Of a DNA stretch of 64,000 nucleotides, positions 1 to 64,000 are shown one piece after another. The notes beneath the pieces are model-generated. The model was given only the letters and a program-made list of their open reading frames with translations, made no database searches and was not told where the DNA came from. The position numbers and the translations under genes were made by a program. Within the stretch, counting starts at the first letter, position 1. Each line of letters begins with the position of its first letter. Origin of the DNA: Nitrosococcus halophilus Nc 4 (GTDB lineage: Bacteria; Pseudomonadota; Gammaproteobacteria; Nitrosococcales; Nitrosococcaceae); the NCBI RefSeq assembly GCF_000024725.1, contig NC_013960.1, forward strand, positions 3,830,001 to 3,894,000, given 5' to 3'.

Positions 1-33
1 AAACTTAACTTTAAGGCATCACCACCTTAACTT

Positions 34-1365
34 ATGGAAGCCAAAGAATTCGCACGCCGTCGTAAACAATTGTTGCAAATGATGGGGGAAGGCAGCATTG
101 CTATCCTGCCTACAGCAAGCACTTACCCCCGTAACCGAGATGTGACCTTTCCCTTCCGTGCTGATAGCAATTTTTACTACTTAACAGGGTTCCCTGAACC
201 GGAAGCAGTGGCCGTTCTCGTTCCTGGCCGCAGCCATGGGGAATATCTCCTATTTTGCCGGGAACAGGATCCGGAGAAAGAGATCTGGGAGGGCCGCCGC
301 GCTGGCACTCAAGGGGCTTGCAAAGATTATGGCGCTGACGACGCCTTCCCCATTACCGATATTGATGACATTCTTCCCGGATTAATGGAAGACAAAGCCC
401 GGGTCTACTACGCCATGGGCTATTACCCCGGTTTTGATCAACGTATGGTCGGGTGGGTTAATTTGATCCGACAGGCCTCTCGTGCTGGTAAGCGGCCGCC
501 AGGCGAGTTCATTGCGCTGGATCATCTACTTCATGAAATGCGTCTTATCAAAAGCGCCCAAGAAATCAAAACCATGCGTGAAGCGGCCCGGATCTCGGCT
601 GAAGCCCACATCCGGGCCATGCAACTCTGCCACCCTAGCATGATGGAATACCAAATAGAGGCGGAGTACCTTCACCATTTCTTTAGCCAGGGCTGCCGAG
701 CCCCAGCCTATCCTCCTATCGTAGGCAGTGGTGGCAATGGTTGTATCCTCCACTACACCGACAATAATGCCCGCCTCAGGAAAGGAGATTTGCTTTTGGT
801 GGACGCAGGCGCCGAGTATGACTATTATGCGGCGGATATTACCCGTACATTTCCCGCCAGCAGCCGCTTTTCCCCCGCCCAAAAAGCGATTTATGAACTG
901 GTCCTGGAAGCACAACTGGCGGCCATCGCCGAGGTCCGACCCGGCAATCACTGGAACGAACCCCACGAAGCGGCCGTGCGGGTACTGACAGAGGGTCTGG
1001 TGGCTCTCGGTCTGCTCAAAGGACGGGTGAGCACCTTGATTAAAAAAGAACACTATCGCCGCTTTTATATGCATCGTACCGGGCACTGGCTGGGTATGGA
1101 CGTCCATGACGTAGGGGACTATAAAGTCGATGGTGAATGGCGGGTTTTTGAACCTGGCATGACTCTAACCGTAGAACCGGGATTGTATATCCCTGCCAAT
1201 AGCCAGAAAGTAGCTAAAAAATGGTGGAATATCGGAGTCAGAATTGAGGATGATGTGCTTGTGACCAAAGAGGGCTGTGAAGTCCTAAGTGCAGCAGTCC
1301 CTAAAACAGTAGACGAGATTGAGGCCTTGATGGCCTCCTCACAGATACGGGTACCCATGCAATGA
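34..1365 (+). CDS. pepP: Xaa-Pro aminopeptidase (aminopeptidase P)
   Basis: Cytoplasmic metallopeptidase that removes the N-terminal residue from peptides with proline in second position. The 443-residue length is normal for the family. The N-terminal domain (about 1-170) has the typical start with ARRRKQLL and the DSNFYYLTGF signature. The pita-bread catalytic domain follows, with the metal-ligand segments LLVDAGAEYDYYAADITRTF (about 257-276), HRTGHWLGMDVHDVG and the late glutamates in TLTVEPGLYI and GVRIEDDVLV. The stop overlaps the start of ubiH by 4 bp (ATGA), so the three genes 34-3832 form one translationally coupled operon, as in Escherichia coli pepP-ubiH-ubiI. Confidence 0.96.
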   Translation: MEAKEFARRRKQLLQMMGEGSIAILPTASTYPRNRDVTFPFRADSNFYYLTGFPEPEAVAVLVPGRSHGEYLLFCREQDPEKEIWEGRRAGTQGACKDYGADDAFPITDIDDILPGLMEDKARVYYAMGYYPGFDQRMVGWVNLIRQASRAGKRPPGEFIALDHLLHEMRLIKSAQEIKTMREAARISAEAHIRAMQLCHPSMMEYQIEAEYLHHFFSQGCRAPAYPPIVGSGGNGCILHYTDNNARLRKGDLLLVDAGAEYDYYAADITRTFPASSRFSPAQKAIYELVLEAQLAAIAEVRPGNHWNEPHEAAVRVLTEGLVALGLLKGRVSTLIKKEHYRRFYMHRTGHWLGMDVHDVGDYKVDGEWRVFEPGMTLTVEPGLYIPANSQKVAKKWWNIGVRIEDDVLVTKEGCEVLSAAVPKTVDEIEALMASSQIRVPMQ

Positions 1366-2588
1366 CCCCCCCTTTCGACTACGATTTACTTATCGTGGGA
1401 GGTGGCCTCATTGGCAGTAGCTTGGCCTTGGCCTTGGCATCCCAACCCTTACGCATCGGCATTATCGAAGCGGTTCCCCCAAGTACTCAAGAGCAACCTA
1501 GCTTCGATTCCCGGGCCATTGCCCTAGCCTTCGGCTCCCGCCGTATTTTTGAGGGCATAGGCTGCTGGTCCGCCATTGCCTCTGAAACAACCCCCATCCG
1601 CCACATCCATGTCTCCGACCGGGGGCATTTTGGGGTTACCCGCCTAGATGCCGCCCAGGCTTCCCTGCCCGCATTGGGCTACGTGGTAGAAGTGCGGATG
1701 CTGGGCCAGATTGTCTATCAAAAACTTCAAGACTTTCCCCAGGTTGAGCTTATTTGCCCTGCCAAAGTCGTCAATATCGTCTCTGAAGCATCCCAGACCC
1801 AAGTACAAATTGCTTCCCATGGCCATATCCATACCCTCTCCACCCGTTTGCTGGTGGCTGCCGATGGAGGACTCTCCCTGGTGCGGCAGTTGCTGCAAAT
1901 TCCGACCCAAAAGAGAGACTACGGCCAAACAGCCATTATCGCCAATGTAGCCACCGAACGTTCCCACCAATACCGGGCTTTCGAACGCTTCACCGATACC
2001 GGCCCCTTGGCGCTACTGCCGCTGGGTGAAAAACGATGTAATCTGGTCTGGACAGTGAAAAATATTCAAGCCCCTTATCTTACCGCCGTGGACAAGGAGA
2101 CCTTTCTCGCTCACCTGCAGCAACGCTTCGGCCAGCGCCTAGGGCGTTTTACCCGGATTGGTAAACGCCATGCCTACCCTCTTCAGTTGCTTCGAGCACA
2201 ACAACAAGTTGCGTGCCGGGCGGTGCTCATCGGTAATGCCGCTCACAACCTCCACCCCGTTGCCGGCCAAGGTTTTAATCTGGGGCTCCGGGATGTTGCC
2301 GCCTTGGCGCAGACTCTTGCCGATGCCCAAAAAGCGGGCCACGATCTTGGGGCGCCGGAGACCTTATCCACTTACACCCAATGGCGCCAGGGGGATCAAC
2401 ATCTAGTGACGGGATTAACGGATACCCTCGTACGTCTATTTTCCAATGATTATCCTTTGCTCGGCCCAGCCCGAGGCTTGGGGCTGGCAGCTTTAGATTT
2501 ATTTCCTCCCCTCAAGCAGCAGTTTATGCGCCAAACCATGGGACTTGCGGTACGGCAGCCTCGCCTGGCTCGGGGATTAGCCCTATGA
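1362..2588 (+). CDS. ubiH: 2-octaprenyl-6-methoxyphenol hydroxylase UbiH
   Basis: FAD-dependent aromatic hydroxylase of ubiquinone biosynthesis. The N-terminal Rossmann motif VGGGLIGSSLALALA (about 13-27) binds FAD. The UbiH-type segment SFDSRAIALAFGSRRIFEGI and the DRGHFGVTRLDA stretch separate it from its paralogue next door. The second FAD motif is VLIGNAAHNLHPVAGQGFNL (about 288-307). It overlaps pepP upstream and the next hydroxylase downstream by 4 bp each. It probably acts at the inner membrane face in the Ubi protein complex (family knowledge). Confidence 0.94.
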   Translation: MTPPFDYDLLIVGGGLIGSSLALALASQPLRIGIIEAVPPSTQEQPSFDSRAIALAFGSRRIFEGIGCWSAIASETTPIRHIHVSDRGHFGVTRLDAAQASLPALGYVVEVRMLGQIVYQKLQDFPQVELICPAKVVNIVSEASQTQVQIASHGHIHTLSTRLLVAADGGLSLVRQLLQIPTQKRDYGQTAIIANVATERSHQYRAFERFTDTGPLALLPLGEKRCNLVWTVKNIQAPYLTAVDKETFLAHLQQRFGQRLGRFTRIGKRHAYPLQLLRAQQQVACRAVLIGNAAHNLHPVAGQGFNLGLRDVAALAQTLADAQKAGHDLGAPETLSTYTQWRQGDQHLVTGLTDTLVRLFSNDYPLLGPARGLGLAALDLFPPLKQQFMRQTMGLAVRQPRLARGLAL

Positions 2589-3832
2589 CCTCACCTCATC
2601 CCCCCTATGATGTTCTCATCGTCGGTGCCGGCATGACGGGCTCTTGCTTGGCATTAGCGCTAGGACAATCCCCCAAACTCCGAATCGCCTTGGTAGAAGC
2701 CAATCCGCCTGATCTAGAGGACGTTCCTCCAGACACTTATGATCTTCGGGTTAGCGCCATCACCCGTGCCTCCGAAAATATTTTTAAAAACTTAGGGACC
2801 TGGCAAGAAATGGCGGCGCAACGTATCAGCCCCTTTCGGGAAATGCATGTATGGGACGGGACAGGCACCGGAGAAATCCATTTTGACAGTGCTGAGATCG
2901 GAGAACCCTGCTTAGGGCATATCATTGAAAATCGGGTGATTCAAAGAGCGCTCCTAAAACAATGTGAGGGTTCGGATAATATCGACCTGTATGCTCCTGC
3001 TCACCCTAGTGGAATAATCCAAGATGATCGCAAAATTTACCTGCAACTGGAAGGGGGCGATTGCCTAGGAGCACGCTTGCTCATTGGCGCAGACGGGGCC
3101 AATTCCAAGGTAAGACAGTGGATGGGTATTAGCAGTCGGGGTTGGGATTACCAGCAAAAAGGGGTAGTCGCCACGGTTCAGACTGAAAAGCCCCATCAGG
3201 AAACAGCATGGCAATGCTTTCTTCCCCCGGGACCGCTGGCCTTTTTGCCCTTAGACAATCCCTATCGCTGCTCCATCGTCTGGAGCACGACACCCGAGGA
3301 GGCTACCCACTTGTTGGCCTTGGAAGAACAGGAATTTGCTGCGGCACTCGCTGCTGCCTTTGAGTATCGTTTAGGGGCGATCCAAGCAGTGAGTCCTCGG
3401 GCCGCTTTCCCCCTGCGACTGCGGCATGCGGAGACTTATACCAAACCCCGGTTGGCCCTGGTTGGCGATGCGGCCCACACCATTCATCCCCTAGCTGGAC
3501 AAGGCGTTAACTTAGGCTTGCTGGATGCCACCGCACTAGCTGAAGTATTGATGACCGCCAGAAAGCGCAAGAAGGACCTGGGCGCTCTTGCCACCCTGCG
3601 GCGCTTTGAACGTTGGCGGAAAGGGGATAACTTTGCCACCCAATTGGTGATGGATGGTTTTAAACGCCTTTTTGGTAATACCCTCTTTCCAGTCCGCCTC
3701 ATTCGCAACCTTGGCCTTACAGCCACTGATGCTGCAACCCCAGTCAAATGCTTGATTATGCGCCAGGCGTCCGGTTTAACCGGAGATCTGCCCCTGATGG
3801 CTAAGCCAAAATTGATTGATCCTGGAAAATAG
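2585..3832 (+). CDS. ubiI: UbiI/UbiF-family ubiquinone biosynthesis hydroxylase
   Basis: A second FAD monooxygenase of the UbiH/COQ6 family, 415 aa. It has VGAGMTGSCLALALG near residue 12 and the second FAD motif LVGDAAHTIHPLAGQGVNLG at about 293-312. The MHVWDGTGTGEIHFD segment is typical of the UbiI/VisC and UbiF branches rather than UbiH. Position directly after ubiH, with an ATGA overlap, favours UbiI (C5 hydroxylation). The symbol rests on this synteny; ring-position specificity cannot be read from the sequence, and some gammaproteobacteria use broader-specificity members. Confidence 0.85.
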   Translation: MTSPHPPYDVLIVGAGMTGSCLALALGQSPKLRIALVEANPPDLEDVPPDTYDLRVSAITRASENIFKNLGTWQEMAAQRISPFREMHVWDGTGTGEIHFDSAEIGEPCLGHIIENRVIQRALLKQCEGSDNIDLYAPAHPSGIIQDDRKIYLQLEGGDCLGARLLIGADGANSKVRQWMGISSRGWDYQQKGVVATVQTEKPHQETAWQCFLPPGPLAFLPLDNPYRCSIVWSTTPEEATHLLALEEQEFAAALAAAFEYRLGAIQAVSPRAAFPLRLRHAETYTKPRLALVGDAAHTIHPLAGQGVNLGLLDATALAEVLMTARKRKKDLGALATLRRFERWRKGDNFATQLVMDGFKRLFGNTLFPVRLIRNLGLTATDAATPVKCLIMRQASGLTGDLPLMAKPKLIDPGK

Positions 3833-3857
3833 GCGGGCTAAATGCGATTTCTGCCGG

Positions 3858-5132
3858 CTAAACACCCCCCTTCCGGGAATCCTTCTTTTTTTGGCGGGAA
3901 CGATGCCCCCCCTTGCGAAGATTCCTGTTGTCCCTAGGCGGTAGCGAGATGGGTTGTTTCGGTATGGACAGTGCCTCATCATCTACCGAGAAAGGAGCCA
4001 ACTTATGACCAATATATTCCTCAATATCAGGCAAGGAAAAGGCGTAATCTTCACAGGCAAAACTCACCGCCGAACCACTCGCTCCAGCGCGAGCAGTCCG
4101 GCCTATACGATGCACATAGTCTTCAGGATCCTGAGGTAAATCATAGTTAAATACATGAGTTACCGTAGGGATATGAAGACCCCGTGCCGCCACATCCGTG
4201 GCAACCAAAATAGGATAACTTCCCTCTTGGAATTCCTTAAGCAGGCGCTGACGCTTGCCCTGGGGGACGTCACCGGAAAGCAAGGCAGCTTTAAAGCCAT
4301 TACCTTCCAGGTAACCCCAGACTTGTTCAGCGGCGTATTTAGTATTCACAAACACAATCGCATGTTGGGGCGCTAGACGTTTAAGGAGGGCAAGCAATAG
4401 AGGAATTTTTTCTTCGTTAGCAGGAAAATAAACTCTTTCTTTAATTTTATCGGCGGTTACCTTCTGGGACTCTGTTTGGACTAGACGGGGGTTGTTCATA
4501 TGCTCGTAAGCTAGCTCCGTCACCCGCAGGGAAAGGGTGGCTGAAAACAACATCCCGAGGCGTTTATGGGGTGGCGGCAGACGACGCAAAATGTAGCGAA
4601 TGTCCCGAATAAAGCCCAGATCAAACATCCGATCGGCCTCGTCTAAAACGACGACCTGGACTTTTTTAAAATCGAATATCTGCTGTTTGTAATAATCAAT
4701 GAGACGTCCTGGTGTACCAATCAAGATATCACAGCCTTGCTCTAGGAGGTGGCGTTGTTTGCGGTAATTAGCCCCACCATAAACAACAACAGATCGTAAA
4801 CCGGTATGACGGCCGAGCAGTTGGGCATCCTTTTTTATCTGAATAGCCAACTCACGAGTTGGGGCTAGAATTAACGCCCGGGGCTGTTGACCTTGTTCAA
4901 TACCAAGATCTCTTAATAAGTATTGCATTGTCGCCAGCAAAAAGGCAGCCGTCTTGCCGGTCCCCGTCTGGGCCTGCCCCGCTACATCCTTACCGGCCAG
5001 TAGCAAAGGCAATGTCAATGCCTGGATCGGCGTACAAACGGTAAAACCGGCATCTTGAATCCCCTGTATTAGGGGTTTGGCCAGATTTAAGGCATCAAAT
5101 GAAATTTCAGAAAAATGAGGATTGGACATCAA
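3858..5132 (-). CDS. rhlB: DEAD-box ATP-dependent RNA helicase RhlB
   Basis: RNA helicase; in enterics it is a component of the RNA degradosome. The order of motifs is complete: Q motif near residue 35 (TPIQALTLPLLL), Walker A AQTGTGKT (54-61), PTRELA, TPGR, DEAD (VLDEADRMFDLGFI), SAT, and the C-terminal VATDVAARGLHIP and HRIGRTARAG. Its 424 residues match E. coli RhlB, and the tail is short and basic (RKGGHRSRQKKKD). Divergent transcription from trxA across an AT-rich 230-bp gap is the E. coli arrangement, which supports RhlB over other DEAD-box paralogues. Confidence 0.93.
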   Translation of the reverse strand: MMSNPHFSEISFDALNLAKPLIQGIQDAGFTVCTPIQALTLPLLLAGKDVAGQAQTGTGKTAAFLLATMQYLLRDLGIEQGQQPRALILAPTRELAIQIKKDAQLLGRHTGLRSVVVYGGANYRKQRHLLEQGCDILIGTPGRLIDYYKQQIFDFKKVQVVVLDEADRMFDLGFIRDIRYILRRLPPPHKRLGMLFSATLSLRVTELAYEHMNNPRLVQTESQKVTADKIKERVYFPANEEKIPLLLALLKRLAPQHAIVFVNTKYAAEQVWGYLEGNGFKAALLSGDVPQGKRQRLLKEFQEGSYPILVATDVAARGLHIPTVTHVFNYDLPQDPEDYVHRIGRTARAGASGSAVSFACEDYAFSLPDIEEYIGHKLAPFSVDDEALSIPKQPISLPPRDNRNLRKGGHRSRQKKKDSRKGGV

Positions 5133-5362
5133 TTTTGGGTACCAAAAGACCCGGTTTTATGCTTATAGCTTGAAAATGGGCGAAAATTGCGCTGAAATCG
5201 TATTTATATAATTATGCATTATTATATCTCACTATATTAGGGTAACCTATGCATAAATCATAAAAGAAGGCAACTAAATTTTATGCAAAAATCTTAAAGC
5301 AAAAATAATAACGTATAAAATTTCTAGACAATTTTAATCCAACAGTTGGAGTTATACCTACA

Positions 5363-5689
5363 ATGAGTGATCGCATCATATCAGTAACCGACGCCACCTT
5401 TGAGGAAGAAGTGATTAAATCAGAACAGCCTGCGCTTGTGGACTATTGGGCTGAATGGTGTGGACCCTGTAAAATGGTTGCACCTATTCTGGAAGAGATT
5501 GCGAAAGAATACGAAGGCAAGCTCAAAATTTGTAAACTCAATATTGATGAGAATCCTTCGACTCCACCTCGCTATGGAATCCGCGGTATCCCCACTTTGA
5601 TGTTGTTCAAAAACGGGAATGTAGAGGCGACGAAGGTGGGCGCCCTGTCAAAATCGCAACTAGCAGCCTTTATCGACAGTAATTTATAG
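5363..5689 (+). CDS. trxA: Thioredoxin 1
   Basis: Cytoplasmic dithiol-disulfide oxidoreductase of 108 residues, the normal family length. The active site WCGPC has its cysteines at 33 and 36, and the conserved cis-proline is in GIPT (about residue 77). A GGAG ribosome-binding site lies about 10 bp upstream of the ATG. In E. coli the next gene is rho; here rho is 9 kb away on the other strand and a lipoprotein gene follows instead. Confidence 0.97.
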
Positions 5690-5747
5690 GCGGCTTCTCA
5701 TGGCAGCAATGATGTAGAAGCCATCGCGATTCAAATGAGATAAGCTT

Positions 5748-6218
5748 ATGAAAATTAGATCCCTTACCGCTGCGATGGTCCTGGGTATATTCTTTGTCGG
5801 CTGTGCTAGCACTACAGGGGAAAAAGAATCCATCGGCACGGTTCTTGGCGCCGCAGGCGGGGGACTTCTAGGCTCACAGTTTGGTTCAGGAAGCGGGCAA
5901 CTGGCAGCCACAGCCGCGGGTACCCTACTGGGCGCTCTAGTGGGAAGCAACATTGGCCGCACCATGGACGATGTTGATCGCATGAAGGCCCGTCAAGCCC
6001 TAGAGCAAGCCACCCATGCTCCTATTGGAGAAACCATTACCTGGAATAATCCTCGCAGTGGACACCAGGGCTCGGTAACGCCAGTACGTGATGGGCGCTC
6101 CAGCGCTGGCAATTATTGCCGGGAATTCCAACAGACAGTGACCATCGACGGCAGGAGTGAGCAGCTCTATGGGACAGCCTGCCGACAACCGGATGGAAGC
6201 TGGAAACTGATCCAATAA
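5748..6218 (+). CDS. Glycine-zipper lipoprotein (outer membrane surface-antigen type)
   Basis: Predicted 156-aa lipoprotein. The N-terminal signal ends in a lipobox, GCA, with Cys19. Residues 28-68 hold a glycine-rich pair of hydrophobic helices (GTVLGAAGGGLLGSQFG and GTLLGALVGSNIG), the glycine-zipper 2TM pattern. The C-terminal part (about 85-156) carries the surface-antigen fold signature with CREFQQTVTIDG and GTACRQPDGSWK, similar in layout to SlyB/17-kDa antigen relatives. Function is unknown; such proteins are usually structural or stress-related outer membrane components. It follows trxA by 58 bp on the same strand. Confidence 0.85.
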   Translation: MKIRSLTAAMVLGIFFVGCASTTGEKESIGTVLGAAGGGLLGSQFGSGSGQLAATAAGTLLGALVGSNIGRTMDDVDRMKARQALEQATHAPIGETITWNNPRSGHQGSVTPVRDGRSSAGNYCREFQQTVTIDGRSEQLYGTACRQPDGSWKLIQ

Positions 6219-6313
6219 GCGCCGAAGCCGCTAATCTATTAAGTCTTATAGAAGTCTTTGCTGCTAATATTAGAGGGCATGGGTGGCAGGTTTTATGAAT
6301 AGGGGGCAATAGC

Positions 6314-6676
6314 ATGGCAAACCACAAGTTTAAAACTTTAACCTTAGGCCTGTGGCTGTATCTACTGCTACCTCAGATAGCCTGGAGTGATTTTCAAAAT
6401 GGAAATCAGCTACTTAAGAACTGCACTGCGAAAAATGACATTCAGGCCAAAGCCTACTGTATAGGCTATGTGGCCGCCATTGCAGATGTCTTAGGAGTAG
6501 GAGACAGGGAAATTGGAGGATGGTATGCCTGCCTCCCAAGCCATGCCACTCAAGGAGATGTCGTTGAGATTGCCGTTAATTGGCTTAAAAAGCACCCTTC
6601 AGTCCGCGGTGAGGGGGCTTCTGATATTGCTGCCCATGCCCTTGCCAAAGCCTTTCCTTGCACTCCCACTCCCTAG
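6314..6676 (+). CDS. Rap1a/Tai-family secreted protein
   Basis: Predicted periplasmic protein of 120 residues with a signal peptide of about 25 residues (TLGLWLYLLLPQIAWS). The mature part matches the Rap1a/Tai pattern: NGNQLLKNC, AYCIGYVAAIADVL, WYACLP and the C-terminal HPSVRGEGASDIAAHALAKAFPC, with four well-spaced cysteines. The named members are immunity proteins for type VI amidase effectors (Serratia Rap1a, Tai4). No effector gene lies beside it, so an immunity role here is not supported; many family members are solitary housekeeping-like proteins. It converges on purA with a 22-bp gap. Confidence 0.75.
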   Translation: MANHKFKTLTLGLWLYLLLPQIAWSDFQNGNQLLKNCTAKNDIQAKAYCIGYVAAIADVLGVGDREIGGWYACLPSHATQGDVVEIAVNWLKKHPSVRGEGASDIAAHALAKAFPCTPTP

Positions 6677-6698
6677 CTTTATACGGAGAGGTTTGGAA

Positions 6699-9180
<2,482 letters not shown>

Positions 9181-9216
9181 TGTTGTTAACTAGGCTTTGC
9201 GGAGAGAAGGCAGGTG

Positions 9217-9235
9217 GCGGGTGCTTCGCACCCGC
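9217..9235. repeat. GC-rich hairpin between hflC and hisZ
   Basis: Perfect 8-bp arms GCGGGTGC and GCACCCGC with a 3-nt loop in the 68-bp gap between hflC and hisZ. There is no T-run after it on the minus strand, so it is not a standard terminator. It may slow or process the operon transcript between hflC and hisZ. Confidence 0.5.
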
Positions 9236-9248
9236 ACACTAACCCACC

Positions 9249-10163
9249 TCATTCAAGTTCTGGTTTGGCAAATTTTGAGTTGGGTTCCGACCCAAATTCC
9301 GGCTTAGGATTAAAGAAGCGGAAAAATTCCCCTTTGGGCTCCAGCAACAGGAGATTGTTTCCTCCTTCCGCGAAAACCTTGCGATACGCGCTTAGGCTGC
9401 GGTAAAGGGCATAAAACTGTGGATCCCGGCCAAAGGTCTCTGCATAAACCTTGGTTGCCATAGCATCCCCCGCACCCCGAATATTTTCGGCCTCTTTTTT
9501 GGCGTTCGCCAGGATAATGGTACGCTGCCGGTCCGCCTCCGAACGAATGCGTTCAGCGGTCTCGGCCCCCTGTGAGCGTAGCTCACTGGCCACTCGCTGC
9601 CGCTCGGCCTCCATCCGGGCGTAAACCGAATCGCTAACATCCTTGGGCAAATCGATACGCTTGATGCGCACATCCGCAATCGTAATCCCAAACTCTTTGG
9701 CCTGGTTATTCGCCCGCCTTGCCATGGTTTCCATGATAAGCGCACGCTCCCCAGAAACCACCTCCTGGATGGAACGGCGCCCAAACTCACTCCGCAGGCC
9801 GTCTTTAATAATCTGAGATAGGCGCAAGGCAGCGCGACTCTCATCTCCCGTCATGGACCGGTAGTACTGGGCCACATCGCTAATCCGCCACATGACAAAG
9901 GAATCAACGATAACGTTTTTCTTCTCAACCGTGAGATAGCGCTCAGCCTCTGCATCCAGAGTAAGAATCCGACCATCAAATTTACGCACCGAATTAAAAA
10001 ACGGCACTTTGAAGTGGAGACCAGGCTCAAAATCCGCACGCTCGATTTTACCCAACCATAACAAGAGCGCTCGCTCTCGCTCATCGACCATAAAAACGCT
10101 CTGCGAGCCAATGATTAACAAGACTACCAGGAGGGCAGCCAAGATACTAAAGCTTTTACTCAT
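9249..10163 (-). CDS. hflC: HflC, SPFH-domain modulator of FtsH
   Basis: Inner-membrane protein that pairs with HflK in a large complex around the FtsH protease. There is one N-terminal membrane segment (SILAALLVVLLIIGSQSVFMV) followed by the SPFH/band-7 domain with DERERALLLWLGKIER and the long helical region near 190-250. The 304-aa length is slightly above the usual size for HflC; the C-terminal tail KGEFFRFFNPKPEFGSEPNS is somewhat extended. The start overlaps the hflK stop in a TAATG arrangement. Confidence 0.95.
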   Translation of the reverse strand: MSKSFSILAALLVVLLIIGSQSVFMVDERERALLLWLGKIERADFEPGLHFKVPFFNSVRKFDGRILTLDAEAERYLTVEKKNVIVDSFVMWRISDVAQYYRSMTGDESRAALRLSQIIKDGLRSEFGRRSIQEVVSGERALIMETMARRANNQAKEFGITIADVRIKRIDLPKDVSDSVYARMEAERQRVASELRSQGAETAERIRSEADRQRTIILANAKKEAENIRGAGDAMATKVYAETFGRDPQFYALYRSLSAYRKVFAEGGNNLLLLEPKGEFFRFFNPKPEFGSEPNSKFAKPELE

Positions 10164-11410
10164 TACCGCGCCCTCCGACTCCGGCTATCGTCAGCACTGC
10201 TCTGGCGTGCGCGCGCCTCCCTCTCCAAGGTTTCTTTGCCGAAAGGGGACAACTGATCCAGGGAAATCGCACGCTGCTCCTCCGATCTTCCCTCCTGGAC
10301 CATACGATCAAGAGGCAGATAAAAGACATTGGTGCCTTCGGGGACATCCACCATTACCTTACGGCTGCGATCCATCACCGACTCCATGGCTTCCAGGTAA
10401 AGCCGCTCTTCAGTAATCTGCGGCGCCTCTAGGTACTCCTTCAACACCTGGGCAAAACGAGCCGTCTCACCTTCAGCATGGGCAACAACCTCGTTCTTGT
10501 AGGCTTCCGCTTCCTGGACCCTACGGAATGCGGCACCCCGTGCTTTAGGAAGAATATCGTTGGCGTACGCCTCGGCCTCATTCCTTAACCGCTGTTGGTC
10601 TTCCCGCGCTTTGATGGCATCCGCAAAGGCCGCTTGCACCTGCTCCGGCGGCTGAGCATCCTGCATGTTCACACTGGTGACAATCAATCCTGCATTATAT
10701 TGGTCCAAAATCTCCTGCGCTAATTTCTCCGTCCGCAGCACTATTTCACTACGCCCCTCGGTCAAAACAAAGTCCATGGTGTTCTTACCCACGATTTCCC
10801 GAAGAGCACTTTCGACCACCTGGCGCAGATTAATATCCGCATTGCGCACATTAAAGACATAATTGGCCGCATCCTTGACCCGATATTGGACCGCAATCCG
10901 AATATCCACAATATTTTCATCTTCGGTGAGCATCAGCGCCTCGGTGGGTACCGGCGATCCCGCCCGCCCCCTACCCGTAGAGCGGTAACCGATCTCATAG
11001 CTTCGGATCTGGGAGACATCCACCAGCTCTACCTTCTCAATAGGATAGGGAATGTGCCAGTGAGGTCCTGGCTCAGTCGTGGTGACATATTGGCCAAAAC
11101 GCAACACCACACCGCGCTCGGCGGGGGCAACAATATAAATGCCTGAGAGCAGCCACACCACAGCAAGGATCAATACCAACAGACCCACGCCTACAACACT
11201 GCCGCCGCGACCTAAGGGCGGACGACCACCACTTGGCGCGCCTCCACCCCTACCCCCGAACAGCCCACTAAGTTTGGCCTTCAGGTTGCGGATGACTTCA
11301 TCAAGGTCTGGTGGCCCTTGTTGGTCGCCACCTTTACCCCATTGATCCCCTTCTTTATTCCAAGGATCTTTGTCTTTGTCTTTGTTCTCGTTCGGCTCAT
11401 TCCAAGCCAT
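10163..11410 (-). CDS. hflK: HflK, SPFH-domain modulator of FtsH
   Basis: Partner of HflC. The ATG at 11410 is chosen because the protein then begins MAWNEPNENKDKDKDPW, the usual HflK start; an upstream in-frame start at 11446 would add 12 residues not seen in the family. Features in order are a charged, Gly-rich cytoplasmic N-terminus (LFGGRGGGAPSGGRPPLGRG), one membrane helix (VGVGLLVLILAVVWLLSGIY), and the SPFH domain with APAERGVVLRFGQYV. A Lys/Arg-rich C-terminal tail ends it. The gene overlaps hflC by one base. Confidence 0.95.
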   Translation of the reverse strand: MAWNEPNENKDKDKDPWNKEGDQWGKGGDQQGPPDLDEVIRNLKAKLSGLFGGRGGGAPSGGRPPLGRGGSVVGVGLLVLILAVVWLLSGIYIVAPAERGVVLRFGQYVTTTEPGPHWHIPYPIEKVELVDVSQIRSYEIGYRSTGRGRAGSPVPTEALMLTEDENIVDIRIAVQYRVKDAANYVFNVRNADINLRQVVESALREIVGKNTMDFVLTEGRSEIVLRTEKLAQEILDQYNAGLIVTSVNMQDAQPPEQVQAAFADAIKAREDQQRLRNEAEAYANDILPKARGAAFRRVQEAEAYKNEVVAHAEGETARFAQVLKEYLEAPQITEERLYLEAMESVMDRSRKVMVDVPEGTNVFYLPLDRMVQEGRSEEQRAISLDQLSPFGKETLEREARARQSSADDSRSRRAR

Positions 11411-11540
11411 TAATCTACCTACTCCAACTGTTGTGCGGGTATCCATTAATAAATACCTGCAGGTTATTCACAAGGAGAATATTGACAGTAACTTGACATT
11501 CATTCTACAGGGACATAACTCCAGCCGGCAAGTTCCACCA

Positions 11541-12692
11541 CTAGCAAGCTCGAATCGCCTGCTGTGAGTTCACAACGGTTTCCTTCGCCGGGAAATACTC
11601 GGCCAACGCTTGCCGCAACAATTCAATACCCTCACCGCTAGCAGCCGACAACCACACTCGACAGATTCGACCTGAAGCGTCCCTTTCCAGTCGCGGCTGG
11701 CAATTCTCTATTTGATCAATCTTATTATAAATTTCCAGTTGAGGAACCTCCTCTGCACCAATTGTTTGAAGGACTCTGTTCACCTGGGCAATGAGCACCT
11801 GACGCTCTTCCGAAGAAGCATCGACGACATGAAGCAACAAGGCCGCATCGCGGGTCTCCTCCAGGGTAGAGCGAAAGGCTTCTACCAAATCATGGGGCAA
11901 GTTACGAATGAAACCTACAGTATCAGCCAATACCAAAGGCCGAACCATTGCCAACCGCAAACGCCGCAACGTGGGATCTAGAGTCGCAAATAGCCTGCTA
12001 TCCGCCAGAACTTGGGCCGTTGTTAAGCGATTAAACAAGGTGGACTTACCGGCATTAGTATAACCCACTAGGGAAATGGTAGGCACTTGCGCCTTGTGCC
12101 GCGAACGCCGACTCTGATGGCGCTGTTTCCTTACTCGTCCTAATCGTTTGTGGAGTTGCCGAATACGATTACCAATCAAGCGGCGATCCGTTTCTAGCTG
12201 CGTTTCACCAGGCCCCCGCAGACCAATACCACCCTTTTGGCGCTCCAAGTGGCTCCAACCACGCACTAAGCGAGTAGAGAGGTGCTGGAGCTGCGCCAGC
12301 TCTACCTGTAACTTACCTTCATGGGAGCGGGCCCGTTGGGAAAAAATATCAAGAATAAGTTCTGTTCGGTCCAATACCCGGCACTGCAAAGATTGCTCCA
12401 AGTTACGCGCTTGGGCCGGGCTCAGATCATGGTTGAATACGACTAAATTTGCTTGCTCAGCATCCACCCGACCACGGATTTCATCAACCTTACCCCGGCC
12501 AATAAAATATTTAGGATGGGGAGCCTGGCGCCTCCCAGCGATGGTCCTGATGACCTCTATGCCTGTAGAGGAAACAAGCTCTCTAAACTCTGCCTGCTCC
12601 TCACGATAAGCATAAGCAGGCACATGAAAGTGAATATGGACTAAAATAGCGCTATAGCTATACTTCCCACTGCCCTTGGGATGCTCAAACAA
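11541..12692 (-). CDS. hflX: Ribosome-associated GTPase HflX
   Basis: GTPase that binds the 50S subunit and rescues stalled ribosomes. The N-terminal HflX domain contains the FIGRGKVDEI signature and NHDLSPAQARNLEQ. The G domain starts at about 196 with GYTNAGKSTLFNRLT (G1), DPTLRR (G2), DTVGFIRNLPHDLVEAFRSTL (G3) and NKID (G4). At 383 aa it is slightly short compared with E. coli HflX (426), lacking much C-terminal tail. It lies between hfq and hflK in the conserved order. Confidence 0.95.
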   Translation of the reverse strand: MFEHPKGSGKYSYSAILVHIHFHVPAYAYREEQAEFRELVSSTGIEVIRTIAGRRQAPHPKYFIGRGKVDEIRGRVDAEQANLVVFNHDLSPAQARNLEQSLQCRVLDRTELILDIFSQRARSHEGKLQVELAQLQHLSTRLVRGWSHLERQKGGIGLRGPGETQLETDRRLIGNRIRQLHKRLGRVRKQRHQSRRSRHKAQVPTISLVGYTNAGKSTLFNRLTTAQVLADSRLFATLDPTLRRLRLAMVRPLVLADTVGFIRNLPHDLVEAFRSTLEETRDAALLLHVVDASSEERQVLIAQVNRVLQTIGAEEVPQLEIYNKIDQIENCQPRLERDASGRICRVWLSAASGEGIELLRQALAEYFPAKETVVNSQQAIRAC

Positions 12693-12739
12693 TGCAATTC
12701 CCCTGGAATTTTTCAGTCAACCTGGGATAAAATGTAGCC

Positions 12740-13006
12740 TTAATCGGCAGATTGCGATCCTCCGATATGATGGATATTCCCTCCTTCGTTGCTGGATAAT
12801 TTAACGTTGCGTGCAGGTACGACCGTGGAAATGGCATGCTTGTATACCATCTGGCTGACAGAATTTCTCAACAAAACAACAAATTGGTCAAAAGATTCTA
12901 TCTGCCCTTGTAATTTGATCCCATTAACAAGATAGATCGAAACTGGAACCCGCTCCTTACGCAAAGCATTAAGGAAGGGGTCTTGTAACGACTGCCCACG
13001 TGACAT
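12740..13006 (-). CDS. hfq: RNA chaperone Hfq
   Basis: Hexameric Sm-like RNA chaperone that pairs small RNAs with mRNAs. The ATG at 13006 gives [20 protein letters not shown], the canonical start, and has GGGAG just upstream; the longer in-frame start at 13039 is not used in the family. Sm1 ([20 protein letters not shown]) and Sm2 ([13 protein letters not shown]) are intact. The C-terminal tail is short (88 aa in total), as in non-enteric gammaproteobacteria. Confidence 0.97.
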
Positions 13007-13358
13007 TGGCCTTTTCTCCCTCGTAATTCTTGTTTTCAATGATAGATAAGGCCAGAGAGAAGGCGTGCTAAGCGCCTATCCGGCTTCGAGATAATCACAC
13101 CACAAAATGTTATTATTTCTCTTCTCAGTCACCACTTATTTATAGACCAATTACTCAGCAAATTTATAGACCAATTACTCAGCAAAGAGTTGCTTTATTT
13201 TCCAACTAGGGTCTACATTTTGCTGCGTTATCTCGATATAACGACACCTACTTAGTACCGATATCCCATTCTATGTGCAATTTTTCGTCTTCTTTATCCA
13301 CTGGCCCGAATTAAAGTCTAGCACACGCTCGCGGCTAGGAGCGACAAATTCAAGGGGC
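13007..13358. other. miaA-hfq intergenic region with a tandem duplication
   Basis: 352 bp without a gene, on the promoter side of hfq. It contains a perfect 24-bp tandem duplication (13139-13186) and otherwise AT-rich sequence. It probably holds the promoter(s) of the hfq-hflX-hflKC operon, but no single promoter is clear enough to call. Confidence 0.5.
13139..13186. repeat. 24-bp direct tandem duplication upstream of hfq
   Basis: Two back-to-back identical 24-bp units at 13139-13162 and 13163-13186; each contains TATAGACCAATTACTCAGC. They lie about 130-180 bp upstream of the hfq start. The exact identity suggests a recent slippage event. It may duplicate a regulatory element, but no known motif is recognised. 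Confidence 0.8.
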
Positions 13359-14294
13359 CTAAGTGAGTGCCGCCTCTAGTTGCTGCCATGCCTTCTCCAT
13401 GTAGTCTTTTTCATCAGGATCAACATGGATAGCATCCTCCTCCCGCCGCAACCAGGTCAGCTGCCGCTTAGCCATTTGCCGAGTCGCGGTAATAGCCTGT
13501 TCAACCATGGCAGGGAAAGAAAATCGCCCCTGTAAATAAAGCCAGGCCTGACGATACCCTACCGCGCGGATGGAAGAAAGCTCTACACTCAGATCCGGGC
13601 GTTTAAATAAGTCGTTAACTTCCTCCAAAAACCCTGCTTCAAGCATGGCATAGAAGCGCTGCTCAATACGGGTATGGAGGGAGGCCCGTTCCCTAGGCGC
13701 TAAAATCAACTTGATAACTCGATAGGGGAACTCAGCTTCTTGAGTATCAGCGATTAACTCACTCAAAGGCCTGCCCGTCAATTGGAAGACCTCCAAAGCG
13801 CGTTGGATACGCTGAGGGTCATGGCGATGGATACGTTGTGCAGCTACAGGATCTAGCTCAGCCAAGCGGCGATGCAAAGCCTCCCAACCCATCGCCATTG
13901 CCTCCCTGTCTATAGCAGCCCGAACTTCCGGATTAGCCGGAGGAAGAGGAGAGATCCCATGTCTTAAGGCATGAAAATACAACATGGTTCCCCCGACCAG
14001 GAGGGGGATGCGCCCCCGTTGATTAATCGTCTTCATTAAGGCCAAGGCATCAGCACGAAAGCGACCTGCCGAATAAGTGTCTGCCGGATCGAGAATATCA
14101 ATCAAATGATGAGGATAGCGGTGCCGTAGCGTTAGGTTGGGTTTGGCAGTGCCAATATCCATACCACGATACACTTGGGCTGAATCGACGCTGATAATTT
14201 CACAAGGCAGGTGCTTGGCAAGCATCAACGCAAGCTCAGTTTTACCGGAAGCAGTCGGCCCCATGAGAAATAGTGCAGGTGGCCGGGTAAGCAT
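13359..14294 (-). CDS. miaA: tRNA dimethylallyltransferase MiaA
   Basis: Transfers a dimethylallyl group to A37 of tRNAs that read UNN codons. The P-loop [11 protein letters not shown] is at 12-22, [16 protein letters not shown] at about 37-52, and the family landmarks [18 protein letters not shown] and LVGGTMLYF follow. At 311 aa it is of normal length. It stands just upstream of hfq on the same strand, the usual order, but with an unusually long 352-bp gap that probably gives hfq its own promoter. Confidence 0.96.
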
Positions 14295-14361
14295 AAAACT
14301 GCCAGTAAGCTAAAGTGAGAATGGATACTTAACTTGAAGACAAGGGCAAAACAGCGCAGGC

Positions 14362-15618
14362 CTATCGCTTCATGGAATCGAAAAACTCAGCGTTAGTCTT
14401 GGTTTCTTTTAGCCTATTAAGTAGAAACTCCATGGCCTCCGCCTCATCCATGGGGGCTAGTAGCTTATGTAAAATCCATGTCTTTTGAAGATCCTCTGGG
14501 TTAGTGAGAAGTTCCTCCCGACGCGTACCCGAGCGGTTGATATTAATGGCTGGATAGATGCGCTTTTCAGAAAGTTTTCGCTCCAGGTGAATCTCCATAT
14601 TACCGGTACCCTTGAACTCTTCATAAATGACATCATCCATGCGCGAACCCGTATCGATAAGGGCGGTAGCAATAATAGTCAAACTGCCGCCCTCCTCTAG
14701 GTTACGAGCCGCGCCAAAGAAACGCTTTGGCCGCTGTAGCGCATTCGCATCAACACCACCAGTCAGGACTTTGCCCGAGGAAGGGATCACCGTATTATAA
14801 GCGCGGGCCAACCGAGTAATGGAGTCCAATAAAATCACCACATCCCGCTTGTGCTCCACTAGCCGTTTGGCTTTTTCGATGACCATCTCCGCCACCTGAA
14901 CGTGACGGCTTGCAGGCTCATCGAAAGTACTGGAGACCACCTCACCCCGCACGGAACGGGCCATCTCAGTGACCTCCTCGGGCCGCTCATCAATCAGCAG
15001 GACAATGAGATAACACTCCGGATGGTTAGCAGTGATAGATTGAGCGATATTCTGGAGCATCACAGTTTTTCCCGATTTAGGGGAAGAAACAATAAGTCCC
15101 CGCTGTCCCTTGCCAATTGGCGCAATCAGATCTATGACCCGGGGGGTCAGATCCTCCGTACTCCCATTGCCTCGCTCCAAGACTAAGCGCTCATTAGCAA
15201 ATAAGGGAGTCAAATTCTCGAACAATACTTTGTTCCGGGATTGCTCTGGCGGCTCAAAATTGATGTTATTAACCTTAAGCAAGGCAAAATAGCGCTCTCC
15301 TTCTTTGGGAGGTCGGATCTTGCCTTCAATGGTATCCCCGGTACGAAGACCAAAACGCCTTATTTGGCTGGGCGAGACATAGATATCATCAGGCCCGGCA
15401 AGATAGGAAGCACTCGCCGAACGGAGAAAGCCAAATCCATCCTGGAGTAATTCCAGTACCCCGCTGCCGTAGATATCCTCGCCATTCTTTGCATGAGCTT
15501 TGAGCAGTGCAAAGATAAGGTCTTGCCGGCGCAGACGAGACATACCCTCCAGCCCCATGGACTGGGCAATATCTAAGAGTTCAGAAGCACTCTTCGTCTT
15601 GAGTTCAGTCAGATTCAT
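14362..15618 (-). CDS. rho: Transcription termination factor Rho
   Basis: Hexameric RNA-dependent ATPase that ends transcription. It is 418 aa, the short classical form without N-terminal insertions. The N-terminal domain begins [19 protein letters not shown]. The RNA-binding [15 protein letters not shown] segment follows. The ATPase core has Walker [13 protein letters not shown] near 178 and the [10 protein letters not shown] and [13 protein letters not shown] segments. It is monocistronic here and separated from trxA, unlike in E. coli. Confidence 0.97.
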
Positions 15619-15887
15619 GAAAGTCCGTCTAGTTGTTGTGAGGCAATGTATGTTGAATGGTTAATGCAAAGATACCCTGGTTACCCGGGCACAATTCACA
15701 AACGGAGGAATTTGAAGGAGCTGGATTTTAGACGGTGATGCTTAGCTAAGTTGCGAAATTACCACCAAAAATCCCCCCCGTCTAGCCCTGATAGGAATCC
15801 AATTACAATGAAAAATTATCCAAATATTGTGCTATTATAAATTGCCCCTTCGGGCATTCTAGGTTAATCTTTAGAACTTCCATCTTC

Positions 15888-15978
15888 GGAGAGGTGGCCG
15901 AGCGGTTGAAGGCGCACGCCTGGAAAGTGTGTATACGCTAACCGCGTATCGAGGGTTCGAATCCCTCCCTCTCCGCCA
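15888..15978 (+). tRNA. tRNA-Ser (anticodon GGA)
   Basis: The acceptor arms GGAGAGG and CCTCTCC pair fully, with discriminator G and an encoded CCA. The anticodon stem CACGC/GTGTG closes the 7-nt loop CTGGAAA, giving anticodon GGA (reads UCC/UCU). A long variable arm (about GTATACGCTAACCGCGTATC) is typical of class II serine tRNAs, and the T-arm GGTTCGAATCC is intact. The structure was read by eye. Confidence 0.96.
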
Positions 15979-16881
15979 AATTAAATTAAGGCCCCGAGGC
16001 CTAAAGTTCGGGCTTTCTTCCTGAATCTTAAGAGGATTAGATCCCACTTACCCAGCCACCGGAGCGCGGATTAAAACACTGTACCGCGGTAGATGGCTTT
16101 AACAAGAAAAGGATTGAAAAACCCTTTTTCTCCCTGCTCTCCATAATTGAGCCGACTTGCTCAGGCAGTTACTTGATTACCTTTTCCCTATAGTCTTGGA
16201 TTCGCCTTAATTTATACTTACTTTTGGCTATTTTTTCACCCACACTGATGACGGTCCACCTATCCCTATCCAGCCTCATAAATTCAACTTCAGGTTCAGG
16301 ATTTTTCATTACGAGAACATGGGAAATGAATGGAGGAAAGCAGTTTCTTTAAGGGTTACTTTAGGATCCAAGCGCTATCAAAGATATCAACCGAGCCTAA
16401 TAATACTGGCCTCGGCTCCCCACAAGTAAATTAAACTATCGGTATGACGATCCCTGGGAGTTGAGGACCTTTCACAATCCTGAGGGCAACATGAAATGTT
16501 TCAACATCTTTAATATCGTATCATAGCAACTTAATTACACCTTTACAAGGAACGCAAAGACATGGGCTACTTCTCAGCAAGCTCACGAGATGGGATGGTT
16601 CGTCTAGTGCCCTATACAAGCGGGCACCTTGAGTAGGAAATCGGTTAATTCTTGTTTTAACACCACATTCGCGGTATAATTTTAATGTTTTTTTGGAAGT
16701 CTAGGGCCGGGAGGGTCCGAAGTCAAAGCGCGTGGAACGGTAAAGTCACGGTAACACCATTGCCAAGAGACTGCTAAAAAACGTGAATTTGTCGGACTGA
16801 CAAGATTTTGAATGGACAAAATCGAAGTTAGCCCTGATGAAACTCCAAAAATCTTGACACAAAATCGTAGTGATCCACAAT
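15979..16881. other. 900-bp sparse region between tRNA-Ser and the SRP RNA gene
   Basis: No family-recognisable gene was found on either strand. It contains one candidate small ORF on the minus strand (16169-16309) and otherwise stop-rich sequence. tRNA-adjacent sparse regions like this can be scars of past integration, but no integrase, attachment repeat or transposase remnant was seen here. Confidence 0.4.
16169..16309 (-). CDS. Candidate 46-aa charged small protein
   Basis: ATG at 16309 to TAA at 16169. The product starts MKNPEPEVEFMRLDRDRWTV and ends in a Lys/Arg-rich stretch, a composition more like real protein than translated spacer. No Shine-Dalgarno sequence is obvious and there is no homologue I recognise. 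It may instead be the remnant of a larger gene. Confidence 0.3.
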   Translation of the reverse strand: MKNPEPEVEFMRLDRDRWTVISVGEKIAKSKYKLRRIQDYREKVIK

Positions 16882-16996
16882 GGTGGCTCGCGCCGGTCCC
16901 CTCGCAACGATATGTTGTGAACCCCGTCAGGCCTGGAAGGGAGCAGCGGTAACAACGGATTCGTGTGCCGGGGTGTGGCTGGTACGAGCTGCCGCC
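16882..16996 (+). ncRNA. ffs: Signal recognition particle RNA (4.5S RNA)
   Basis: RNA scaffold that binds Ffh and guides inner-membrane proteins to the translocon. The conserved apical loop is exact: GTCAGGCCTGGAAGGGAGCAGC contains the GGAAG tetraloop region and the AGCAGC bulge. The terminal helix pairs GGTGGCTCG (16882-16890) with CGAGCTGCC (16985-16993). TCGCAACG and GTGTGCCGGGGTGTGGCTGG match the 4.5S flanks. It lies upstream of dnaX, the common ffs-dnaX-ybaB-recR arrangement. The exact ends are estimated to within a few bases. Confidence 0.95.
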
Positions 16997-17233
16997 ATTG
17001 CTAGACCCAGCCCTTTCTATCCTCTAATCCGCGGGGACATCACTTAAGTTCGTTTTTAGTCGGCTCACGCCGGCAGCCCTCCTCAATCCAGGAGAACAAA
17101 CTCTCTATTTCTTCCAATACGCTATCCTGGTTGAAGTTTTCTCAAATTAATGCAAATGAGTCGACGGCAGGATATAAAATATGATACATGGATATACCGC
17201 CGCCGCTGAACAGAAAGCGGGTTATTGAATCCC

Positions 17234-18829
17234 ATGAGCTATCAAGTCCTCGCACGAAAATGGCGACCTCGTAACTTCACCCAATTGGTGGGCCAAGAGC
17301 ATGTGGTCCGGGCTTTAATCAATGGCCTGGATAATGACCGCTTGCATCATGCCTTTCTATTTACGGGGACTCGGGGTGTAGGCAAAACGACTCTGGCCCG
17401 CATTCTTGCCAAATCCCTTAATTGCGAGGAGGGAGTAGGATCGACACCCTGCGGCAATTGCCAGAACTGTCAGGCAATTGATGCCGGGAGTTTTGTGGAT
17501 CTCATCGAAGTAGATGCCGCATCTCGCACGGGAGTAGATGATACCCGCGAATTATTAGAAAACGTTCACTATGCGCCAAGCCGCGGTCGCTATAAAGTTT
17601 ATCTTATCGATGAAGTCCACATGTTCTCCACATCAAGTTTCAACGCCTTGCTCAAAACTTTGGAAGAACCGCCGCCTCACATCAAGTTTCTGCTAGCCAC
17701 CACAGATCCCAAAAAATTACCTGTGACGGTGCTTTCCCGCTGTCTCCAGTTTAACCTGCGGCGTATCACCCCCCAAGTCATTGCTAGCCACTTGGATAAG
17801 ATCCTCAGTGAAGAACAAATTCCCTCAGAGTTTCAAGCATTGACTTTGATCGCCCGGACTGCTGAAGGCAGCATGCGTGACGCCCTCAGCCTTCTAGATC
17901 AGGCCATCAGCTATGGCGGGGGGCAAGTAACGACAACCGACGTACGCACCATGCTAGGCAACATTGAACAGCGAGACTTACTAGTACTGCTCGACGCCCT
18001 TCTAGCGGGCAATGGACAAGAATTAATTGGAAAAGTACGGGAAATCTGCGACAACTCAGTCGATATCCCCTCGATACTGGCAGATTTGCTGCATTTATTA
18101 CAACGGCTTGCCCTCTACCAATTCGCCCCAGACACGGTTGACGATATCGATGAGCGCGAGGCGTTTCATGGCCTTGCTGCACGGATGACGCCTGAGGATG
18201 TTCAGTTATTTTACCAAATTGGACTTATTGGCAGCCGCGACCTTGCCTATGCACCTGATCCGCGTGGGGCGTTTGAAATGATACTATTACGGATGTTGTG
18301 TTTTCATCCAGTCAGTGGCGCTTCCTCCCACCAGCCCTCCGCTGATACTGTTCCCAAAGCAGAAAAAACAAGAGCGGTTCCGTCCGTTCCACCTACGGTA
18401 TCACAGCCCAACACTCCTCCCCTTTCAAACAGCGATCATTGGCCAAAACTAGTCACCCAGCTACAATTAACTGCTGTTGCCCGGCAACTGGCAGAAAATT
18501 GTGCCCTAGAACGGTGCGAAAAAGATACCGTATATTTGCAGCTAGCACCGAATATGGCCAACCTTCACAACAAACGCGCGGAGGAACGTCTACGGCAAGC
18601 TCTAGAAGAGCATTATGGCAAGTCGATTCAATTAATTATTCGGATTGCAGATTCAACAACCGACATTGATACAGCGGCAGCCAGACGTGAAAAGGAACAT
18701 GCAGCATGGCAACAAGCTGCAGTAGAGTCTATTGAAAAAGATGCCAACATTAAAGCACTTCGTGAAACCTTTAATGCCCGGCTGCCCCTAGACAGTGTCC
18801 GTCCCCTCACGAAGCCCGAACAGGAATAA
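17234..18829 (+). CDS. dnaX: DNA polymerase III subunits gamma/tau
   Basis: Clamp-loader ATPase of the replicative polymerase. The ATG at 17234 gives MSYQVLARKWRPRNF, the canonical start; a TTG three codons earlier is also possible. Walker A GTRGVGKTT lies near 45-53 and the zinc cysteines at 64, 73, 76 and 79. The DEVH box and the SRC sensor (LSRCLQFNLRR) follow. At 531 aa it is tau-like, with a Pro/Ser linker near 375-400 and a C-terminal domain V. I see no in-frame slippery heptamer of the E. coli type (A AAA AAG), so a programmed gamma product is not evident. Confidence 0.96.
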   Translation: MSYQVLARKWRPRNFTQLVGQEHVVRALINGLDNDRLHHAFLFTGTRGVGKTTLARILAKSLNCEEGVGSTPCGNCQNCQAIDAGSFVDLIEVDAASRTGVDDTRELLENVHYAPSRGRYKVYLIDEVHMFSTSSFNALLKTLEEPPPHIKFLLATTDPKKLPVTVLSRCLQFNLRRITPQVIASHLDKILSEEQIPSEFQALTLIARTAEGSMRDALSLLDQAISYGGGQVTTTDVRTMLGNIEQRDLLVLLDALLAGNGQELIGKVREICDNSVDIPSILADLLHLLQRLALYQFAPDTVDDIDEREAFHGLAARMTPEDVQLFYQIGLIGSRDLAYAPDPRGAFEMILLRMLCFHPVSGASSHQPSADTVPKAEKTRAVPSVPPTVSQPNTPPLSNSDHWPKLVTQLQLTAVARQLAENCALERCEKDTVYLQLAPNMANLHNKRAEERLRQALEEHYGKSIQLIIRIADSTTDIDTAAARREKEHAAWQQAAVESIEKDANIKALRETFNARLPLDSVRPLTKPEQE

Positions 18830-18877
18830 TCCCCTGTTCCCAAAACCCGAGACAAACCACACCGAGGAGTTAAGATA

Positions 18878-19198
18878 ATGAAAGGTGGACTTGGCAATTT
18901 AATGAAACAAGCTCAGCAACTCCAGTCAAATATGGAAAAAGCCCAGGAGGAGTTGGCCAACATGGAAGTCACCGGCCAAGCAGGAGGCGGCATGGTAAGC
19001 ATCGTTATGACTGGACGCTATGACTGCCGACGCATTACCATCAACAACGAACTATGGCAAGAAGATAAAGAAATGGTAGAAGACCTGGTCGCCGCAGCAA
19101 TTAACGATGCGGTCCGTCAGATAGAAACCCAGTCAAAGGAAAAAATGGCAAGCATGACTTCCGGCATGCTTCCTCCCGGCTTTAAGATGCCATTTTAA
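18878..19198 (+). CDS. ybaB: YbaB/EbfC nucleoid-associated protein
   Basis: Small DNA-binding dimer encoded between dnaX and recR. At 106 aa with the family start [16 protein letters not shown] and the [16 protein letters not shown] strand region, it is complete. GAGGAG lies upstream of the ATG at a good distance. Functionally it is linked to nucleoid organisation, perhaps to the RecR repair pathway through its conserved neighbourhood. Confidence 0.96.
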
Positions 19199-19238
19199 GT
19201 TAACCCAACATTACCCTAAAAGTAACCGCCTACCCCTC

Positions 19239-19838
19239 GTGAATTTATTTGGTCCTTCACTAGGGCGCCTCGTTGAAGCCCTGCGCTGCCTCCCCGGCGT
19301 TGGCCCCAAATCTGCACAACGCATGGCCTTTCACTTGCTGGAATCTGACCGGGAAGGGGGCCAACGCCTAGCCCAGGCATTGCTGGAAGCCCTTGGCAAA
19401 ATTACTCACTGCCAGGCATGCCGTATCTTAAGCGAAACTGATCTGTGTCCCCTCTGCGCTGATCCCCAACGGGATCATAGCCAACTCTGCGTCGTAGAGA
19501 TGCCCAGCGATGTTCAAGCCATCGAACAGGCCACGGCCTATCCCGGTGTGTACTTTGTCTTAATGGGCCATCTCTCACCCCTGGACGGCATTGGTCCCGA
19601 GGCCTTAGGGATGGACTTATTAGCAAAACGCTTAGACACAGATCAGATTCGCGAACTTATCCTAGCGACTAATCTCACCGTCGAAGGTGAAGCAACAGCC
19701 CATTACCTCAGTGAATTGGCACGAAGCCGCGGTATCACCGTAAGTCGCATCGCCCATGGGGTTCCTCTAGGCGGCGAACTTGAATTTGTTGATAGAGGCA
19801 CCCTATCCCATGCTTTCCAAGGCCGACACCATTTATAA
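19239..19838 (+). CDS. recR: Recombination mediator RecR
   Basis: Part of the RecFOR pathway that loads RecA at gaps. The start is a GTG. The helix-hairpin-helix segment [17 protein letters not shown] lies at 18-34, the C4 zinc motif uses cysteines 58, 61, 70 and 73, and the Toprim domain begins at [14 protein letters not shown]. The length of 199 aa is normal. Confidence 0.97.
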
Positions 19839-19955
19839 CAGGTTTAAGCTACTTCAAGTTCTGTACTACCCACCCGATAATAGTCTTAAACATCGTTGTG
19901 AAATACTAAATTGATAGGCTATTGTGGACGGATTTGGATCGTTGCAAAGTAAATT

Positions 19956-21179
19956 ATGCTTGACCCGCAAACTACCATTGACCGACTTAAGGCTTACCCT
20001 GGTGTCCTCTTGCGGCAGCCAATCTATAATCAACATCTAGAGTTTTATGCCTATGAATTAAGCTATTACCCTCAAGCCCAAGGGTGCTCCGAGGAAAATC
20101 ACCGTGATTTAATCACCGCCTTAGCGGGGCGAGGACTTCAAACCATGGTGGGTCGGCACCAAACCTTTGTAGACTTGAAACCCGCGGGGATGGAAAAACA
20201 AACCCTGATCCAATTTCCCAAAAACCAATTAGTGCTTGAAACCCCCTCTCGTGCGCCCTTTGACGAAGCCAATTTACTGACTCTGGAAGGGCTTAGTAAA
20301 CAAGGCTACCGGCTAGCCCTTTTGGATTACTTGCCCCCCCAGACCCATCCCTTAGCCCAGGTTGCCCAGTTTATTGTTTTAGACTTCAAGTTATTAGATA
20401 CGGACAAGCTGGAACATCAAGTCAGCCTGCTCCAACAACAGCGGAGCAAATTAGTCGCTAAGAATGTTAATAAGCCCCTTGAATTCGAGCTATGTAAATC
20501 ACTAGGGTTTGATCTTATTCAAGGAAGTTTCAGCACTCATCTCAACAGCTATTCCCAACAACGGGTTTCCCCCTCACGCCAACTGACCCTACGCCTATTA
20601 GTAAAGTTACAGAATCCAGAAGCCATGGTGGATGAGTTAGATGCGCTCATACGCCAGGATGCCACCTTAAGTTATAAGTTGCTCCGTTTGGTTAATTCAG
20701 CCTTTTTTGGCCTTCGGCGCCAACTTGCAAGTTCCCGGGAAGCCATCATTACTCTGGGGATACAGCGAATTAAAACATGGGCCAGCCTGTTAGCCCTCAC
20801 TGGACTTGACGATAGACCGAACGAAATTCGCACCACCGCCTTTATCCGTGCCCGCATGTGTGAATTGCTGGGAAGAAGCCTTGCGAAAACCCCCAACGAA
20901 ATTTTTTTTTCAGTCGGATTATTTTCTGCCCTAGACGTGTTGCTTAATACCCCTTTAAACCAATTGCTTAAATCCCTTCCCCTTGCCGACGAAGCAAAGG
21001 CAGCCATTTTGGAGCACGAAGGATTGGCGGGCCAAATTCTGAATACGGTTCTCGCCTACGAAGAGGGTGACTGGGACCAGCTTCGCTATGGACCGTTGCC
21101 TCTAAGCACAGTGAAAGAATCCTATCTCGAGGCCCTGGCTTGGGCAACAGAAATTGAAGAGGAGCTAAAACGCTTTTAA
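19956..21179 (+). CDS. Degenerate EAL plus HDOD domain signalling protein
   Basis: 407-aa protein with the YuxH-type layout. The N-terminal EAL-like domain (about 10-195) begins LLRQPIYNQHLEFYAYEL, but the catalytic ELxxE-type signature is replaced (LVLETPSRAP), so c-di-GMP hydrolysis is unlikely. The C-terminal HDOD domain (about 200-400) contains the ALIRQDATLSYKLLRLVNSA core and AIITLGIQRIKTWASLLAL. Such proteins are thought to be regulatory scaffolds. It stands alone between recR and aat. Confidence 0.85.
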   Translation: MLDPQTTIDRLKAYPGVLLRQPIYNQHLEFYAYELSYYPQAQGCSEENHRDLITALAGRGLQTMVGRHQTFVDLKPAGMEKQTLIQFPKNQLVLETPSRAPFDEANLLTLEGLSKQGYRLALLDYLPPQTHPLAQVAQFIVLDFKLLDTDKLEHQVSLLQQQRSKLVAKNVNKPLEFELCKSLGFDLIQGSFSTHLNSYSQQRVSPSRQLTLRLLVKLQNPEAMVDELDALIRQDATLSYKLLRLVNSAFFGLRRQLASSREAIITLGIQRIKTWASLLALTGLDDRPNEIRTTAFIRARMCELLGRSLAKTPNEIFFSVGLFSALDVLLNTPLNQLLKSLPLADEAKAAILEHEGLAGQILNTVLAYEEGDWDQLRYGPLPLSTVKESYLEALAWATEIEEELKRF

Positions 21180-21239
21180 CAGATCTGATGATAAAATCTA
21201 GGGTGAGGAGTAAGATAAGATATTCGAGTTAATCCTCCC

Positions 21240-21965
21240 ATGGGCGAGCTTTATTGCATAGATTCCAACAGGCCAACTAGCGCCTTTCCCGATCCTAGAT
21301 TAGCGCTGACCGAACCTAACGGACTGCTGGCTGTGGGCGGCGACCTGTCACCTGAGCGGCTTATCGCTGCCTACAGAGCGGGTATCTTTCCCTGGTACAA
21401 CCAGGGGCAACCCATACTCTGGTGGTCACCGGATCCACGCCTGGTCCTCTTTCCCAAACAACTGCATATTTCTCGAAGTTTGCGCAAACGACTGCGCAAA
21501 GGAACTTATCGGGTTACTCTAGATAAAGATTTTCCAGGGGTCATTCAAGCTTGCGCTGGCCCTCGCCGAGATACCGAGGGAACCTGGATCACTGCCGAGA
21601 TGAAAAATGCCTATCTCCGCCTCCACCGAATAGGGATAGCTCACTCCGCAGAGGTTTGGGAAGAAGATGAGCTAATCGGAGGACTCTATGGGTTAAGCAT
21701 AGGTCGTATCTTTTTTGGCGAATCCATGTTTAGCCAGCGCCCAGATGCCTCTAAAGTGGCCCTAGTCTATCTCTGCCGTCAACTCCAACGGTGGGGGTTT
21801 CCCCTCCTCGATTGCCAGATCCAATCTGAGCACCTACAGCGCCTGGGGGCCCAGACCCTCTCCCGGAACGAATTTCTTCACTGGCTGCAACAGTTCTGCA
21901 ATAGCCCCCCGATTAAAGGACCATGGCACTTCGACCCCGACTTTAAGATAAGTACCTATGAATAA
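21240..21965 (+). CDS. aat: Leucyl/phenylalanyl-tRNA-protein transferase
   Basis: Adds Leu or Phe to N-terminal Lys/Arg of proteins, marking them for ClpSAP (N-end rule). At 241 aa it has the full signature: [58 protein letters not shown] and [19 protein letters not shown]. Together with bpt 226 bp downstream it forms an N-end-rule pair. Confidence 0.97.
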
Positions 21966-21981
21966 AATATGAGGTGTTTTA

Positions 21982-22153
21982 GGAGCGAGCCGGTAGTGTT
22001 CCACAAACCCGTTTTTCCTCCCTGAAAAAAGGGTTTGATGCGCGCCCTCCCTGGCGCGCCCCCTGAGGGCATCCTCCGGATGTCCCGATTCGCTCCTGGC
22101 GAATCGGTGTGGGAACTTCCCTGTCCCCTGGCTCCACACTACCGGCTCGCTCC
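21982..22153. mobile_element. 172-bp inverted-repeat element (MITE-like) between aat and bpt
   Basis: Ends carry a perfect 18-bp inverted repeat: GGAGCGAGCCGGTAGTGT at 21982-21999 and its complement at 22136-22153. The inside holds further short palindromes (GGCGCGCC-type and GATTCG/CGAATC) and no coding capacity. It could fold into one branched RNA structure, so it may be a REP-like sequence, a non-autonomous transposon, or a structured leader for bpt-infA. No second copy was seen in this window, and flanking duplications are not clear. Confidence 0.65.
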
Positions 22154-22191
22154 AGGAATACTTCAAAACTTTCACTGAGATACTTATAGCG

Positions 22192-22911
22192 ATGGCCTCC
22201 CACTCAAACCTGGATTTTTACCTCTCCCCTCCCCATCCTTGCGGCTACCTACCCGGCCAAACGGCGACCAACCTCTTTGCTAATCCCAAAGTCGCCATGG
22301 ATATAACACGCTATAGCGCCCTAGCCCGTCTTGGCTTTCGTCGCAGTGGCCGCCTCGTGTATCGACCCCACTGCCCCCGTTGTTCTGCTTGCCTAGCTGT
22401 ACGGATTCCCGTAGATCAATTCCAACCCAATCGTAGTCAGCAACGCGCTTGGAAAATCAACCAGGATTTAAGTGCTATTTGCTGCCCGGTGGAATTTCGT
22501 GCAGAGCATTTTGATCTTTTTTATCGCTACCTTAAGGGCCGCCATGCCAAAGGTGGCATGGACAACTCAACGCCTGAAGATTATCTCAGTTTTATCGCGA
22601 GCGGCTGGAGCGAAACCTCCTTAATCGAGTTTCGTGATGCTAAAAATAACAAACTACTTGCTGTTGCAGTGACAGATACCCTCACCGATGGGATTTCAGC
22701 CGTCTATAGTTTCTTCGACCCTACCCTCAAAAGACGCAGTTTGGGTGTTTATATTATCCTCTGGGAAATCAATGAGGCCAAAAGGCTCAACTTACCTTAT
22801 GTCTACCTTGGCTACTGGATTAAAGCTTGCCAAAAAATGCAATATAAATCGGCTTTTCGCCCTTTAGAGGTTTATCAAAGCAAAAAGTGGAGCATTTTTG
22901 AAGAAACATGA
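22192..22911 (+). CDS. bpt: Aspartate/glutamate leucyltransferase (Bpt)
   Basis: Transfers Leu to proteins that begin with Asp or Glu. The 239-aa product shows the ATE-family cysteine segment with RLVYRPHCPRCSACLAVRIP (about 56-75), then KGRHAKGGMDNSTPEDYLSF and the GISAVYSFFDPTLKRRSLG acyltransferase core. The order aat-bpt-infA is conserved in many proteobacteria. Members have been annotated both as arginyl- and leucyl-transferases; the bacterial Bpt assignment is from family knowledge. Confidence 0.94.
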   Translation: MASHSNLDFYLSPPHPCGYLPGQTATNLFANPKVAMDITRYSALARLGFRRSGRLVYRPHCPRCSACLAVRIPVDQFQPNRSQQRAWKINQDLSAICCPVEFRAEHFDLFYRYLKGRHAKGGMDNSTPEDYLSFIASGWSETSLIEFRDAKNNKLLAVAVTDTLTDGISAVYSFFDPTLKRRSLGVYIILWEINEAKRLNLPYVYLGYWIKACQKMQYKSAFRPLEVYQSKKWSIFEET

Positions 22912-22963
22912 TAAAATTTAGCTATCTATTACCATCAACCCCAAGGAGGTCATTGGAAACTGC

Positions 22964-23182
22964 ATGGCAAAAGAAGAGAGCATCGAAATGGAAGGAACAG
23001 TGGTTGATACCCTGCCCAATACCATGTTCCGAGTAGAACTGGAAAACGGCCACATCATTACCGCCCATATCTCTGGCAAAATGCGCAAACACTATATTCG
23101 TATTCTTACCGGGGATAGAGTCACTGTCCAACTCACTCCCTATGACCTTAGCAAGGGTCGAATCGTTTATCGTTCCCGCTGA
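22964..23182 (+). CDS. infA: Translation initiation factor IF-1
   Basis: 72-aa OB-fold protein binding the ribosomal A site during initiation. It has the standard [20 protein letters not shown] start and ends with the [12 protein letters not shown] motif. An AAGGAGGT-like site lies about 15 bp upstream. It is the last gene of the aat-bpt-infA group. Confidence 0.98.
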
Positions 23183-23326
23183 CGTCACTCTCCCCGCTTT
23201 CCCCCTCACCTCTCCTATAAACTTAAATAATGCCTTAGGCGATTATCTCATAACCTAAGTGGCCAGAGCCGACCAGGATTATCGCAACTTCACGACCCTT
23301 CAATTGGGTTGCCGCTTTTCCTAGGG

Positions 23327-23824
23327 CTAGTAGGTTCGCCGCATCTGCCATAGACTGACTCCCCCTAAGAATAAAAATGCCACTAAGGTCCATCCTGGTA
23401 TGGTCAACCCCAAAAAACTCCATTGGACTTCAGCACATTCACCAGAGCCCCGAAACACCAATTCCAAAGCTTCGGCTAAGGGAAAATTATCTAAAATAAA
23501 ACTTAGACCAGGACCACAGCTAGGGACCTGATCGGGGGGAAGGTTCTGTAACCAAACGTGGCGCCCAGACAGACCTACCCCCACTAAAGCAATAACCAAC
23601 CCTAGCCAGGCATAGACCTTCAATCCCCAACCTTTAGGGTTATGGACCGCCGCCACTAAAAACACTCCCCCAATAGCAAGTACCACCATGCGGGATAAGA
23701 TACAAAGAGGACAAGGCTCCAAACCCTCAACAAACTGGAAATAACCTGCTATCGCCAGCATTAAGGCACAGAGCAAAAAGCCGGAAAAAAATGTCCACCG
23801 AACGGAAAGCCCCATAAAACCCAC
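23327..23824 (-). CDS. dsbB: Disulfide bond formation protein DsbB
   Basis: Inner-membrane quinone reductase that reoxidises DsbA. Four hydrophobic helices are visible in 165 aa. The first periplasmic loop has the CPLC redox pair (Cys38, Cys41) and the second loop has Cys103 and Cys130, completing the electron path. It converges on infA. dsbA is not in the window. Confidence 0.94.
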   Translation of the reverse strand: MGFMGLSVRWTFFSGFLLCALMLAIAGYFQFVEGLEPCPLCILSRMVVLAIGGVFLVAAVHNPKGWGLKVYAWLGLVIALVGVGLSGRHVWLQNLPPDQVPSCGPGLSFILDNFPLAEALELVFRGSGECAEVQWSFLGLTIPGWTLVAFLFLGGVSLWQMRRTY

Positions 23825-24060
23825 TCCTTAAATTTCTCATCCTAATAAAAGTATCTATAAGTGAAAGCCCCTTCGTGCGCCCAGTACACACGACTTGTCG
23901 GCCTGTCGGGGTAGTTGAGCAACGCAAAACCGACCATAATTCTTCTCAAAATTTTTGCCAAGATACTTATCCCTCTTATAACACTTTACTCCCCCTCGAC
24001 TTTTGAGCCAAACTACAATGTATTTAGAGAAATAGGAAGACTGAAAATAGGAAAATTGAG

Positions 24061-24585
24061 ATGAATACACAGGATAGAGAAGATAAACTGTCCCGTGCTT
24101 ACCATAAAATGGTAAGCCGTGTGCGTTCTATGTTGGGCGAAGAAGAAAAGGCGAAACCCGAAGTCCCAAAGGGCATTGAGGCCGCCAAGCAAAAAGCGGT
24201 TGAATTAGGTGAATTGAGTCAGGAAGAAGCCGATCAGCTAGGCGATTACCTACGACGGGATCTAGAAGACGCGGCGAGATATTTGACCGATACTAGCAAA
24301 GCCCTCAGCGATTGGCTCATGCTCGATCTTGAGCTTATCGAAGAACAACTGCTAGATGCTTTTTCCCAAGTCGCTGATAAAACCCGGTTTGAACTGGCCC
24401 TCTGGGCAGAGCAAGCCCGCCATGCCCAGGATTACCACACGGGCGAGATCGTGGGTATCGGGACCTTTGCCTGCTTAAGCTGCGGTGAACGCCTCCATTT
24501 TCACAAAGCAGGCCGTCTCCCCCCCTGCCCCAAATGCCACCATACCCTCTTCAAGCGCCTAAAACGAACCAAGGAGAGCCAATAA
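24061..24585 (+). CDS. Zinc-ribbon protein of the YbeL/DUF1451 type
   Basis: 174-aa cytoplasmic protein. The N-terminal two thirds are helical and highly charged (LGELSQEEADQLGDYLRRD). The C-terminus has a zinc ribbon with FACLSCGERLHF and LPPCPKCHHTLF. This layout matches the DUF1451 family (E. coli YbeL). Function is unknown. A terminator-like hairpin follows. Confidence 0.8.
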   Translation: MNTQDREDKLSRAYHKMVSRVRSMLGEEEKAKPEVPKGIEAAKQKAVELGELSQEEADQLGDYLRRDLEDAARYLTDTSKALSDWLMLDLELIEEQLLDAFSQVADKTRFELALWAEQARHAQDYHTGEIVGIGTFACLSCGERLHFHKAGRLPPCPKCHHTLFKRLKRTKESQ

Positions 24586-24625
24586 TTTACTCCATCAGGA
24601 CTGACTCAAAAGACCCGAAGTCGTC

Positions 24626-24655
24626 ATACCCGCAAAGGTGGGTATCCAGTTTTTT
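24626..24655 (+). terminator. Rho-independent terminator after the DUF1451 gene
   Basis: Stem ATACCCGC/GTGGGTAT (one G-U pair) with loop AAAG, followed by CCAG and six T residues. Its core resembles the widespread proteobacterial repeat GTCATACCCGC...GGGTATCCAG, so it may be a repeat that also serves as terminator. Confidence 0.7.
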
Positions 24656-24730
24656 CAGGCAATGATTAGATTTTCACCTATGGGGGTATGGCAAACTGTG
24701 TAAGTCCTGCCCATGTTGAGTTACAGAGCC

Positions 24731-24754
24731 AAAAAGGGGCGCCGCAGCGCCCCC
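24731..24754 (-). terminator. Rho-independent terminator of the porin gene
   Basis: On the minus strand GGGGCGC pairs with GCGCCCC around a 4-nt loop, followed by TTTTT. It lies 23 bp after the porin stop codon. Confidence 0.88.
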
Positions 24755-24776
24755 TCAAACAGTAGGAATAATTTGC

Positions 24777-26123
24777 TTACCAGAAGAAATAACCGCCAAC
24801 ACCCACGACATTAGCTTCCTGTTCCTGGCCATCATGCCACTCATTTTCCACGCGGGAGTATTCGGCCACCAGCTTCAGGTTGGCATTAACGTCGTGATAG
24901 ACACCCACCACATAGGAACGCTGTTCCTCAATTCGCGCCCCGCTGGCGCCCACACAGGGACCGTTACCAGTACGGCAGTTGCTGTCGTTGGAAGTCTCAT
25001 CCGCTTCAGAGCGGCCATAGCTTGCCGCCACCTTGGTGCGATCCATAATGGTATAGCCTCCTTGCACCAACCACCCCTTGTTGTCACGCTTCTCCCCAGT
25101 TGCATCTAAAGAGTCCGCATCCAGGAGGAAGGAAGTGCCTAGACCTTCGCCATCGTAGTAGGAACCGGTGAGTTCAAAGCCCATAAACTGAACTTGGGTA
25201 CCCGCAGTCCAGCCCCAGACATCAATGTCATTACCCGTACCCTGGAGTTCAGAATTTTGATACATTCCAGAGCCCCAGATCTGATAGCTGCCATTATTGA
25301 AGGTGCCGGCATAGCTGATCTCGCCCTCGCCACGGGGAGTGTCAGTCTCGGTGACACAGTTCACACCGCTGGCGACAGGAACTACATCACCCGTCGCAGG
25401 ATTAACAGCGAACCCCTCACCGCAGATTTGGGAAGGGTCCACCCCTGCCAGGGAGACCTTGAAGCCCATCATATCGGGGCTGGTCCAGCGAATCTGGGAG
25501 TTGAAGTTCGGGTAGAGATAGCCATAACCAATCCGTCCCAGGGTAAACCCACCCCCGTGGACGTCGCCAGTGGCCCCCACACCAAACAGAGTTTGATCAG
25601 TCAGGATATTCTTGCCCATGAACAGGGATAAGGTCCGCCCCAAGAGGACCTGGCCAAAGGTCCCATCCACAGTAAAGAAGGCTTCCCGAAATTCAATATT
25701 GGAGCCTAAATCATCGGTGGAATCATTTCTTACTTTGCCGATACCCTGATGACCGAACCCCAATTCAGTACCGAGATCACTGTTCTTAGTATTGGCATTA
25801 TTGGTTTGGCCGGCAAAACTGACTCGGGCTCCCATATCCAAGCCATTCCAGGTGGGGGCCTTCACATTAAAGCTAAACAGGGCCGGCATCAGCCCGGTAC
25901 GGAAACGGCTGGAGTCTTCCTCCAGGGCGTTCATATTACCGCCAATTACACCATTAGGCCGAGCTTCTGGATCAGTCCACACATAGAACTGGTTGATATT
26001 ACCGTCAAAGCTGACTTCCCAACCGTTCTCCCCGCCCACTACGACAACGGCCCCCGCGGGCAGCGAAAGCCCCATGGCGGCGGCGGCAGCCACGGCAAGC
26101 TTGGTTTTCTTAAAGTTTTTCAT
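24777..26123 (-). CDS. Gram-negative outer membrane porin
   Basis: 448-aa precursor with a clear signal peptide (KLAVAAAAAMGLSLPAGA, cleavage near residue 25). The mature chain is a series of alternating beta strands with aromatic girdles (FDGNINQFYVWTD at the start; NLKLVAEYSRVENEW near the end) and finishes with a terminal aromatic residue (GGYFFW), the BAM recognition signature. Layout matches Gram-negative trimeric porins. Two cysteines near 235 and 257, and another pair near 383-392, may form surface-loop disulfides. It is monocistronic with its own terminator and is probably abundant; substrate preference cannot be read. Confidence 0.9.
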   Translation of the reverse strand: MKNFKKTKLAVAAAAAMGLSLPAGAVVVVGGENGWEVSFDGNINQFYVWTDPEARPNGVIGGNMNALEEDSSRFRTGLMPALFSFNVKAPTWNGLDMGARVSFAGQTNNANTKNSDLGTELGFGHQGIGKVRNDSTDDLGSNIEFREAFFTVDGTFGQVLLGRTLSLFMGKNILTDQTLFGVGATGDVHGGGFTLGRIGYGYLYPNFNSQIRWTSPDMMGFKVSLAGVDPSQICGEGFAVNPATGDVVPVASGVNCVTETDTPRGEGEISYAGTFNNGSYQIWGSGMYQNSELQGTGNDIDVWGWTAGTQVQFMGFELTGSYYDGEGLGTSFLLDADSLDATGEKRDNKGWLVQGGYTIMDRTKVAASYGRSEADETSNDSNCRTGNGPCVGASGARIEEQRSYVVGVYHDVNANLKLVAEYSRVENEWHDGQEQEANVVGVGGYFFW

Positions 26124-26639
26124 AAATACCCCCTTCTCAGTAGAAGCTGATTATCACCATTACTCTAAACCCTGCGGTCTGAGGTGCTTGTGGCATTCTA
26201 GCCACTTTAAAAGTGATTGCAAGGCTTTTTTACAACAATATTATTGAACCCTAGCCATCATTATTGCCCTTACCTATCGACAGGGCCATCTTGATCTTTA
26301 AATTTTCTTTATCTCAATAGCTTGTTTCAATAGTCAAAGAATCTTCTTTAAGTTTTATACCATAGAGAACTTTTAATCAATATTCAATTGTGTCTAATTT
26401 TATTTGATTATTTTTCAATAGGTTGTGAATTACCCTGGAACAATAGCTTTTCCTTTATGGCATACCCTCTTAGCATTTTTACTGTATTATTTTTACAACA
26501 ATCTTGCCTCCACCATTGGAGAAGAAGGAAGGGCATGCTAAATTTGAGGCAGGAGGGCCTTGCCACTCACCCTCTCTAAACAAGGCCTCGAAGCTTATGC
26601 TGAGGCACTCAAATTGACTTGCCAACAAGGTACGATGTG
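26124..26639. other. Intergenic region between porin and the Uma2 pseudogene
   Basis: 516 bp, strongly AT-rich next to the porin (its promoter side). The last about 100 bp contain short coding-like fragments that end in TGATG at the Uma2 start, suggestive of a lost upstream partner gene, but no family can be named. Confidence 0.35.
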
Positions 26640-27201
26640 ATGACATCCCAAGCCCGGATACGCTTCTTAAGTCCTGAAGAATACTTAGCAGGCGAGCTAC
26701 GAAACCACGTCCGCCACGAGTACATTGCTGGACGAGTCTTTGCCATGGTAGGAGCAAGCCAAAGACACAGCCTTATCGCCGGGAACATCCATTTTGCCCT
26801 TCGCAGCCACCTGCGGGGAGATCCTTGCAGGGCTTTCATCTCGGATATGAAGGTCCGTATTGGGAGCGCGGATTCGTTCTATTATCCCGATGTGGTGGTC
26901 AGTTGCGCCCCTGACGATAGGGAACCCTACATACGCATATTTAACGCAGCCCTGCCTCATCGCCGAAGTCCTGTCCCCAGCGACAGAGGCCACCGACCGG
27001 CGGGAGAAACTGCTGGCCTACCAGCAATTGCCTAGTCTTAAGGAATATTTATTGGTTTCCCAAGAGCAACCAAAGGTGGAACTCTATCGGCGCCGCGATG
27101 AAGAGGAATGGTGGCTAGAGACCTATGAGGCGGGTGAAACCATACTATTGAAATCTTTGAACATGGCATTGCCCTTGGCAGTGGTCTATGAAGACCTGTG
27201 A
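26640..27201 (+). pseudogene. Uma2-family putative restriction endonuclease, frameshifted
   Basis: Reads in one frame from MTSQARIRFLSPEEYLAGE through HEYIAGRVFAMVGAS, RHSLIAGNIHFALRSHLRG and FYYPDVVVSCAPDD. It then continues in the next frame with PCLIAEVLSPATEATDRREK and LPSLKEYLLVSQEQPKVELY to a stop at 27201. The joint is near 26930-26950. The joined product has the Uma2 (DUF820) order with PD-(D/E)xK-like acids (YPDVVV, then AEVLSP and EYLLV). Single-base change or assembly error are both possible. The family's biological role is unsettled. Confidence 0.85.
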
Positions 27202-27203
27202 AA

Positions 27204-27713
27204 TCACCGCCGGGCGCGGAAAAAGGCGGATAGAATCGCTCCACAGGGTTCTGCCAGAATACCCCCTTGGCATTGGACCTGATGGTTGAGACGGTCGCCG
27301 GGAAGAATGCTCAATACGCTCCCTGCTGCCCCCCCTTTAGGATCAAAGGCCCCAAAAACCACCCGTTGAATTCTAGCCTGGATGATGGCGCCAGCACACA
27401 TGGCGCAGGGCTCCAAAGTGACATAGAGGGTGGTGCCCACTAAACGGTAGTTGCCAAGCTGCTGACTAGCCGCGCGAATGGCCTGGATCTCAGCATGGGC
27501 GGTAGGATCCTTGGCGGTAATAGGGCAATTCCAACCCTCGGCAACCATTTCCCCTTCCTGCACCAACACCGCCCCCACCGGGACTTCTCCCCTTTCTTCA
27601 GCATGCCGCGCAAGAACCAAGGCATGGTGCATCCATTCTATGTCCCCGTTCATGGGAAGGAGTATTTCAGAAGAAACTTGCTGGCATATTGGCGTTGACT
27701 CCGTCGTAGACAT
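27204..27713 (-). CDS. tadA: tRNA-specific adenosine deaminase TadA
   Basis: Deaminates A34 to inosine in tRNA-Arg(ACG). The zinc-site motifs are exact: HAE at 73-75 and PCAMC with Cys103 and Cys106. The core begins at EWMHHALVLARHAEERGEVPVGAV. The first ATG at 27713 gives 169 aa; an internal ATG at 27653 would give 149 aa, closer to many family members, so the start is uncertain. The gene marks one edge of the accessory island; tadA and guaA are neighbours in several gammaproteobacteria. Confidence 0.94.
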   Translation of the reverse strand: MSTTESTPICQQVSSEILLPMNGDIEWMHHALVLARHAEERGEVPVGAVLVQEGEMVAEGWNCPITAKDPTAHAEIQAIRAASQQLGNYRLVGTTLYVTLEPCAMCAGAIIQARIQRVVFGAFDPKGGAAGSVLSILPGDRLNHQVQCQGGILAEPCGAILSAFFRARR

Positions 27714-27805
27714 CCTGATTCGCTTTCTTCTTGGTACTCATCACAACACACTCTCCTTATTTTATCCTTAAGATGACTTGAATTCGTGTGTCCGGAATAG
27801 TCTAG

Positions 27806-28621
27806 TCACTTCACCGTCAACACCGACGCCGCTAGAGCGGTCTTACTCGACTCTGGTGTGCGTTTAACGTCTGGCTTGAGCGTGTCCCGACGGTACTGAT
27901 TTAAATTGATCGCGGCATTGGGATCGCGGTCTATGGTCAATCCGCAATCACACGCCAACGCTCTATCTGCCAGCGTGATGTCATGAATTTGGCCGCAACC
28001 TGAGCACATCTTGCTGGAGGGAAAAACCTATGATTGGCTGGAATAACCTCACCGTCCGAGGTCACGGCCAGTGATTGAATACCCAAATCAACGCCCACAG
28101 AAGGCGCTCTGTTTTGGCTATAGTCTTTGTAGTGCTCAGTGTCTACCAAAATAGAGGCGAAGTATTTGCCCGCTCGCTTGCTGATAGTCACTTGCTTAGG
28201 CGTTCCCTCAAAGCGCAACCGCTGGCGCATTGGGATAAGAGTGCTCAGCTTTTCGATTCTCAGCTTGCGGCCCCTGACCTCAAATTTAGTCCGCTCACGT
28301 AGGGCAAAACTATCATTCACGTCCTTTTTCTTGAAACTAGGAAAACCGGGCCTCTCTCCCTTCTTCACCCGACTAAAAAAGTGCTTGAAGGCATGCTCTA
28401 GGTCATCAATGGCGTTGCGCGTCACTCGGCTTGAGATTTCCTCATACCACGGGTGTTCGGGCCGGATAACCTGGATATAGTGCTGATAGGCAGACGATTG
28501 GCTCCATTTATTTTCGCTCCAGCAATTTATTATAGCAATGGCGCTTAGACCCGCACGCCTTATCTAAGTACGTGGCCTGGCTCACGGTGGGCCTTAACTC
28601 AATCTTGTGCGCTAGGAGCAT
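27806..28621 (-). pseudogene. tnpB: Decayed IS200/IS605-type tnpB (OrfB)
   Basis: RNA-guided nuclease gene of an IS200/IS605 relative, now in three frames. The N-terminus reads MLLAHKIELRPTVSQATYLD and KACGSKRHCYNKLLERK before a stop near 28510. The middle reads SRVTRNAIDDLEHAFKHFF through the RuvC-like VGVDLGIQSLAVTSDGEVI. After a frame change near 28000 the zinc finger appears: CSGCG ... CDCGLTIDRDPNAAINL, including the last catalytic Asp. Key motifs remain but the frame is broken at least twice. No tnpA is present, so this is a tnpB-only remnant. Confidence 0.88.
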
Positions 28622-28678
28622 CTTGGTAAGATAATGTCCGTCAAAAATAATCAGTTTATACGCCTATCATAAACCAAA

Positions 28679-28843
28679 ATGAAGCGCACAAGCATTTGTA
28701 ATCCTGAAGAACTCATAAACTGGCTCAAAGCCATATCGCAAGGGTGGACGCTTACAGCAATGGTTAGGGAAGCGTTCATCTTTTTCCTTGAGCACCATGA
28801 GAAAAAAATTAAATTTTGGCAGGTTTTCATAAATTACAGCTAA
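28679..28843 (+). CDS. Small ribbon-helix-helix-like ORF divergent from tnpB
   Basis: 54 aa, beginning MKRTSICNPEELINWLKAIS and continuing TLTAMVREAFIFFLEHHEKK. The start strand followed by two helices resembles CopG/RHH repressors (MKRTSI.LPEEL...VREA..). It is transcribed away from the tnpB remnant with a 57-bp gap. RHH-like ORFs next to tnpB occur elsewhere, but this assignment is by pattern only; the gene may be decayed with the element. Confidence 0.4.
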   Translation: MKRTSICNPEELINWLKAISQGWTLTAMVREAFIFFLEHHEKKIKFWQVFINYS

Positions 28844-28874
28844 CTGTTACCCACCCATGGAGAAATGATCGCCC

Positions 28875-29375
28875 ATGCACTGTCCCTTGTGCCGCCACGA
28901 GTGCACCGTTTTCTATCACCAGGACCCGCGTCGGCCCTACCGTCAATGCAACCGTTGCCGGTTGGTGTTCGTGCCGCCCACCTACCGCTTGTCGCCGACA
29001 GCCGAGAAGGCACAGTACGATTTGCATGACAACGACCCAGGCGACCCGGCATATCGCCGATTTCTGTCGCGGCTGTTCAAATCCGTGTGTGCGAGGGTAG
29101 CCCCGCCGGCACGGGGACTGGATTTCGGCAGCGGACCAGGGCCAACCCTGTCGTTGATGTTTACCGAGGCGGGTTATGGTATGGCGATCTACGACCCCTT
29201 CTACGCTCCGGACCCTGCGGCGTTGCGGCAAACTTACGACTTCGTCACCGCCAGTGAGGTGGCCGAGCATCTGTATGCGCCGGGCGAAGTGTTCACGCAG
29301 CTATTGCAACACTCAAAATTTGGCCCGATCTGGTTTTTGATGATAAGCTTATGCGGGTTTTTTGACCAGAAATGA
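28875..29375 (+). pseudogene. 3'-truncated class I SAM-dependent methyltransferase
   Basis: The N-terminus carries a small zinc ribbon (CPLCRHEC ... CNRC, residues 3-27), then a Rossmann core with GLDFGSGPGPTLSLMFTEAGY (motif I, about 75-95) and DFVTASEVAEHLYAPGEVF. Homology-like sequence ends at about residue 144, and the last 22 residues (HSKFGPIWFLMISLCGFFDQ) do not fit the fold. The C-terminal third is missing, so it is probably inactive. An insertion or deletion near 29310 caused the break. Confidence 0.7.
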
Positions 29376-29872
29376 ATGACTAGGAATGGCGCCCGCCGTT
29401 CCGGACCCCGGCGTCTTCGTCGGTAAATACGGTCTCACGCTTCCCGGCCATGCGGTTGCCCGGCCGGTCGAATAAGGGCACGTCTTTCCCGCTACGCGAC
29501 TCCGGTCGTTTCGCCTGTGGACAGGAGTGCAGGCTTAAAGCCTAGCTCCCATCCAATGATCGGCGTGATCGACCGGCCACGCAGCCAGACGTTCGGTGCG
29601 CCAACCGGGTGCCACAATAACGGATGCACGCGGACCGGCCCGATACCACCACCCTTGACGATACATGGCAGGCATTGCTGGAAAGCCCGACGGTGGGCCT
29701 TGCGGTGTGTGATCTGCAGTGCGTCATTCAACATGCCAATCCCACCTTCGCCATGCTCAAAAATCCTTGAGTGAATCGACTACGATGCGGACGCAATCCG
29801 AGGTGCATGCCGACTAATCGACCCCTACGCCGCCACGTGATTCTGCATCAAAACGTACATACGGTACTGCGC
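29376..29872. other. Scrambled high-GC stretch with gene fragments
   Basis: About 500 bp between the truncated methyltransferase and the broken AbiE-linked gene. Apart from a PAS-like fragment (29624-29770) there is no supported gene. Base composition is clearly higher in GC than the core genes nearby, consistent with assorted transferred pieces. Confidence 0.4.
29624..29770 (+). pseudogene. Fragment resembling the start of a PAS domain
   Basis: A 48-codon reading frame whose product includes WQALLESPTVGLAVCDL followed by QHANPTFAML, the spacing of an N-terminal PAS domain (hydrophobic strand, D-x-x-x-x-I, then ANPxF). It stops after 48 residues. Probably debris of a sensor protein, not a functional gene. 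Confidence 0.35.
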
Positions 29873-31188
29873 CTAATTGGATGGAGGACGCATACGCATC
29901 CGTCCGTGCAAAGCGCTTCTAACGAACTGCATTGACCCACTATTATTCGACTCGATAAGTTTCCAGATCTGATCCACGACACCGTCAATGTCGTTCAACT
30001 CGGATGCAGCGGCCATCGCCAGATCATAGGCCTCCACCACGTCGGTGCCGGTCACTTCATAGCCCCAGCCCTCACTCAAGCCATCGCAGTTCCCAAGGCG
30101 AACGCCGGTTGTGTATCGAGATGATCCCGTGCGGCACGGGTGAGTGTCTTCGGATCGCAGAGACTCTTGTGCGCCAGCTCCAGGGCAAGATCGTACAACT
30201 TGATACCAATTTCATGTAATTTTGCATTCTATAGATTCAGTCTAAACAACCACTTGAAGCCTCAATAAATTGCATTCTTTAACTAAATTGGTATGAGATC
30301 CTTCGCCGTTGCAAACCATTTGCCCTCTTCGCCTGCGGTGGTGGCGATGAGATCGGTGAGGATCGCCATCTTGTCCTTCATCGGGTAGCGCTTCGCCACG
30401 GCGCGAAACCGCGCCAGATATGACGTGCCAGTCGCGGCGCACAGACCGTAGCGCCGATAGGCCTCCTCATGCAGCCCGGAGGAGATCAGGATCTCTTCGC
30501 ATGCCCGATCGATGGCGCCGTCCGGTTGATTCAAGCCGCGCGAGGCCTCGGCGTACTGGACGGCCTCCGCCTTTTTGCCCATGGCGAGCAGCGCCTGCAC
30601 GCCATAGCGGCGGTAGTGCCAGAACAGGTAACTCGGCAATTCCAACAGATCAAGCACCTCCTGGTGGCGACCGGCGGCCATCAGACAGGAGAGGCAGGCG
30701 GTGGAACCCTTGAAATAGGCCCCTGATCGTGGATCGGACCAACACGCCCGGAGCGTCGGGCACAGCATGTCGGCCCAACGGTTCGTGCGATCGGTGGACA
30801 CACAGATTTCACCCCAGCGATCGGCAACGGGAGCGAGATAATCGACGCCGTCCTCCTCGATGGCCTTCCACAACCTGTCCATCCACTGGTTGCGTACTGC
30901 ATCTTCTGCGGGTGCTACGATGATGATTGGAATCAGCACATCCAGCGCATTCGCCACCGCCGACCCGAGCGCACCGCTGGAACTGTCCACATGCTCCAGC
31001 GCTGGCCATAGCCGCTCCATCAGCCGCACCGCGCCCTCGACGCTCTGTACCGCATCCGCCTTCTTGGAAACCTTCTTGATCTCGGAAACCGCCTCGCGGA
31101 TGCGCTGACAGGCGAGTCTCGATCCGCGCCAACCGAAGGCGCGGGCACGGAAGCGGTTTGGGAATTGCCATTTACGTGTTGCCGGCAT
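29873..31188 (-). pseudogene. Third gene of the AbiE locus, split by a 92-bp element and frameshifted
   Basis: ATG at 31188 (MPATRKWQFPNRFRARAFGW) overlaps the end of abiEii by 17 bp, so it was translated in the same operon. The first 302 codons are open and helical, tetratricopeptide-like in feel (RYGVQALLAMGKKAEAVQYA, EEILISSGLHEEAYRRYGL). At FATAKDL the 92-bp inverted-repeat element (30203-30294) supplies a stop. Beyond it the same protein resumes (KLYDLALELAHKSLCDPKTL), then changes frame near 30085 to SEGWGYEVTGTDVVEAYDLA. The family resembles a large uncharacterised group (possibly DUF6880, from memory). Function unknown. Confidence 0.75.
30203..30294. mobile_element. 92-bp inverted-repeat element, copy 1
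   Basis: Terminal inverted repeats ATACCAATTT and AAATTGGTAT. Same length as the copies at 32998 and 38587, differing from copy 3 at roughly ten positions by eye. It interrupts a coding sequence (29873-31188), showing that it moves. No coding capacity, so it would need a transposase in trans. Confidence 0.9.
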
Positions 31189-32107
31189 AATGACCACGCC
31201 AGGGCCCTGGCGCCTTCCACGAGCCTTGGAAACGCTCCCCGGCAGCAAGCGCCTTCGTGACTGGGCCGAGGAAAACGGCGACAGCTTCGACGATTTCAGC
31301 GAAGCTGCTTGGTACGTTCTGCAACCGGCTCCTGCGAATGAACCCCCGCCATTGGTCTTGCCGGCCGGCGTCGTTGCCGAAGTCGCCGGTCAAGGCGACA
31401 GGCTCGGCTGGGATCGTTGTGTCCCGGGTGACGAAGGTCTCGGTCAGGGCCTGGGCCATTGTCCGGCCATCGAAGTCGAACCGCCGGGACAGCAGCCAGA
31501 TGTCGAAGAAGTCCTTCACACGGCTGTTGACCACGCCCAACTTGACCATCGCCTCGAACTTCTCGGCGACGGCACTCTCGCGGCTGTAGCCCCTCAGACG
31601 AGGGGCGGGAAGGTCCAGGATCGTGGGATAGTCCGCCGCTTCGGGTTTCGGCACAACGACATCACCGAAGCCGATGTCCAGTTGCATGGTGATGCGGGCC
31701 GTTCCCAGCGTTCCCCGAAACCGCACGCGAACGCCGGCGTAGTCCGCGTCCTCGACGATGCGCTCCCCCTCGACCCCGGCCACATCGAAAGCCAGCCCGT
31801 CGGTCTCGACGTCTTGGCGGCAGATATCTCTCATGACCGCAACGATAGCCTCGACGTCGTTGTCGGTGATCCCGAGTAGGTCGATATCCAGGGTGGGACG
31901 CATGACCGGCGCCTGCCAGACGGTAAACATCAATGCCCCCTTGAGGACGAACTTGTCCGCATGATCCGACTTCGACAGCCGATAAAGAAAGCGCTCCATG
32001 GCAAAGTACTGGAGCACTTCGTTGAATGGACGATCCGTCTCACGCGCCTCGTTGAGCAGGCGCTGGCGAATCGAGGTGGCAAGATTGGGGCCGCGATGCT
32101 GGGTCAC
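31172..32107 (-). CDS. abiEii: AbiEii-family nucleotidyltransferase toxin
   Basis: Toxin of a type IV-like toxin-antitoxin/abortive infection system. 311 aa with a GTG start overlapping the antitoxin stop (GTGA). The nucleotidyltransferase motifs are present: KGALMF (56-61), then RPTLDIDL with Asp74 and Asp76 as likely metal ligands, MQLDIGFGD near 141-149, and SAVAEKFEAMVKLGVVNSRV (179-198) followed by KDFFDIWLL. All expected acidic and Lys residues are present, so it is likely active. AbiEii/MenT relatives transfer nucleotides to tRNA or other targets and arrest growth on phage infection (family knowledge). Confidence 0.92.
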   Translation of the reverse strand: MTQHRGPNLATSIRQRLLNEARETDRPFNEVLQYFAMERFLYRLSKSDHADKFVLKGALMFTVWQAPVMRPTLDIDLLGITDNDVEAIVAVMRDICRQDVETDGLAFDVAGVEGERIVEDADYAGVRVRFRGTLGTARITMQLDIGFGDVVVPKPEAADYPTILDLPAPRLRGYSRESAVAEKFEAMVKLGVVNSRVKDFFDIWLLSRRFDFDGRTMAQALTETFVTRDTTIPAEPVALTGDFGNDAGRQDQWRGFIRRSRLQNVPSSFAEIVEAVAVFLGPVTKALAAGERFQGSWKAPGPWRGHYAGNT

Positions 32108-32727
32108 AGCAGTGCCTCCAGGTAGGGCCGGATCACCTTTTCCACCCGGCAGATGCGCGCATAGGCCATGAGCATGTCGATCCGGGTGCGCCCGCAGCGC
32201 ACGTAGCGTCTCAGCGCTTCGATGGCGGTGTCCAGCCCGATCTTGTTGCGGTACTTGAAGCTGTCGGCCAGGGTCTTTTCCGCCCCATAGATGCGCACGG
32301 GCACGCCATCCACCTCGTGGGTCTCCACGCCCTCGGTGAAGGCCTTGCCGCCAACCCAGAAGACCCGCAGCGGCGGATGCTCCAGGCGCGGGGGCTCGGC
32401 GCCGCGCGGCAGCGCCAGGTAAACCTCGTGGGGGATCTGGGTGGTGAGCTCGTGATAGTCCAGCGCCGAGATCAGACAGATAACGCCGCCCGGCACCTTC
32501 AGGGCGACCGCCACCAGGTCAGGATTGCCCAGGGGCGGCAGATCGGCGAGCCGGTACAGACCGCGGCTGAGGCGCTCGAGCAGCCCTGCATCCCGCATCG
32601 CGTACAGCGTCCTGGGATGGATGCCGAGGCGCAGGGCGTCGCGGGTGCACAGCACGCCACCGTGGCAGCTGAACAGGTGTATCGCCGCGTCGATGGAACC
32701 CTTGTTGGCGGTTGTTTCCTGGGTCAT
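32104..32727 (-). CDS. abiEi: AbiEi-family antitoxin and autorepressor
   Basis: Antitoxin and transcriptional repressor of the AbiE pair. The ATG at 32727 (MTQETTANKGSIDAAIHLF) gives 207 aa; a TTG at 32748 would lie inside the operator palindrome and is less likely. The winged helix-turn-helix at the N-terminus reads GGVLCTRDALRLGIHPRTLY and MRDAGLLERLSRGLYRLAD; the C-terminal domain has GVPVRIYGAEKTLADSFKYR. Stop and toxin start overlap by 4 bp, which couples their synthesis. Confidence 0.9.
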   Translation of the reverse strand: MTQETTANKGSIDAAIHLFSCHGGVLCTRDALRLGIHPRTLYAMRDAGLLERLSRGLYRLADLPPLGNPDLVAVALKVPGGVICLISALDYHELTTQIPHEVYLALPRGAEPPRLEHPPLRVFWVGGKAFTEGVETHEVDGVPVRIYGAEKTLADSFKYRNKIGLDTAIEALRRYVRCGRTRIDMLMAYARICRVEKVIRPYLEALL

Positions 32728-32739
32728 CTTGGATATAGA

Positions 32740-32767
32740 TACCAGCAACTATTAACAGTTGCTGGTA
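32740..32767. promoter_or_regulatory. Palindromic candidate operator of abiEi-abiEii
   Basis: Perfect 11-bp arms TACCAGCAACT (32740-32750) and AGTTGCTGGTA (32757-32767) with a 6-bp centre, directly upstream of the abiEi ATG. AbiEi proteins bind inverted repeats in their own promoter (family knowledge), so this is the likely autorepression site. Confidence 0.75.
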
Positions 32768-32997
32768 ATTTTATCCGAAAACAGAAAAGCAAAACAAGTG
32801 AGGAAATGAGACCGTCGGGAGTAAATCCGCCGGAGGATCTCGCTGCCGCTAGTCGGTACTTGTTGCGTGCTTACCCATAATTTTGAAAGAAAATAATATG
32901 ACGAAAAGCGAGGGGCGGGCCGGACCAGGTTTACTCCCACAGGATGGGAAATACTCCGTAAACGCCCAGTATTGGCGCGGACCTTCCGGTCATCATG

Positions 32998-33089
32998 ATA
33001 CCAATTTCACGTAACTTTGCATTGTATAGGCTTAGTATAAACAACCAGTTATAACCTTAATAAATTGCAGCCTTTTGCTAAATTGGTAT
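32998..33089. mobile_element. 92-bp inverted-repeat element, copy 2
   Basis: Same ends ATACCAATTT and AAATTGGTAT and same length as copies 1 and 3, but internally the most divergent. It sits in non-coding sequence of the island. Confidence 0.9.
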
Positions 33090-33400
33090 GAGTATCGACA
33101 CCATAAAAAATAATGTTGTCCGCCAACAGTGGGCATCTTGCGCGCCCTGTATGATCCGCCGCGCATTCCCCGTTTATATGCGTAAATCAACAGTATTTGC
33201 AGACTTTTGAATATGAGTGGGGAAGCCGCTTGGTCACTCGGAAATCGACTGTGAAGTTGGGGAATCCGCTAGCCTTCATAGCTTGCCGCCATGGAAACCT
33301 GGAGCCCATACGGGAAGCGCCCAAGGGTGTAAATCGTTGGTGCCTCCTACTGCGCCGCAGTTGGTATGCGGAGCCACCAAAGCATCGCGGCGTATTGTCA

Positions 33401-33464
33401 CGTACGGTACATTTTCGTTGCCGCCAACCGTTTGGGCCGTTAGATTTTACCGTACGGTACATTT
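33401..33464 (+). promoter_or_regulatory. Repeated palindromic operators upstream of the HipB-like gene
   Basis: CGTACGGTACATTT occurs at 33401-33414 and again at 33451-33464, exactly 50 bp apart (about five helical turns). The second lies in the perfect palindrome TACCGTACGGTA (33448-33459), 20 bp before the ATG. The spacing puts both on the same DNA face, as expected for cooperative binding by the HipB-like repressor. Confidence 0.7.
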
Positions 33465-33479
33465 CTTAGAGGTAAAGCC

Positions 33480-33764
33480 ATGCCGCAGAATGACATCGCA
33501 TACGGCAAAATCCAGACAGTTGAGGAACTCGGCCGCTTGGCGCGCGCCCATCGCAAACAGCGGCGCCTGACGTTGGAGACGGTCTCCGGGCTCGGCAATC
33601 TGAGCACGCGGTTTCTGTCGGAGTTCGAACGGGGGAGGGAAACGGCCGAGATCGGCAAGGTTCTGAAGGCGCTGCGCATCTTGGGGCTGGAGGTCATCAT
33701 CCAGCCGCGCGGGCAGGTGGTGCTGACTCACCGTACCGGCAAGATCCACGAGAAAACCACGTGA
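33480..33764 (+). CDS. HipB-like XRE-family antitoxin/regulator
   Basis: 94-aa helix-turn-helix protein. The XRE domain spans about 15-70 with LGRLARAHRKQRRLTLETVS, then LSTRFLSEFERGRETAEIGK (recognition region), followed by the HipB-type strand LGLEVIIQPRG. AGAGG precedes the ATG by about 8 bp. HipB normally pairs with the kinase HipA, but no HipA follows, only an 80-aa coupled ORF, so it is an orphan. Confidence 0.82.
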   Translation: MPQNDIAYGKIQTVEELGRLARAHRKQRRLTLETVSGLGNLSTRFLSEFERGRETAEIGKVLKALRILGLEVIIQPRGQVVLTHRTGKIHEKTT

Positions 33765-34003
33765 GCGACCCAGCGCCTTTTGATGACCGGCCTATGGAAA
33801 CGCATCAGGAATTGAGAATGAAGAACGGCTACCCAGATTTGGTGCGAGCGGTACTCCCTATACCATCAACAATATCATCGGAAATGAGAGCCTCTTGGCC
33901 AGGGACAGCCAATTCATTGATATTTATGATTCGCCGGCTCATTGATCATGTGATTCATATGCTCAAAGAGCACATTTTATCATTAACAAACAATAAGTTA
34001 TAG
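33761..34003 (+). CDS. Short ORF coupled to the HipB-like gene, possible truncated partner
   Basis: GTG start overlapping the hipB stop (GTGA), 80 aa. The first residues (MSDPAPFDDRPMETHQ) are high-GC island-like and the rest is AT-rich and does not resemble HipA. The coupling suggests the start of a hipA-type toxin whose body was lost and replaced by unrelated sequence up to the guaA stop. It may not encode a functional product. Confidence 0.35.
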   Translation: MSDPAPFDDRPMETHQELRMKNGYPDLVRAVLPIPSTISSEMRASWPGTANSLIFMIRRLIDHVIHMLKEHILSLTNNKL

Positions 34004-34008
34004 ACAGC

Positions 34009-35583
34009 CTACTCCCACTCGATAGTGGCGGGGGGCTTTCCGGAAATATCATAGGTGACTCGGGAAATACCCGAGACTTCATTAATAATACGGCGGGAAA
34101 CATGATCCAGAAAATCATAGGGTAAATGGGCCCACCGGGCAGTCATGAAGTCCACGCTCTCCACCGCCCGCAGCGCAACCACAAAATCATAGCACCGCCC
34201 ATCCCCCATCACGCCAACGGATTTTACCGGCAAGAATACGGCGAAGGCCTGACTCACCTTATCGTACCAACCATGGGCGTGTAATTCTTCAATGAAAATG
34301 GCATCCGCCAGGCGGAGTAGATCCGCATATTCCTTTTTAACTTCCCCCAAAATCCGCACCCCGAGCCCTGGCCCCGGAAAAGGATGTCGATAAACAAGAT
34401 CAAAGGGCAAGCCCAGTTCAGTGCCCAGGTGACGCACCTCATCCTTGAATAACTCCCGCAGGGGTTCAAGGAGCTTCAAATTGAGTTCCTCGGGCAGTCC
34501 CCCCACATTATGGTGGGACTTGATAACCTGAGCCTTTCCTGTTTTACCCCCTGCCGATTCAATTACATCAGGATAGATCGTGCCCTGAGCGAGCCATTGG
34601 ACATTAGGCAACTCGGCCGCTGCCTCCTCAAAAACCTCGATAAATACTCGCCCGATGATTTTCCTTTTAGCCTCTGGATCAACCACCCCAGCCAAGGCTT
34701 CCAAAAACCGGGATTCGGCATCGATGCGGATGACTTTGATCCCCAGATGACGGGCAAAAGTGGCCATCACCTGATCCGCCTCTCCCAGCCGCAACAGGCC
34801 ATTGTCCACGAATACGCAAATGAGCTGATTGCCGATAGCCTTGTGCAACAAAGCCGCAGCGACGGAAGAATCAACCCCGCCGGAGAGCCCTAGCAACACT
34901 GTATCCGTGCCCACTTTGCCCCTGATGCTTTCAATACTCTCAGCGATAATGTGGCCGGGTTTCCAAAGGCCCTCACAACCGCAAACCCCATAAATAAAAC
35001 GCTCCAGAATGCGAACTCCCTGGCGGGTATGGGTCACTTCCGGGTGGAACTGGAGACCATAGAAACGCCGTGCTTCATCCGCCATCGCCGCCAGAGGAGC
35101 ATGATCTGTTGAAGCAATCCGCTTAAACCCCTCGGGCAAACTCATCACCCGATCGCCATGGCTCATCCAGACATCCAACAGGGCCTTACCTTCGGCAGTG
35201 GTATGGTCCTCTATGTTCTGAAGTAACTGGGAATGGCCATGGACACGGACCTGGGCATAACCATACTCCCGGTGGGTGGAAACCTCTACTTCCCCCCCCA
35301 ATTGGGCCGCCATCGCCTGCATGCCATAACAGATTCCCAGCAGCGGCACTCCCAGCTTAAACACCAATGGAGAGACCCGGGGAGCGGCTTCTCCCACGGT
35401 AGATGACGGCCCTCCGGAAAGGATAATCCCCCGAGGAGCAAAGGATTGCAGAGCCCTGTCATCTAGGTCGTAAGGATGGATCTCGCAATAGACCCCCGCC
35501 TCCCGGACGCGGCGGGCAATCAGCTGGGTATATTGGGAACCAAAATCGAGGATCAGGATACGGTGGCTGTAGAGATCACTCAT
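34009..35583 (-). CDS. guaA: GMP synthase (glutamine-hydrolysing)
   Basis: Converts XMP to GMP. The ATG at 35583 ([20 protein letters not shown]) is chosen over a start 54 bp upstream that would run into guaB. The glutamine amidotransferase domain has [12 protein letters not shown] with Cys85 and the HPEVTH triad segment; the ATP pyrophosphatase loop is [12 protein letters not shown]. The C-terminal dimerisation domain ends PPATIEWE, the usual tail. The guaB stop is one base from this start. Confidence 0.97.
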
Positions 35584-35584
35584 G

Positions 35585-37090
<1,506 letters not shown>

Positions 37091-37137
37091 TTATACGGAT
37101 TTTCACCACCAAATGCCCAGTATATTATTATTAAAAA

Positions 37138-38496
37138 ATGGCTAATGTGTCCTCCAACCCAAAATCTGCGCAAGATATCTACACCATATCACGCTTAGTG
37201 CGTGAAGCCCGTTACGTCCTGGAAAGGAACTTTCCCCTACTTTGGGTTGCAGGGGAAATATCCAACTTATCGCAGCCCTCCTCTGGGCATATTTACTTTA
37301 CGCTTAAGGACAAAACAGCCCAGGTACGCTGCGCCATGTTTCGCAATCGCAACCGTCTACTGGGATTTTCCCTTGAGGATGGGATGCAAGTATTGGCGCG
37401 GGCTCAAGTGGGCCTCTATGAAACCCGGGGCGAATTCCAGCTCATAGTTGAGTACCTGGAAGAAGCAGGGGACGGGGCCCTGCGGCGAGCCTTTGAAGAA
37501 CTCAAGCAGAAACTCTCCGCAGAAGGACTATTTGCCCCTGAACATAAACGCCCCCTACCCACTCTACCCAGACAAGTGGGGGTCATCACCTCCCCTTCTG
37601 GCGCCGCCATCCAGGATATCCTAAGCGTTCTTAAACGGCGCTTCCCGGCAATCCCCGTCCTTATTTATCCCACCCCCGTCCAAGGGGAAGGAGCATCCCA
37701 GAAAATCGCTGCAGCTATTGCCAAGGCCGAGCAACGCTGCGATTGCGATCTCCTGATCCTGGCTCGGGGTGGCGGCTCCCTGGAAGATCTATGGGCCTTC
37801 AATAACGAAACGCTAGCGCGCACTATCTACAACTGCACCCTTCCCATAATCTGTGGCGTCGGCCATGAAATAGACTTCACCATTGCCGATTTTGCCGCCG
37901 ATCAACGAGCGCCCACGCCCTCGGCAGCAGCGGAAATAGCAGTTCCCGACAGCCGTGAATGGTGCCAACACTTCCTGAATCTAGAACAACGGCTTGGCTT
38001 TTTATTCCAGCAGCGTTTACAACACTTACGGCACTCACTCGAGGGCCTAACCCAACGCCTCCGCCACCCCCATACTCGATTGCAAGAGTGGGCCCAACGG
38101 GTAGATGAATTAGAACAACGCCTTCATCGAGCCTATACCACCCTGGAGAGAGAACGGTTCCACCGGCTTGAAAGACTGCTGACCCACTTGCAAAGATTAA
38201 GCCCAGCACAGCGTTTAGAAGTTTACCACTCGCGCTTAGTGGATTTAGACCGGCGTCTTCAGGCCTCCCAACAGCAACACTTAGAGCAGCAACGGATGCG
38301 GTTTGAGATGGCGCAACGGGCCCTTCAAGCGGTAAGCCCCCAGGCCACATTAGAGCGAGGGTACGCCATCGTCACTGGGCCCCAGGGGGTCGTGCTACGT
38401 AAAGCCAGTCAGGTTGAGCCTGGGGCGAGGATTGAAGCCCGCTTAGCAAGGGGCCGCATTCGTGGTGAGATTACAGAAATTCTGGATGAATCGTAG
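37138..38496 (+). CDS. xseA: Exodeoxyribonuclease VII large subunit
   Basis: Single-strand DNA exonuclease subunit. The N-terminal OB fold includes LWVAGEISNLSQPSSGHIYF and VRCAMFRN. The catalytic domain contains the VGVITSPSGAAIQDILSVLK and LARGGGSLEDLWAFN segments and GHEIDFTIADFAADQRAPTP. A long coiled coil fills about 275-400, and the C-terminus has the LERGYAIVTG strand. 452 aa is normal. The start is ATG directly after an AT-rich promoter region. Confidence 0.96.
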   Translation: MANVSSNPKSAQDIYTISRLVREARYVLERNFPLLWVAGEISNLSQPSSGHIYFTLKDKTAQVRCAMFRNRNRLLGFSLEDGMQVLARAQVGLYETRGEFQLIVEYLEEAGDGALRRAFEELKQKLSAEGLFAPEHKRPLPTLPRQVGVITSPSGAAIQDILSVLKRRFPAIPVLIYPTPVQGEGASQKIAAAIAKAEQRCDCDLLILARGGGSLEDLWAFNNETLARTIYNCTLPIICGVGHEIDFTIADFAADQRAPTPSAAAEIAVPDSREWCQHFLNLEQRLGFLFQQRLQHLRHSLEGLTQRLRHPHTRLQEWAQRVDELEQRLHRAYTTLERERFHRLERLLTHLQRLSPAQRLEVYHSRLVDLDRRLQASQQQHLEQQRMRFEMAQRALQAVSPQATLERGYAIVTGPQGVVLRKASQVEPGARIEARLARGRIRGEITEILDES

Positions 38497-38586
38497 CTAC
38501 AATTGGATTTTCACCATGGCGAGCTGCGGTTCGCTCCCTCCTCACCTTGCTCCCAAAGTTTTAAGGTTTAAGAGAAGAAGGGCTTA

Positions 38587-38678
38587 ATACCAAGTTCATG
38601 TGATTTTGCATTGTATAGATGCAGTCTAAACAAGCATTTGAAGCCTTAATAAATTGCATTCTTTGATTAAATTGGTAT
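38587..38678. mobile_element. 92-bp inverted-repeat element, copy 3
   Basis: Left end ATACCAAGTT (one change from the consensus) and right end AAATTGGTAT. Same length as copies 1 and 2 and close to copy 1 in sequence. It lies outside the island, between xseA and the lipoprotein terminator, so the element is dispersed in the genome. Confidence 0.9.
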
Positions 38679-38702
38679 AACTCTTTGTTTTCCTGAACGC
38701 TT

Positions 38703-38744
38703 AAAAAAACAAAGGGGAGCTTGAGTTGAAATTTCAAGCTCCCC
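38703..38744 (-). terminator. Rho-independent terminator of the small lipoprotein genes
   Basis: Perfect 11-bp arms GGGGAGCTTGA and TCAAGCTCCCC around a 9-nt loop, followed on the minus strand by TTTGTTTTTTT. It lies 160 bp after the second lipoprotein gene. Confidence 0.88.
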
Positions 38745-38905
38745 CGGTCTTAACTTACTACCCGCCACACCTTTTCCACCTGAGGCTACTTAGAGCAAAG
38801 GCTAATTGCTTATCTTGATTAAGATAGAAACTAGCCCCATACAAAAACCCTTTCGTCTTGCCTCTAGCGCAGCTAAGGAGTTCCTGTGTGTAAGGCATGC
38901 AAGCT

Positions 38906-39037
38906 TTAGCGGTTAAACTGCTCGAGGAAGGAGGATTGATCTGGTGCCATATCAGACTTTTCCATCTCGCATCCAACCAATCCTACCGTAAAAGCGACGG
39001 CGCATAGCAATAATAGACCTAATTTCACTGATCTCAT
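38906..39037 (-). CDS. Tiny predicted lipoprotein (43 aa), paralogue B
   Basis: ATG at 39037 preceded by AGGGAGAAAATT, a good ribosome site. The signal reads MRSVKLGLLLLCAVAFTVGL with lipobox VGC (Cys23). The mature part is only 21 residues, polar and acidic, ending in FLEQFNR. The next gene upstream encodes a relative with the same Cys position, the same D-M-x-P-x-x-S core and the same final NR. Such mini-lipoproteins resemble entericidin-like or Lpp-like small envelope proteins in size only; no family is recognised. Confidence 0.75.
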   Translation of the reverse strand: MRSVKLGLLLLCAVAFTVGLVGCEMEKSDMAPDQSSFLEQFNR

Positions 39038-39179
39038 AATTTTCTCCCTATATGCTTACTCAATACTTGAAATTTAGCTTTCCCTGCAATCTTTCCCTGT
39101 AATCTTTCCCTATAGTTATATTCTTATCTTCCCTCAGTCGCGGGTGGAACCCCTTATAAAAAGCAGAAACGTATAAACT

Positions 39180-39314
39180 TTAGCGGTTGAGTTGGCTAAA
39201 GGGTGCCGAACTTTCCGGTGACATATCCGCCGGTCCAGATCCAGTACACCCTGCCACCCCTACTGCGAAGGTTAAAGCGCACAGAGCCATTAAACAGCGT
39301 CTTAAAGACTTCAT
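39180..39314 (-). CDS. Tiny predicted lipoprotein (44 aa), paralogue A
   Basis: ATG at 39314 with GGGAGAGAGCTT upstream. The signal MKSLRRCLMALCALTFAVGV ends in lipobox AGC (Cys23); the 22-residue mature part contains DMSPESSAPF and ends QLNR. It is the upstream member of a tandem pair with the gene at 38906-39037; signal length, Cys position and C-terminal motif agree, so they are paralogues from a duplication. Function unknown. Confidence 0.75.
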   Translation of the reverse strand: MKSLRRCLMALCALTFAVGVAGCTGSGPADMSPESSAPFSQLNR

Positions 39315-39517
39315 AAGCTCTCTCCCTTTTGTGATTAGACTGAGGTTTATGACTTCCTGTAATACAACAGTTAAGTTCCCTCAAGAAAATATTTAGCAAA
39401 ATTTTGAGAAAAAGCAAGGTCTTTTTAGTAAAAACCTTATTGGGATAAAGGGGAAAGCTTCCCTAATTGGTCTCGGGCTTGAGCTTCTCAGGCCTGGGAT
39501 GGCTAAATTTCTCAACC

Positions 39518-40831
39518 CTATCCGGATACTTTTTGCTTTTGGAGGAGCTGCAGATGTTTGATCCACTGGGTAGCCCGTTTGGCATATTCCGGTGACCGCT
39601 GGGCTACCTCTAGGGCCTGGATGGCCTCAGCCAATTGTCCCTGTTCGTAACGGACTTGTCCCAATAGGAACTGCGCCTGCCCCTTATCCAAACCCCCTTT
39701 GCGCAGCGCCTGCTGCAGGGCAGCGCTGGCCTCATCCCAACGCTGAAGTTCCATAAAGAGCTGGGCCCGGCGTAGATCTGCTTTACCTTTTTGGCTCACT
39801 CGTCCTGCCCTACTTAGGGCCTTAATTCCTTTCTCCCATTCACGAGCGGCAATCCAAGTATTGGCCAAACGCTCCCAGTTCTGGGTGGTGCTTTCAATAG
39901 CCCCTGTATCCAGAGCCTGTTGCAGAATCTGCCCCCCCTTATAGGGAATATCAAGGTAACGATAAAAATCAGAAAGATTGATCAATGCCTGGCCTTCAAG
40001 ATGCCCCATTTTTTCCGCCAAGGCTTGCACTGCCAATGCCCGCTTATCTTCCTTGATTTCCGAATATACAGCGGCCAGCTGTTTCCAGTAACGCTCATTT
40101 TCAGGATGCAATTCGATCAGAGTTTCCAACACCTGGGTAGCCTGCGAGTATTGCTTTAATTCCAGGCGCGCTGCCAGATGCAGTTGATACCAAGACTCTT
40201 GGGGTTCTTCAGCAAGCTCAATGGCTGCCATGATAGGAGGGATCACTTTGGCGTACTGCTCTAAATGATAGTAGGCACTAGCCGCCAACAGGTGGGCTTC
40301 CGGGGGAGGCGCTTCCGCTTCCTTTAGCCACGCCTCTAGAAACTTGGTCCCTTCTCCATATTGCTCCGTGGCGATATAAAGCTGGGCTAGACTGTAGCGC
40401 AGATCACGGTCGACCTCTGCCGGCAGCGCATCCAGGGCCAGACTAGTCTTGAAGGCTTGGATCGCCCTGGGGTAATCCTCTACCGAGGAGTAAACATACC
40501 CGAGAGTTTGCAAAACCATGGCCTCTTCATAGGCCTTCTGTTCACCTGAACCCTTAACCCGCTTTTGGAGCACCGTCAGTTTTTCTATGGCCTTCCGGTA
40601 CTGCTGCTGGTCCATAAGTTCATGGGCCGCCGTTAGTGCCTCATAAGTAGGGGGAGATAGTAAATAGGGAGCAGCCGCCTGGACGCCCGAGCATAACAGT
40701 GAGACAGCCCAAATAGCACTACCCAAAAACCAGCCCTGAAACCGACCCCGGTCCCCTATTGCTAAGTCAGCCGGCCCCTTTTCCAGCCAGGGACTCAAAT
40801 GAAAGCATTGGATCACAGCTTGCCTATTCAT
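39518..40831 (-). CDS. TPR protein of the TonB2-type operon
   Basis: 437 aa with an N-terminal membrane/signal segment (FLGSAIWAVSLLCSGVQAAA, about 35-54) and a periplasmic array of tetratricopeptide repeats through the rest (for example QTLGYVYSSVEDYPRAIQAF and AQFLLGQVRYEQGQLAEAIQ). It overlaps tonB by 4 bp (ATGA) and is the last gene of the six-gene operon. TPR proteins are found at this place in Vibrio-type TonB2 clusters; it probably supports energy transfer or receptor specificity, which is inference. Confidence 0.85.
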   Translation of the reverse strand: MNRQAVIQCFHLSPWLEKGPADLAIGDRGRFQGWFLGSAIWAVSLLCSGVQAAAPYLLSPPTYEALTAAHELMDQQQYRKAIEKLTVLQKRVKGSGEQKAYEEAMVLQTLGYVYSSVEDYPRAIQAFKTSLALDALPAEVDRDLRYSLAQLYIATEQYGEGTKFLEAWLKEAEAPPPEAHLLAASAYYHLEQYAKVIPPIMAAIELAEEPQESWYQLHLAARLELKQYSQATQVLETLIELHPENERYWKQLAAVYSEIKEDKRALAVQALAEKMGHLEGQALINLSDFYRYLDIPYKGGQILQQALDTGAIESTTQNWERLANTWIAAREWEKGIKALSRAGRVSQKGKADLRRAQLFMELQRWDEASAALQQALRKGGLDKGQAQFLLGQVRYEQGQLAEAIQALEVAQRSPEYAKRATQWIKHLQLLQKQKVSG

Positions 40832-41490
40832 CCGGGCAGGTTAAATTCGATTTCTTGAGTCGCACGCTGCTCGACCGGCTCCCCCTCCATCAGTTTGGGC
40901 TTGAATTTCCACTTCTTGATGGCCTCTAGGGCAGCCCGGTCAAACACCCCCGGCGGATGAGCTTCAACCACTTTAGGATCACGCACCGAGCCATCCTTCA
41001 TGATAATAAACTCTATGGTAACCGAACCCTCAAGCCTGCGGCGCGCTGCATTCCGTGGATAACGTGGAAGGGTTCGCACCAAGGGAATGACTTCACCTTC
41101 ACGGGCCGAGAGAATCGTCTCTCCTGATGCCGGGGCAGAAGGAGAGACCTTATAGTCCCCTAGATAGGGTCCCGTTCCCTTAAGGCTCAGGGGCAAATCA
41201 ATGGCGGGAACCTCAGCCGGCAGTGTGGGTACATTAGGCTGGGGAGGCCGCGACTTTGGCATTGTGGTGGGTGGCGGCGGTAATTTCTCTGGCGGCGGAG
41301 GTTTTTTCGGTAATTTCCGCTGCTTGAGCTCCGGCGAATCCGGTTCTCGCTTCAACCGCACAAACTCCACCATGGTCATATTCTCGTCCTCTGGCCGCAC
41401 GCCATCCTGTCCAGCAATCATATAAGACATCAGCAGGAATAGCCCCAGGTTGACTAACCCCGCAATGGCAATAGCGACGAGAAATCTCAC
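40828..41490 (-). CDS. TonB-family energy transducer (TonB2 type)
   Basis: 220 aa, short like Vibrio TonB2. One N-terminal membrane helix (FLVAIAIAGLVNLGLFLLMS), a proline-rich linker (KKPPPPEKLPPPPTTMPKSR), and the C-terminal TonB domain with YPRNAARRRLEGSVTIEFII and ALEAIKKWKFKPKLMEGEPV. It carries proton-motive energy to TonB-dependent outer membrane receptors, usually for iron uptake. ATGA overlaps join it to exbD and the TPR gene. Confidence 0.93.
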   Translation of the reverse strand: MRFLVAIAIAGLVNLGLFLLMSYMIAGQDGVRPEDENMTMVEFVRLKREPDSPELKQRKLPKKPPPPEKLPPPPTTMPKSRPPQPNVPTLPAEVPAIDLPLSLKGTGPYLGDYKVSPSAPASGETILSAREGEVIPLVRTLPRYPRNAARRRLEGSVTIEFIIMKDGSVRDPKVVEAHPPGVFDRAALEAIKKWKFKPKLMEGEPVEQRATQEIEFNLPG

Positions 41491-41897
41491 TGCGCTTTAG
41501 TGGCTGCAATGGAGACATCCGTCACTCCAGCCAACCTGACCTGGTCCATCACGTTAATCACCAATCCGGTTTTGGAGTCCTTGTCGGCCACAATGACTAC
41601 AGCTCCCTCTGGGTTTTCGGCGTGCATACGCTCCACATTGGCCCGTACTGTACGGATATCAATTTGGCGCTCATCCATCCAGATCTCGTTATTGGCGCGC
41701 ACGGCAATTAAAATATTGCCCCGCTCCTCACGAACCGCCGTCTGTGCTGAGGGCCGATTGACTTCTACCCCCGTTTCTTTGACAAAAGAGGTGGTCACGA
41801 TAAAGAAAATTAATAAAATGAAAACCATGTCAATGAGCGGTGTCAGGTTGATATTGACCGCCGAGCCACTCTGCCGTTGGCTGTGTCGTTGCCTCAT
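41487..41897 (-). CDS. exbD: ExbD-family biopolymer transport protein
   Basis: 136 aa with one membrane helix containing the essential Asp: NLTPLIDMVFILLIFFIVTT. The periplasmic domain follows (TGVEVNRPSAQTAV onward). Part of the proton channel that drives TonB. It is 5 bp after the second exbB. Confidence 0.94.
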   Translation of the reverse strand: MRQRHSQRQSGSAVNINLTPLIDMVFILLIFFIVTTSFVKETGVEVNRPSAQTAVREERGNILIAVRANNEIWMDERQIDIRTVRANVERMHAENPEGAVVIVADKDSKTGLVINVMDQVRLAGVTDVSIAATKAQ

Positions 41898-41902
41898 AGA
41901 TT

Positions 41903-42427
41903 TTACTCCCGCCGCAGCAGATCTCTTGCGTGCTGGATAGCTCGCTGGGCTCGATGTTCCAAGTTAGCGCTAAAGTAGAGACCCGACAAAGCCGTCACTA
42001 ACCCCGCCATCGTCGTAATCAAAGCCACGGAAATCCCCCCCGCAAACCCGCGAACGTTGCCGGTACCAAACACTGTCATCACATCAAACACCTGGATCAT
42101 TCCAATCACAGTACCGAGCAGGCCCAACATGGGCAGTACGGCCGTCAGGGTTTTAATGGGCAATAGAAACTTGCGCAGGTTCTGGGAAAGCTCGGCAATC
42201 ATCCCCTCTCGAATACGCTGCGCCTGCCAGGAATAACGTTCCTGGCGCTGTTGCCAATGGTCGATCAAACGTTGCAACTGTGAAGGGTAAACGACCAACA
42301 TAAAATAATAACGCTCAATAATCAGCACCCACATCAAGACCGAAGCCACCAGAATGACCCAGAGAACGCCCCCGCCTCTTTCCAACAGGAGTTCAATCTG
42401 AAACAGGTTGTCCGTCAGTGCGCCCAT
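41903..42427 (-). CDS. exbB: ExbB-family proton channel protein (ExbB2 type)
   Basis: ATG at 42427 (MGALTDNLFQIELLLERGGG) gives 174 aa; the longer frame overlaps the preceding gene. Three membrane segments are visible, with the MotA/TolQ/ExbB core IKTLTAVLPMLGLLGTVIGM and GISVALITTMAGLVTALSGL. It overlaps the long ExbB by 35 bp. It is the plain ExbB2 partner of the TonB2 complex. Confidence 0.93.
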   Translation of the reverse strand: MGALTDNLFQIELLLERGGGVLWVILVASVLMWVLIIERYYFMLVVYPSQLQRLIDHWQQRQERYSWQAQRIREGMIAELSQNLRKFLLPIKTLTAVLPMLGLLGTVIGMIQVFDVMTVFGTGNVRGFAGGISVALITTMAGLVTALSGLYFSANLEHRAQRAIQHARDLLRRE

Positions 42428-43826
42428 TCTGCTTCTCCGCTCGCTGCGCCACAATGGCGGCACTCTCCTCATCCAGCACTTGCACCAGCCGATTGCTCTT
42501 ACTGGAAAGCCCGCTGTGGATCAGCAAGATGGGGATAGCCACCGACAAGCCCAGCTCGGTAGTTACCAGGGCCTCAGAAATCCCGCCCGACATGAGCTTA
42601 GGATCGCCCGTGCCAAAGAGGGTGATCGACTGGAAGGTCTCAATCATGCCAGTGACGGTACCCAACAGCCCGAGCAAGGGTGGAATGGCAGCCAAAATGG
42701 CTAGGGTGGGCAGTCCTCGCTCCAAACGGGGTATTTCTTTGAGGATGGCCTCATCAAGCTTGAGATGAAGTGTTTCCACATCTTGGCCATTATCCTTGTA
42801 AACCCCCAGGATGCGACCCAGGGGGTTATTGTCCTGTGGCGTCTCCTGTTGTCGCTGGCGATGGATGCGGCGGCCGATGATTTGCAAATAAATAAACCGC
42901 TGCAACGCAATCAGCAAAGCGATTGCCCCTAGGCCCAAAATTAAATAACCAATCCACCCCCCCTGCTGGATATGCTCTTGCAAGTTAGGTTTCTGGACGA
43001 ATAGTGCGAGGATAGCGCCACGGCTGGGATCTACCGCCATCGGCACCACCTCGTCTCTTTCTGCCTTTTCAAATTCAGCGGCCGCTTCGAGAAAGCGGGA
43101 GGGGGGCTGCCGACTAAGCTCCACGAGCCCGTTAATCGGCTCAGAGAGATACCGCAGGTAGGTGCCCTCGGAGATTGCCGTGAAGGTACCGATTCGGGAA
43201 ACTTGTCGCTCTTCGACTTCTCCTCCTGCAATGATCACTGGGGCCGAGAAAGTCACTACTTTCCCCGATTCCGTCATCTGCTCCTGCAAACTCAACCACA
43301 ATTGCTGCAGCTCATCAATGGTAGGTAACTGCTTACGTTCCGCAATGGTTTCCAGCACCTCAGTGCGCCCCGAAAGCTGGGCCGAAACCAAGGAATTATT
43401 AATAATATGCAACAGATCATGGGCGCTCTGTCGGGCTACGCCAAAAAGCTCTCCCAGAGAAGCCGAGCGTTCCTTAAGGGCAGCTTCCTTTTCAGCGAGG
43501 GTCTTCTCATTCTGCTCAAAAATCCGCTTAAGCTTTTCTTCCCGTTTTTGCGCCGCCGCCAACTCGGCCTTGGCCTTATTAAGCAGATTTTTTTGCTGGT
43601 CTCGGGCGGAGAGAAAGCGAGCTTCTCGCTCTGCATTCAGCTTGCGTTCTTGAATGCTATCTTGTCGAACCTGTTCCAGAAGCTGATCCAAGGTTTCCGG
43701 GGTATTCGCACCCCAAGAGCCCATAGGCACGCCTAACACTATGATCCCAATAAGGGTAGCGACTCCCTTAGCTTTTAGAAATAAATGCCTATCCCCGGAC
43801 AGCATGCCAAGCTTGATAGCCCTCAT
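42393..43826 (-). CDS. Long MotA/TolQ/ExbB protein (TtpC-like)
   Basis: ATG at 43826 (MRAIKLGML) overlaps the DUF3450 stop (ATGA); the longer open frame upstream is rejected. 477 aa: signal-like helix near 20-40, a long periplasmic coiled coil (about 50-140, rich in ExKLKxxxxQNEKTLAEKE-type heptads), a second periplasmic domain, then the channel domain with PPLLGLLGTVTGMIETFQSI and ALVTTELGLSVAIPILLIHS. This fusion layout matches TtpC of the Vibrio TonB2 system, where it is needed together with the short ExbB. Confidence 0.9.
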   Translation of the reverse strand: MRAIKLGMLSGDRHLFLKAKGVATLIGIIVLGVPMGSWGANTPETLDQLLEQVRQDSIQERKLNAEREARFLSARDQQKNLLNKAKAELAAAQKREEKLKRIFEQNEKTLAEKEAALKERSASLGELFGVARQSAHDLLHIINNSLVSAQLSGRTEVLETIAERKQLPTIDELQQLWLSLQEQMTESGKVVTFSAPVIIAGGEVEERQVSRIGTFTAISEGTYLRYLSEPINGLVELSRQPPSRFLEAAAEFEKAERDEVVPMAVDPSRGAILALFVQKPNLQEHIQQGGWIGYLILGLGAIALLIALQRFIYLQIIGRRIHRQRQQETPQDNNPLGRILGVYKDNGQDVETLHLKLDEAILKEIPRLERGLPTLAILAAIPPLLGLLGTVTGMIETFQSITLFGTGDPKLMSGGISEALVTTELGLSVAIPILLIHSGLSSKSNRLVQVLDEESAAIVAQRAEKQNGRTDGQPVSD

Positions 43827-44599
43827 TGCACAGTCTCCGGCGCCCGTATAGGCAGCAATAATAAGTCCGGGGGAGCCTGCTTGCGGGCAATACGCAGACC
43901 CTGGGTAACTGCAGAGCGATATCGATCGGGGAGGATCGACCAACGCTGCTTATGGACATCCCAACGGCCACAGGTCTTGCCATCCAGGGTATGAAAAAAC
44001 AAGGCTGTCCGTCCTATGCGAAGAAAATCCACGGTACGAGATTTGCCTTCCATTGCTAAAGTGCCTCGATAGGCTTCAATGGTACGCCCATATTCCACTT
44101 CTACCTGGAAGGCCTCGACCACACGCCGGTATTTCTCCGACAACCCCACATCAGCCCGGTCCATCAGGGCCTTGAGCTGCTGAATGCGAGTCTGGCGCTC
44201 CTGGGGAAGAAAAGGAATGTCCAAGGCCACAAACTGCTCCAGTGATGAAACCATGCGCAACATCAGGGGCACGATTTCCCGCTGGGTCACCTCAATCTCC
44301 GAAAGCTGCTGCTGGAGGGAGGTAAATTCTTCCTTTTGGGAACGAATGAGTTTCCCTAATTGGCGATTATAGGTACGAAGACTATCAAGCTGGGCAGTGA
44401 CTTGACGATATTCCGCTAGCAGTTCTGTCGTTTCCTCTGACAGGGCATCAATCTTATCCTGGGATTTCGCCGCAGCCTGATCCGTCTTGACCTGAGTATC
44501 AATAGCCGCTTCCAATGAAGCCGCCATGGTCCCCATCCCATACACAGCACTCAGGGCTAAAAATGCACAGAACCCTATTTTAACCATCCTCTGTGGCAT
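43823..44599 (-). CDS. DUF3450 periplasmic coiled-coil protein
   Basis: First gene of the TonB2-type operon. ATG at 44599 (MPQRMVKIGFCAFLALSAVY) gives 258 aa with a signal peptide (cleavage near AAS at 25-27). A coiled coil spans about 40-115 (KIDALSEETTELLAEYRQVT), and the C-terminal half has WDVHKQRWSILPDRYRSAVT, typical of DUF3450. A GTG 30 bp upstream is an alternative start. DUF3450 genes routinely precede ttpC-exbB2-exbD2-tonB2; the job is unknown. Confidence 0.85.
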   Translation of the reverse strand: MPQRMVKIGFCAFLALSAVYGMGTMAASLEAAIDTQVKTDQAAAKSQDKIDALSEETTELLAEYRQVTAQLDSLRTYNRQLGKLIRSQKEEFTSLQQQLSEIEVTQREIVPLMLRMVSSLEQFVALDIPFLPQERQTRIQQLKALMDRADVGLSEKYRRVVEAFQVEVEYGRTIEAYRGTLAMEGKSRTVDFLRIGRTALFFHTLDGKTCGRWDVHKQRWSILPDRYRSAVTQGLRIARKQAPPDLLLLPIRAPETVQ

Positions 44600-44869
44600 A
44601 ATCTTGATCTTCAACTCTCCAGATAGCACGCTTCTTCGTCACCCCATAATTAAGGCTGACGAAATGAAACTTAGTTTGGGAGACCCTAAATATGATTAGG
44701 CGGTCGCAGACCCACTAGAATTTCTGGTTTAGACCCTAAAGCAAAAGGGAATACCCTCGGGATGCCTTAGAGACCAGGAAATTGCTACCTTAGAAATAAA
44801 TTTAGGGTCAAAGAATTAAAGTAGCGATCAAAAATATCTTAACTTAAATAACGAAGTGGTAAGCACACA

Positions 44870-44980
44870 TTACATCTGCATTCCAGCGGCCACGCTGAAT
44901 AATATATAAAGACAACTGATAAAGACAACGGTTTCAACCACGCCCTGGGTCACAGCCAGGCACCAAAATATTCTTTGCAT
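44870..44980 (-). CDS. Candidate 36-aa hydrophobic small protein
   Basis: ATG at 44980 to TAA at 44870. The peptide starts MQRIFWCLAVTQGVVETVVF and has one membrane-length stretch (VVFISCLYILFSVAAGM). It lies between the Fur-like box and the TonB2 operon on the same strand. The ribosome site is weak and no homologue is known to me. Confidence 0.3.
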   Translation of the reverse strand: MQRIFWCLAVTQGVVETVVFISCLYILFSVAAGMQM

Positions 44981-45079
44981 TTAACATAGTTGCTTAAATA
45001 AGCAATATTCATTCCATAAAAAACTACGAGCAAAATCAAAAATTAAAAAGCCCCCTCCTCAAGACTGGAAAAGAAATTG

Positions 45080-45112
45080 GGTCATTTCACTGAATGATTC
45101 AGGCAAATGACC
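45080..45112 (-). terminator. Compound hairpin after the fmdB-like gene
   Basis: Outer arms GGTCATTT and AAATGACC enclose an inner palindrome CTGAAT/ATTCAG. On the minus strand it is followed by CAATTTCTTTT, so it may end fmdB transcription, but the T-run is imperfect; it could equally be a structured part of the Fur-controlled leader. Confidence 0.45.
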
Positions 45113-45160
45113 AAAAATAACCCTATCGTCAACCCACTCACAGCTAATATTAATGCAAAT

Positions 45161-45179
45161 ATAAATGATTCTCAATAAA
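45161..45179 (-). promoter_or_regulatory. Fur-box-like site upstream of the TonB2-type operon
   Basis: On the minus strand TTTATTGAGAATCATTTAT matches the 19-bp Fur consensus at 12 positions, including the central TGAxAATCATT. It lies about 560 bp before the DUF3450 start. The position between fmdB and the iron-uptake-type operon fits iron control; the distance would imply a long leader. Confidence 0.6.
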
Positions 45180-45213
45180 TGAAATTAGACAAATTCAACC
45201 CTCAAGGAGTCCC

Positions 45214-45714
45214 TCAAAGCTCGTATAAGGTTTCATCCACCTGAGGAGGAAGAAAATGCCGACGTACATTTTTGAGACTACCTTTGCCTGGGGAGGTAAA
45301 AGGAACCTCTTCCTCTAGAATATCTCCCATCTCCGCCTCGATCCGTTCCGGATCTTCCCCCTTTTCCATCCGGCGAATAGCCTCTTCTACTCCTGGACCT
45401 AACTTAAGGCCAGTGGCGTCATAAAGCTTGCGCATCATCTGGGCCATCGCCTTGGGATTGTTTTCGTCAACCCCTTCCATCTCCCCTGCAAGGGCTTCAA
45501 AGGCTCGCTCCATTCGCGCCTCATCAAGATCCGGAAACGCCTCACCGCTATCCTCCTCCTTGCGGCCTTTAGAGATAGCAAACAGCGATAATTTCCGCTC
45601 TAGCTCGGGCCGGCCACAGCGGGGACAGTTCGGACGCTTCTCCGTGTTGATACGACGGGAGAAAAAATTAAATATCGTATGGCAGTCCATACAATAGAAC
45701 TCATAAATAGGCAT
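45214..45714 (-). CDS. FmdB-type zinc-ribbon protein with long C-terminal extension
   Basis: 166 aa. The N-terminal FmdB/CxxC ribbon is standard: MPIYEFYCMDCHTIFNF with Cys8/Cys11 and Cys30/Cys33. The family is usually 70-110 aa; here about 120 further residues are acidic and helical (VEEAIRRMEKGEDPERIEAE). Function is unknown; regulatory or nucleic-acid roles have been suggested for FmdB proteins. It follows the rubredoxin gene on the same strand with a 92-bp gap. Confidence 0.8.
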   Translation of the reverse strand: MPIYEFYCMDCHTIFNFFSRRINTEKRPNCPRCGRPELERKLSLFAISKGRKEEDSGEAFPDLDEARMERAFEALAGEMEGVDENNPKAMAQMMRKLYDATGLKLGPGVEEAIRRMEKGEDPERIEAEMGDILEEEVPFTSPGKGSLKNVRRHFLPPQVDETLYEL

Positions 45715-45806
45715 TACCGGTTAACCTCTTTCAAACCAGGCTTTTCCCTGGAAACCCCAGCAGCCCCAAGAAGATTAACGTCCCACCCTTAGGGTACCCA
45801 ACGATT

Positions 45807-45971
45807 TCAAATCTCGACCATTTCAAAATCATCCTTACCCGCACCGCAATCTGGACAAACCCAAGTCTCAGGAACATCTTCCCACTTGGTGCCAGGGGGA
45901 ATACCATCCTCAGGCCAGCCCTCTGCTTCATCGTAGATAAAACCACAAATAATGCACATATAGCGCTTCAT
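45807..45971 (-). CDS. Rubredoxin
   Basis: 54-aa iron-sulfur electron carrier. Both iron-binding pairs are present: [20 protein letters not shown] (Cys6, Cys9) and [14 protein letters not shown] (Cys39, Cys42). A larger open frame on the same strand (45731-45946) is a shadow in another frame. Rubredoxin genes often stand beside thiE and hemL in gammaproteobacteria, as here. Confidence 0.95.
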
Positions 45972-46122
45972 AGGCTACTCGCTCAATTATTATTATGAAA
46001 ATTAAGAAAAACTAATGGTTACGATGGGCGGATTCTCGCATGTTTTTTCACTATTGGAAAATCGCATCCTACCTGAGATATTGATAAACTTTAAAACTAA
46101 ACTCTTCAGCCTATAAACACCC

Positions 46123-46776
46123 ATGAATGAGCTAATCCGCGGCCTTTACGCCATTGCTGACACTCATCTTCTGCCCCACCAGGACTTGGGCAACGCCGTC
46201 GCCCTTGCATTACTAGGGGGGGCCTCCTTAATCCAGTACCGAGATAAAAGCCAGGAGGAGAAACGACGTTACCAAGAGGCCAAGTCCTTACAGCAAATCT
46301 GCCGCCAGCATCAGGTCCCTCTGATTATCAATGACGATACCCTACTCGCTGCCGAAATTGGTGCTGACGGGGTTCATCTAGGGCGGGATGACCTTGCTCC
46401 CAGTTCAGCCCGACAGATCTTAGGCGCAGACGCCATTATTGGCGTCTCCTGTTACAACGAACTGGCGCGGGCCATCGCCGCCGAGCAAGCCGGCGCCGAT
46501 TATGTAGCCTTTGGCCGTTTTTTTCCTTCCAGAACCAAGCCAGAAGCTATCCAAGCCTCCCTAGAGCTATTAAGGGAGGCCCGAAAAAAATTAAAACTTC
46601 CTATTGTCGCCATCGGCGGCATCACCACAGAAAACGCGCCTCAGGTGATTGAGGCGGGGGCTAATGCGGTAGCCATTATCGGCGGACTTTTTAAAAGCCA
46701 GGATATCCGCGCGACGGCTGCTGCCTATCAGCAGCAATTTCTAAGCCAGCATTTACCTGCGCCCCATTCTTTTTAA
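46123..46776 (+). CDS. thiE: Thiamine-phosphate synthase
   Basis: Joins the thiazole and pyrimidine moieties in vitamin B1 synthesis. At 217 aa the barrel motifs are clear: LLGGASLIQYRDKSQEEKRR, PLIINDDTLLAAEIGADGVH, LGRDDLAPSSAR and VAIGGITTENAPQVIEAGA. Divergent from rubredoxin. No convincing TPP riboswitch lies upstream. Confidence 0.96.
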   Translation: MNELIRGLYAIADTHLLPHQDLGNAVALALLGGASLIQYRDKSQEEKRRYQEAKSLQQICRQHQVPLIINDDTLLAAEIGADGVHLGRDDLAPSSARQILGADAIIGVSCYNELARAIAAEQAGADYVAFGRFFPSRTKPEAIQASLELLREARKKLKLPIVAIGGITTENAPQVIEAGANAVAIIGGLFKSQDIRATAAAYQQQFLSQHLPAPHSF

Positions 46777-46817
46777 TTTTCTTAATACATTGAATATTCG
46801 AGCTTATTGATGCGTTT

Positions 46818-47681
46818 ATGAGCGACAACAACTATATTATCCATGCCACTGAGTCTAATTTTGCCGAGCAGGTTTTGGCAAAATCCCACCAAGCCCCTGT
46901 CCTCGTGGATTTCTGGGCTGCTTGGTGCCAACCCTGCCAAATGCTCATGCCGCTTTTGCAGCAGTTGGCTGAAAACTACCAAGGCCAATTTTGGTTAGCC
47001 AAGGTGAATGCTGACGAAGAACAAAACTTAGCCCTCCAGTATGGAGTACGCGGCCTACCCACCCTGAAATTGTTCCGCCACGGCGAAGTGGTGGAGGAGT
47101 TGGTGGGCGTCCAGCCGGAATCGGTGATCCGCGCCGCCATTGATCGGCACCTGGTCCGGGAATCTGAGCGGCTATTAGAACAAGCCCAAACAGCCTTGGC
47201 GGCCGGACAAGAGGAACAAGGCCTTCATTTATTGCATAAAGCCGCGGAGATAGATCCAGAAAATTACCTGGTCTCTGTGGCGCTAGCAGGCGCTCTTCTC
47301 AAGCAAGGAAAAATGACCAAGGCCGAACAGATGCTGAAGGCACTGCCTTTAGAAGTGCGAGGAGAAGAACCTGCTAGCGGCCTGTTGGCGCAAATTGAGT
47401 TTGCCACTCTTACCGAGAAGGCGCCCGACATCCATAGTTTAAAGCAGCGCCTCAAAGCCAATCCGGAGGATTCCGAAGCCCGTTATCTACTCGGTGCCCA
47501 GCAAGCGCTTGCTGGCGATTACCAGGATGCCTTGGAACAGTTCATGGTACTGCTTAAACAAAACCCAAAATATGGGGATGAGGCAGCCCGTAAAGCCTTG
47601 CTGGCCGTGTTTAACATTCTCGGTCCCGATCATGAGCTTGTTCCCCGTTACCGGCGACAAATGTTTCGTTATCTTCACTGA
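46818..47681 (+). CDS. cnoX: Thioredoxin-TPR chaperone YbbN/CnoX
   Basis: 287 aa: an N-terminal thioredoxin fold with WCQPC (Cys37, Cys40; E. coli has SQHC here), then four helical TPR-like repeats. YbbN/CnoX is a holdase that works with DnaK and GroEL under oxidative stress (family knowledge). Presence of a complete CxxC suggests redox activity, as in Caulobacter-type CnoX. Confidence 0.9.
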   Translation: MSDNNYIIHATESNFAEQVLAKSHQAPVLVDFWAAWCQPCQMLMPLLQQLAENYQGQFWLAKVNADEEQNLALQYGVRGLPTLKLFRHGEVVEELVGVQPESVIRAAIDRHLVRESERLLEQAQTALAAGQEEQGLHLLHKAAEIDPENYLVSVALAGALLKQGKMTKAEQMLKALPLEVRGEEPASGLLAQIEFATLTEKAPDIHSLKQRLKANPEDSEARYLLGAQQALAGDYQDALEQFMVLLKQNPKYGDEAARKALLAVFNILGPDHELVPRYRRQMFRYLH

Positions 47682-47746
47682 GCCAGACGAAATTTTCTCC
47701 TCTATCCTCTATAAGCAAGAATTTTAAGTACAGGATAAGTTTTCCA

Positions 47747-49438
47747 ATGGGGTATTGGCGTATATTGTTACTCATGGCCATTTCCTTAACGATGGGAAAT
47801 GGCCAGGCTGAAGAACCGACGATAGCAAAAGAATCGGCCCCTCCGATGGTCACGACAGTTAAACCCAATCCCGTTATCGGTGCCCAGCAACGGCAATGGA
47901 TCAGGATAATCGGCTCAGGCTTTACCTCGGGCTCGAAGGTTACCCTGCAACTCGGGGAGCGAATTTTCCCCATCCCTTCTGAACGAACGAAATGGCTCAA
48001 CGACGGGGAATTGGCAATTTACGCCAACGTCTCCACGGGACCCTCCACCTGGAAAGTGCAAGTGACCAACCCAGAAGGACAAAACTCCACCCCCTTCAGC
48101 TTTGAAGTCAAACCTCCTGCCGCCATAGGGCAGGAAAAGCAAGCATTAGAAGAACAAGGAAGAAAAGCTGAAGTGGAGGCACTGGAAAAGAAAGCTGAAG
48201 AAACCACTGAAAAAATAGAACAGGTCAAAGAAACCGTTGAGGAGGCCAAACTGGAAGCCACACAAGCGGCCACCGAGAAAGCAGCGCTACAAAAGGAAGT
48301 AGAAAAAAGAGAACAAGAGGCCCTGGCAGCCAAACAGCAATTAGAGGCAGCAAAAGCCAAAGCTCAGGCTACGGGGGGTTTAGCAGACCAAAGAGAAGTT
48401 GAAAAATTAGCGGAAGAAGCAGAAAAACTTGAAAAAGCCGCCACCACCGAGGAAAAAAGGCTTGCCACCCTGGAGGTTAAAGAACAAGCAGCCCAAGAAA
48501 AGGCGACGACTACTGAAACTGAAATTGAAAAACTCCGCCAGGAATTTGCTGAATTAAGGAAGCAAAGAGCTGCAAAGCGAACTTTTCTTGAGAAAGCAAC
48601 GACTGCGGCCTGGATTATTTTAGTGGCCCTGATTATTTGGTTTCTAAAGAGAGTCGCCGTCAATCGGTTTGAAAGCGCTGCGGTTAAAAAAGAGGAAGTC
48701 CAAGAAGGCAGCGCCAGACTCAGAACCTTGGTATTGTTGCTCAATTGGCTAGGCACCATCCTCATTATTCTTACCGCTGGTTATCTTATCCTGGATGAAT
48801 TCGGGATTAACATGGCTCCGGTTTTGGCCAGCGTAGGAATTGTGGGCCTTGCTCTTGGCTTTGGGGGACAATATCTGATCCGAGATATCATTAACGGCAT
48901 TTTCATTCTGATAGAAGGACAATATAACATTAATGATATCGTTCAGATCGGTGAGTTTGTGGGAGTCGTCGAGGGGGTCAATTTACGCCATACCAAACTA
49001 CGGGATCTTGAGGGACGAGCCATCTATATTCCCAACGGGGAAATTAAAACCGTGGTTAATTTTACCAAAGACTATGGACGGATTGTTCTCGACATTGGCG
49101 TCGCCTACAAAGAAAATGTTGACCAGGTCATGGAAGTGATGAAAACGGTGGCGGAGGAAATGCGCCAGACTCCAAAATACGGGAGGCTAATCAAAGAATT
49201 TGAAATGTTTGGCGTGGAAAATTTTGGAGAATCAGCGATCACTATTCGCTGCCGTTTTAAAACTATAACCAGTAAACAGTGGGAGGTAGCCCGGGAATGC
49301 CGACGGCGGATCAAAAACCGTTTTGATGAGCTCGGGATTGAAATTCCATTCCCCCAAAGAACATTAAATTGGGGAATGCCCCCTCAACCTCATGATATGG
49401 ACGAATTTGAACAAACCAGAAATGCTGTTATATCTTAA
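47747..49438 (+). CDS. MscS-family mechanosensitive channel with periplasmic IPT-like and coiled-coil domains
   Basis: 563 aa in this order: signal peptide (about 1-22), an IPT/TIG-like beta domain (about 40-125, RQWIRIIGSGFTSGSKVTLQ), a Glu/Ala/Lys-rich coiled coil (about 130-275), a membrane helix near 288-305 (TAAWIILVALIIWFLKRVAV), and two more TM helices. The MscS pore helix follows (VGIVGLALGFGGQYLIRDII), then the beta domain VGEFVGVVEGVNLRHTKLRD-type and a short C-terminus. The large N-terminal periplasmic part is unusual for a channel of this size; it may sense the envelope. Confidence 0.88.
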   Translation: MGYWRILLLMAISLTMGNGQAEEPTIAKESAPPMVTTVKPNPVIGAQQRQWIRIIGSGFTSGSKVTLQLGERIFPIPSERTKWLNDGELAIYANVSTGPSTWKVQVTNPEGQNSTPFSFEVKPPAAIGQEKQALEEQGRKAEVEALEKKAEETTEKIEQVKETVEEAKLEATQAATEKAALQKEVEKREQEALAAKQQLEAAKAKAQATGGLADQREVEKLAEEAEKLEKAATTEEKRLATLEVKEQAAQEKATTTETEIEKLRQEFAELRKQRAAKRTFLEKATTAAWIILVALIIWFLKRVAVNRFESAAVKKEEVQEGSARLRTLVLLLNWLGTILIILTAGYLILDEFGINMAPVLASVGIVGLALGFGGQYLIRDIINGIFILIEGQYNINDIVQIGEFVGVVEGVNLRHTKLRDLEGRAIYIPNGEIKTVVNFTKDYGRIVLDIGVAYKENVDQVMEVMKTVAEEMRQTPKYGRLIKEFEMFGVENFGESAITIRCRFKTITSKQWEVARECRRRIKNRFDELGIEIPFPQRTLNWGMPPQPHDMDEFEQTRNAVIS

Positions 49439-49692
49439 ATATTTCATGCTCTGCCCAAGCCGGATACAGCTAGCCCCCATGAAAAGACAACCGGCTAGCC
49501 GCTAATCATAAGGCTCCTTATTGACTCAAGGCCGCAGCAAAACTCGCTTTTTACCCGCCTGTGAGGGAGGCTAGCCTACCCTTATGGTATATTGCTGCGG
49601 GAAAGAATAAGGCCCTATTGGCGAGTTTGGGTAGAAGATCATTCAACTTTTCCAACTCACACCATGTTTCAAATAGTTGCAGAGGTTCTGCC

Positions 49693-50979
49693 ATGACCTA
49701 TTCAGATGAATTGTTCCAACGGGCACAAGCCCATATTCCCGGCGGGGTGAACTCTCCAGTACGCGCCTTCAAAGGTGTGGGCGGCAAACCCGTATTTTTT
49801 GCCCGCGGCGAGGGTCCTTATTTATACGACGTTGACGGCAACCGCTATATTGATTACGTCAGCTCCTGGGGCCCACTCGTTGTTGGCCATACTCATCCTG
49901 AGGTAGTCGCAGCAGTCCAAGAGGCGGCAGCCGAAGGACTTGGCTTTGGCGCCCCTACCGCCATTGAGATCGAAATGGCGGAAACCGTATGCCGCCTCGT
50001 CCCCAGCATGGATCTAGTCCGCATGGTCAGCTCGGGCACCGAAGCCACCATGAGCGCCATTCGCTTAGCCCGGGGATTTACGGGGCGAGACAAAATTTTA
50101 AAGTTTGAGGGTTGCTACCATGGTCACGCCGACTCTTTATTAGTAAAGGCAGGCTCCGGTGCCTTGACCCTGGGTGTCCCCACCTCACCTGGTATTCCCC
50201 TGGCTTTAGCCGAGCATACCCTGACCGTCAGCTACAACAATCTGGATGCGGTCCAGGAGGCCTTCGCCCATTTCGGTGGACAAATCGCCGCCGTGATTGT
50301 CGAACCAGTCGCTGGGAATATGAACTGCATCCCTCCTGCCCCCGGCTTTTTAGAAGGGCTGCGAACTATCTGCAATGAGTACGACAGCGTCCTCATTTTT
50401 GATGAAGTCATGACCGGTTTCCGGGTAGCCCTGGGCGGTGCCCAGGAATTTTATAAAGTGACTCCGGATTTAACTACCTTGGGGAAGGTGATTGGTGGTG
50501 GCCTACCGGTAGGGGCATTTGGTGGCCGCCGAGAAATCATGGAGATGATTGCGCCTTTAGGTCCTGTCTATCAAGCGGGTACGCTCTCCGGTAATCCAGT
50601 GGCGATGGCTGCCGGACTGGCCACCCTCAAGCTTATCCAGGCCCCCGAATTTCACCAACGTTTATCTCAGCAAACTCAAAAGCTGGTTAAGGGCTTTCTT
50701 GAGCGGGCTCGCAACGGGGGGGTTCCCATGACGGCAAACCAGGTAGGCGGCATGTTTGGCCTCTTCTTCACCGAGGAAGAAGAAGTCACCAACTATTATC
50801 AAGCCACGAACTGCAATCTGGATCGCTTTAAACTCTTTTTCCACGGGATGCTAGAGCAAGGGATTTACCTTGCACCCTCAGCCTTTGAAGCCAGTTTTGT
50901 CTCTAGCGCCCACGGTGACGAACAGATAGAGGCCACCCTGCAGGCTGCAGAGCGGGTACTGGCTGAATTATCACCCTAA
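49693..50979 (+). CDS. hemL: Glutamate-1-semialdehyde 2,1-aminomutase
   Basis: PLP enzyme making 5-aminolevulinate in the C5 heme pathway. ATG at 49693 ([20 protein letters not shown]) has AGAGG upstream; the earlier in-frame start adds a non-conserved tail. 428 aa. The PLP Lys is in [20 protein letters not shown], with the [14 protein letters not shown] cofactor segment before it. It completes the rubredoxin-thiE-hemL neighbourhood. Confidence 0.97.
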
Positions 50980-51069
50980 CCGATAAATCCATGAAGTAGC
51001 GACTAGGAGACATCTAAATCCCTATTCGCTACTTTCAAAATTAGGACAAGGATTGACTCAATTTTAAGT

Positions 51070-51987
51070 ATGAAAATTCGCGCTGCTGCCGCCCAGTATG
51101 ATATTAGTGATCTTCAGAGTTGGAGCGAATATGAAGCCAAAATTACCCAATGGGTTGAACGGGCAGTGGCCCAAGGAGCCCAACTCCTGCTTTTTCCCGA
51201 ATATTTTTCCCTGGAGCTCACTGCCCTGTTCGGCAATGAAAAAGAAGGAACTCTGGCGCGGCAGTTGGCAGCGCTGCAAGAATCCCTACCTAATTTTTTG
51301 GCCCTCTTCCGGCAATTAGCGAAAGCCCACCAAGTCTACATTCTCGCAGGAACTTTCCCCGTCCGGGTCGCGGAAGGCTTTCGCAATCGCGCCCACCTAT
51401 TAGGCCCTAGGGGGGCAATGGTTTTCCAAGATAAACTGCAAATCACCCGGTTTGAGACCGAGCAGATGCGCCTCCGTTCCGGTGATGACATTAAGGTTTT
51501 TGACACTGATTTTGGCAAACTCGGCATCAATGTCTGCTACGATATCGAATTTCCACTAATTGCCCGCTATCAGATTGAGGCCGGGGCTAAATTGCTGCTG
51601 GTCCCAAGCTGTACAGACAGCTTGGCAGGCTACCACCGGATTCGCATTGGCTGCCAAGCTCGGGCTCTGGAAAATCAGTGCTATGTCCTCCAAGCGGCGA
51701 CTGTCACCTGCGCTACACCGCGCTCCAAAGCAACCCAGATCAGAATGGGGGCGGCTGCGGCCTATGCTCCTCCAGCTCGGGGTTTTCCCGATGACGGTAT
51801 CCTGACCATTGGTAAAATCAACGAACCCCAGTGGATATTTACCGATCTAGACCTTGAAGCCATCGACAAAGTACGGCAAACAGGTGATGCGCTTAACTAC
51901 CAAGATTGGCAGGGACAAAAACGCCTGGAGAGCGCTAAGCTAGAGCAAGTCAAGGTTATCGCAGGCCATCGCCCTTATTCCCCTTAA
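51070..51987 (+). CDS. Carbon-nitrogen hydrolase (nitrilase superfamily)
   Basis: 305 aa with the complete Glu-Lys-Cys triad: Glu44 in LLLFPEYFSL, Lys122 in FQDKLQITRF and Cys156 in INVCYDIEFP. Layout matches plant/bacterial omega-amidase and N-acyl hydrolase relatives. Substrate unknown. It stands between hemL and uvrD with its own spacing on both sides. Confidence 0.9.
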   Translation: MKIRAAAAQYDISDLQSWSEYEAKITQWVERAVAQGAQLLLFPEYFSLELTALFGNEKEGTLARQLAALQESLPNFLALFRQLAKAHQVYILAGTFPVRVAEGFRNRAHLLGPRGAMVFQDKLQITRFETEQMRLRSGDDIKVFDTDFGKLGINVCYDIEFPLIARYQIEAGAKLLLVPSCTDSLAGYHRIRIGCQARALENQCYVLQAATVTCATPRSKATQIRMGAAAAYAPPARGFPDDGILTIGKINEPQWIFTDLDLEAIDKVRQTGDALNYQDWQGQKRLESAKLEQVKVIAGHRPYSP

Positions 51988-52035
51988 ACGAACCGCCAAT
52001 CCCCTAGCGGGGCGCAATTTGTTAAAATCGCGCCC

Positions 52036-54183
52036 ATGGATATTTCCTATTTGCTCAATCCGCTTAACAAAGCCCAGCGTGAGGCGGTCGCCGCCCCCGC
52101 AGGACATCATTTAGTGCTCGCCGGTGCAGGCAGCGGTAAAACCCGGGTATTGGTACATCGAATTGCTTGGCTGATCCGAAGCCAAGGAATCTCTCCTTTT
52201 AGTCTCTTGGCAGTGACTTTTACCAATAAGGCTGCCGGGGAAATGCGAGGGCGAATCGAAGAGTTACTAGGAATGCCGGCGGGGGGTATGTGGATGGGCA
52301 CCTTTCATGGACTGGCCCATCGCCTGTTACGGACCCATTGGCAAGAGGCCCAGCTCCCCCAGGACTTTCAGATTCTGGATTCGGAGGATCAGTACCGTCT
52401 AATTCGTCGGATCTTGCAGAATCTCAACCTAGATGAAACCCGGTGGCCACCACGCCAGGCCCAATGGTTTATCAACGGCCGTAAGGACGAGGGCCTGCGC
52501 CCCCAGCATCTTGAGGATGACGGTAACCCCTATCTCCGGCAACAGATCCGCATCTACCACAGCTATCAGAGCCACTGCGAACGCAGCGGCTTGGTGGACT
52601 TCGCGGAGCTTTTGCTGCGGGCTCATGAACTGTGGCGAGACCATCCCGCCCTACTGGGACACTACCAAAACCGTTTTACTCATATTTTGGTGGATGAATT
52701 CCAGGATACCAATGCCATCCAATATGCTTGGCTACGATTGCTGGCCGGGAACCAGGGAAAACTCTTTATCGTCGGCGATGACGATCAATCCATCTATGGC
52801 TGGCGGGGGGCACGGATTGAAAATATTCAACAACTGACCCAGGACTTTCCCACCGTACGGACAGTGCGCTTGGAACAAAACTACCGCTCAACGGGCACTA
52901 TCCTCGCCGCGGCTAACACGGTCATTGCCCACAATGCACAACGGCTGGGGAAAAACCTTTGGACCGATGGCGAAGAGGGCGAGCCCATTCAAATCTACCG
53001 GGCCTTTAATGAACGGGACGAGGCCCATTTTGTGGTCGAGCGTATCCAAGCCTGGCAAAACCAAGGGGAAAGGCGCGCTGATATCGCCGTACTCTACCGC
53101 TCCAACGCCCAATCCCGGATCCTAGAGGCGGCCCTGGTGGAGGCCGGCATCCCCTATCGGGTCCATGGGGGACTGCGGTTCTTCGAGCGGGCGGAAATTA
53201 AAGATGCCCTGGCTTATTTGCGTCTAGTGGCCCATCAAAACGATGACTCTGCCTTCGAGCGGGTGGTGAATACTCCCCCTCGCGGCATTGGCGAACGAAC
53301 CCTTTCCCAAGTCAGGGAACAAGCCCGCCAGGCCGGCCTCTCCCTGTGGCAAGCGGCAACCCAATTGATCAACACGCGGACCCTCTCCCCTCGAAGCGCC
53401 AATGCCCTCCAAAAATTTCACCGACTTATCGAAGGCATGGCGACAGCCATCAAGGCCCTTACCCTCCCGGAAAAAATGGAGCTTGTGCTTGAACAAAGTG
53501 GTTTGTTTGACCACTACCGCAAAGACCGTAGCGAAAAAGGCCAATCACGCTTAGATAACCTGAAAGAGCTGATTAATGCCGCCTCCCAATTTAAAGCCGA
53601 AGATCCTAGCCTGGAAACGTTACCAGAATTTTTAGCCCATGCGGCACTGGAGGCAGGGGATACCCAGGCCGAGGATCGGGAGGATTGCGTGCAATTGATG
53701 ACTTTACACGCGGCGAAGGGCCTGGAATTCCCCCTTGTATTTATCGTCGGCATGGAAGAAGGCCTATTTCCAAGCCCCCAATCCCTCAATGAGCCCAGGC
53801 GGCTGGAGGAGGAACGTCGACTCTGCTATGTGGGAATGACCCGGGCTCGATATCATCTCTATCTCATTCATGCAGAGCATCGTTGGCTTTATGGTTCGGA
53901 GAGCTACCCCAAACCTTCCCGTTTTCTTTATGAAATTCCCACCGAACTCACCCATGAACTCCGGCCGCAAACCCATATTATCCGTCCCGGTTATGCTCCC
54001 CAAGAACCCATGGCCTCTGATGGAGGCTTGCAACGGGGTCAACGAGTCAAGCACCCTAAGTTTGGAGAGGGGGTGATCCTAGGCTTGGAAGGAAAAGGCG
54101 AGCATAGGCGGGTGCAAGTCAATTTCAACCAAGCAGGGACTAAATGGCTGGCAGTGACCTATGCCAATCTCCAAATTGTTTGA
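52036..54183 (+). CDS. uvrD: DNA helicase II (UvrD)
   Basis: SF1 3'-5' helicase for excision and mismatch repair. 715 aa, near the E. coli length of 720. Walker A AGAGSGKTRVLVHRIAW (about 29-45), VDEFQDTNAIQY (motif II), VGDDDQSIYGWRGA (III), LEQNYRST (IV), TLHAAKGLEFPLVFIVGMEE (V) and RRLCYVGMTRAR (VI). The C-terminal Tudor-like segment QRVKHPKFGEGVILGLEGKG is typical of UvrD. Confidence 0.96.
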   Translation: MDISYLLNPLNKAQREAVAAPAGHHLVLAGAGSGKTRVLVHRIAWLIRSQGISPFSLLAVTFTNKAAGEMRGRIEELLGMPAGGMWMGTFHGLAHRLLRTHWQEAQLPQDFQILDSEDQYRLIRRILQNLNLDETRWPPRQAQWFINGRKDEGLRPQHLEDDGNPYLRQQIRIYHSYQSHCERSGLVDFAELLLRAHELWRDHPALLGHYQNRFTHILVDEFQDTNAIQYAWLRLLAGNQGKLFIVGDDDQSIYGWRGARIENIQQLTQDFPTVRTVRLEQNYRSTGTILAAANTVIAHNAQRLGKNLWTDGEEGEPIQIYRAFNERDEAHFVVERIQAWQNQGERRADIAVLYRSNAQSRILEAALVEAGIPYRVHGGLRFFERAEIKDALAYLRLVAHQNDDSAFERVVNTPPRGIGERTLSQVREQARQAGLSLWQAATQLINTRTLSPRSANALQKFHRLIEGMATAIKALTLPEKMELVLEQSGLFDHYRKDRSEKGQSRLDNLKELINAASQFKAEDPSLETLPEFLAHAALEAGDTQAEDREDCVQLMTLHAAKGLEFPLVFIVGMEEGLFPSPQSLNEPRRLEEERRLCYVGMTRARYHLYLIHAEHRWLYGSESYPKPSRFLYEIPTELTHELRPQTHIIRPGYAPQEPMASDGGLQRGQRVKHPKFGEGVILGLEGKGEHRRVQVNFNQAGTKWLAVTYANLQIV

Positions 54184-54261
54184 TATTCGATAAAAATAAC
54201 TTGCCTCTCCCGCTCCTTAGCGCTGGGATCAGTCGAGAGTTCAAAACTTAAGGAAACACTT

Positions 54262-55374
54262 ATGGTTCGAATGATGAAATTGGTTTCAACATTCTTCTTT
54301 TTCCTGGTACTGCTCAACCTCAACGCCTGTGGCTCCGAACCTCCAAGCACAACCATCGAAGGCCCCTCAAACCAAATTATTCGCTGGCGGATGGTGACCA
54401 CTTGGCCCCCCGGTTTTCCGGTCCTCCAGGAGGGAGCCGAACGTTTTGCCAAAAATATCGAAGCCATGAGTGGGGGACGGCTCAGGATCAAAGTCTTCGC
54501 GGGAGGAGAACTGATCCCCCCCTTAGAAACCTTTGAAGCGGTTTCCCAGGGGGCGGTGCATATGGGCCACGGGTCGGCCTATTACTGGGCGGGTAGAATT
54601 CCTGCTGCGCAATTTTTCTCCACTGTCCCTTTTGGCATGACGGCCAAGGGAATGAATACTTGGCTTTATGACGGTGGCGGGCTGAAAATGTGGCGAGAAA
54701 TTTATGTTCCTTTCAATGTGGTCCCCTTTCCGCTGGGAAATACCGGAGTCCAAATGGGCGGATGGTTTAATAAGAAAATTGAATCGGCTGAGGATCTTAA
54801 AGGACTTAAAATGCGCATCCCTGGCCTTGGCGGCAAGGTTTTCGCTAAAGCCGGCGGTAATCCAGTGCTTTTAGCAGGAGCTGAAGTCTATACCGCCTTA
54901 GAGCGTAATACTATCGATGCTACCGAATGGATTGCCCCCTTCCATGACCAACGCTTAGGCCTCAACCGGGCGGCCCAGTACTACTATTATCCCGGCTGGC
55001 ATGAGCCAGGTACAGTATTGGAGCTTATCGTCAACAAAGAGGCCTGGGAGTCCCTTCCTAAAGACCTCCAAGCCATCATCTCCGTGGCTGCCCAGGCCGA
55101 GAATTTGCAAATGAGTTCAGAAATGGAGGCTAAAAATGCACAAGCACTGGAGGAACTCCAAGAACAAAGCCATACTAAGCTTTTAGCTTTTCCAGAGGAT
55201 GTACTGGCCAAACTGCGCCGGCTTACCCAGCAAACCCTCAACGAACAGGCTGCTGACGATCCCCAATTTAAGCGAGTCTATGAAGCCTACACCGCTTTCC
55301 GGCAAAAGTTTGATGCCTGGGAGGCTATTTCAGAACAAGCCTACCAACGTACACTAGAGAGTGAAAATAAATAG
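54262..55374 (+). CDS. TRAP-type substrate-binding lipoprotein (DctP family), orphan
   Basis: 370 aa. The signal MVRMMKLVSTFFFFLVLLNL ends in a lipobox NAC (Cys23). The DctP fold follows: TTWPPGFPVLQEGAERFAKN, GELIPPLETFEAVSQGAVHM, LKGLKMRIPGLGGKVFAKAG and NTIDATEWIAPFHDQRLGLN (the Arg/Asn-rich carboxylate site). TRAP receptors normally pair with DctQ and DctM; no permease gene is nearby, so it is an orphan. Confidence 0.88.
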   Translation: MVRMMKLVSTFFFFLVLLNLNACGSEPPSTTIEGPSNQIIRWRMVTTWPPGFPVLQEGAERFAKNIEAMSGGRLRIKVFAGGELIPPLETFEAVSQGAVHMGHGSAYYWAGRIPAAQFFSTVPFGMTAKGMNTWLYDGGGLKMWREIYVPFNVVPFPLGNTGVQMGGWFNKKIESAEDLKGLKMRIPGLGGKVFAKAGGNPVLLAGAEVYTALERNTIDATEWIAPFHDQRLGLNRAAQYYYYPGWHEPGTVLELIVNKEAWESLPKDLQAIISVAAQAENLQMSSEMEAKNAQALEELQEQSHTKLLAFPEDVLAKLRRLTQQTLNEQAADDPQFKRVYEAYTAFRQKFDAWEAISEQAYQRTLESENK

Positions 55375-55500
55375 GGCTTTCCTCATCTTCTAATTGTCGG
55401 GTCTCCGATGATTAATTTGACGTTCACATGGAGAAAATCCAGTGGATAGCCTTGAAAACACTTGGGTTTGGAAACTATTGGAACATCCCTTTATGGGTAG

Positions 55501-55533
55501 GGTGGGTTAAGGCGTGTTAGCGCCGTACCCACC
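55501..55533. repeat. REP-like double hairpin
   Basis: GGTGGGT pairs with ACCCACC, and an inner GGCG/CGCC pair sits in the loop. The string GGTGGGTTAAGGCG...CGCC..ACCCACC belongs to a family of hairpins common in many proteobacterial and cyanobacterial intergenic regions (from memory). It lies between converging genes and may also stop transcription. Confidence 0.6.
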
Positions 55534-55614
55534 GACATTTAAACACTTAATAGGGGCTTATCCTCCGGTCTTGCTCCACCTTTCACCGACAGCAAAATTT
55601 TCCTGAAATTGCAC

Positions 55615-56202
55615 TTAATATTTGTAGTGCCAACTGTCCTTACGCCAGTGGTATTTATAGCGATAATCGTGAAACCAATAGCGGTAGAATAGTGGTTGCC
55701 AACGGTTATGCCAACGGAAGTAGGCATCTTCTGTTTTTCGGGCATCTCTTGCTTCTGCCAAGAGCTTCTGCGCTTCTTCATTGCCACGACCTGCAGCGAT
55801 GGACAACCATTTTTCAGCCTCGCGGGGATCTGACCCCAACTCCTCAAGACCGGTCAGATAAAGTTGTCCAAGAGCTAATTGCGCATTGAGATCGCCTCTT
55901 TCTGCTGCCTCCCGCATCCATTGTAATGCCCGGTAGCTATCCCGAGGCACCCCATCACCCCGAAAGAATCGCAGCCCCAGATCATACGCAGCACGGGGAT
56001 CTTGGCGAGCAAGTTCTTCCAGGGCCACAATACGTCTCTCCGCGTCACCATTTGGCACCGCAGCAGATGGATCATAGGAGGCGGCATCACTAGGGCGATA
56101 TGAACAACCATCAGAATTGCAAACACGCATGGTTTCCGACGGAGGGGGTTGTACGCAGGCTGGCAATACCGCACCCAATACCAACCAAAACAAAAGTCGC
56201 AT
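55615..56202 (-). CDS. Sel1-repeat lipoprotein with aromatic tail
   Basis: 195 aa. The signal ends in lipobox PAC (Cys16). After a Ser/Asp-rich linker there are two to three Sel1-like repeats (AAYDLGLRFFRGDGVPRDSY, RALQWMREAAERGDLNAQLA, AEKWLSIAAGRGNEEAQKLL). The last 30 residues are rich in Tyr, Trp, His and Arg (YRYWFHDYRYKYHWRKD), an odd tail that may bind membrane or wall. Function unknown. Confidence 0.82.
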   Translation of the reverse strand: MRLLFWLVLGAVLPACVQPPPSETMRVCNSDGCSYRPSDAASYDPSAAVPNGDAERRIVALEELARQDPRAAYDLGLRFFRGDGVPRDSYRALQWMREAAERGDLNAQLALGQLYLTGLEELGSDPREAEKWLSIAAGRGNEEAQKLLAEARDARKTEDAYFRWHNRWQPLFYRYWFHDYRYKYHWRKDSWHYKY

Positions 56203-56544
56203 ACCTTACCTCTTAAATTAATTCTTTTTTTCTACTTCAATTTTAGGCCTTTCAGCTTTGCCTAACTGCGGTCATATTCAGGAAAATACTGCCACGGCAA
56301 AACGCCCATCCAAACATTTCTCGGTACAAAACCAATTGCACAATACAAATATCTGGATACACTACACGCATTATCGGACAGGAAAGCCCCAAAAAAAATA
56401 GAGCTGTCTGGTAATTCACAATTGGCATATTATGTCGTGACTTTTAAAATTTAATGCGAATTTAGAGCTACCTGGAGTAAGGCAGCGTAAACCAACCCAC
56501 TGCGCTATGGTGTCAGGCAACCTAATCAAGGACGCCGCAGGGGA
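56203..56544. other. Intergenic region between Sel1 lipoprotein and CsgG-like genes
   Basis: About 340 bp, AT-rich, divergent promoter zone. No known motif was recognised. Confidence 0.35.
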
Positions 56545-56709
56545 ATGGCAGTGGATTGGGAATCAAAATTGATAACGCTTTATGAGTTAAACAGTATCAG
56601 AAACAGTTTTGGGTCTACTACCAGCGCCCTAGATAATAACGAAGGGATCAAACTGTATATCCTGGAATTACGCCGACTCGGGACCCTACTCTTTGTAAAT
56701 GGAGAATAA
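56545..56709 (+). CDS. Candidate 54-aa ORF before the CsgG-like gene
   Basis: ATG at 56545 with CAGGGGA directly upstream; it ends 7 bp before the CsgG-like start. The peptide begins MAVDWESKLITLYELNSIRN and ends LLFVNGE. It could be coupled to the next gene or be chance; no homologue is recognised. Confidence 0.28.
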   Translation: MAVDWESKLITLYELNSIRNSFGSTTSALDNNEGIKLYILELRRLGTLLFVNGE

Positions 56710-56716
56710 AAACATT

Positions 56717-57523
56717 ATGTCCAATCTCTTTAAATTACAAAATTTTCTTATCTTAGGTTGTTGTTTCATTTTTACCGGCTGTGTTACAACGGGAGGGCAA
56801 GGCACCGCAGTGTCAGGATCAGCGGGGGGAGGAACCAGCGTAGATGCTAACTCATCTCTAGAACGATGCGATCAACCGGTTGGAACACTAGCAGTTGATG
56901 ATGGCCGTGCAGCAGATTGGTATGGCCGCTTTGGCAGTGCCACTAATGTCACCTCAATTGAACCGCTACTCCGACTTGCGGTGCAGCAATCGAACTGTTT
57001 CGTCATTACCACGATAGGCAATCTGCGCACCGATAGCCGTCTTACCCGAATCACTGAACTACAGCGTAACTCTGGTGAATATCGTGCCGGCTCAAAGCAA
57101 CACAAAGGGCAGCGAGTTGCCGCCGATTATTACCTAGAGCCACAAATCATTATTGATAATTCCTCTATTGGTAAAGTCGGAGGGGCGCTCGGCGGATTAG
57201 TCAACAGCACCGTGGGAGCCCTGGCCGGAGCTCTGGAAGCAAAAGCATCGGTAGTAACCCTTTCCCTGTATGATATCCGCTCCGCTGTTCAAATTTCGGC
57301 CTCTGAGGGTAGTTCAACAGCCACCAATTATGGCGCAGCATTAGGTGCATTTGGAGGAACCGCGGCGGGGGGGCTAGGCGGTTTTTCAAAAACACCCGAG
57401 GGTAAAGCTACCGTCGCTGCTTTTATCGACGCCTATAATGGTATGGTGCAGGCTCTGAGAAACTACGAAGCACAAGATGTGAAAGGTGGCTTAGGCCGTG
57501 GCGGTACGCTTGAAGTTAAGTAA
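56717..57523 (+). CDS. CsgG-like outer membrane lipoprotein
   Basis: ATG at 56717 is preferred because GGAG precedes it; an ATG at 56699 overlaps that site. 268 aa with lipobox TGC (Cys22), a Gly/Ser linker, then the CsgG/curli-assembly-like fold: VDDGRAADWYGRFGSATNVT, LLRLAVQQSNCFVITTIG, AADYYLEPQIIIDN. A glycine-rich hydrophobic section follows (GKVGGALGGLVNSTVGALAG). No other curli genes are nearby, so it may serve another export or stress role. Confidence 0.78.
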   Translation: MSNLFKLQNFLILGCCFIFTGCVTTGGQGTAVSGSAGGGTSVDANSSLERCDQPVGTLAVDDGRAADWYGRFGSATNVTSIEPLLRLAVQQSNCFVITTIGNLRTDSRLTRITELQRNSGEYRAGSKQHKGQRVAADYYLEPQIIIDNSSIGKVGGALGGLVNSTVGALAGALEAKASVVTLSLYDIRSAVQISASEGSSTATNYGAALGAFGGTAAGGLGGFSKTPEGKATVAAFIDAYNGMVQALRNYEAQDVKGGLGRGGTLEVK

Positions 57524-57908
57524 TCCAAGTTAGCGCCTATGCAAGTACATGAGACGTGGTGGGCTTAAACCATACAAAAACAGCGAATCGCGATAATTCG
57601 ACCGTCCACGGGGCTCCTCCTTCATGATAAAGAGCGATCCTTGCTGGACGGTCCTCTTGTTCAAGATCTTGCAACCATTTTCAGCCCTTTACCGACTTCC
57701 CAAGGTAAATCGGCCAGTTCTTCAACCAATGCCGTCGTTTGCGTGCACCATACCCCAATACCTAGGGACAAAGGCAGATTCATGCAACAATAGCACTGGA
57801 GCTGGGCTAGAGTCTGGATAGATACGCCAATTTCACAACACTTGGGGCTCACGGAAACAGAAGCCCCAGATACCGACCACTTGAATTTGCAATTCTAAGC
57901 GATTTACT
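57524..57908. other. Intergenic region with an inverted repeat before the CDF gene
   Basis: 385 bp without a supported gene. It contains a 9-bp inverted repeat GACCGTCCA/TGGACGGTC (57600-57608 and 57645-57653). A minus-strand open frame at 57661-57852 has no recognisable family. Confidence 0.4.
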
Positions 57909-58805
57909 GTGAGTAGGGTAGAAGTAAAAGAAAAAAAACCACATTTGCCCTCCAAAAACGAGAGGCGAGTCTTTTGGGCCGCATTAGTTACCGGTACGTT
58001 TACCATTGTAGAAGCCATCGGCGGAATACTTTCCGGCTCCCTGGCTTTGCTGGCCGACGCGGGCCATATGCTGGCGGACACCGCCGCCCTGGTGCTCGCC
58101 TGGCTCGCCTTTCGTATTGGCCGTAAACCTGCTGATACGCGCCGTTCCTATGGATATCAACGACTTCAGGTGCTTGCCGCCTTAATTAATGGGATAGCTT
58201 TGTTTTTTATTGTTATCTGGATCCTGATTGAGGCTGTTGCCCGGCTATTGGAACCGGTCGAGGTACTTGGCGGGATTATGCTAATAGTGGCTGCCGCCGG
58301 GTTGCTTATCAATCTCCTAGCTTTCATCATCCTCCATGGTGGCGACCACCATAATCTTAATGTTCGAGGGGCTTTGTTGCACGTCTGGGGGGATTTGCTC
58401 GGTTCCATAGCTGCGCTAACAGCGGCTGGCGTTATTCTAGGAACCGGTTGGACTCCTGTTGATCCCCTTTTGTCCTTATTTGTTGCGCTTCTCATTCTCC
58501 GCAGTGCTTGGATGCTGATGAGAAAGTCAGCCCATATCCTGCTAGAAGGCACCCCCGACTGGTTGGATGTGGAGGAATTGCGTGGGAGGCTGACAGAGGC
58601 TATCCCAGAGGTAGAGGACATCCACCATGTCCACGTCTGGTTACTCACCTCTGAAAACCCGCTCCTAACACTGCATGCCAGTGTCCGCCAAGGGGCTAAT
58701 TACGATCATACCTTGGTCGCCATCAAGGAATGTCTTCGGAAACAATATGGGATTGATCACTCCACCGTCCAAATTGAAACCCATAGCTGTGCAGACAAAG
58801 CATAA
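57909..58805 (+). CDS. Cation diffusion facilitator, zinc exporter type (CzcD/ZitB)
   Basis: 298 aa with a GTG start. Six membrane helices carry the zinc-site residues: HxxxD in TM2 (His53, Asp57 of LLADAGHMLADTAAL) and in TM5 (His158, Asp162 of LLHVWGDLLGSIAAL), the zinc-type pattern. The His-rich loop is short (HGGDHHN). The cytoplasmic C-terminal domain contains IHHVHVWLLTSENPLLTLHA. It likely exports Zn(II) by proton antiport. Confidence 0.93.
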   Translation: MSRVEVKEKKPHLPSKNERRVFWAALVTGTFTIVEAIGGILSGSLALLADAGHMLADTAALVLAWLAFRIGRKPADTRRSYGYQRLQVLAALINGIALFFIVIWILIEAVARLLEPVEVLGGIMLIVAAAGLLINLLAFIILHGGDHHNLNVRGALLHVWGDLLGSIAALTAAGVILGTGWTPVDPLLSLFVALLILRSAWMLMRKSAHILLEGTPDWLDVEELRGRLTEAIPEVEDIHHVHVWLLTSENPLLTLHASVRQGANYDHTLVAIKECLRKQYGIDHSTVQIETHSCADKA

Positions 58806-58967
58806 GGCTGAAAACCGGCTAAATGGCCCCCTTAGCATTTCTGCAATCCTGGCAATGGTCTACACTTTATTATGGACAATTTAGAAATATGTGATACCCA
58901 AATTTGCTAAAGCCATTAGCAATGGCGGCGGCGGCCGCCCTCAGATAAGCTTTAGGAGGGAAACCCT

Positions 58968-59285
58968 ATGCCTACATTCATTATGCTAACGCGGGTCGAA
59001 ACAAACGGAGCCCAGTCACCAAAATCCCTTGAAGAGTTGGAGCATAAGGTGATGGAACAAATTCAAGCTCAATGCCCTCAAGTCAAATGGCTACAAAACT
59101 ATGCTGTCCTAGGCCCCTATGATTATTTAGATGTCTTTAATGCCCCCGATAATGAGGTTGCCGCGAAAGTATCTACCCTTATTCGCACCTATGGCCATGC
59201 CCACGCCGAAGTATGGCCGGCTACCGAGTGGGCTAGATATAAAGAAATGATACACGACATGTCCGATGTTAAAACAGCCCAGTAA
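58968..59285 (+). CDS. GYD-domain protein
   Basis: 105-aa protein with a GYD signature (MPTFIMLTRVETNGAQSP; VLGPYDYLDVFNAPDNEVAA; IRTYGHAHAEVWPATEWARY). AGGAGG precedes the ATG by 9 bp. Family members are small ferredoxin-like fold proteins of unknown function. It is complete and probably expressed from its own promoter. Confidence 0.88.
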   Translation: MPTFIMLTRVETNGAQSPKSLEELEHKVMEQIQAQCPQVKWLQNYAVLGPYDYLDVFNAPDNEVAAKVSTLIRTYGHAHAEVWPATEWARYKEMIHDMSDVKTAQ

Positions 59286-59434
59286 TAGGGAACTTTTTTT
59301 GGCATTCAAGGGACTACTTGCTCAAAAGAACTCAAATTCCCTAAGCCCGCGCATGATTAAGTGTGCCCGATGCTTGGCACCCTGTCCGGGCCGCTTACTG
59401 ACTAGTTTTAAAATATCCTGAAGTATCGCCTACA

Positions 59435-60121
59435 GTGAGGGTCAAATACTTTTCCAAAAATCTGGTGGGCAAAGACTATGTGGTGAGTGATATACACGGG
59501 ACCTATAGTTTATTGACCCGGGAACTGGAACGCCTCAATTTCAACTCCAGCCAAGATCGGCTATTCTCAGCAGGCGATCTGGTAGATCGGGGGCCTGAAT
59601 CACCCGAAGCCCTCAAGTGGCTTGACTACCCCTGGTTCCACTCCTGCCTAGGAAATCACGACGAGTTCGTGATTAACGCCCAGAACCCAGACTTTGATGT
59701 GAGGTGGTGGGCGCTAGTCAATGGAGGAGAGTGGTGGCTTACTATGGACCCAGCCGCCCAACAACGTTTTTCGGATCGCTTCCAACAACTCCCGCTTGCT
59801 CTAGAGGTTGAAACGGATGGCGGCAAGATTGGTATCGTCCATGCCGACGTCCCCCCAGAACTTAGCTGGGCACAATTTACCGCCGCCCTCGAGCAGGGTA
59901 ATCACTCCGTCCATGAATACGCCCTTTGGAGCCGCAATCGCGCCATGGGCAGATATACCCACCCTATTGAAGGTATTGATCGAGTTTACTGTGGGCACAC
60001 TGTCAACGAAGATGGCGACATCAAAATCGTGGGTAATGTGTATTTCATCGATACCGGCGCCGCCTATAACCTCCCCCACTCTAAACTGACCATCCTACCT
60101 CTTACCTTCGAGCAAGATTGA
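59435..60121 (+). CDS. Metallophosphatase of the PrpA / lambda-phosphatase type
   Basis: 228 aa with a GTG start. Metal-binding motifs are complete: DIHGTY (Asp19, His21), GDLVDRGPES (Asp48), GNHDEF (Asn74, His75), then IVHADVPPEL and CGHTVN near 190. Layout matches serine/threonine protein phosphatases of the PrpA/PrpB class, which act in envelope stress and heat-shock signalling in enterics. The target here is unknown. Confidence 0.92.
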   Translation: MRVKYFSKNLVGKDYVVSDIHGTYSLLTRELERLNFNSSQDRLFSAGDLVDRGPESPEALKWLDYPWFHSCLGNHDEFVINAQNPDFDVRWWALVNGGEWWLTMDPAAQQRFSDRFQQLPLALEVETDGGKIGIVHADVPPELSWAQFTAALEQGNHSVHEYALWSRNRAMGRYTHPIEGIDRVYCGHTVNEDGDIKIVGNVYFIDTGAAYNLPHSKLTILPLTFEQD

Positions 60122-60188
60122 GTTGTTTTTAATTTTTCAGCGAGTCGCAATACACTCCCGGCAAAATCTTTGATTGGACGGAGGAGCT

Positions 60189-61046
60189 TCACTCATGGGC
60201 TTCATCGCCCGTCGCCACAGGCCGAGTCCCATCGGTGATCCATTCACTCCAGGAACCGGGGTATAACCGGGCCCCCTGGAGCCCGGCGATTTCCATAGCT
60301 AACAAATTATGGCAGGCAGTTACCCCCGAGCCACACATGCACACGATTTGCTCTGGCGGAACCTCACCCATCTGCGCTCGAAAAGCAAGCGCTAGCTCAC
60401 GCGGCGACAAAAAATTTCCCTGCTCATCCAAATTTTGCTGAAAAGGGTGATTCTTGGCCCCTGGAATATGACCGGCCACCCTATCGATAGGCTCCAGTTC
60501 ACCCCGAAAGCGTTCTGGCGTACGCCCATCAAGGAGTAGGTATCCAAGCAGAGAGGCATGTTCTACATCTTCTGTGGTAACCGTCATAGAGGGCTGGACT
60601 CGAGTCTCAAAGTGAGCCGCAGCCGACTCGGGCAATTCGGTAGTCAGTGGATGACCCTCTCCTCGCCAACGTTGCCATCCCCCATCGAGAACCGCTACTG
60701 CCTCATGGCCTAACCAGCGCAACAACCACCATAAACGCCCGGCAAAGGCACCCGAGGCATCATCGTAGGCGATGACCTGGGTAGCCGAGTCCACACCCCA
60801 GCGGCCCAATTTTCCCGCAAGTTGCGCCGGATCGGGCAAAGGATGACGCCCCGTGGCAGGAGTCACCGGACCTGACAGGTCCTCTTCCAAGTGAACATAG
60901 TGGGCTCCCGGGAGGTGACTCTGCTGATAGGCATACCGACCTGCCGATGAATCCATGAGATTGAAACGGCAATCAAAGATAACGCTGTTAGAATTGCCTA
61001 GGACCCTTGCAAGTTCCGTTGGACTAATAATCGTACGGTAAGGCAT
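60189..61046 (-). CDS. Rhodanese-type sulfurtransferase (thiosulfate/3-mercaptopyruvate)
   Basis: ATG at 61046 (MPYRTIISPTELARVLG) is chosen; the longer frame from 61094 is not conserved. 285 aa, two tandem rhodanese domains. The active loop CGSGVTA begins at Cys238 and matches the TST/SseA consensus. The N-terminal domain has DCRFNLMDSSAGRYAYQQSH and HLPGAHYVHLEEDLSGP. It transfers sulfane sulfur; donor preference cannot be fixed by eye. Confidence 0.92.
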   Translation of the reverse strand: MPYRTIISPTELARVLGNSNSVIFDCRFNLMDSSAGRYAYQQSHLPGAHYVHLEEDLSGPVTPATGRHPLPDPAQLAGKLGRWGVDSATQVIAYDDASGAFAGRLWWLLRWLGHEAVAVLDGGWQRWRGEGHPLTTELPESAAAHFETRVQPSMTVTTEDVEHASLLGYLLLDGRTPERFRGELEPIDRVAGHIPGAKNHPFQQNLDEQGNFLSPRELALAFRAQMGEVPPEQIVCMCGSGVTACHNLLAMEIAGLQGARLYPGSWSEWITDGTRPVATGDEAHE

Positions 61047-61137
61047 CTGATTTCCCGCTATCCGTTCGTTGAAAATTAAATTCAAGGATAGCACTTACGA
61101 CTATTCACTGGGAGCAACTAAAAGAAACACTCCGCCC

Positions 61138-61767
61138 CTAAACGGCTCGCCAGCCAACAAAACTTAGGCAGGCAATACCCATGCCTATCAAAGCCAAAGA
61201 AGACGGTTCAGACACAGCAGCCGGTGGCAGAGGATCTCGGATATTTGTCAACTGAAAAACGAAATCGTTATAATCTTGATCGCCTCCTCCATACAAGTCC
61301 TCAAACGCTACTTCGGTAATATATTGGGAAGATAACTCATCAAAAATTGTGACGGCTAAGGCGTGGGCAACACCATCACGATTACGCTCAGCCGGACCAC
61401 TGAAAAAATTATCCCGTACGATAAGGTTAGGAGCCGTATAAAAAGCAAAAAGCCGAAAAATTAGCTCCGTACTGCTGTCAAATCGACCAAGACTTACCGT
61501 TGAGCCAATGGCGTCCACAGTGCTGTCAAAAATTAATAGATCCTCTCCTGTCGGACGAATTAGATATAAGTGGTGGGAGTATCTAGCATTTTTACTAACA
61601 TACTCTGCGGTGACTTCCCCGTCTTCAACCACCCACATACCACCCCCCAATACAGGTTCCCCCAAATTTCCCTGAATAGGGGTGCTTAAAGAAACTGATG
61701 GAATAAAAAGCAACCATATACTTATCAGTACAGGCACAAATAAACTATCCCATTTTACAAAACTCAT
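61138..61767 (-). CDS. PEP-CTERM-sorted exported protein
   Basis: ATG at 61767 has GGAGGG 8 bp upstream; a TTG 15 bp earlier overlaps that site. 209 aa: signal peptide (LFVPVLISIWLLFIPSVSLS), a beta-rich middle with one candidate repeat and an acidic YGGGDQDYNDFVFQ segment. The C-terminus reads SEPSSLALIGMGIACLSFVG, followed by WRAV. This is the PEP-CTERM anchor (SEP variant) cut by exosortase. The middle part resembles DUF4114-like exported proteins. No exosortase is in the window. Confidence 0.82.
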   Translation of the reverse strand: MSFVKWDSLFVPVLISIWLLFIPSVSLSTPIQGNLGEPVLGGGMWVVEDGEVTAEYVSKNARYSHHLYLIRPTGEDLLIFDSTVDAIGSTVSLGRFDSSTELIFRLFAFYTAPNLIVRDNFFSGPAERNRDGVAHALAVTIFDELSSQYITEVAFEDLYGGGDQDYNDFVFQLTNIRDPLPPAAVSEPSSLALIGMGIACLSFVGWRAV

Positions 61768-62026
61768 AGCCAATCCCTCCAACTTCTAGACGAGGACAAA
61801 CCGCAATACGCGTGTTATACACTCCCTTAGGCATCATTATTCACCAGGATTCTTCTCTAGGGTTAGAAGGGAATTGCAATTCACTAGGACTAATTTGCTT
61901 GAGTTCATAGGCGTCTTCACTTTGAAACTAAGTGAAACACCACCATTCCAACTCCATGCAAGGGGCTTGGTAGATAAAGGATCCCACTATATAATTCGAC
62001 AAGCCCCAGAATAGCCTAAGGAGAAA

Positions 62027-62614
62027 TTGATGATCTTGCGCTACTCCGCCTGGATTATGCTTGTTCTTTCTCTTTTAGCCAGTACCCCTATGTCAGCACA
62101 GGAAAAAGAGGAGAAAGAACTACAGTCTGTACTCGGATGGGTCGAACTTGCTGAATTTGTGGGTTGGGGGGCAATCGCCAAAGTCAAAATGGATACCGGC
62201 GCACTAAGTTCCTCACTACATGCAACCGATCTGGAATATTTTCAGCGCAATGGCGATGAATGGGTACGATTCACCATTAAAATCGAGGATCAGCGTGGAA
62301 AGGAAGAGTGGGTTCAACAAGCATTTGAACGGCCGGTTTATCGCTTTGTAAAAATCATCAGCTCGAATGGTGACGGTAACCGCCGCCCTTCCGTATTGAT
62401 GAAACTTTGTCTTGGAGGTGAAATTTACGAGGAACAGTTTACCTTAAATGACCGCAGTGATTTAACCTACCCTATCTTGTTCGGTCGACGTACCATCGAG
62501 CACCTGGGGTTCATTGACGTTACCCGTACCTTCACTACCCGTCCCCATTGCAAACCCGATGCACCCGTGCACGCCATTGAAAATCGCAAACTGGACGAAG
62601 ACATCGGAATTTAA
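62027..62614 (+). CDS. Retropepsin-like aspartic protease family protein (RimB/DUF-type Zn_protease)
   Basis: 195 aa with a signal peptide (about 1-24, ending MSA). The retropepsin-like flap D-T-G is at Asp56-Thr57-Gly58 (KVKMDTGALSSSLHA), with conserved KLCLGGEIYEEQFTLNDRSD and ILFGRRTIEHLGFIDVTRTF. Members were once annotated ATP-dependent zinc proteases and are now seen as aspartic peptidases, often near RimK. No rimK is in the window. It is likely periplasmic. Confidence 0.85.
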   Translation: MMILRYSAWIMLVLSLLASTPMSAQEKEEKELQSVLGWVELAEFVGWGAIAKVKMDTGALSSSLHATDLEYFQRNGDEWVRFTIKIEDQRGKEEWVQQAFERPVYRFVKIISSNGDGNRRPSVLMKLCLGGEIYEEQFTLNDRSDLTYPILFGRRTIEHLGFIDVTRTFTTRPHCKPDAPVHAIENRKLDEDIGI

Positions 62615-62660
62615 ATTTAATCCTTCTTCGTATGAGGATTAAAACTTTTTTAAACTTGCC

Positions 62661-63272
62661 TTAGAAATCTATAACAGGCTCTCCTATCTTCCAACCATCA
62701 TCATCGAGGGTAAAAGTGTAGTTCCCCGTATGGACAGCCCCTTTTTCTTGGCACTTAGGGGATAGATAGGAAAATGGCGTCAGCTTATCATAAACCCACT
62801 CATACCTAACAATGGCCCACTTGTTTTCAGAATTTCTCCTTTGTTGAATTTCAGTGACCTGCATTAATTTTTTTTCGCAAGACTTTACTTCTATGAAGAT
62901 CCCCTTTTCGTATACTTTTTTTATTCCAGCGGCATACTTTTTACCTTTCTCCGTCATATTAATCAACACATAAAAATAATCTGAGTTTTGTTGCGACTCA
63001 AACTGTTGATAAGTAATAAACCCTTTATTTTTTAAAGGCGTTAATGACTCTTTGAGTTTAGGTAGTGCTGATTTATGGATAAACTCCTGAACATCAAAAT
63101 AAGCCAGCACAGGTTCAAAGATTAATTTCTCTGTCAGTAGTTTCTCCGCGTCATGGACAGATAAAGTTTTTTTCGTACTATCCTCTGTGCATGCAACAAT
63201 GACAAACAGACTTGTCAGCATGGCTAGTCCTATACGGGACCAATAAATATATTTTTGTTTTTTAGAAGCCAC
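62661..63272 (-). CDS. Predicted lipoprotein of unknown function
   Basis: 203 aa. A charged start (MASKKQKYIYWSRIG) is followed by a hydrophobic stretch and lipobox VAC (Cys28). The mature part is lysine-rich and mixed alpha/beta with a pair of cysteines near 131 and 176. No family is recognised. It has the AT-richer base use of the 61-64 kb region. It converges on the protease gene. Confidence 0.75.
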   Translation of the reverse strand: MASKKQKYIYWSRIGLAMLTSLFVIVACTEDSTKKTLSVHDAEKLLTEKLIFEPVLAYFDVQEFIHKSALPKLKESLTPLKNKGFITYQQFESQQNSDYFYVLINMTEKGKKYAAGIKKVYEKGIFIEVKSCEKKLMQVTEIQQRRNSENKWAIVRYEWVYDKLTPFSYLSPKCQEKGAVHTGNYTFTLDDDGWKIGEPVIDF

Positions 63273-63757
63273 TACTCTGCCCCTTTAAATATTTCCAGCC
63301 ATTAAATGAATCTGCCTACTTGAGAATAATGCATTGCTTTTTATGGACCTCAACAAGATAAAAATGATGATTAAACTAATAATACCATCACATTCTTGTT
63401 ATTTTCTCACACTCCGCATTAACTTATCTCACCGTTAATCAGTACTTAGGCGTGGCTGATCATGTGGCATTTAATTTGCATATTTAAAGTCGATAGCAGC
63501 ATAAAAGTATGGTTAGTATTGGCAACCGGGCACGTCATTAGCACAATAGAAAAGTGCCTATACTATATACTGGATATTACTTCTAGCGCGACAAATACTT
63601 AGAGTTACAGGGCTTAACTCCCGCAATTATTTGGGAAACGATACCTAAATATAGGGCAGTTAGAATTCACTACGCTTCAAGTGATGGCGCTGACAATTTT
63701 TTGATGCTTATCACGTCAAAACTTTGGCATCCATAAAAGGTTACGGACGATTCATAA
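63273..63757. other. Intergenic region before the last gene
   Basis: 485 bp, AT-rich and stop-rich in all frames, with no recognisable RNA, repeat or gene. It is likely a divergent promoter region. Confidence 0.4.
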
Positions 63758-64000
63758 TGGAAGACCATATCAAAACCCATAGCTGGCCACTCCAGAGAAT
63801 AAAAGGACGTACTCGTCACCTCCTATATAAGCTATTTTCTGTTCATCTATTGCTCAGCCTCACTATTGCAACAACGACCCTAGAGGCACGGCAGGAAGCC
63901 GTGGATCACAGCATCCAGGCTCCCCCCAGCTTAAAACAAGCCGTAACGGGGCTACAGGAAAACCCTCGTCCAGAGGAGGCTCCCATGCCTAAGGGGGATA
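63758..64000 (+). CDS. 5' part of an exported protein, cut by the window end
   Basis: ATG at 63758; 81 codons are open to the last base. A basic N-terminus (MEDHIKTHSWPLQRIKGRTR) leads to a hydrophobic signal-like segment (LLYKLFSVHLLLSLTIATTT), then a Pro/Glu-rich region. The real length and family cannot be judged. Confidence 0.6.

Follow-up and report, generated by a model that had tools for sequence, protein, structure and literature searches.

A tandem pair of tiny predicted lipoprotein genes under purifying selection in the genus Nitrosococcus

Two adjacent reverse-strand genes of Nitrosococcus halophilus Nc 4, named slpA and slpB here, encode predicted lipoproteins of 44 and 43 aa. Their reading frames are under purifying selection, and they belong to a duplicated family that, as far as it could be searched, appears to be restricted to the genus Nitrosococcus. 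Both lie in the window, the 64,000-nt stretch that we analyzed (positions 3,830,001–3,894,000 of a 4,079,427-base contig): slpA at 39180..39314 (−), with the product MKSLRRCLMALCALTFAVGVAG/CTGSGPADMSPESSAPFSQLNR, and slpB at 38906..39037 (−), with the product MRSVKLGLLLLCAVAFTVGLVG/CEMEKSDMAPDQSSFLEQFNR. Each starts with ATG and has the ribosome site GGGAGA a few nucleotides upstream (AAAGGGAGAGAGCTT-ATG for slpA and TATAGGGAGAAAATT-ATG for slpB). Both products show the features of a type II signal peptide, namely a positively charged N-end, a hydrophobic stretch and a lipobox ending in Cys (VAGC in slpA, LVGC in slpB; Cys23 in each). The mature parts are acidic, with a D-M-S-P core and a QLNR end in slpA and a D-M-A-P core and a QFNR end in slpB. 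The original prediction had described two ORFs at these positions with a lipobox Cys23, a shared D-M-x-P core, N-R ends and good ribosome sites, and the sequence agreed with all of it. Aligned on their own, the mature parts gave a z-score of 5.5, and none of 3000 shuffles was as alike; the likeness of the two proteins therefore goes beyond a common signal peptide. AlphaFold, run with two sequences, predicted the signal helix plus a short helix of low confidence near the C-terminus (residues 35–42, pLDDT 62–66), and no solved structure matched either protein.

We screened the window strictly for tiny lipoproteins, requiring a ribosome site, a charged N-end, an unbroken hydrophobic stretch, a lipobox and a length of 30–70 aa; slpA and slpB were returned and nothing else. 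On 40 random sequences with the dinucleotide make-up of the window, the same screen yielded a mean of 0.025 hits per window, which places the observed number at 80 times the chance frequency.

We then compared four Nitrosococcus genomes, that is, the source genome (G000), G002, G003 and G004. In all four, the family sits at the identical place, between a same-strand TonB2-type operon and the convergent xseA gene. Two copies are present at this locus in G000 and G003, whereas G002 and G004 have one, which is nearer to slpB; slpB thus has orthologues in G003, G004 and G002, and the slpA orthologue of G003 is 86% identical. Between G000 and G003, slpA has accumulated 9.5 synonymous and 7.5 nonsynonymous changes (Ka/Ks 0.21; synonymous excess, P = 0.003), and slpB 18 and 5, respectively (Ka/Ks 0.04; P = 4e-10), showing that both frames are under purifying selection. 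Between G002 and G004, a single synonymous base differs within the ORF, whereas the immediate flanks contain many changes and insertions, one of them large. In an alignment of six members, the invariant positions included G22, C23, D29, M30, P32 and R43. The original prediction had named two outcomes that would speak against it, missing conservation of the frames in relatives and a synonymous/nonsynonymous ratio near one; the frames were found in each of the four Nitrosococcus genomes, and both ratios were far from one. These data also bear on the reading that slpA and slpB arose as ORFs by chance or are left over from a longer gene. The frames are indeed very short and confined to one genus, but their conservation in four genomes, the Ka/Ks values well below 1, the outcome of the random screen, the intact starts and ribosome sites, and a covarying terminator (see below) led us to reject this explanation as extremely improbable.

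The features around the two genes point to a single transcription unit. Directly before slpA, a block of about 105 nt that includes the slpA ribosome site (39315..39419 (−)) is 97.1% identical between G000 and G003, compared with 87% for slpA itself, 85–88% for the TPR, tonB and xseA genes and 73% for the spacer, and its core is still recognizable in G002 and G004. The block presumably comprises the promoter plus a leader. It contains no good match to a standard sigma-70 promoter, and its motif did not occur elsewhere in the genus with up to three mismatches allowed, so that no regulon can be deduced from it. The slpA–slpB spacer (39038..39179 (−)) holds the slpB ribosome site. No terminator was seen in it, which makes one common transcript, and hence co-transcription of slpA and slpB, likely. 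Within the spacer, CTTTCCCTGYAAT forms three imperfect direct repeats (39077–39113); G003 does not keep all three.

Downstream of slpB, we found an intrinsic terminator with an 11-bp stem followed by TTTGTTTTTTT (about 38703..38745 (−)). Its fold has a predicted energy of −24.1 kcal/mol (z = −3.38), and it is missed by a standard terminator scan because its loop is 9 nt long. In five homologous copies, 98% of the stem cells were paired, with compensatory changes on both sides at 5 of the 11 pairs and a covariation score that no shuffle reached. One strong terminator shared by both genes, as originally proposed, is therefore present, about 160 nt beyond slpB and the interval first described. 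A search of the region against Rfam gave no structured-RNA match.

Relatives were sought well beyond the genus. In 63 genomes from the order and 369 from the class, profile searching revealed no full-length relative outside Nitrosococcus; the weak matches obtained there were signal peptides of unrelated proteins or due to chance. Scans for sequence patterns in about 85,000 species genomes likewise gave zero confirmed relatives outside the genus, and searches of plasmids and phages found none (matches on Haloferax and Paracoccus plasmids and to a phage spanin were taken as noise at the level of the signal peptide). Neither protein matched any Pfam model, even at an E-value of 10. In NCBIfam, the sole match was that of slpB to the Acinetobacter lipoprotein family NF038215; the score of 12.8 bits is far below the cut-off of 33, and the likeness covers the signal peptide plus lipobox (residues 8–28), so slpB is not a member. 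We found no paper on these genes in the literature. Since queries of 43 aa limit the power of such searches, very diverged relatives could have escaped detection, and the confinement of the family to Nitrosococcus applies as far as these searches reach. The original suggestion of an unrecognized small envelope family thus holds for a duplicated family with orthologues in four genomes, low Ka/Ks, a third copy and no entry in Pfam or NCBIfam; the profile, pattern and family-library searches gave it no reach beyond the genus.

The third member of the source genome lies elsewhere, at C2:2695881 (L021:5882-6016), and ends in ...GCELPQSDMSPNPDKLGNAGKRE. It has lost the F-x-Q-x-N-R end, so that either this end is not indispensable or the copy is decaying. 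Its flanks are fragments that, in other genomes of the genus, also occur at the end of and inside a transposase gene (340–376 aa) that we read as ISAs1-type. Downstream of this copy, next to an ISAs1-type fragment, is LVGCGHPSNDGREDMVSDKPEESTFFGS (L021:6152-6243; G000 C2 about 2696151-2696242), a stretch that, judged by its sequence, is possibly a decayed fourth copy. G002 in turn has a shortened copy (L022 about 6030-6205) in which about the first 12 codons are gone, while the frame, core, ribosome site and following terminator are kept. The third copy and the shortened one indicate that the family has been copied and lost inside the genus.

The position of the locus raises the question of a functional link to its neighbors. 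The operon upstream of slpA consists of genes for a DUF3450 protein (PF11932; 43823..44629 (−), L023:11824-12630) in a TtpB2-like position, a large TtpC-like protein with a MotA/ExbB domain (42393..43943 (−), L023:10394-11944; start codon uncertain), an ExbB-type protein of 189 aa (PF01618; 41903..42472 (−), L023:9904-10473), ExbD (PF02472; 41487..41897 (−)), TonB (PF03544; 40828..41490 (−)) and, as the last gene, a TPR protein (39518..40831 (−)) that carries Pfam TPR matches and resembles TtpD2 in position and size. On the other side is xseA, encoding the exonuclease VII large subunit (37138..38496 (+); PF02601, E = 1e-114). The genes of the operon are arranged as in the TonB2 system of Vibrio (PMC6957404); known TonB2-type systems, however, come without a tiny lipoprotein, and the pairing with one is seen in this genus alone. 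One could imagine slpA and slpB as accessory subunits of this system, for example as lipid-anchored adaptors of the TPR protein. Consistent with such a role, a lipoprotein gene lies on the same strand directly downstream of the ttpD-like TPR gene in 4/4 genomes of the genus, and there is a precedent in Vibrio, where ttpB2 and ttpD2 are essential parts of the TonB2 system but were recognized late (PMC6957404). Against it, a tiny lipoprotein of this kind is missing just downstream of the TPR gene in all 26 other gammaproteobacterial genomes that have this gene, and the two other genera of the taxonomic family in which the TPR gene is kept (G001 and G005) likewise lack an adjoining one; across these lineages, co-occurrence with the TonB2-type operon was thus not observed. 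Moreover, the TPR gene and slpA are parted by a 200-nt gap with its own conserved 5′ block, and the third copy does not lie near a TonB operon. We therefore regard a role in the TonB2-type system as unlikely. Its more specific form, a genus-specific TonB2-type adaptor of ammonia-oxidizing bacteria that was duplicated, its two copies serving the outer and the inner membrane, respectively, seems more improbable still.

Known tiny lipoproteins offer other readings. Entericidins come to mind because ecnA and ecnB likewise lie in tandem and encode lipoproteins of some 40 residues, and slpA and slpB resemble this pair in size, tandem layout and lipobox. They might accordingly be abundant, stress-type small lipoproteins that act on envelope stability or vesicles and have no dedicated partner. 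Their acidic mature parts count against this idea, as does the lack of a match to any Pfam model; membership in Entericidin A/B (PF08085) was rejected, the model being unmatched and the mature sequence different. We consider an entericidin-like function doubtful, if somewhat less so than a link to TonB2. LptM (formerly YifL) is likewise a tiny lipoprotein of the outer-membrane type in which the lipobox is followed by a short tail, and this tail is poorly conserved outside Enterobacteriaceae (PMC10567701). Both points would fit slpA and slpB as divergent LptM orthologues assisting maturation of the LPS translocon. LptM differs, however, in its GQKGPLY motif and in having its own locus, and a clear LptM with CGQKGPLYLP is encoded at another place of this genome, immediately ahead of a gene that we read as lysA (C2:3965610; 36.1 bits, above the cut-off). 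As slpA and slpB did not match the LptM_cons model (PF13627) at an E-value of 10 and the true LptM is at a separate place, we discarded membership in this family and find orthology scarcely credible. An Rz1-like o-spanin was also dismissed: the match was weak (E = 0.013, residues 5–36), and the neighbors are housekeeping genes and not a phage lysis context.

Our preferred interpretation, to which we give about an even chance of being correct, is that slpA and slpB are duplicates transcribed as one unit and encode tiny envelope lipoproteins whose tail docks on a larger partner in an LptM-like manner. Transcription would begin within the conserved block that directly precedes slpA and stop at the conserved terminator. 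We infer that both genes are expressed and that their products would pass through Sec, receive a lipid on Cys23 and be cleaved, so that an acidic peptide of ∼20 residues stays tethered in the envelope by its lipid anchor. The working part would be the conserved D-M-[AS]-P turn together with the F-x-Q-[LF]-N-R end. By analogy with LptM, which docks on LptDE (PMC10567701), the proteins would be neither enzymes nor structural proteins; the tail peptide would instead dock on a larger envelope partner. As for membrane location, slpA (C-T-G) is predicted to reach the outer membrane, while slpB-type members, with E or D at +2, may be partly kept in the inner membrane if the +2 rules of E. coli hold. 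Going by these residues, the two copies may be split between the membranes.

As they appear to be confined to one genus, these genes are of limited general importance. They nevertheless constitute a protein family of about 43 residues outside Pfam and NCBIfam, for which the evidence of selection is strong enough to warrant annotation. As the precedent of LptM illustrates, lipoproteins of such size have proved to be genuine parts of envelope machines, which makes a tiny lipoprotein in ammonia-oxidizing bacteria a reasonable target.
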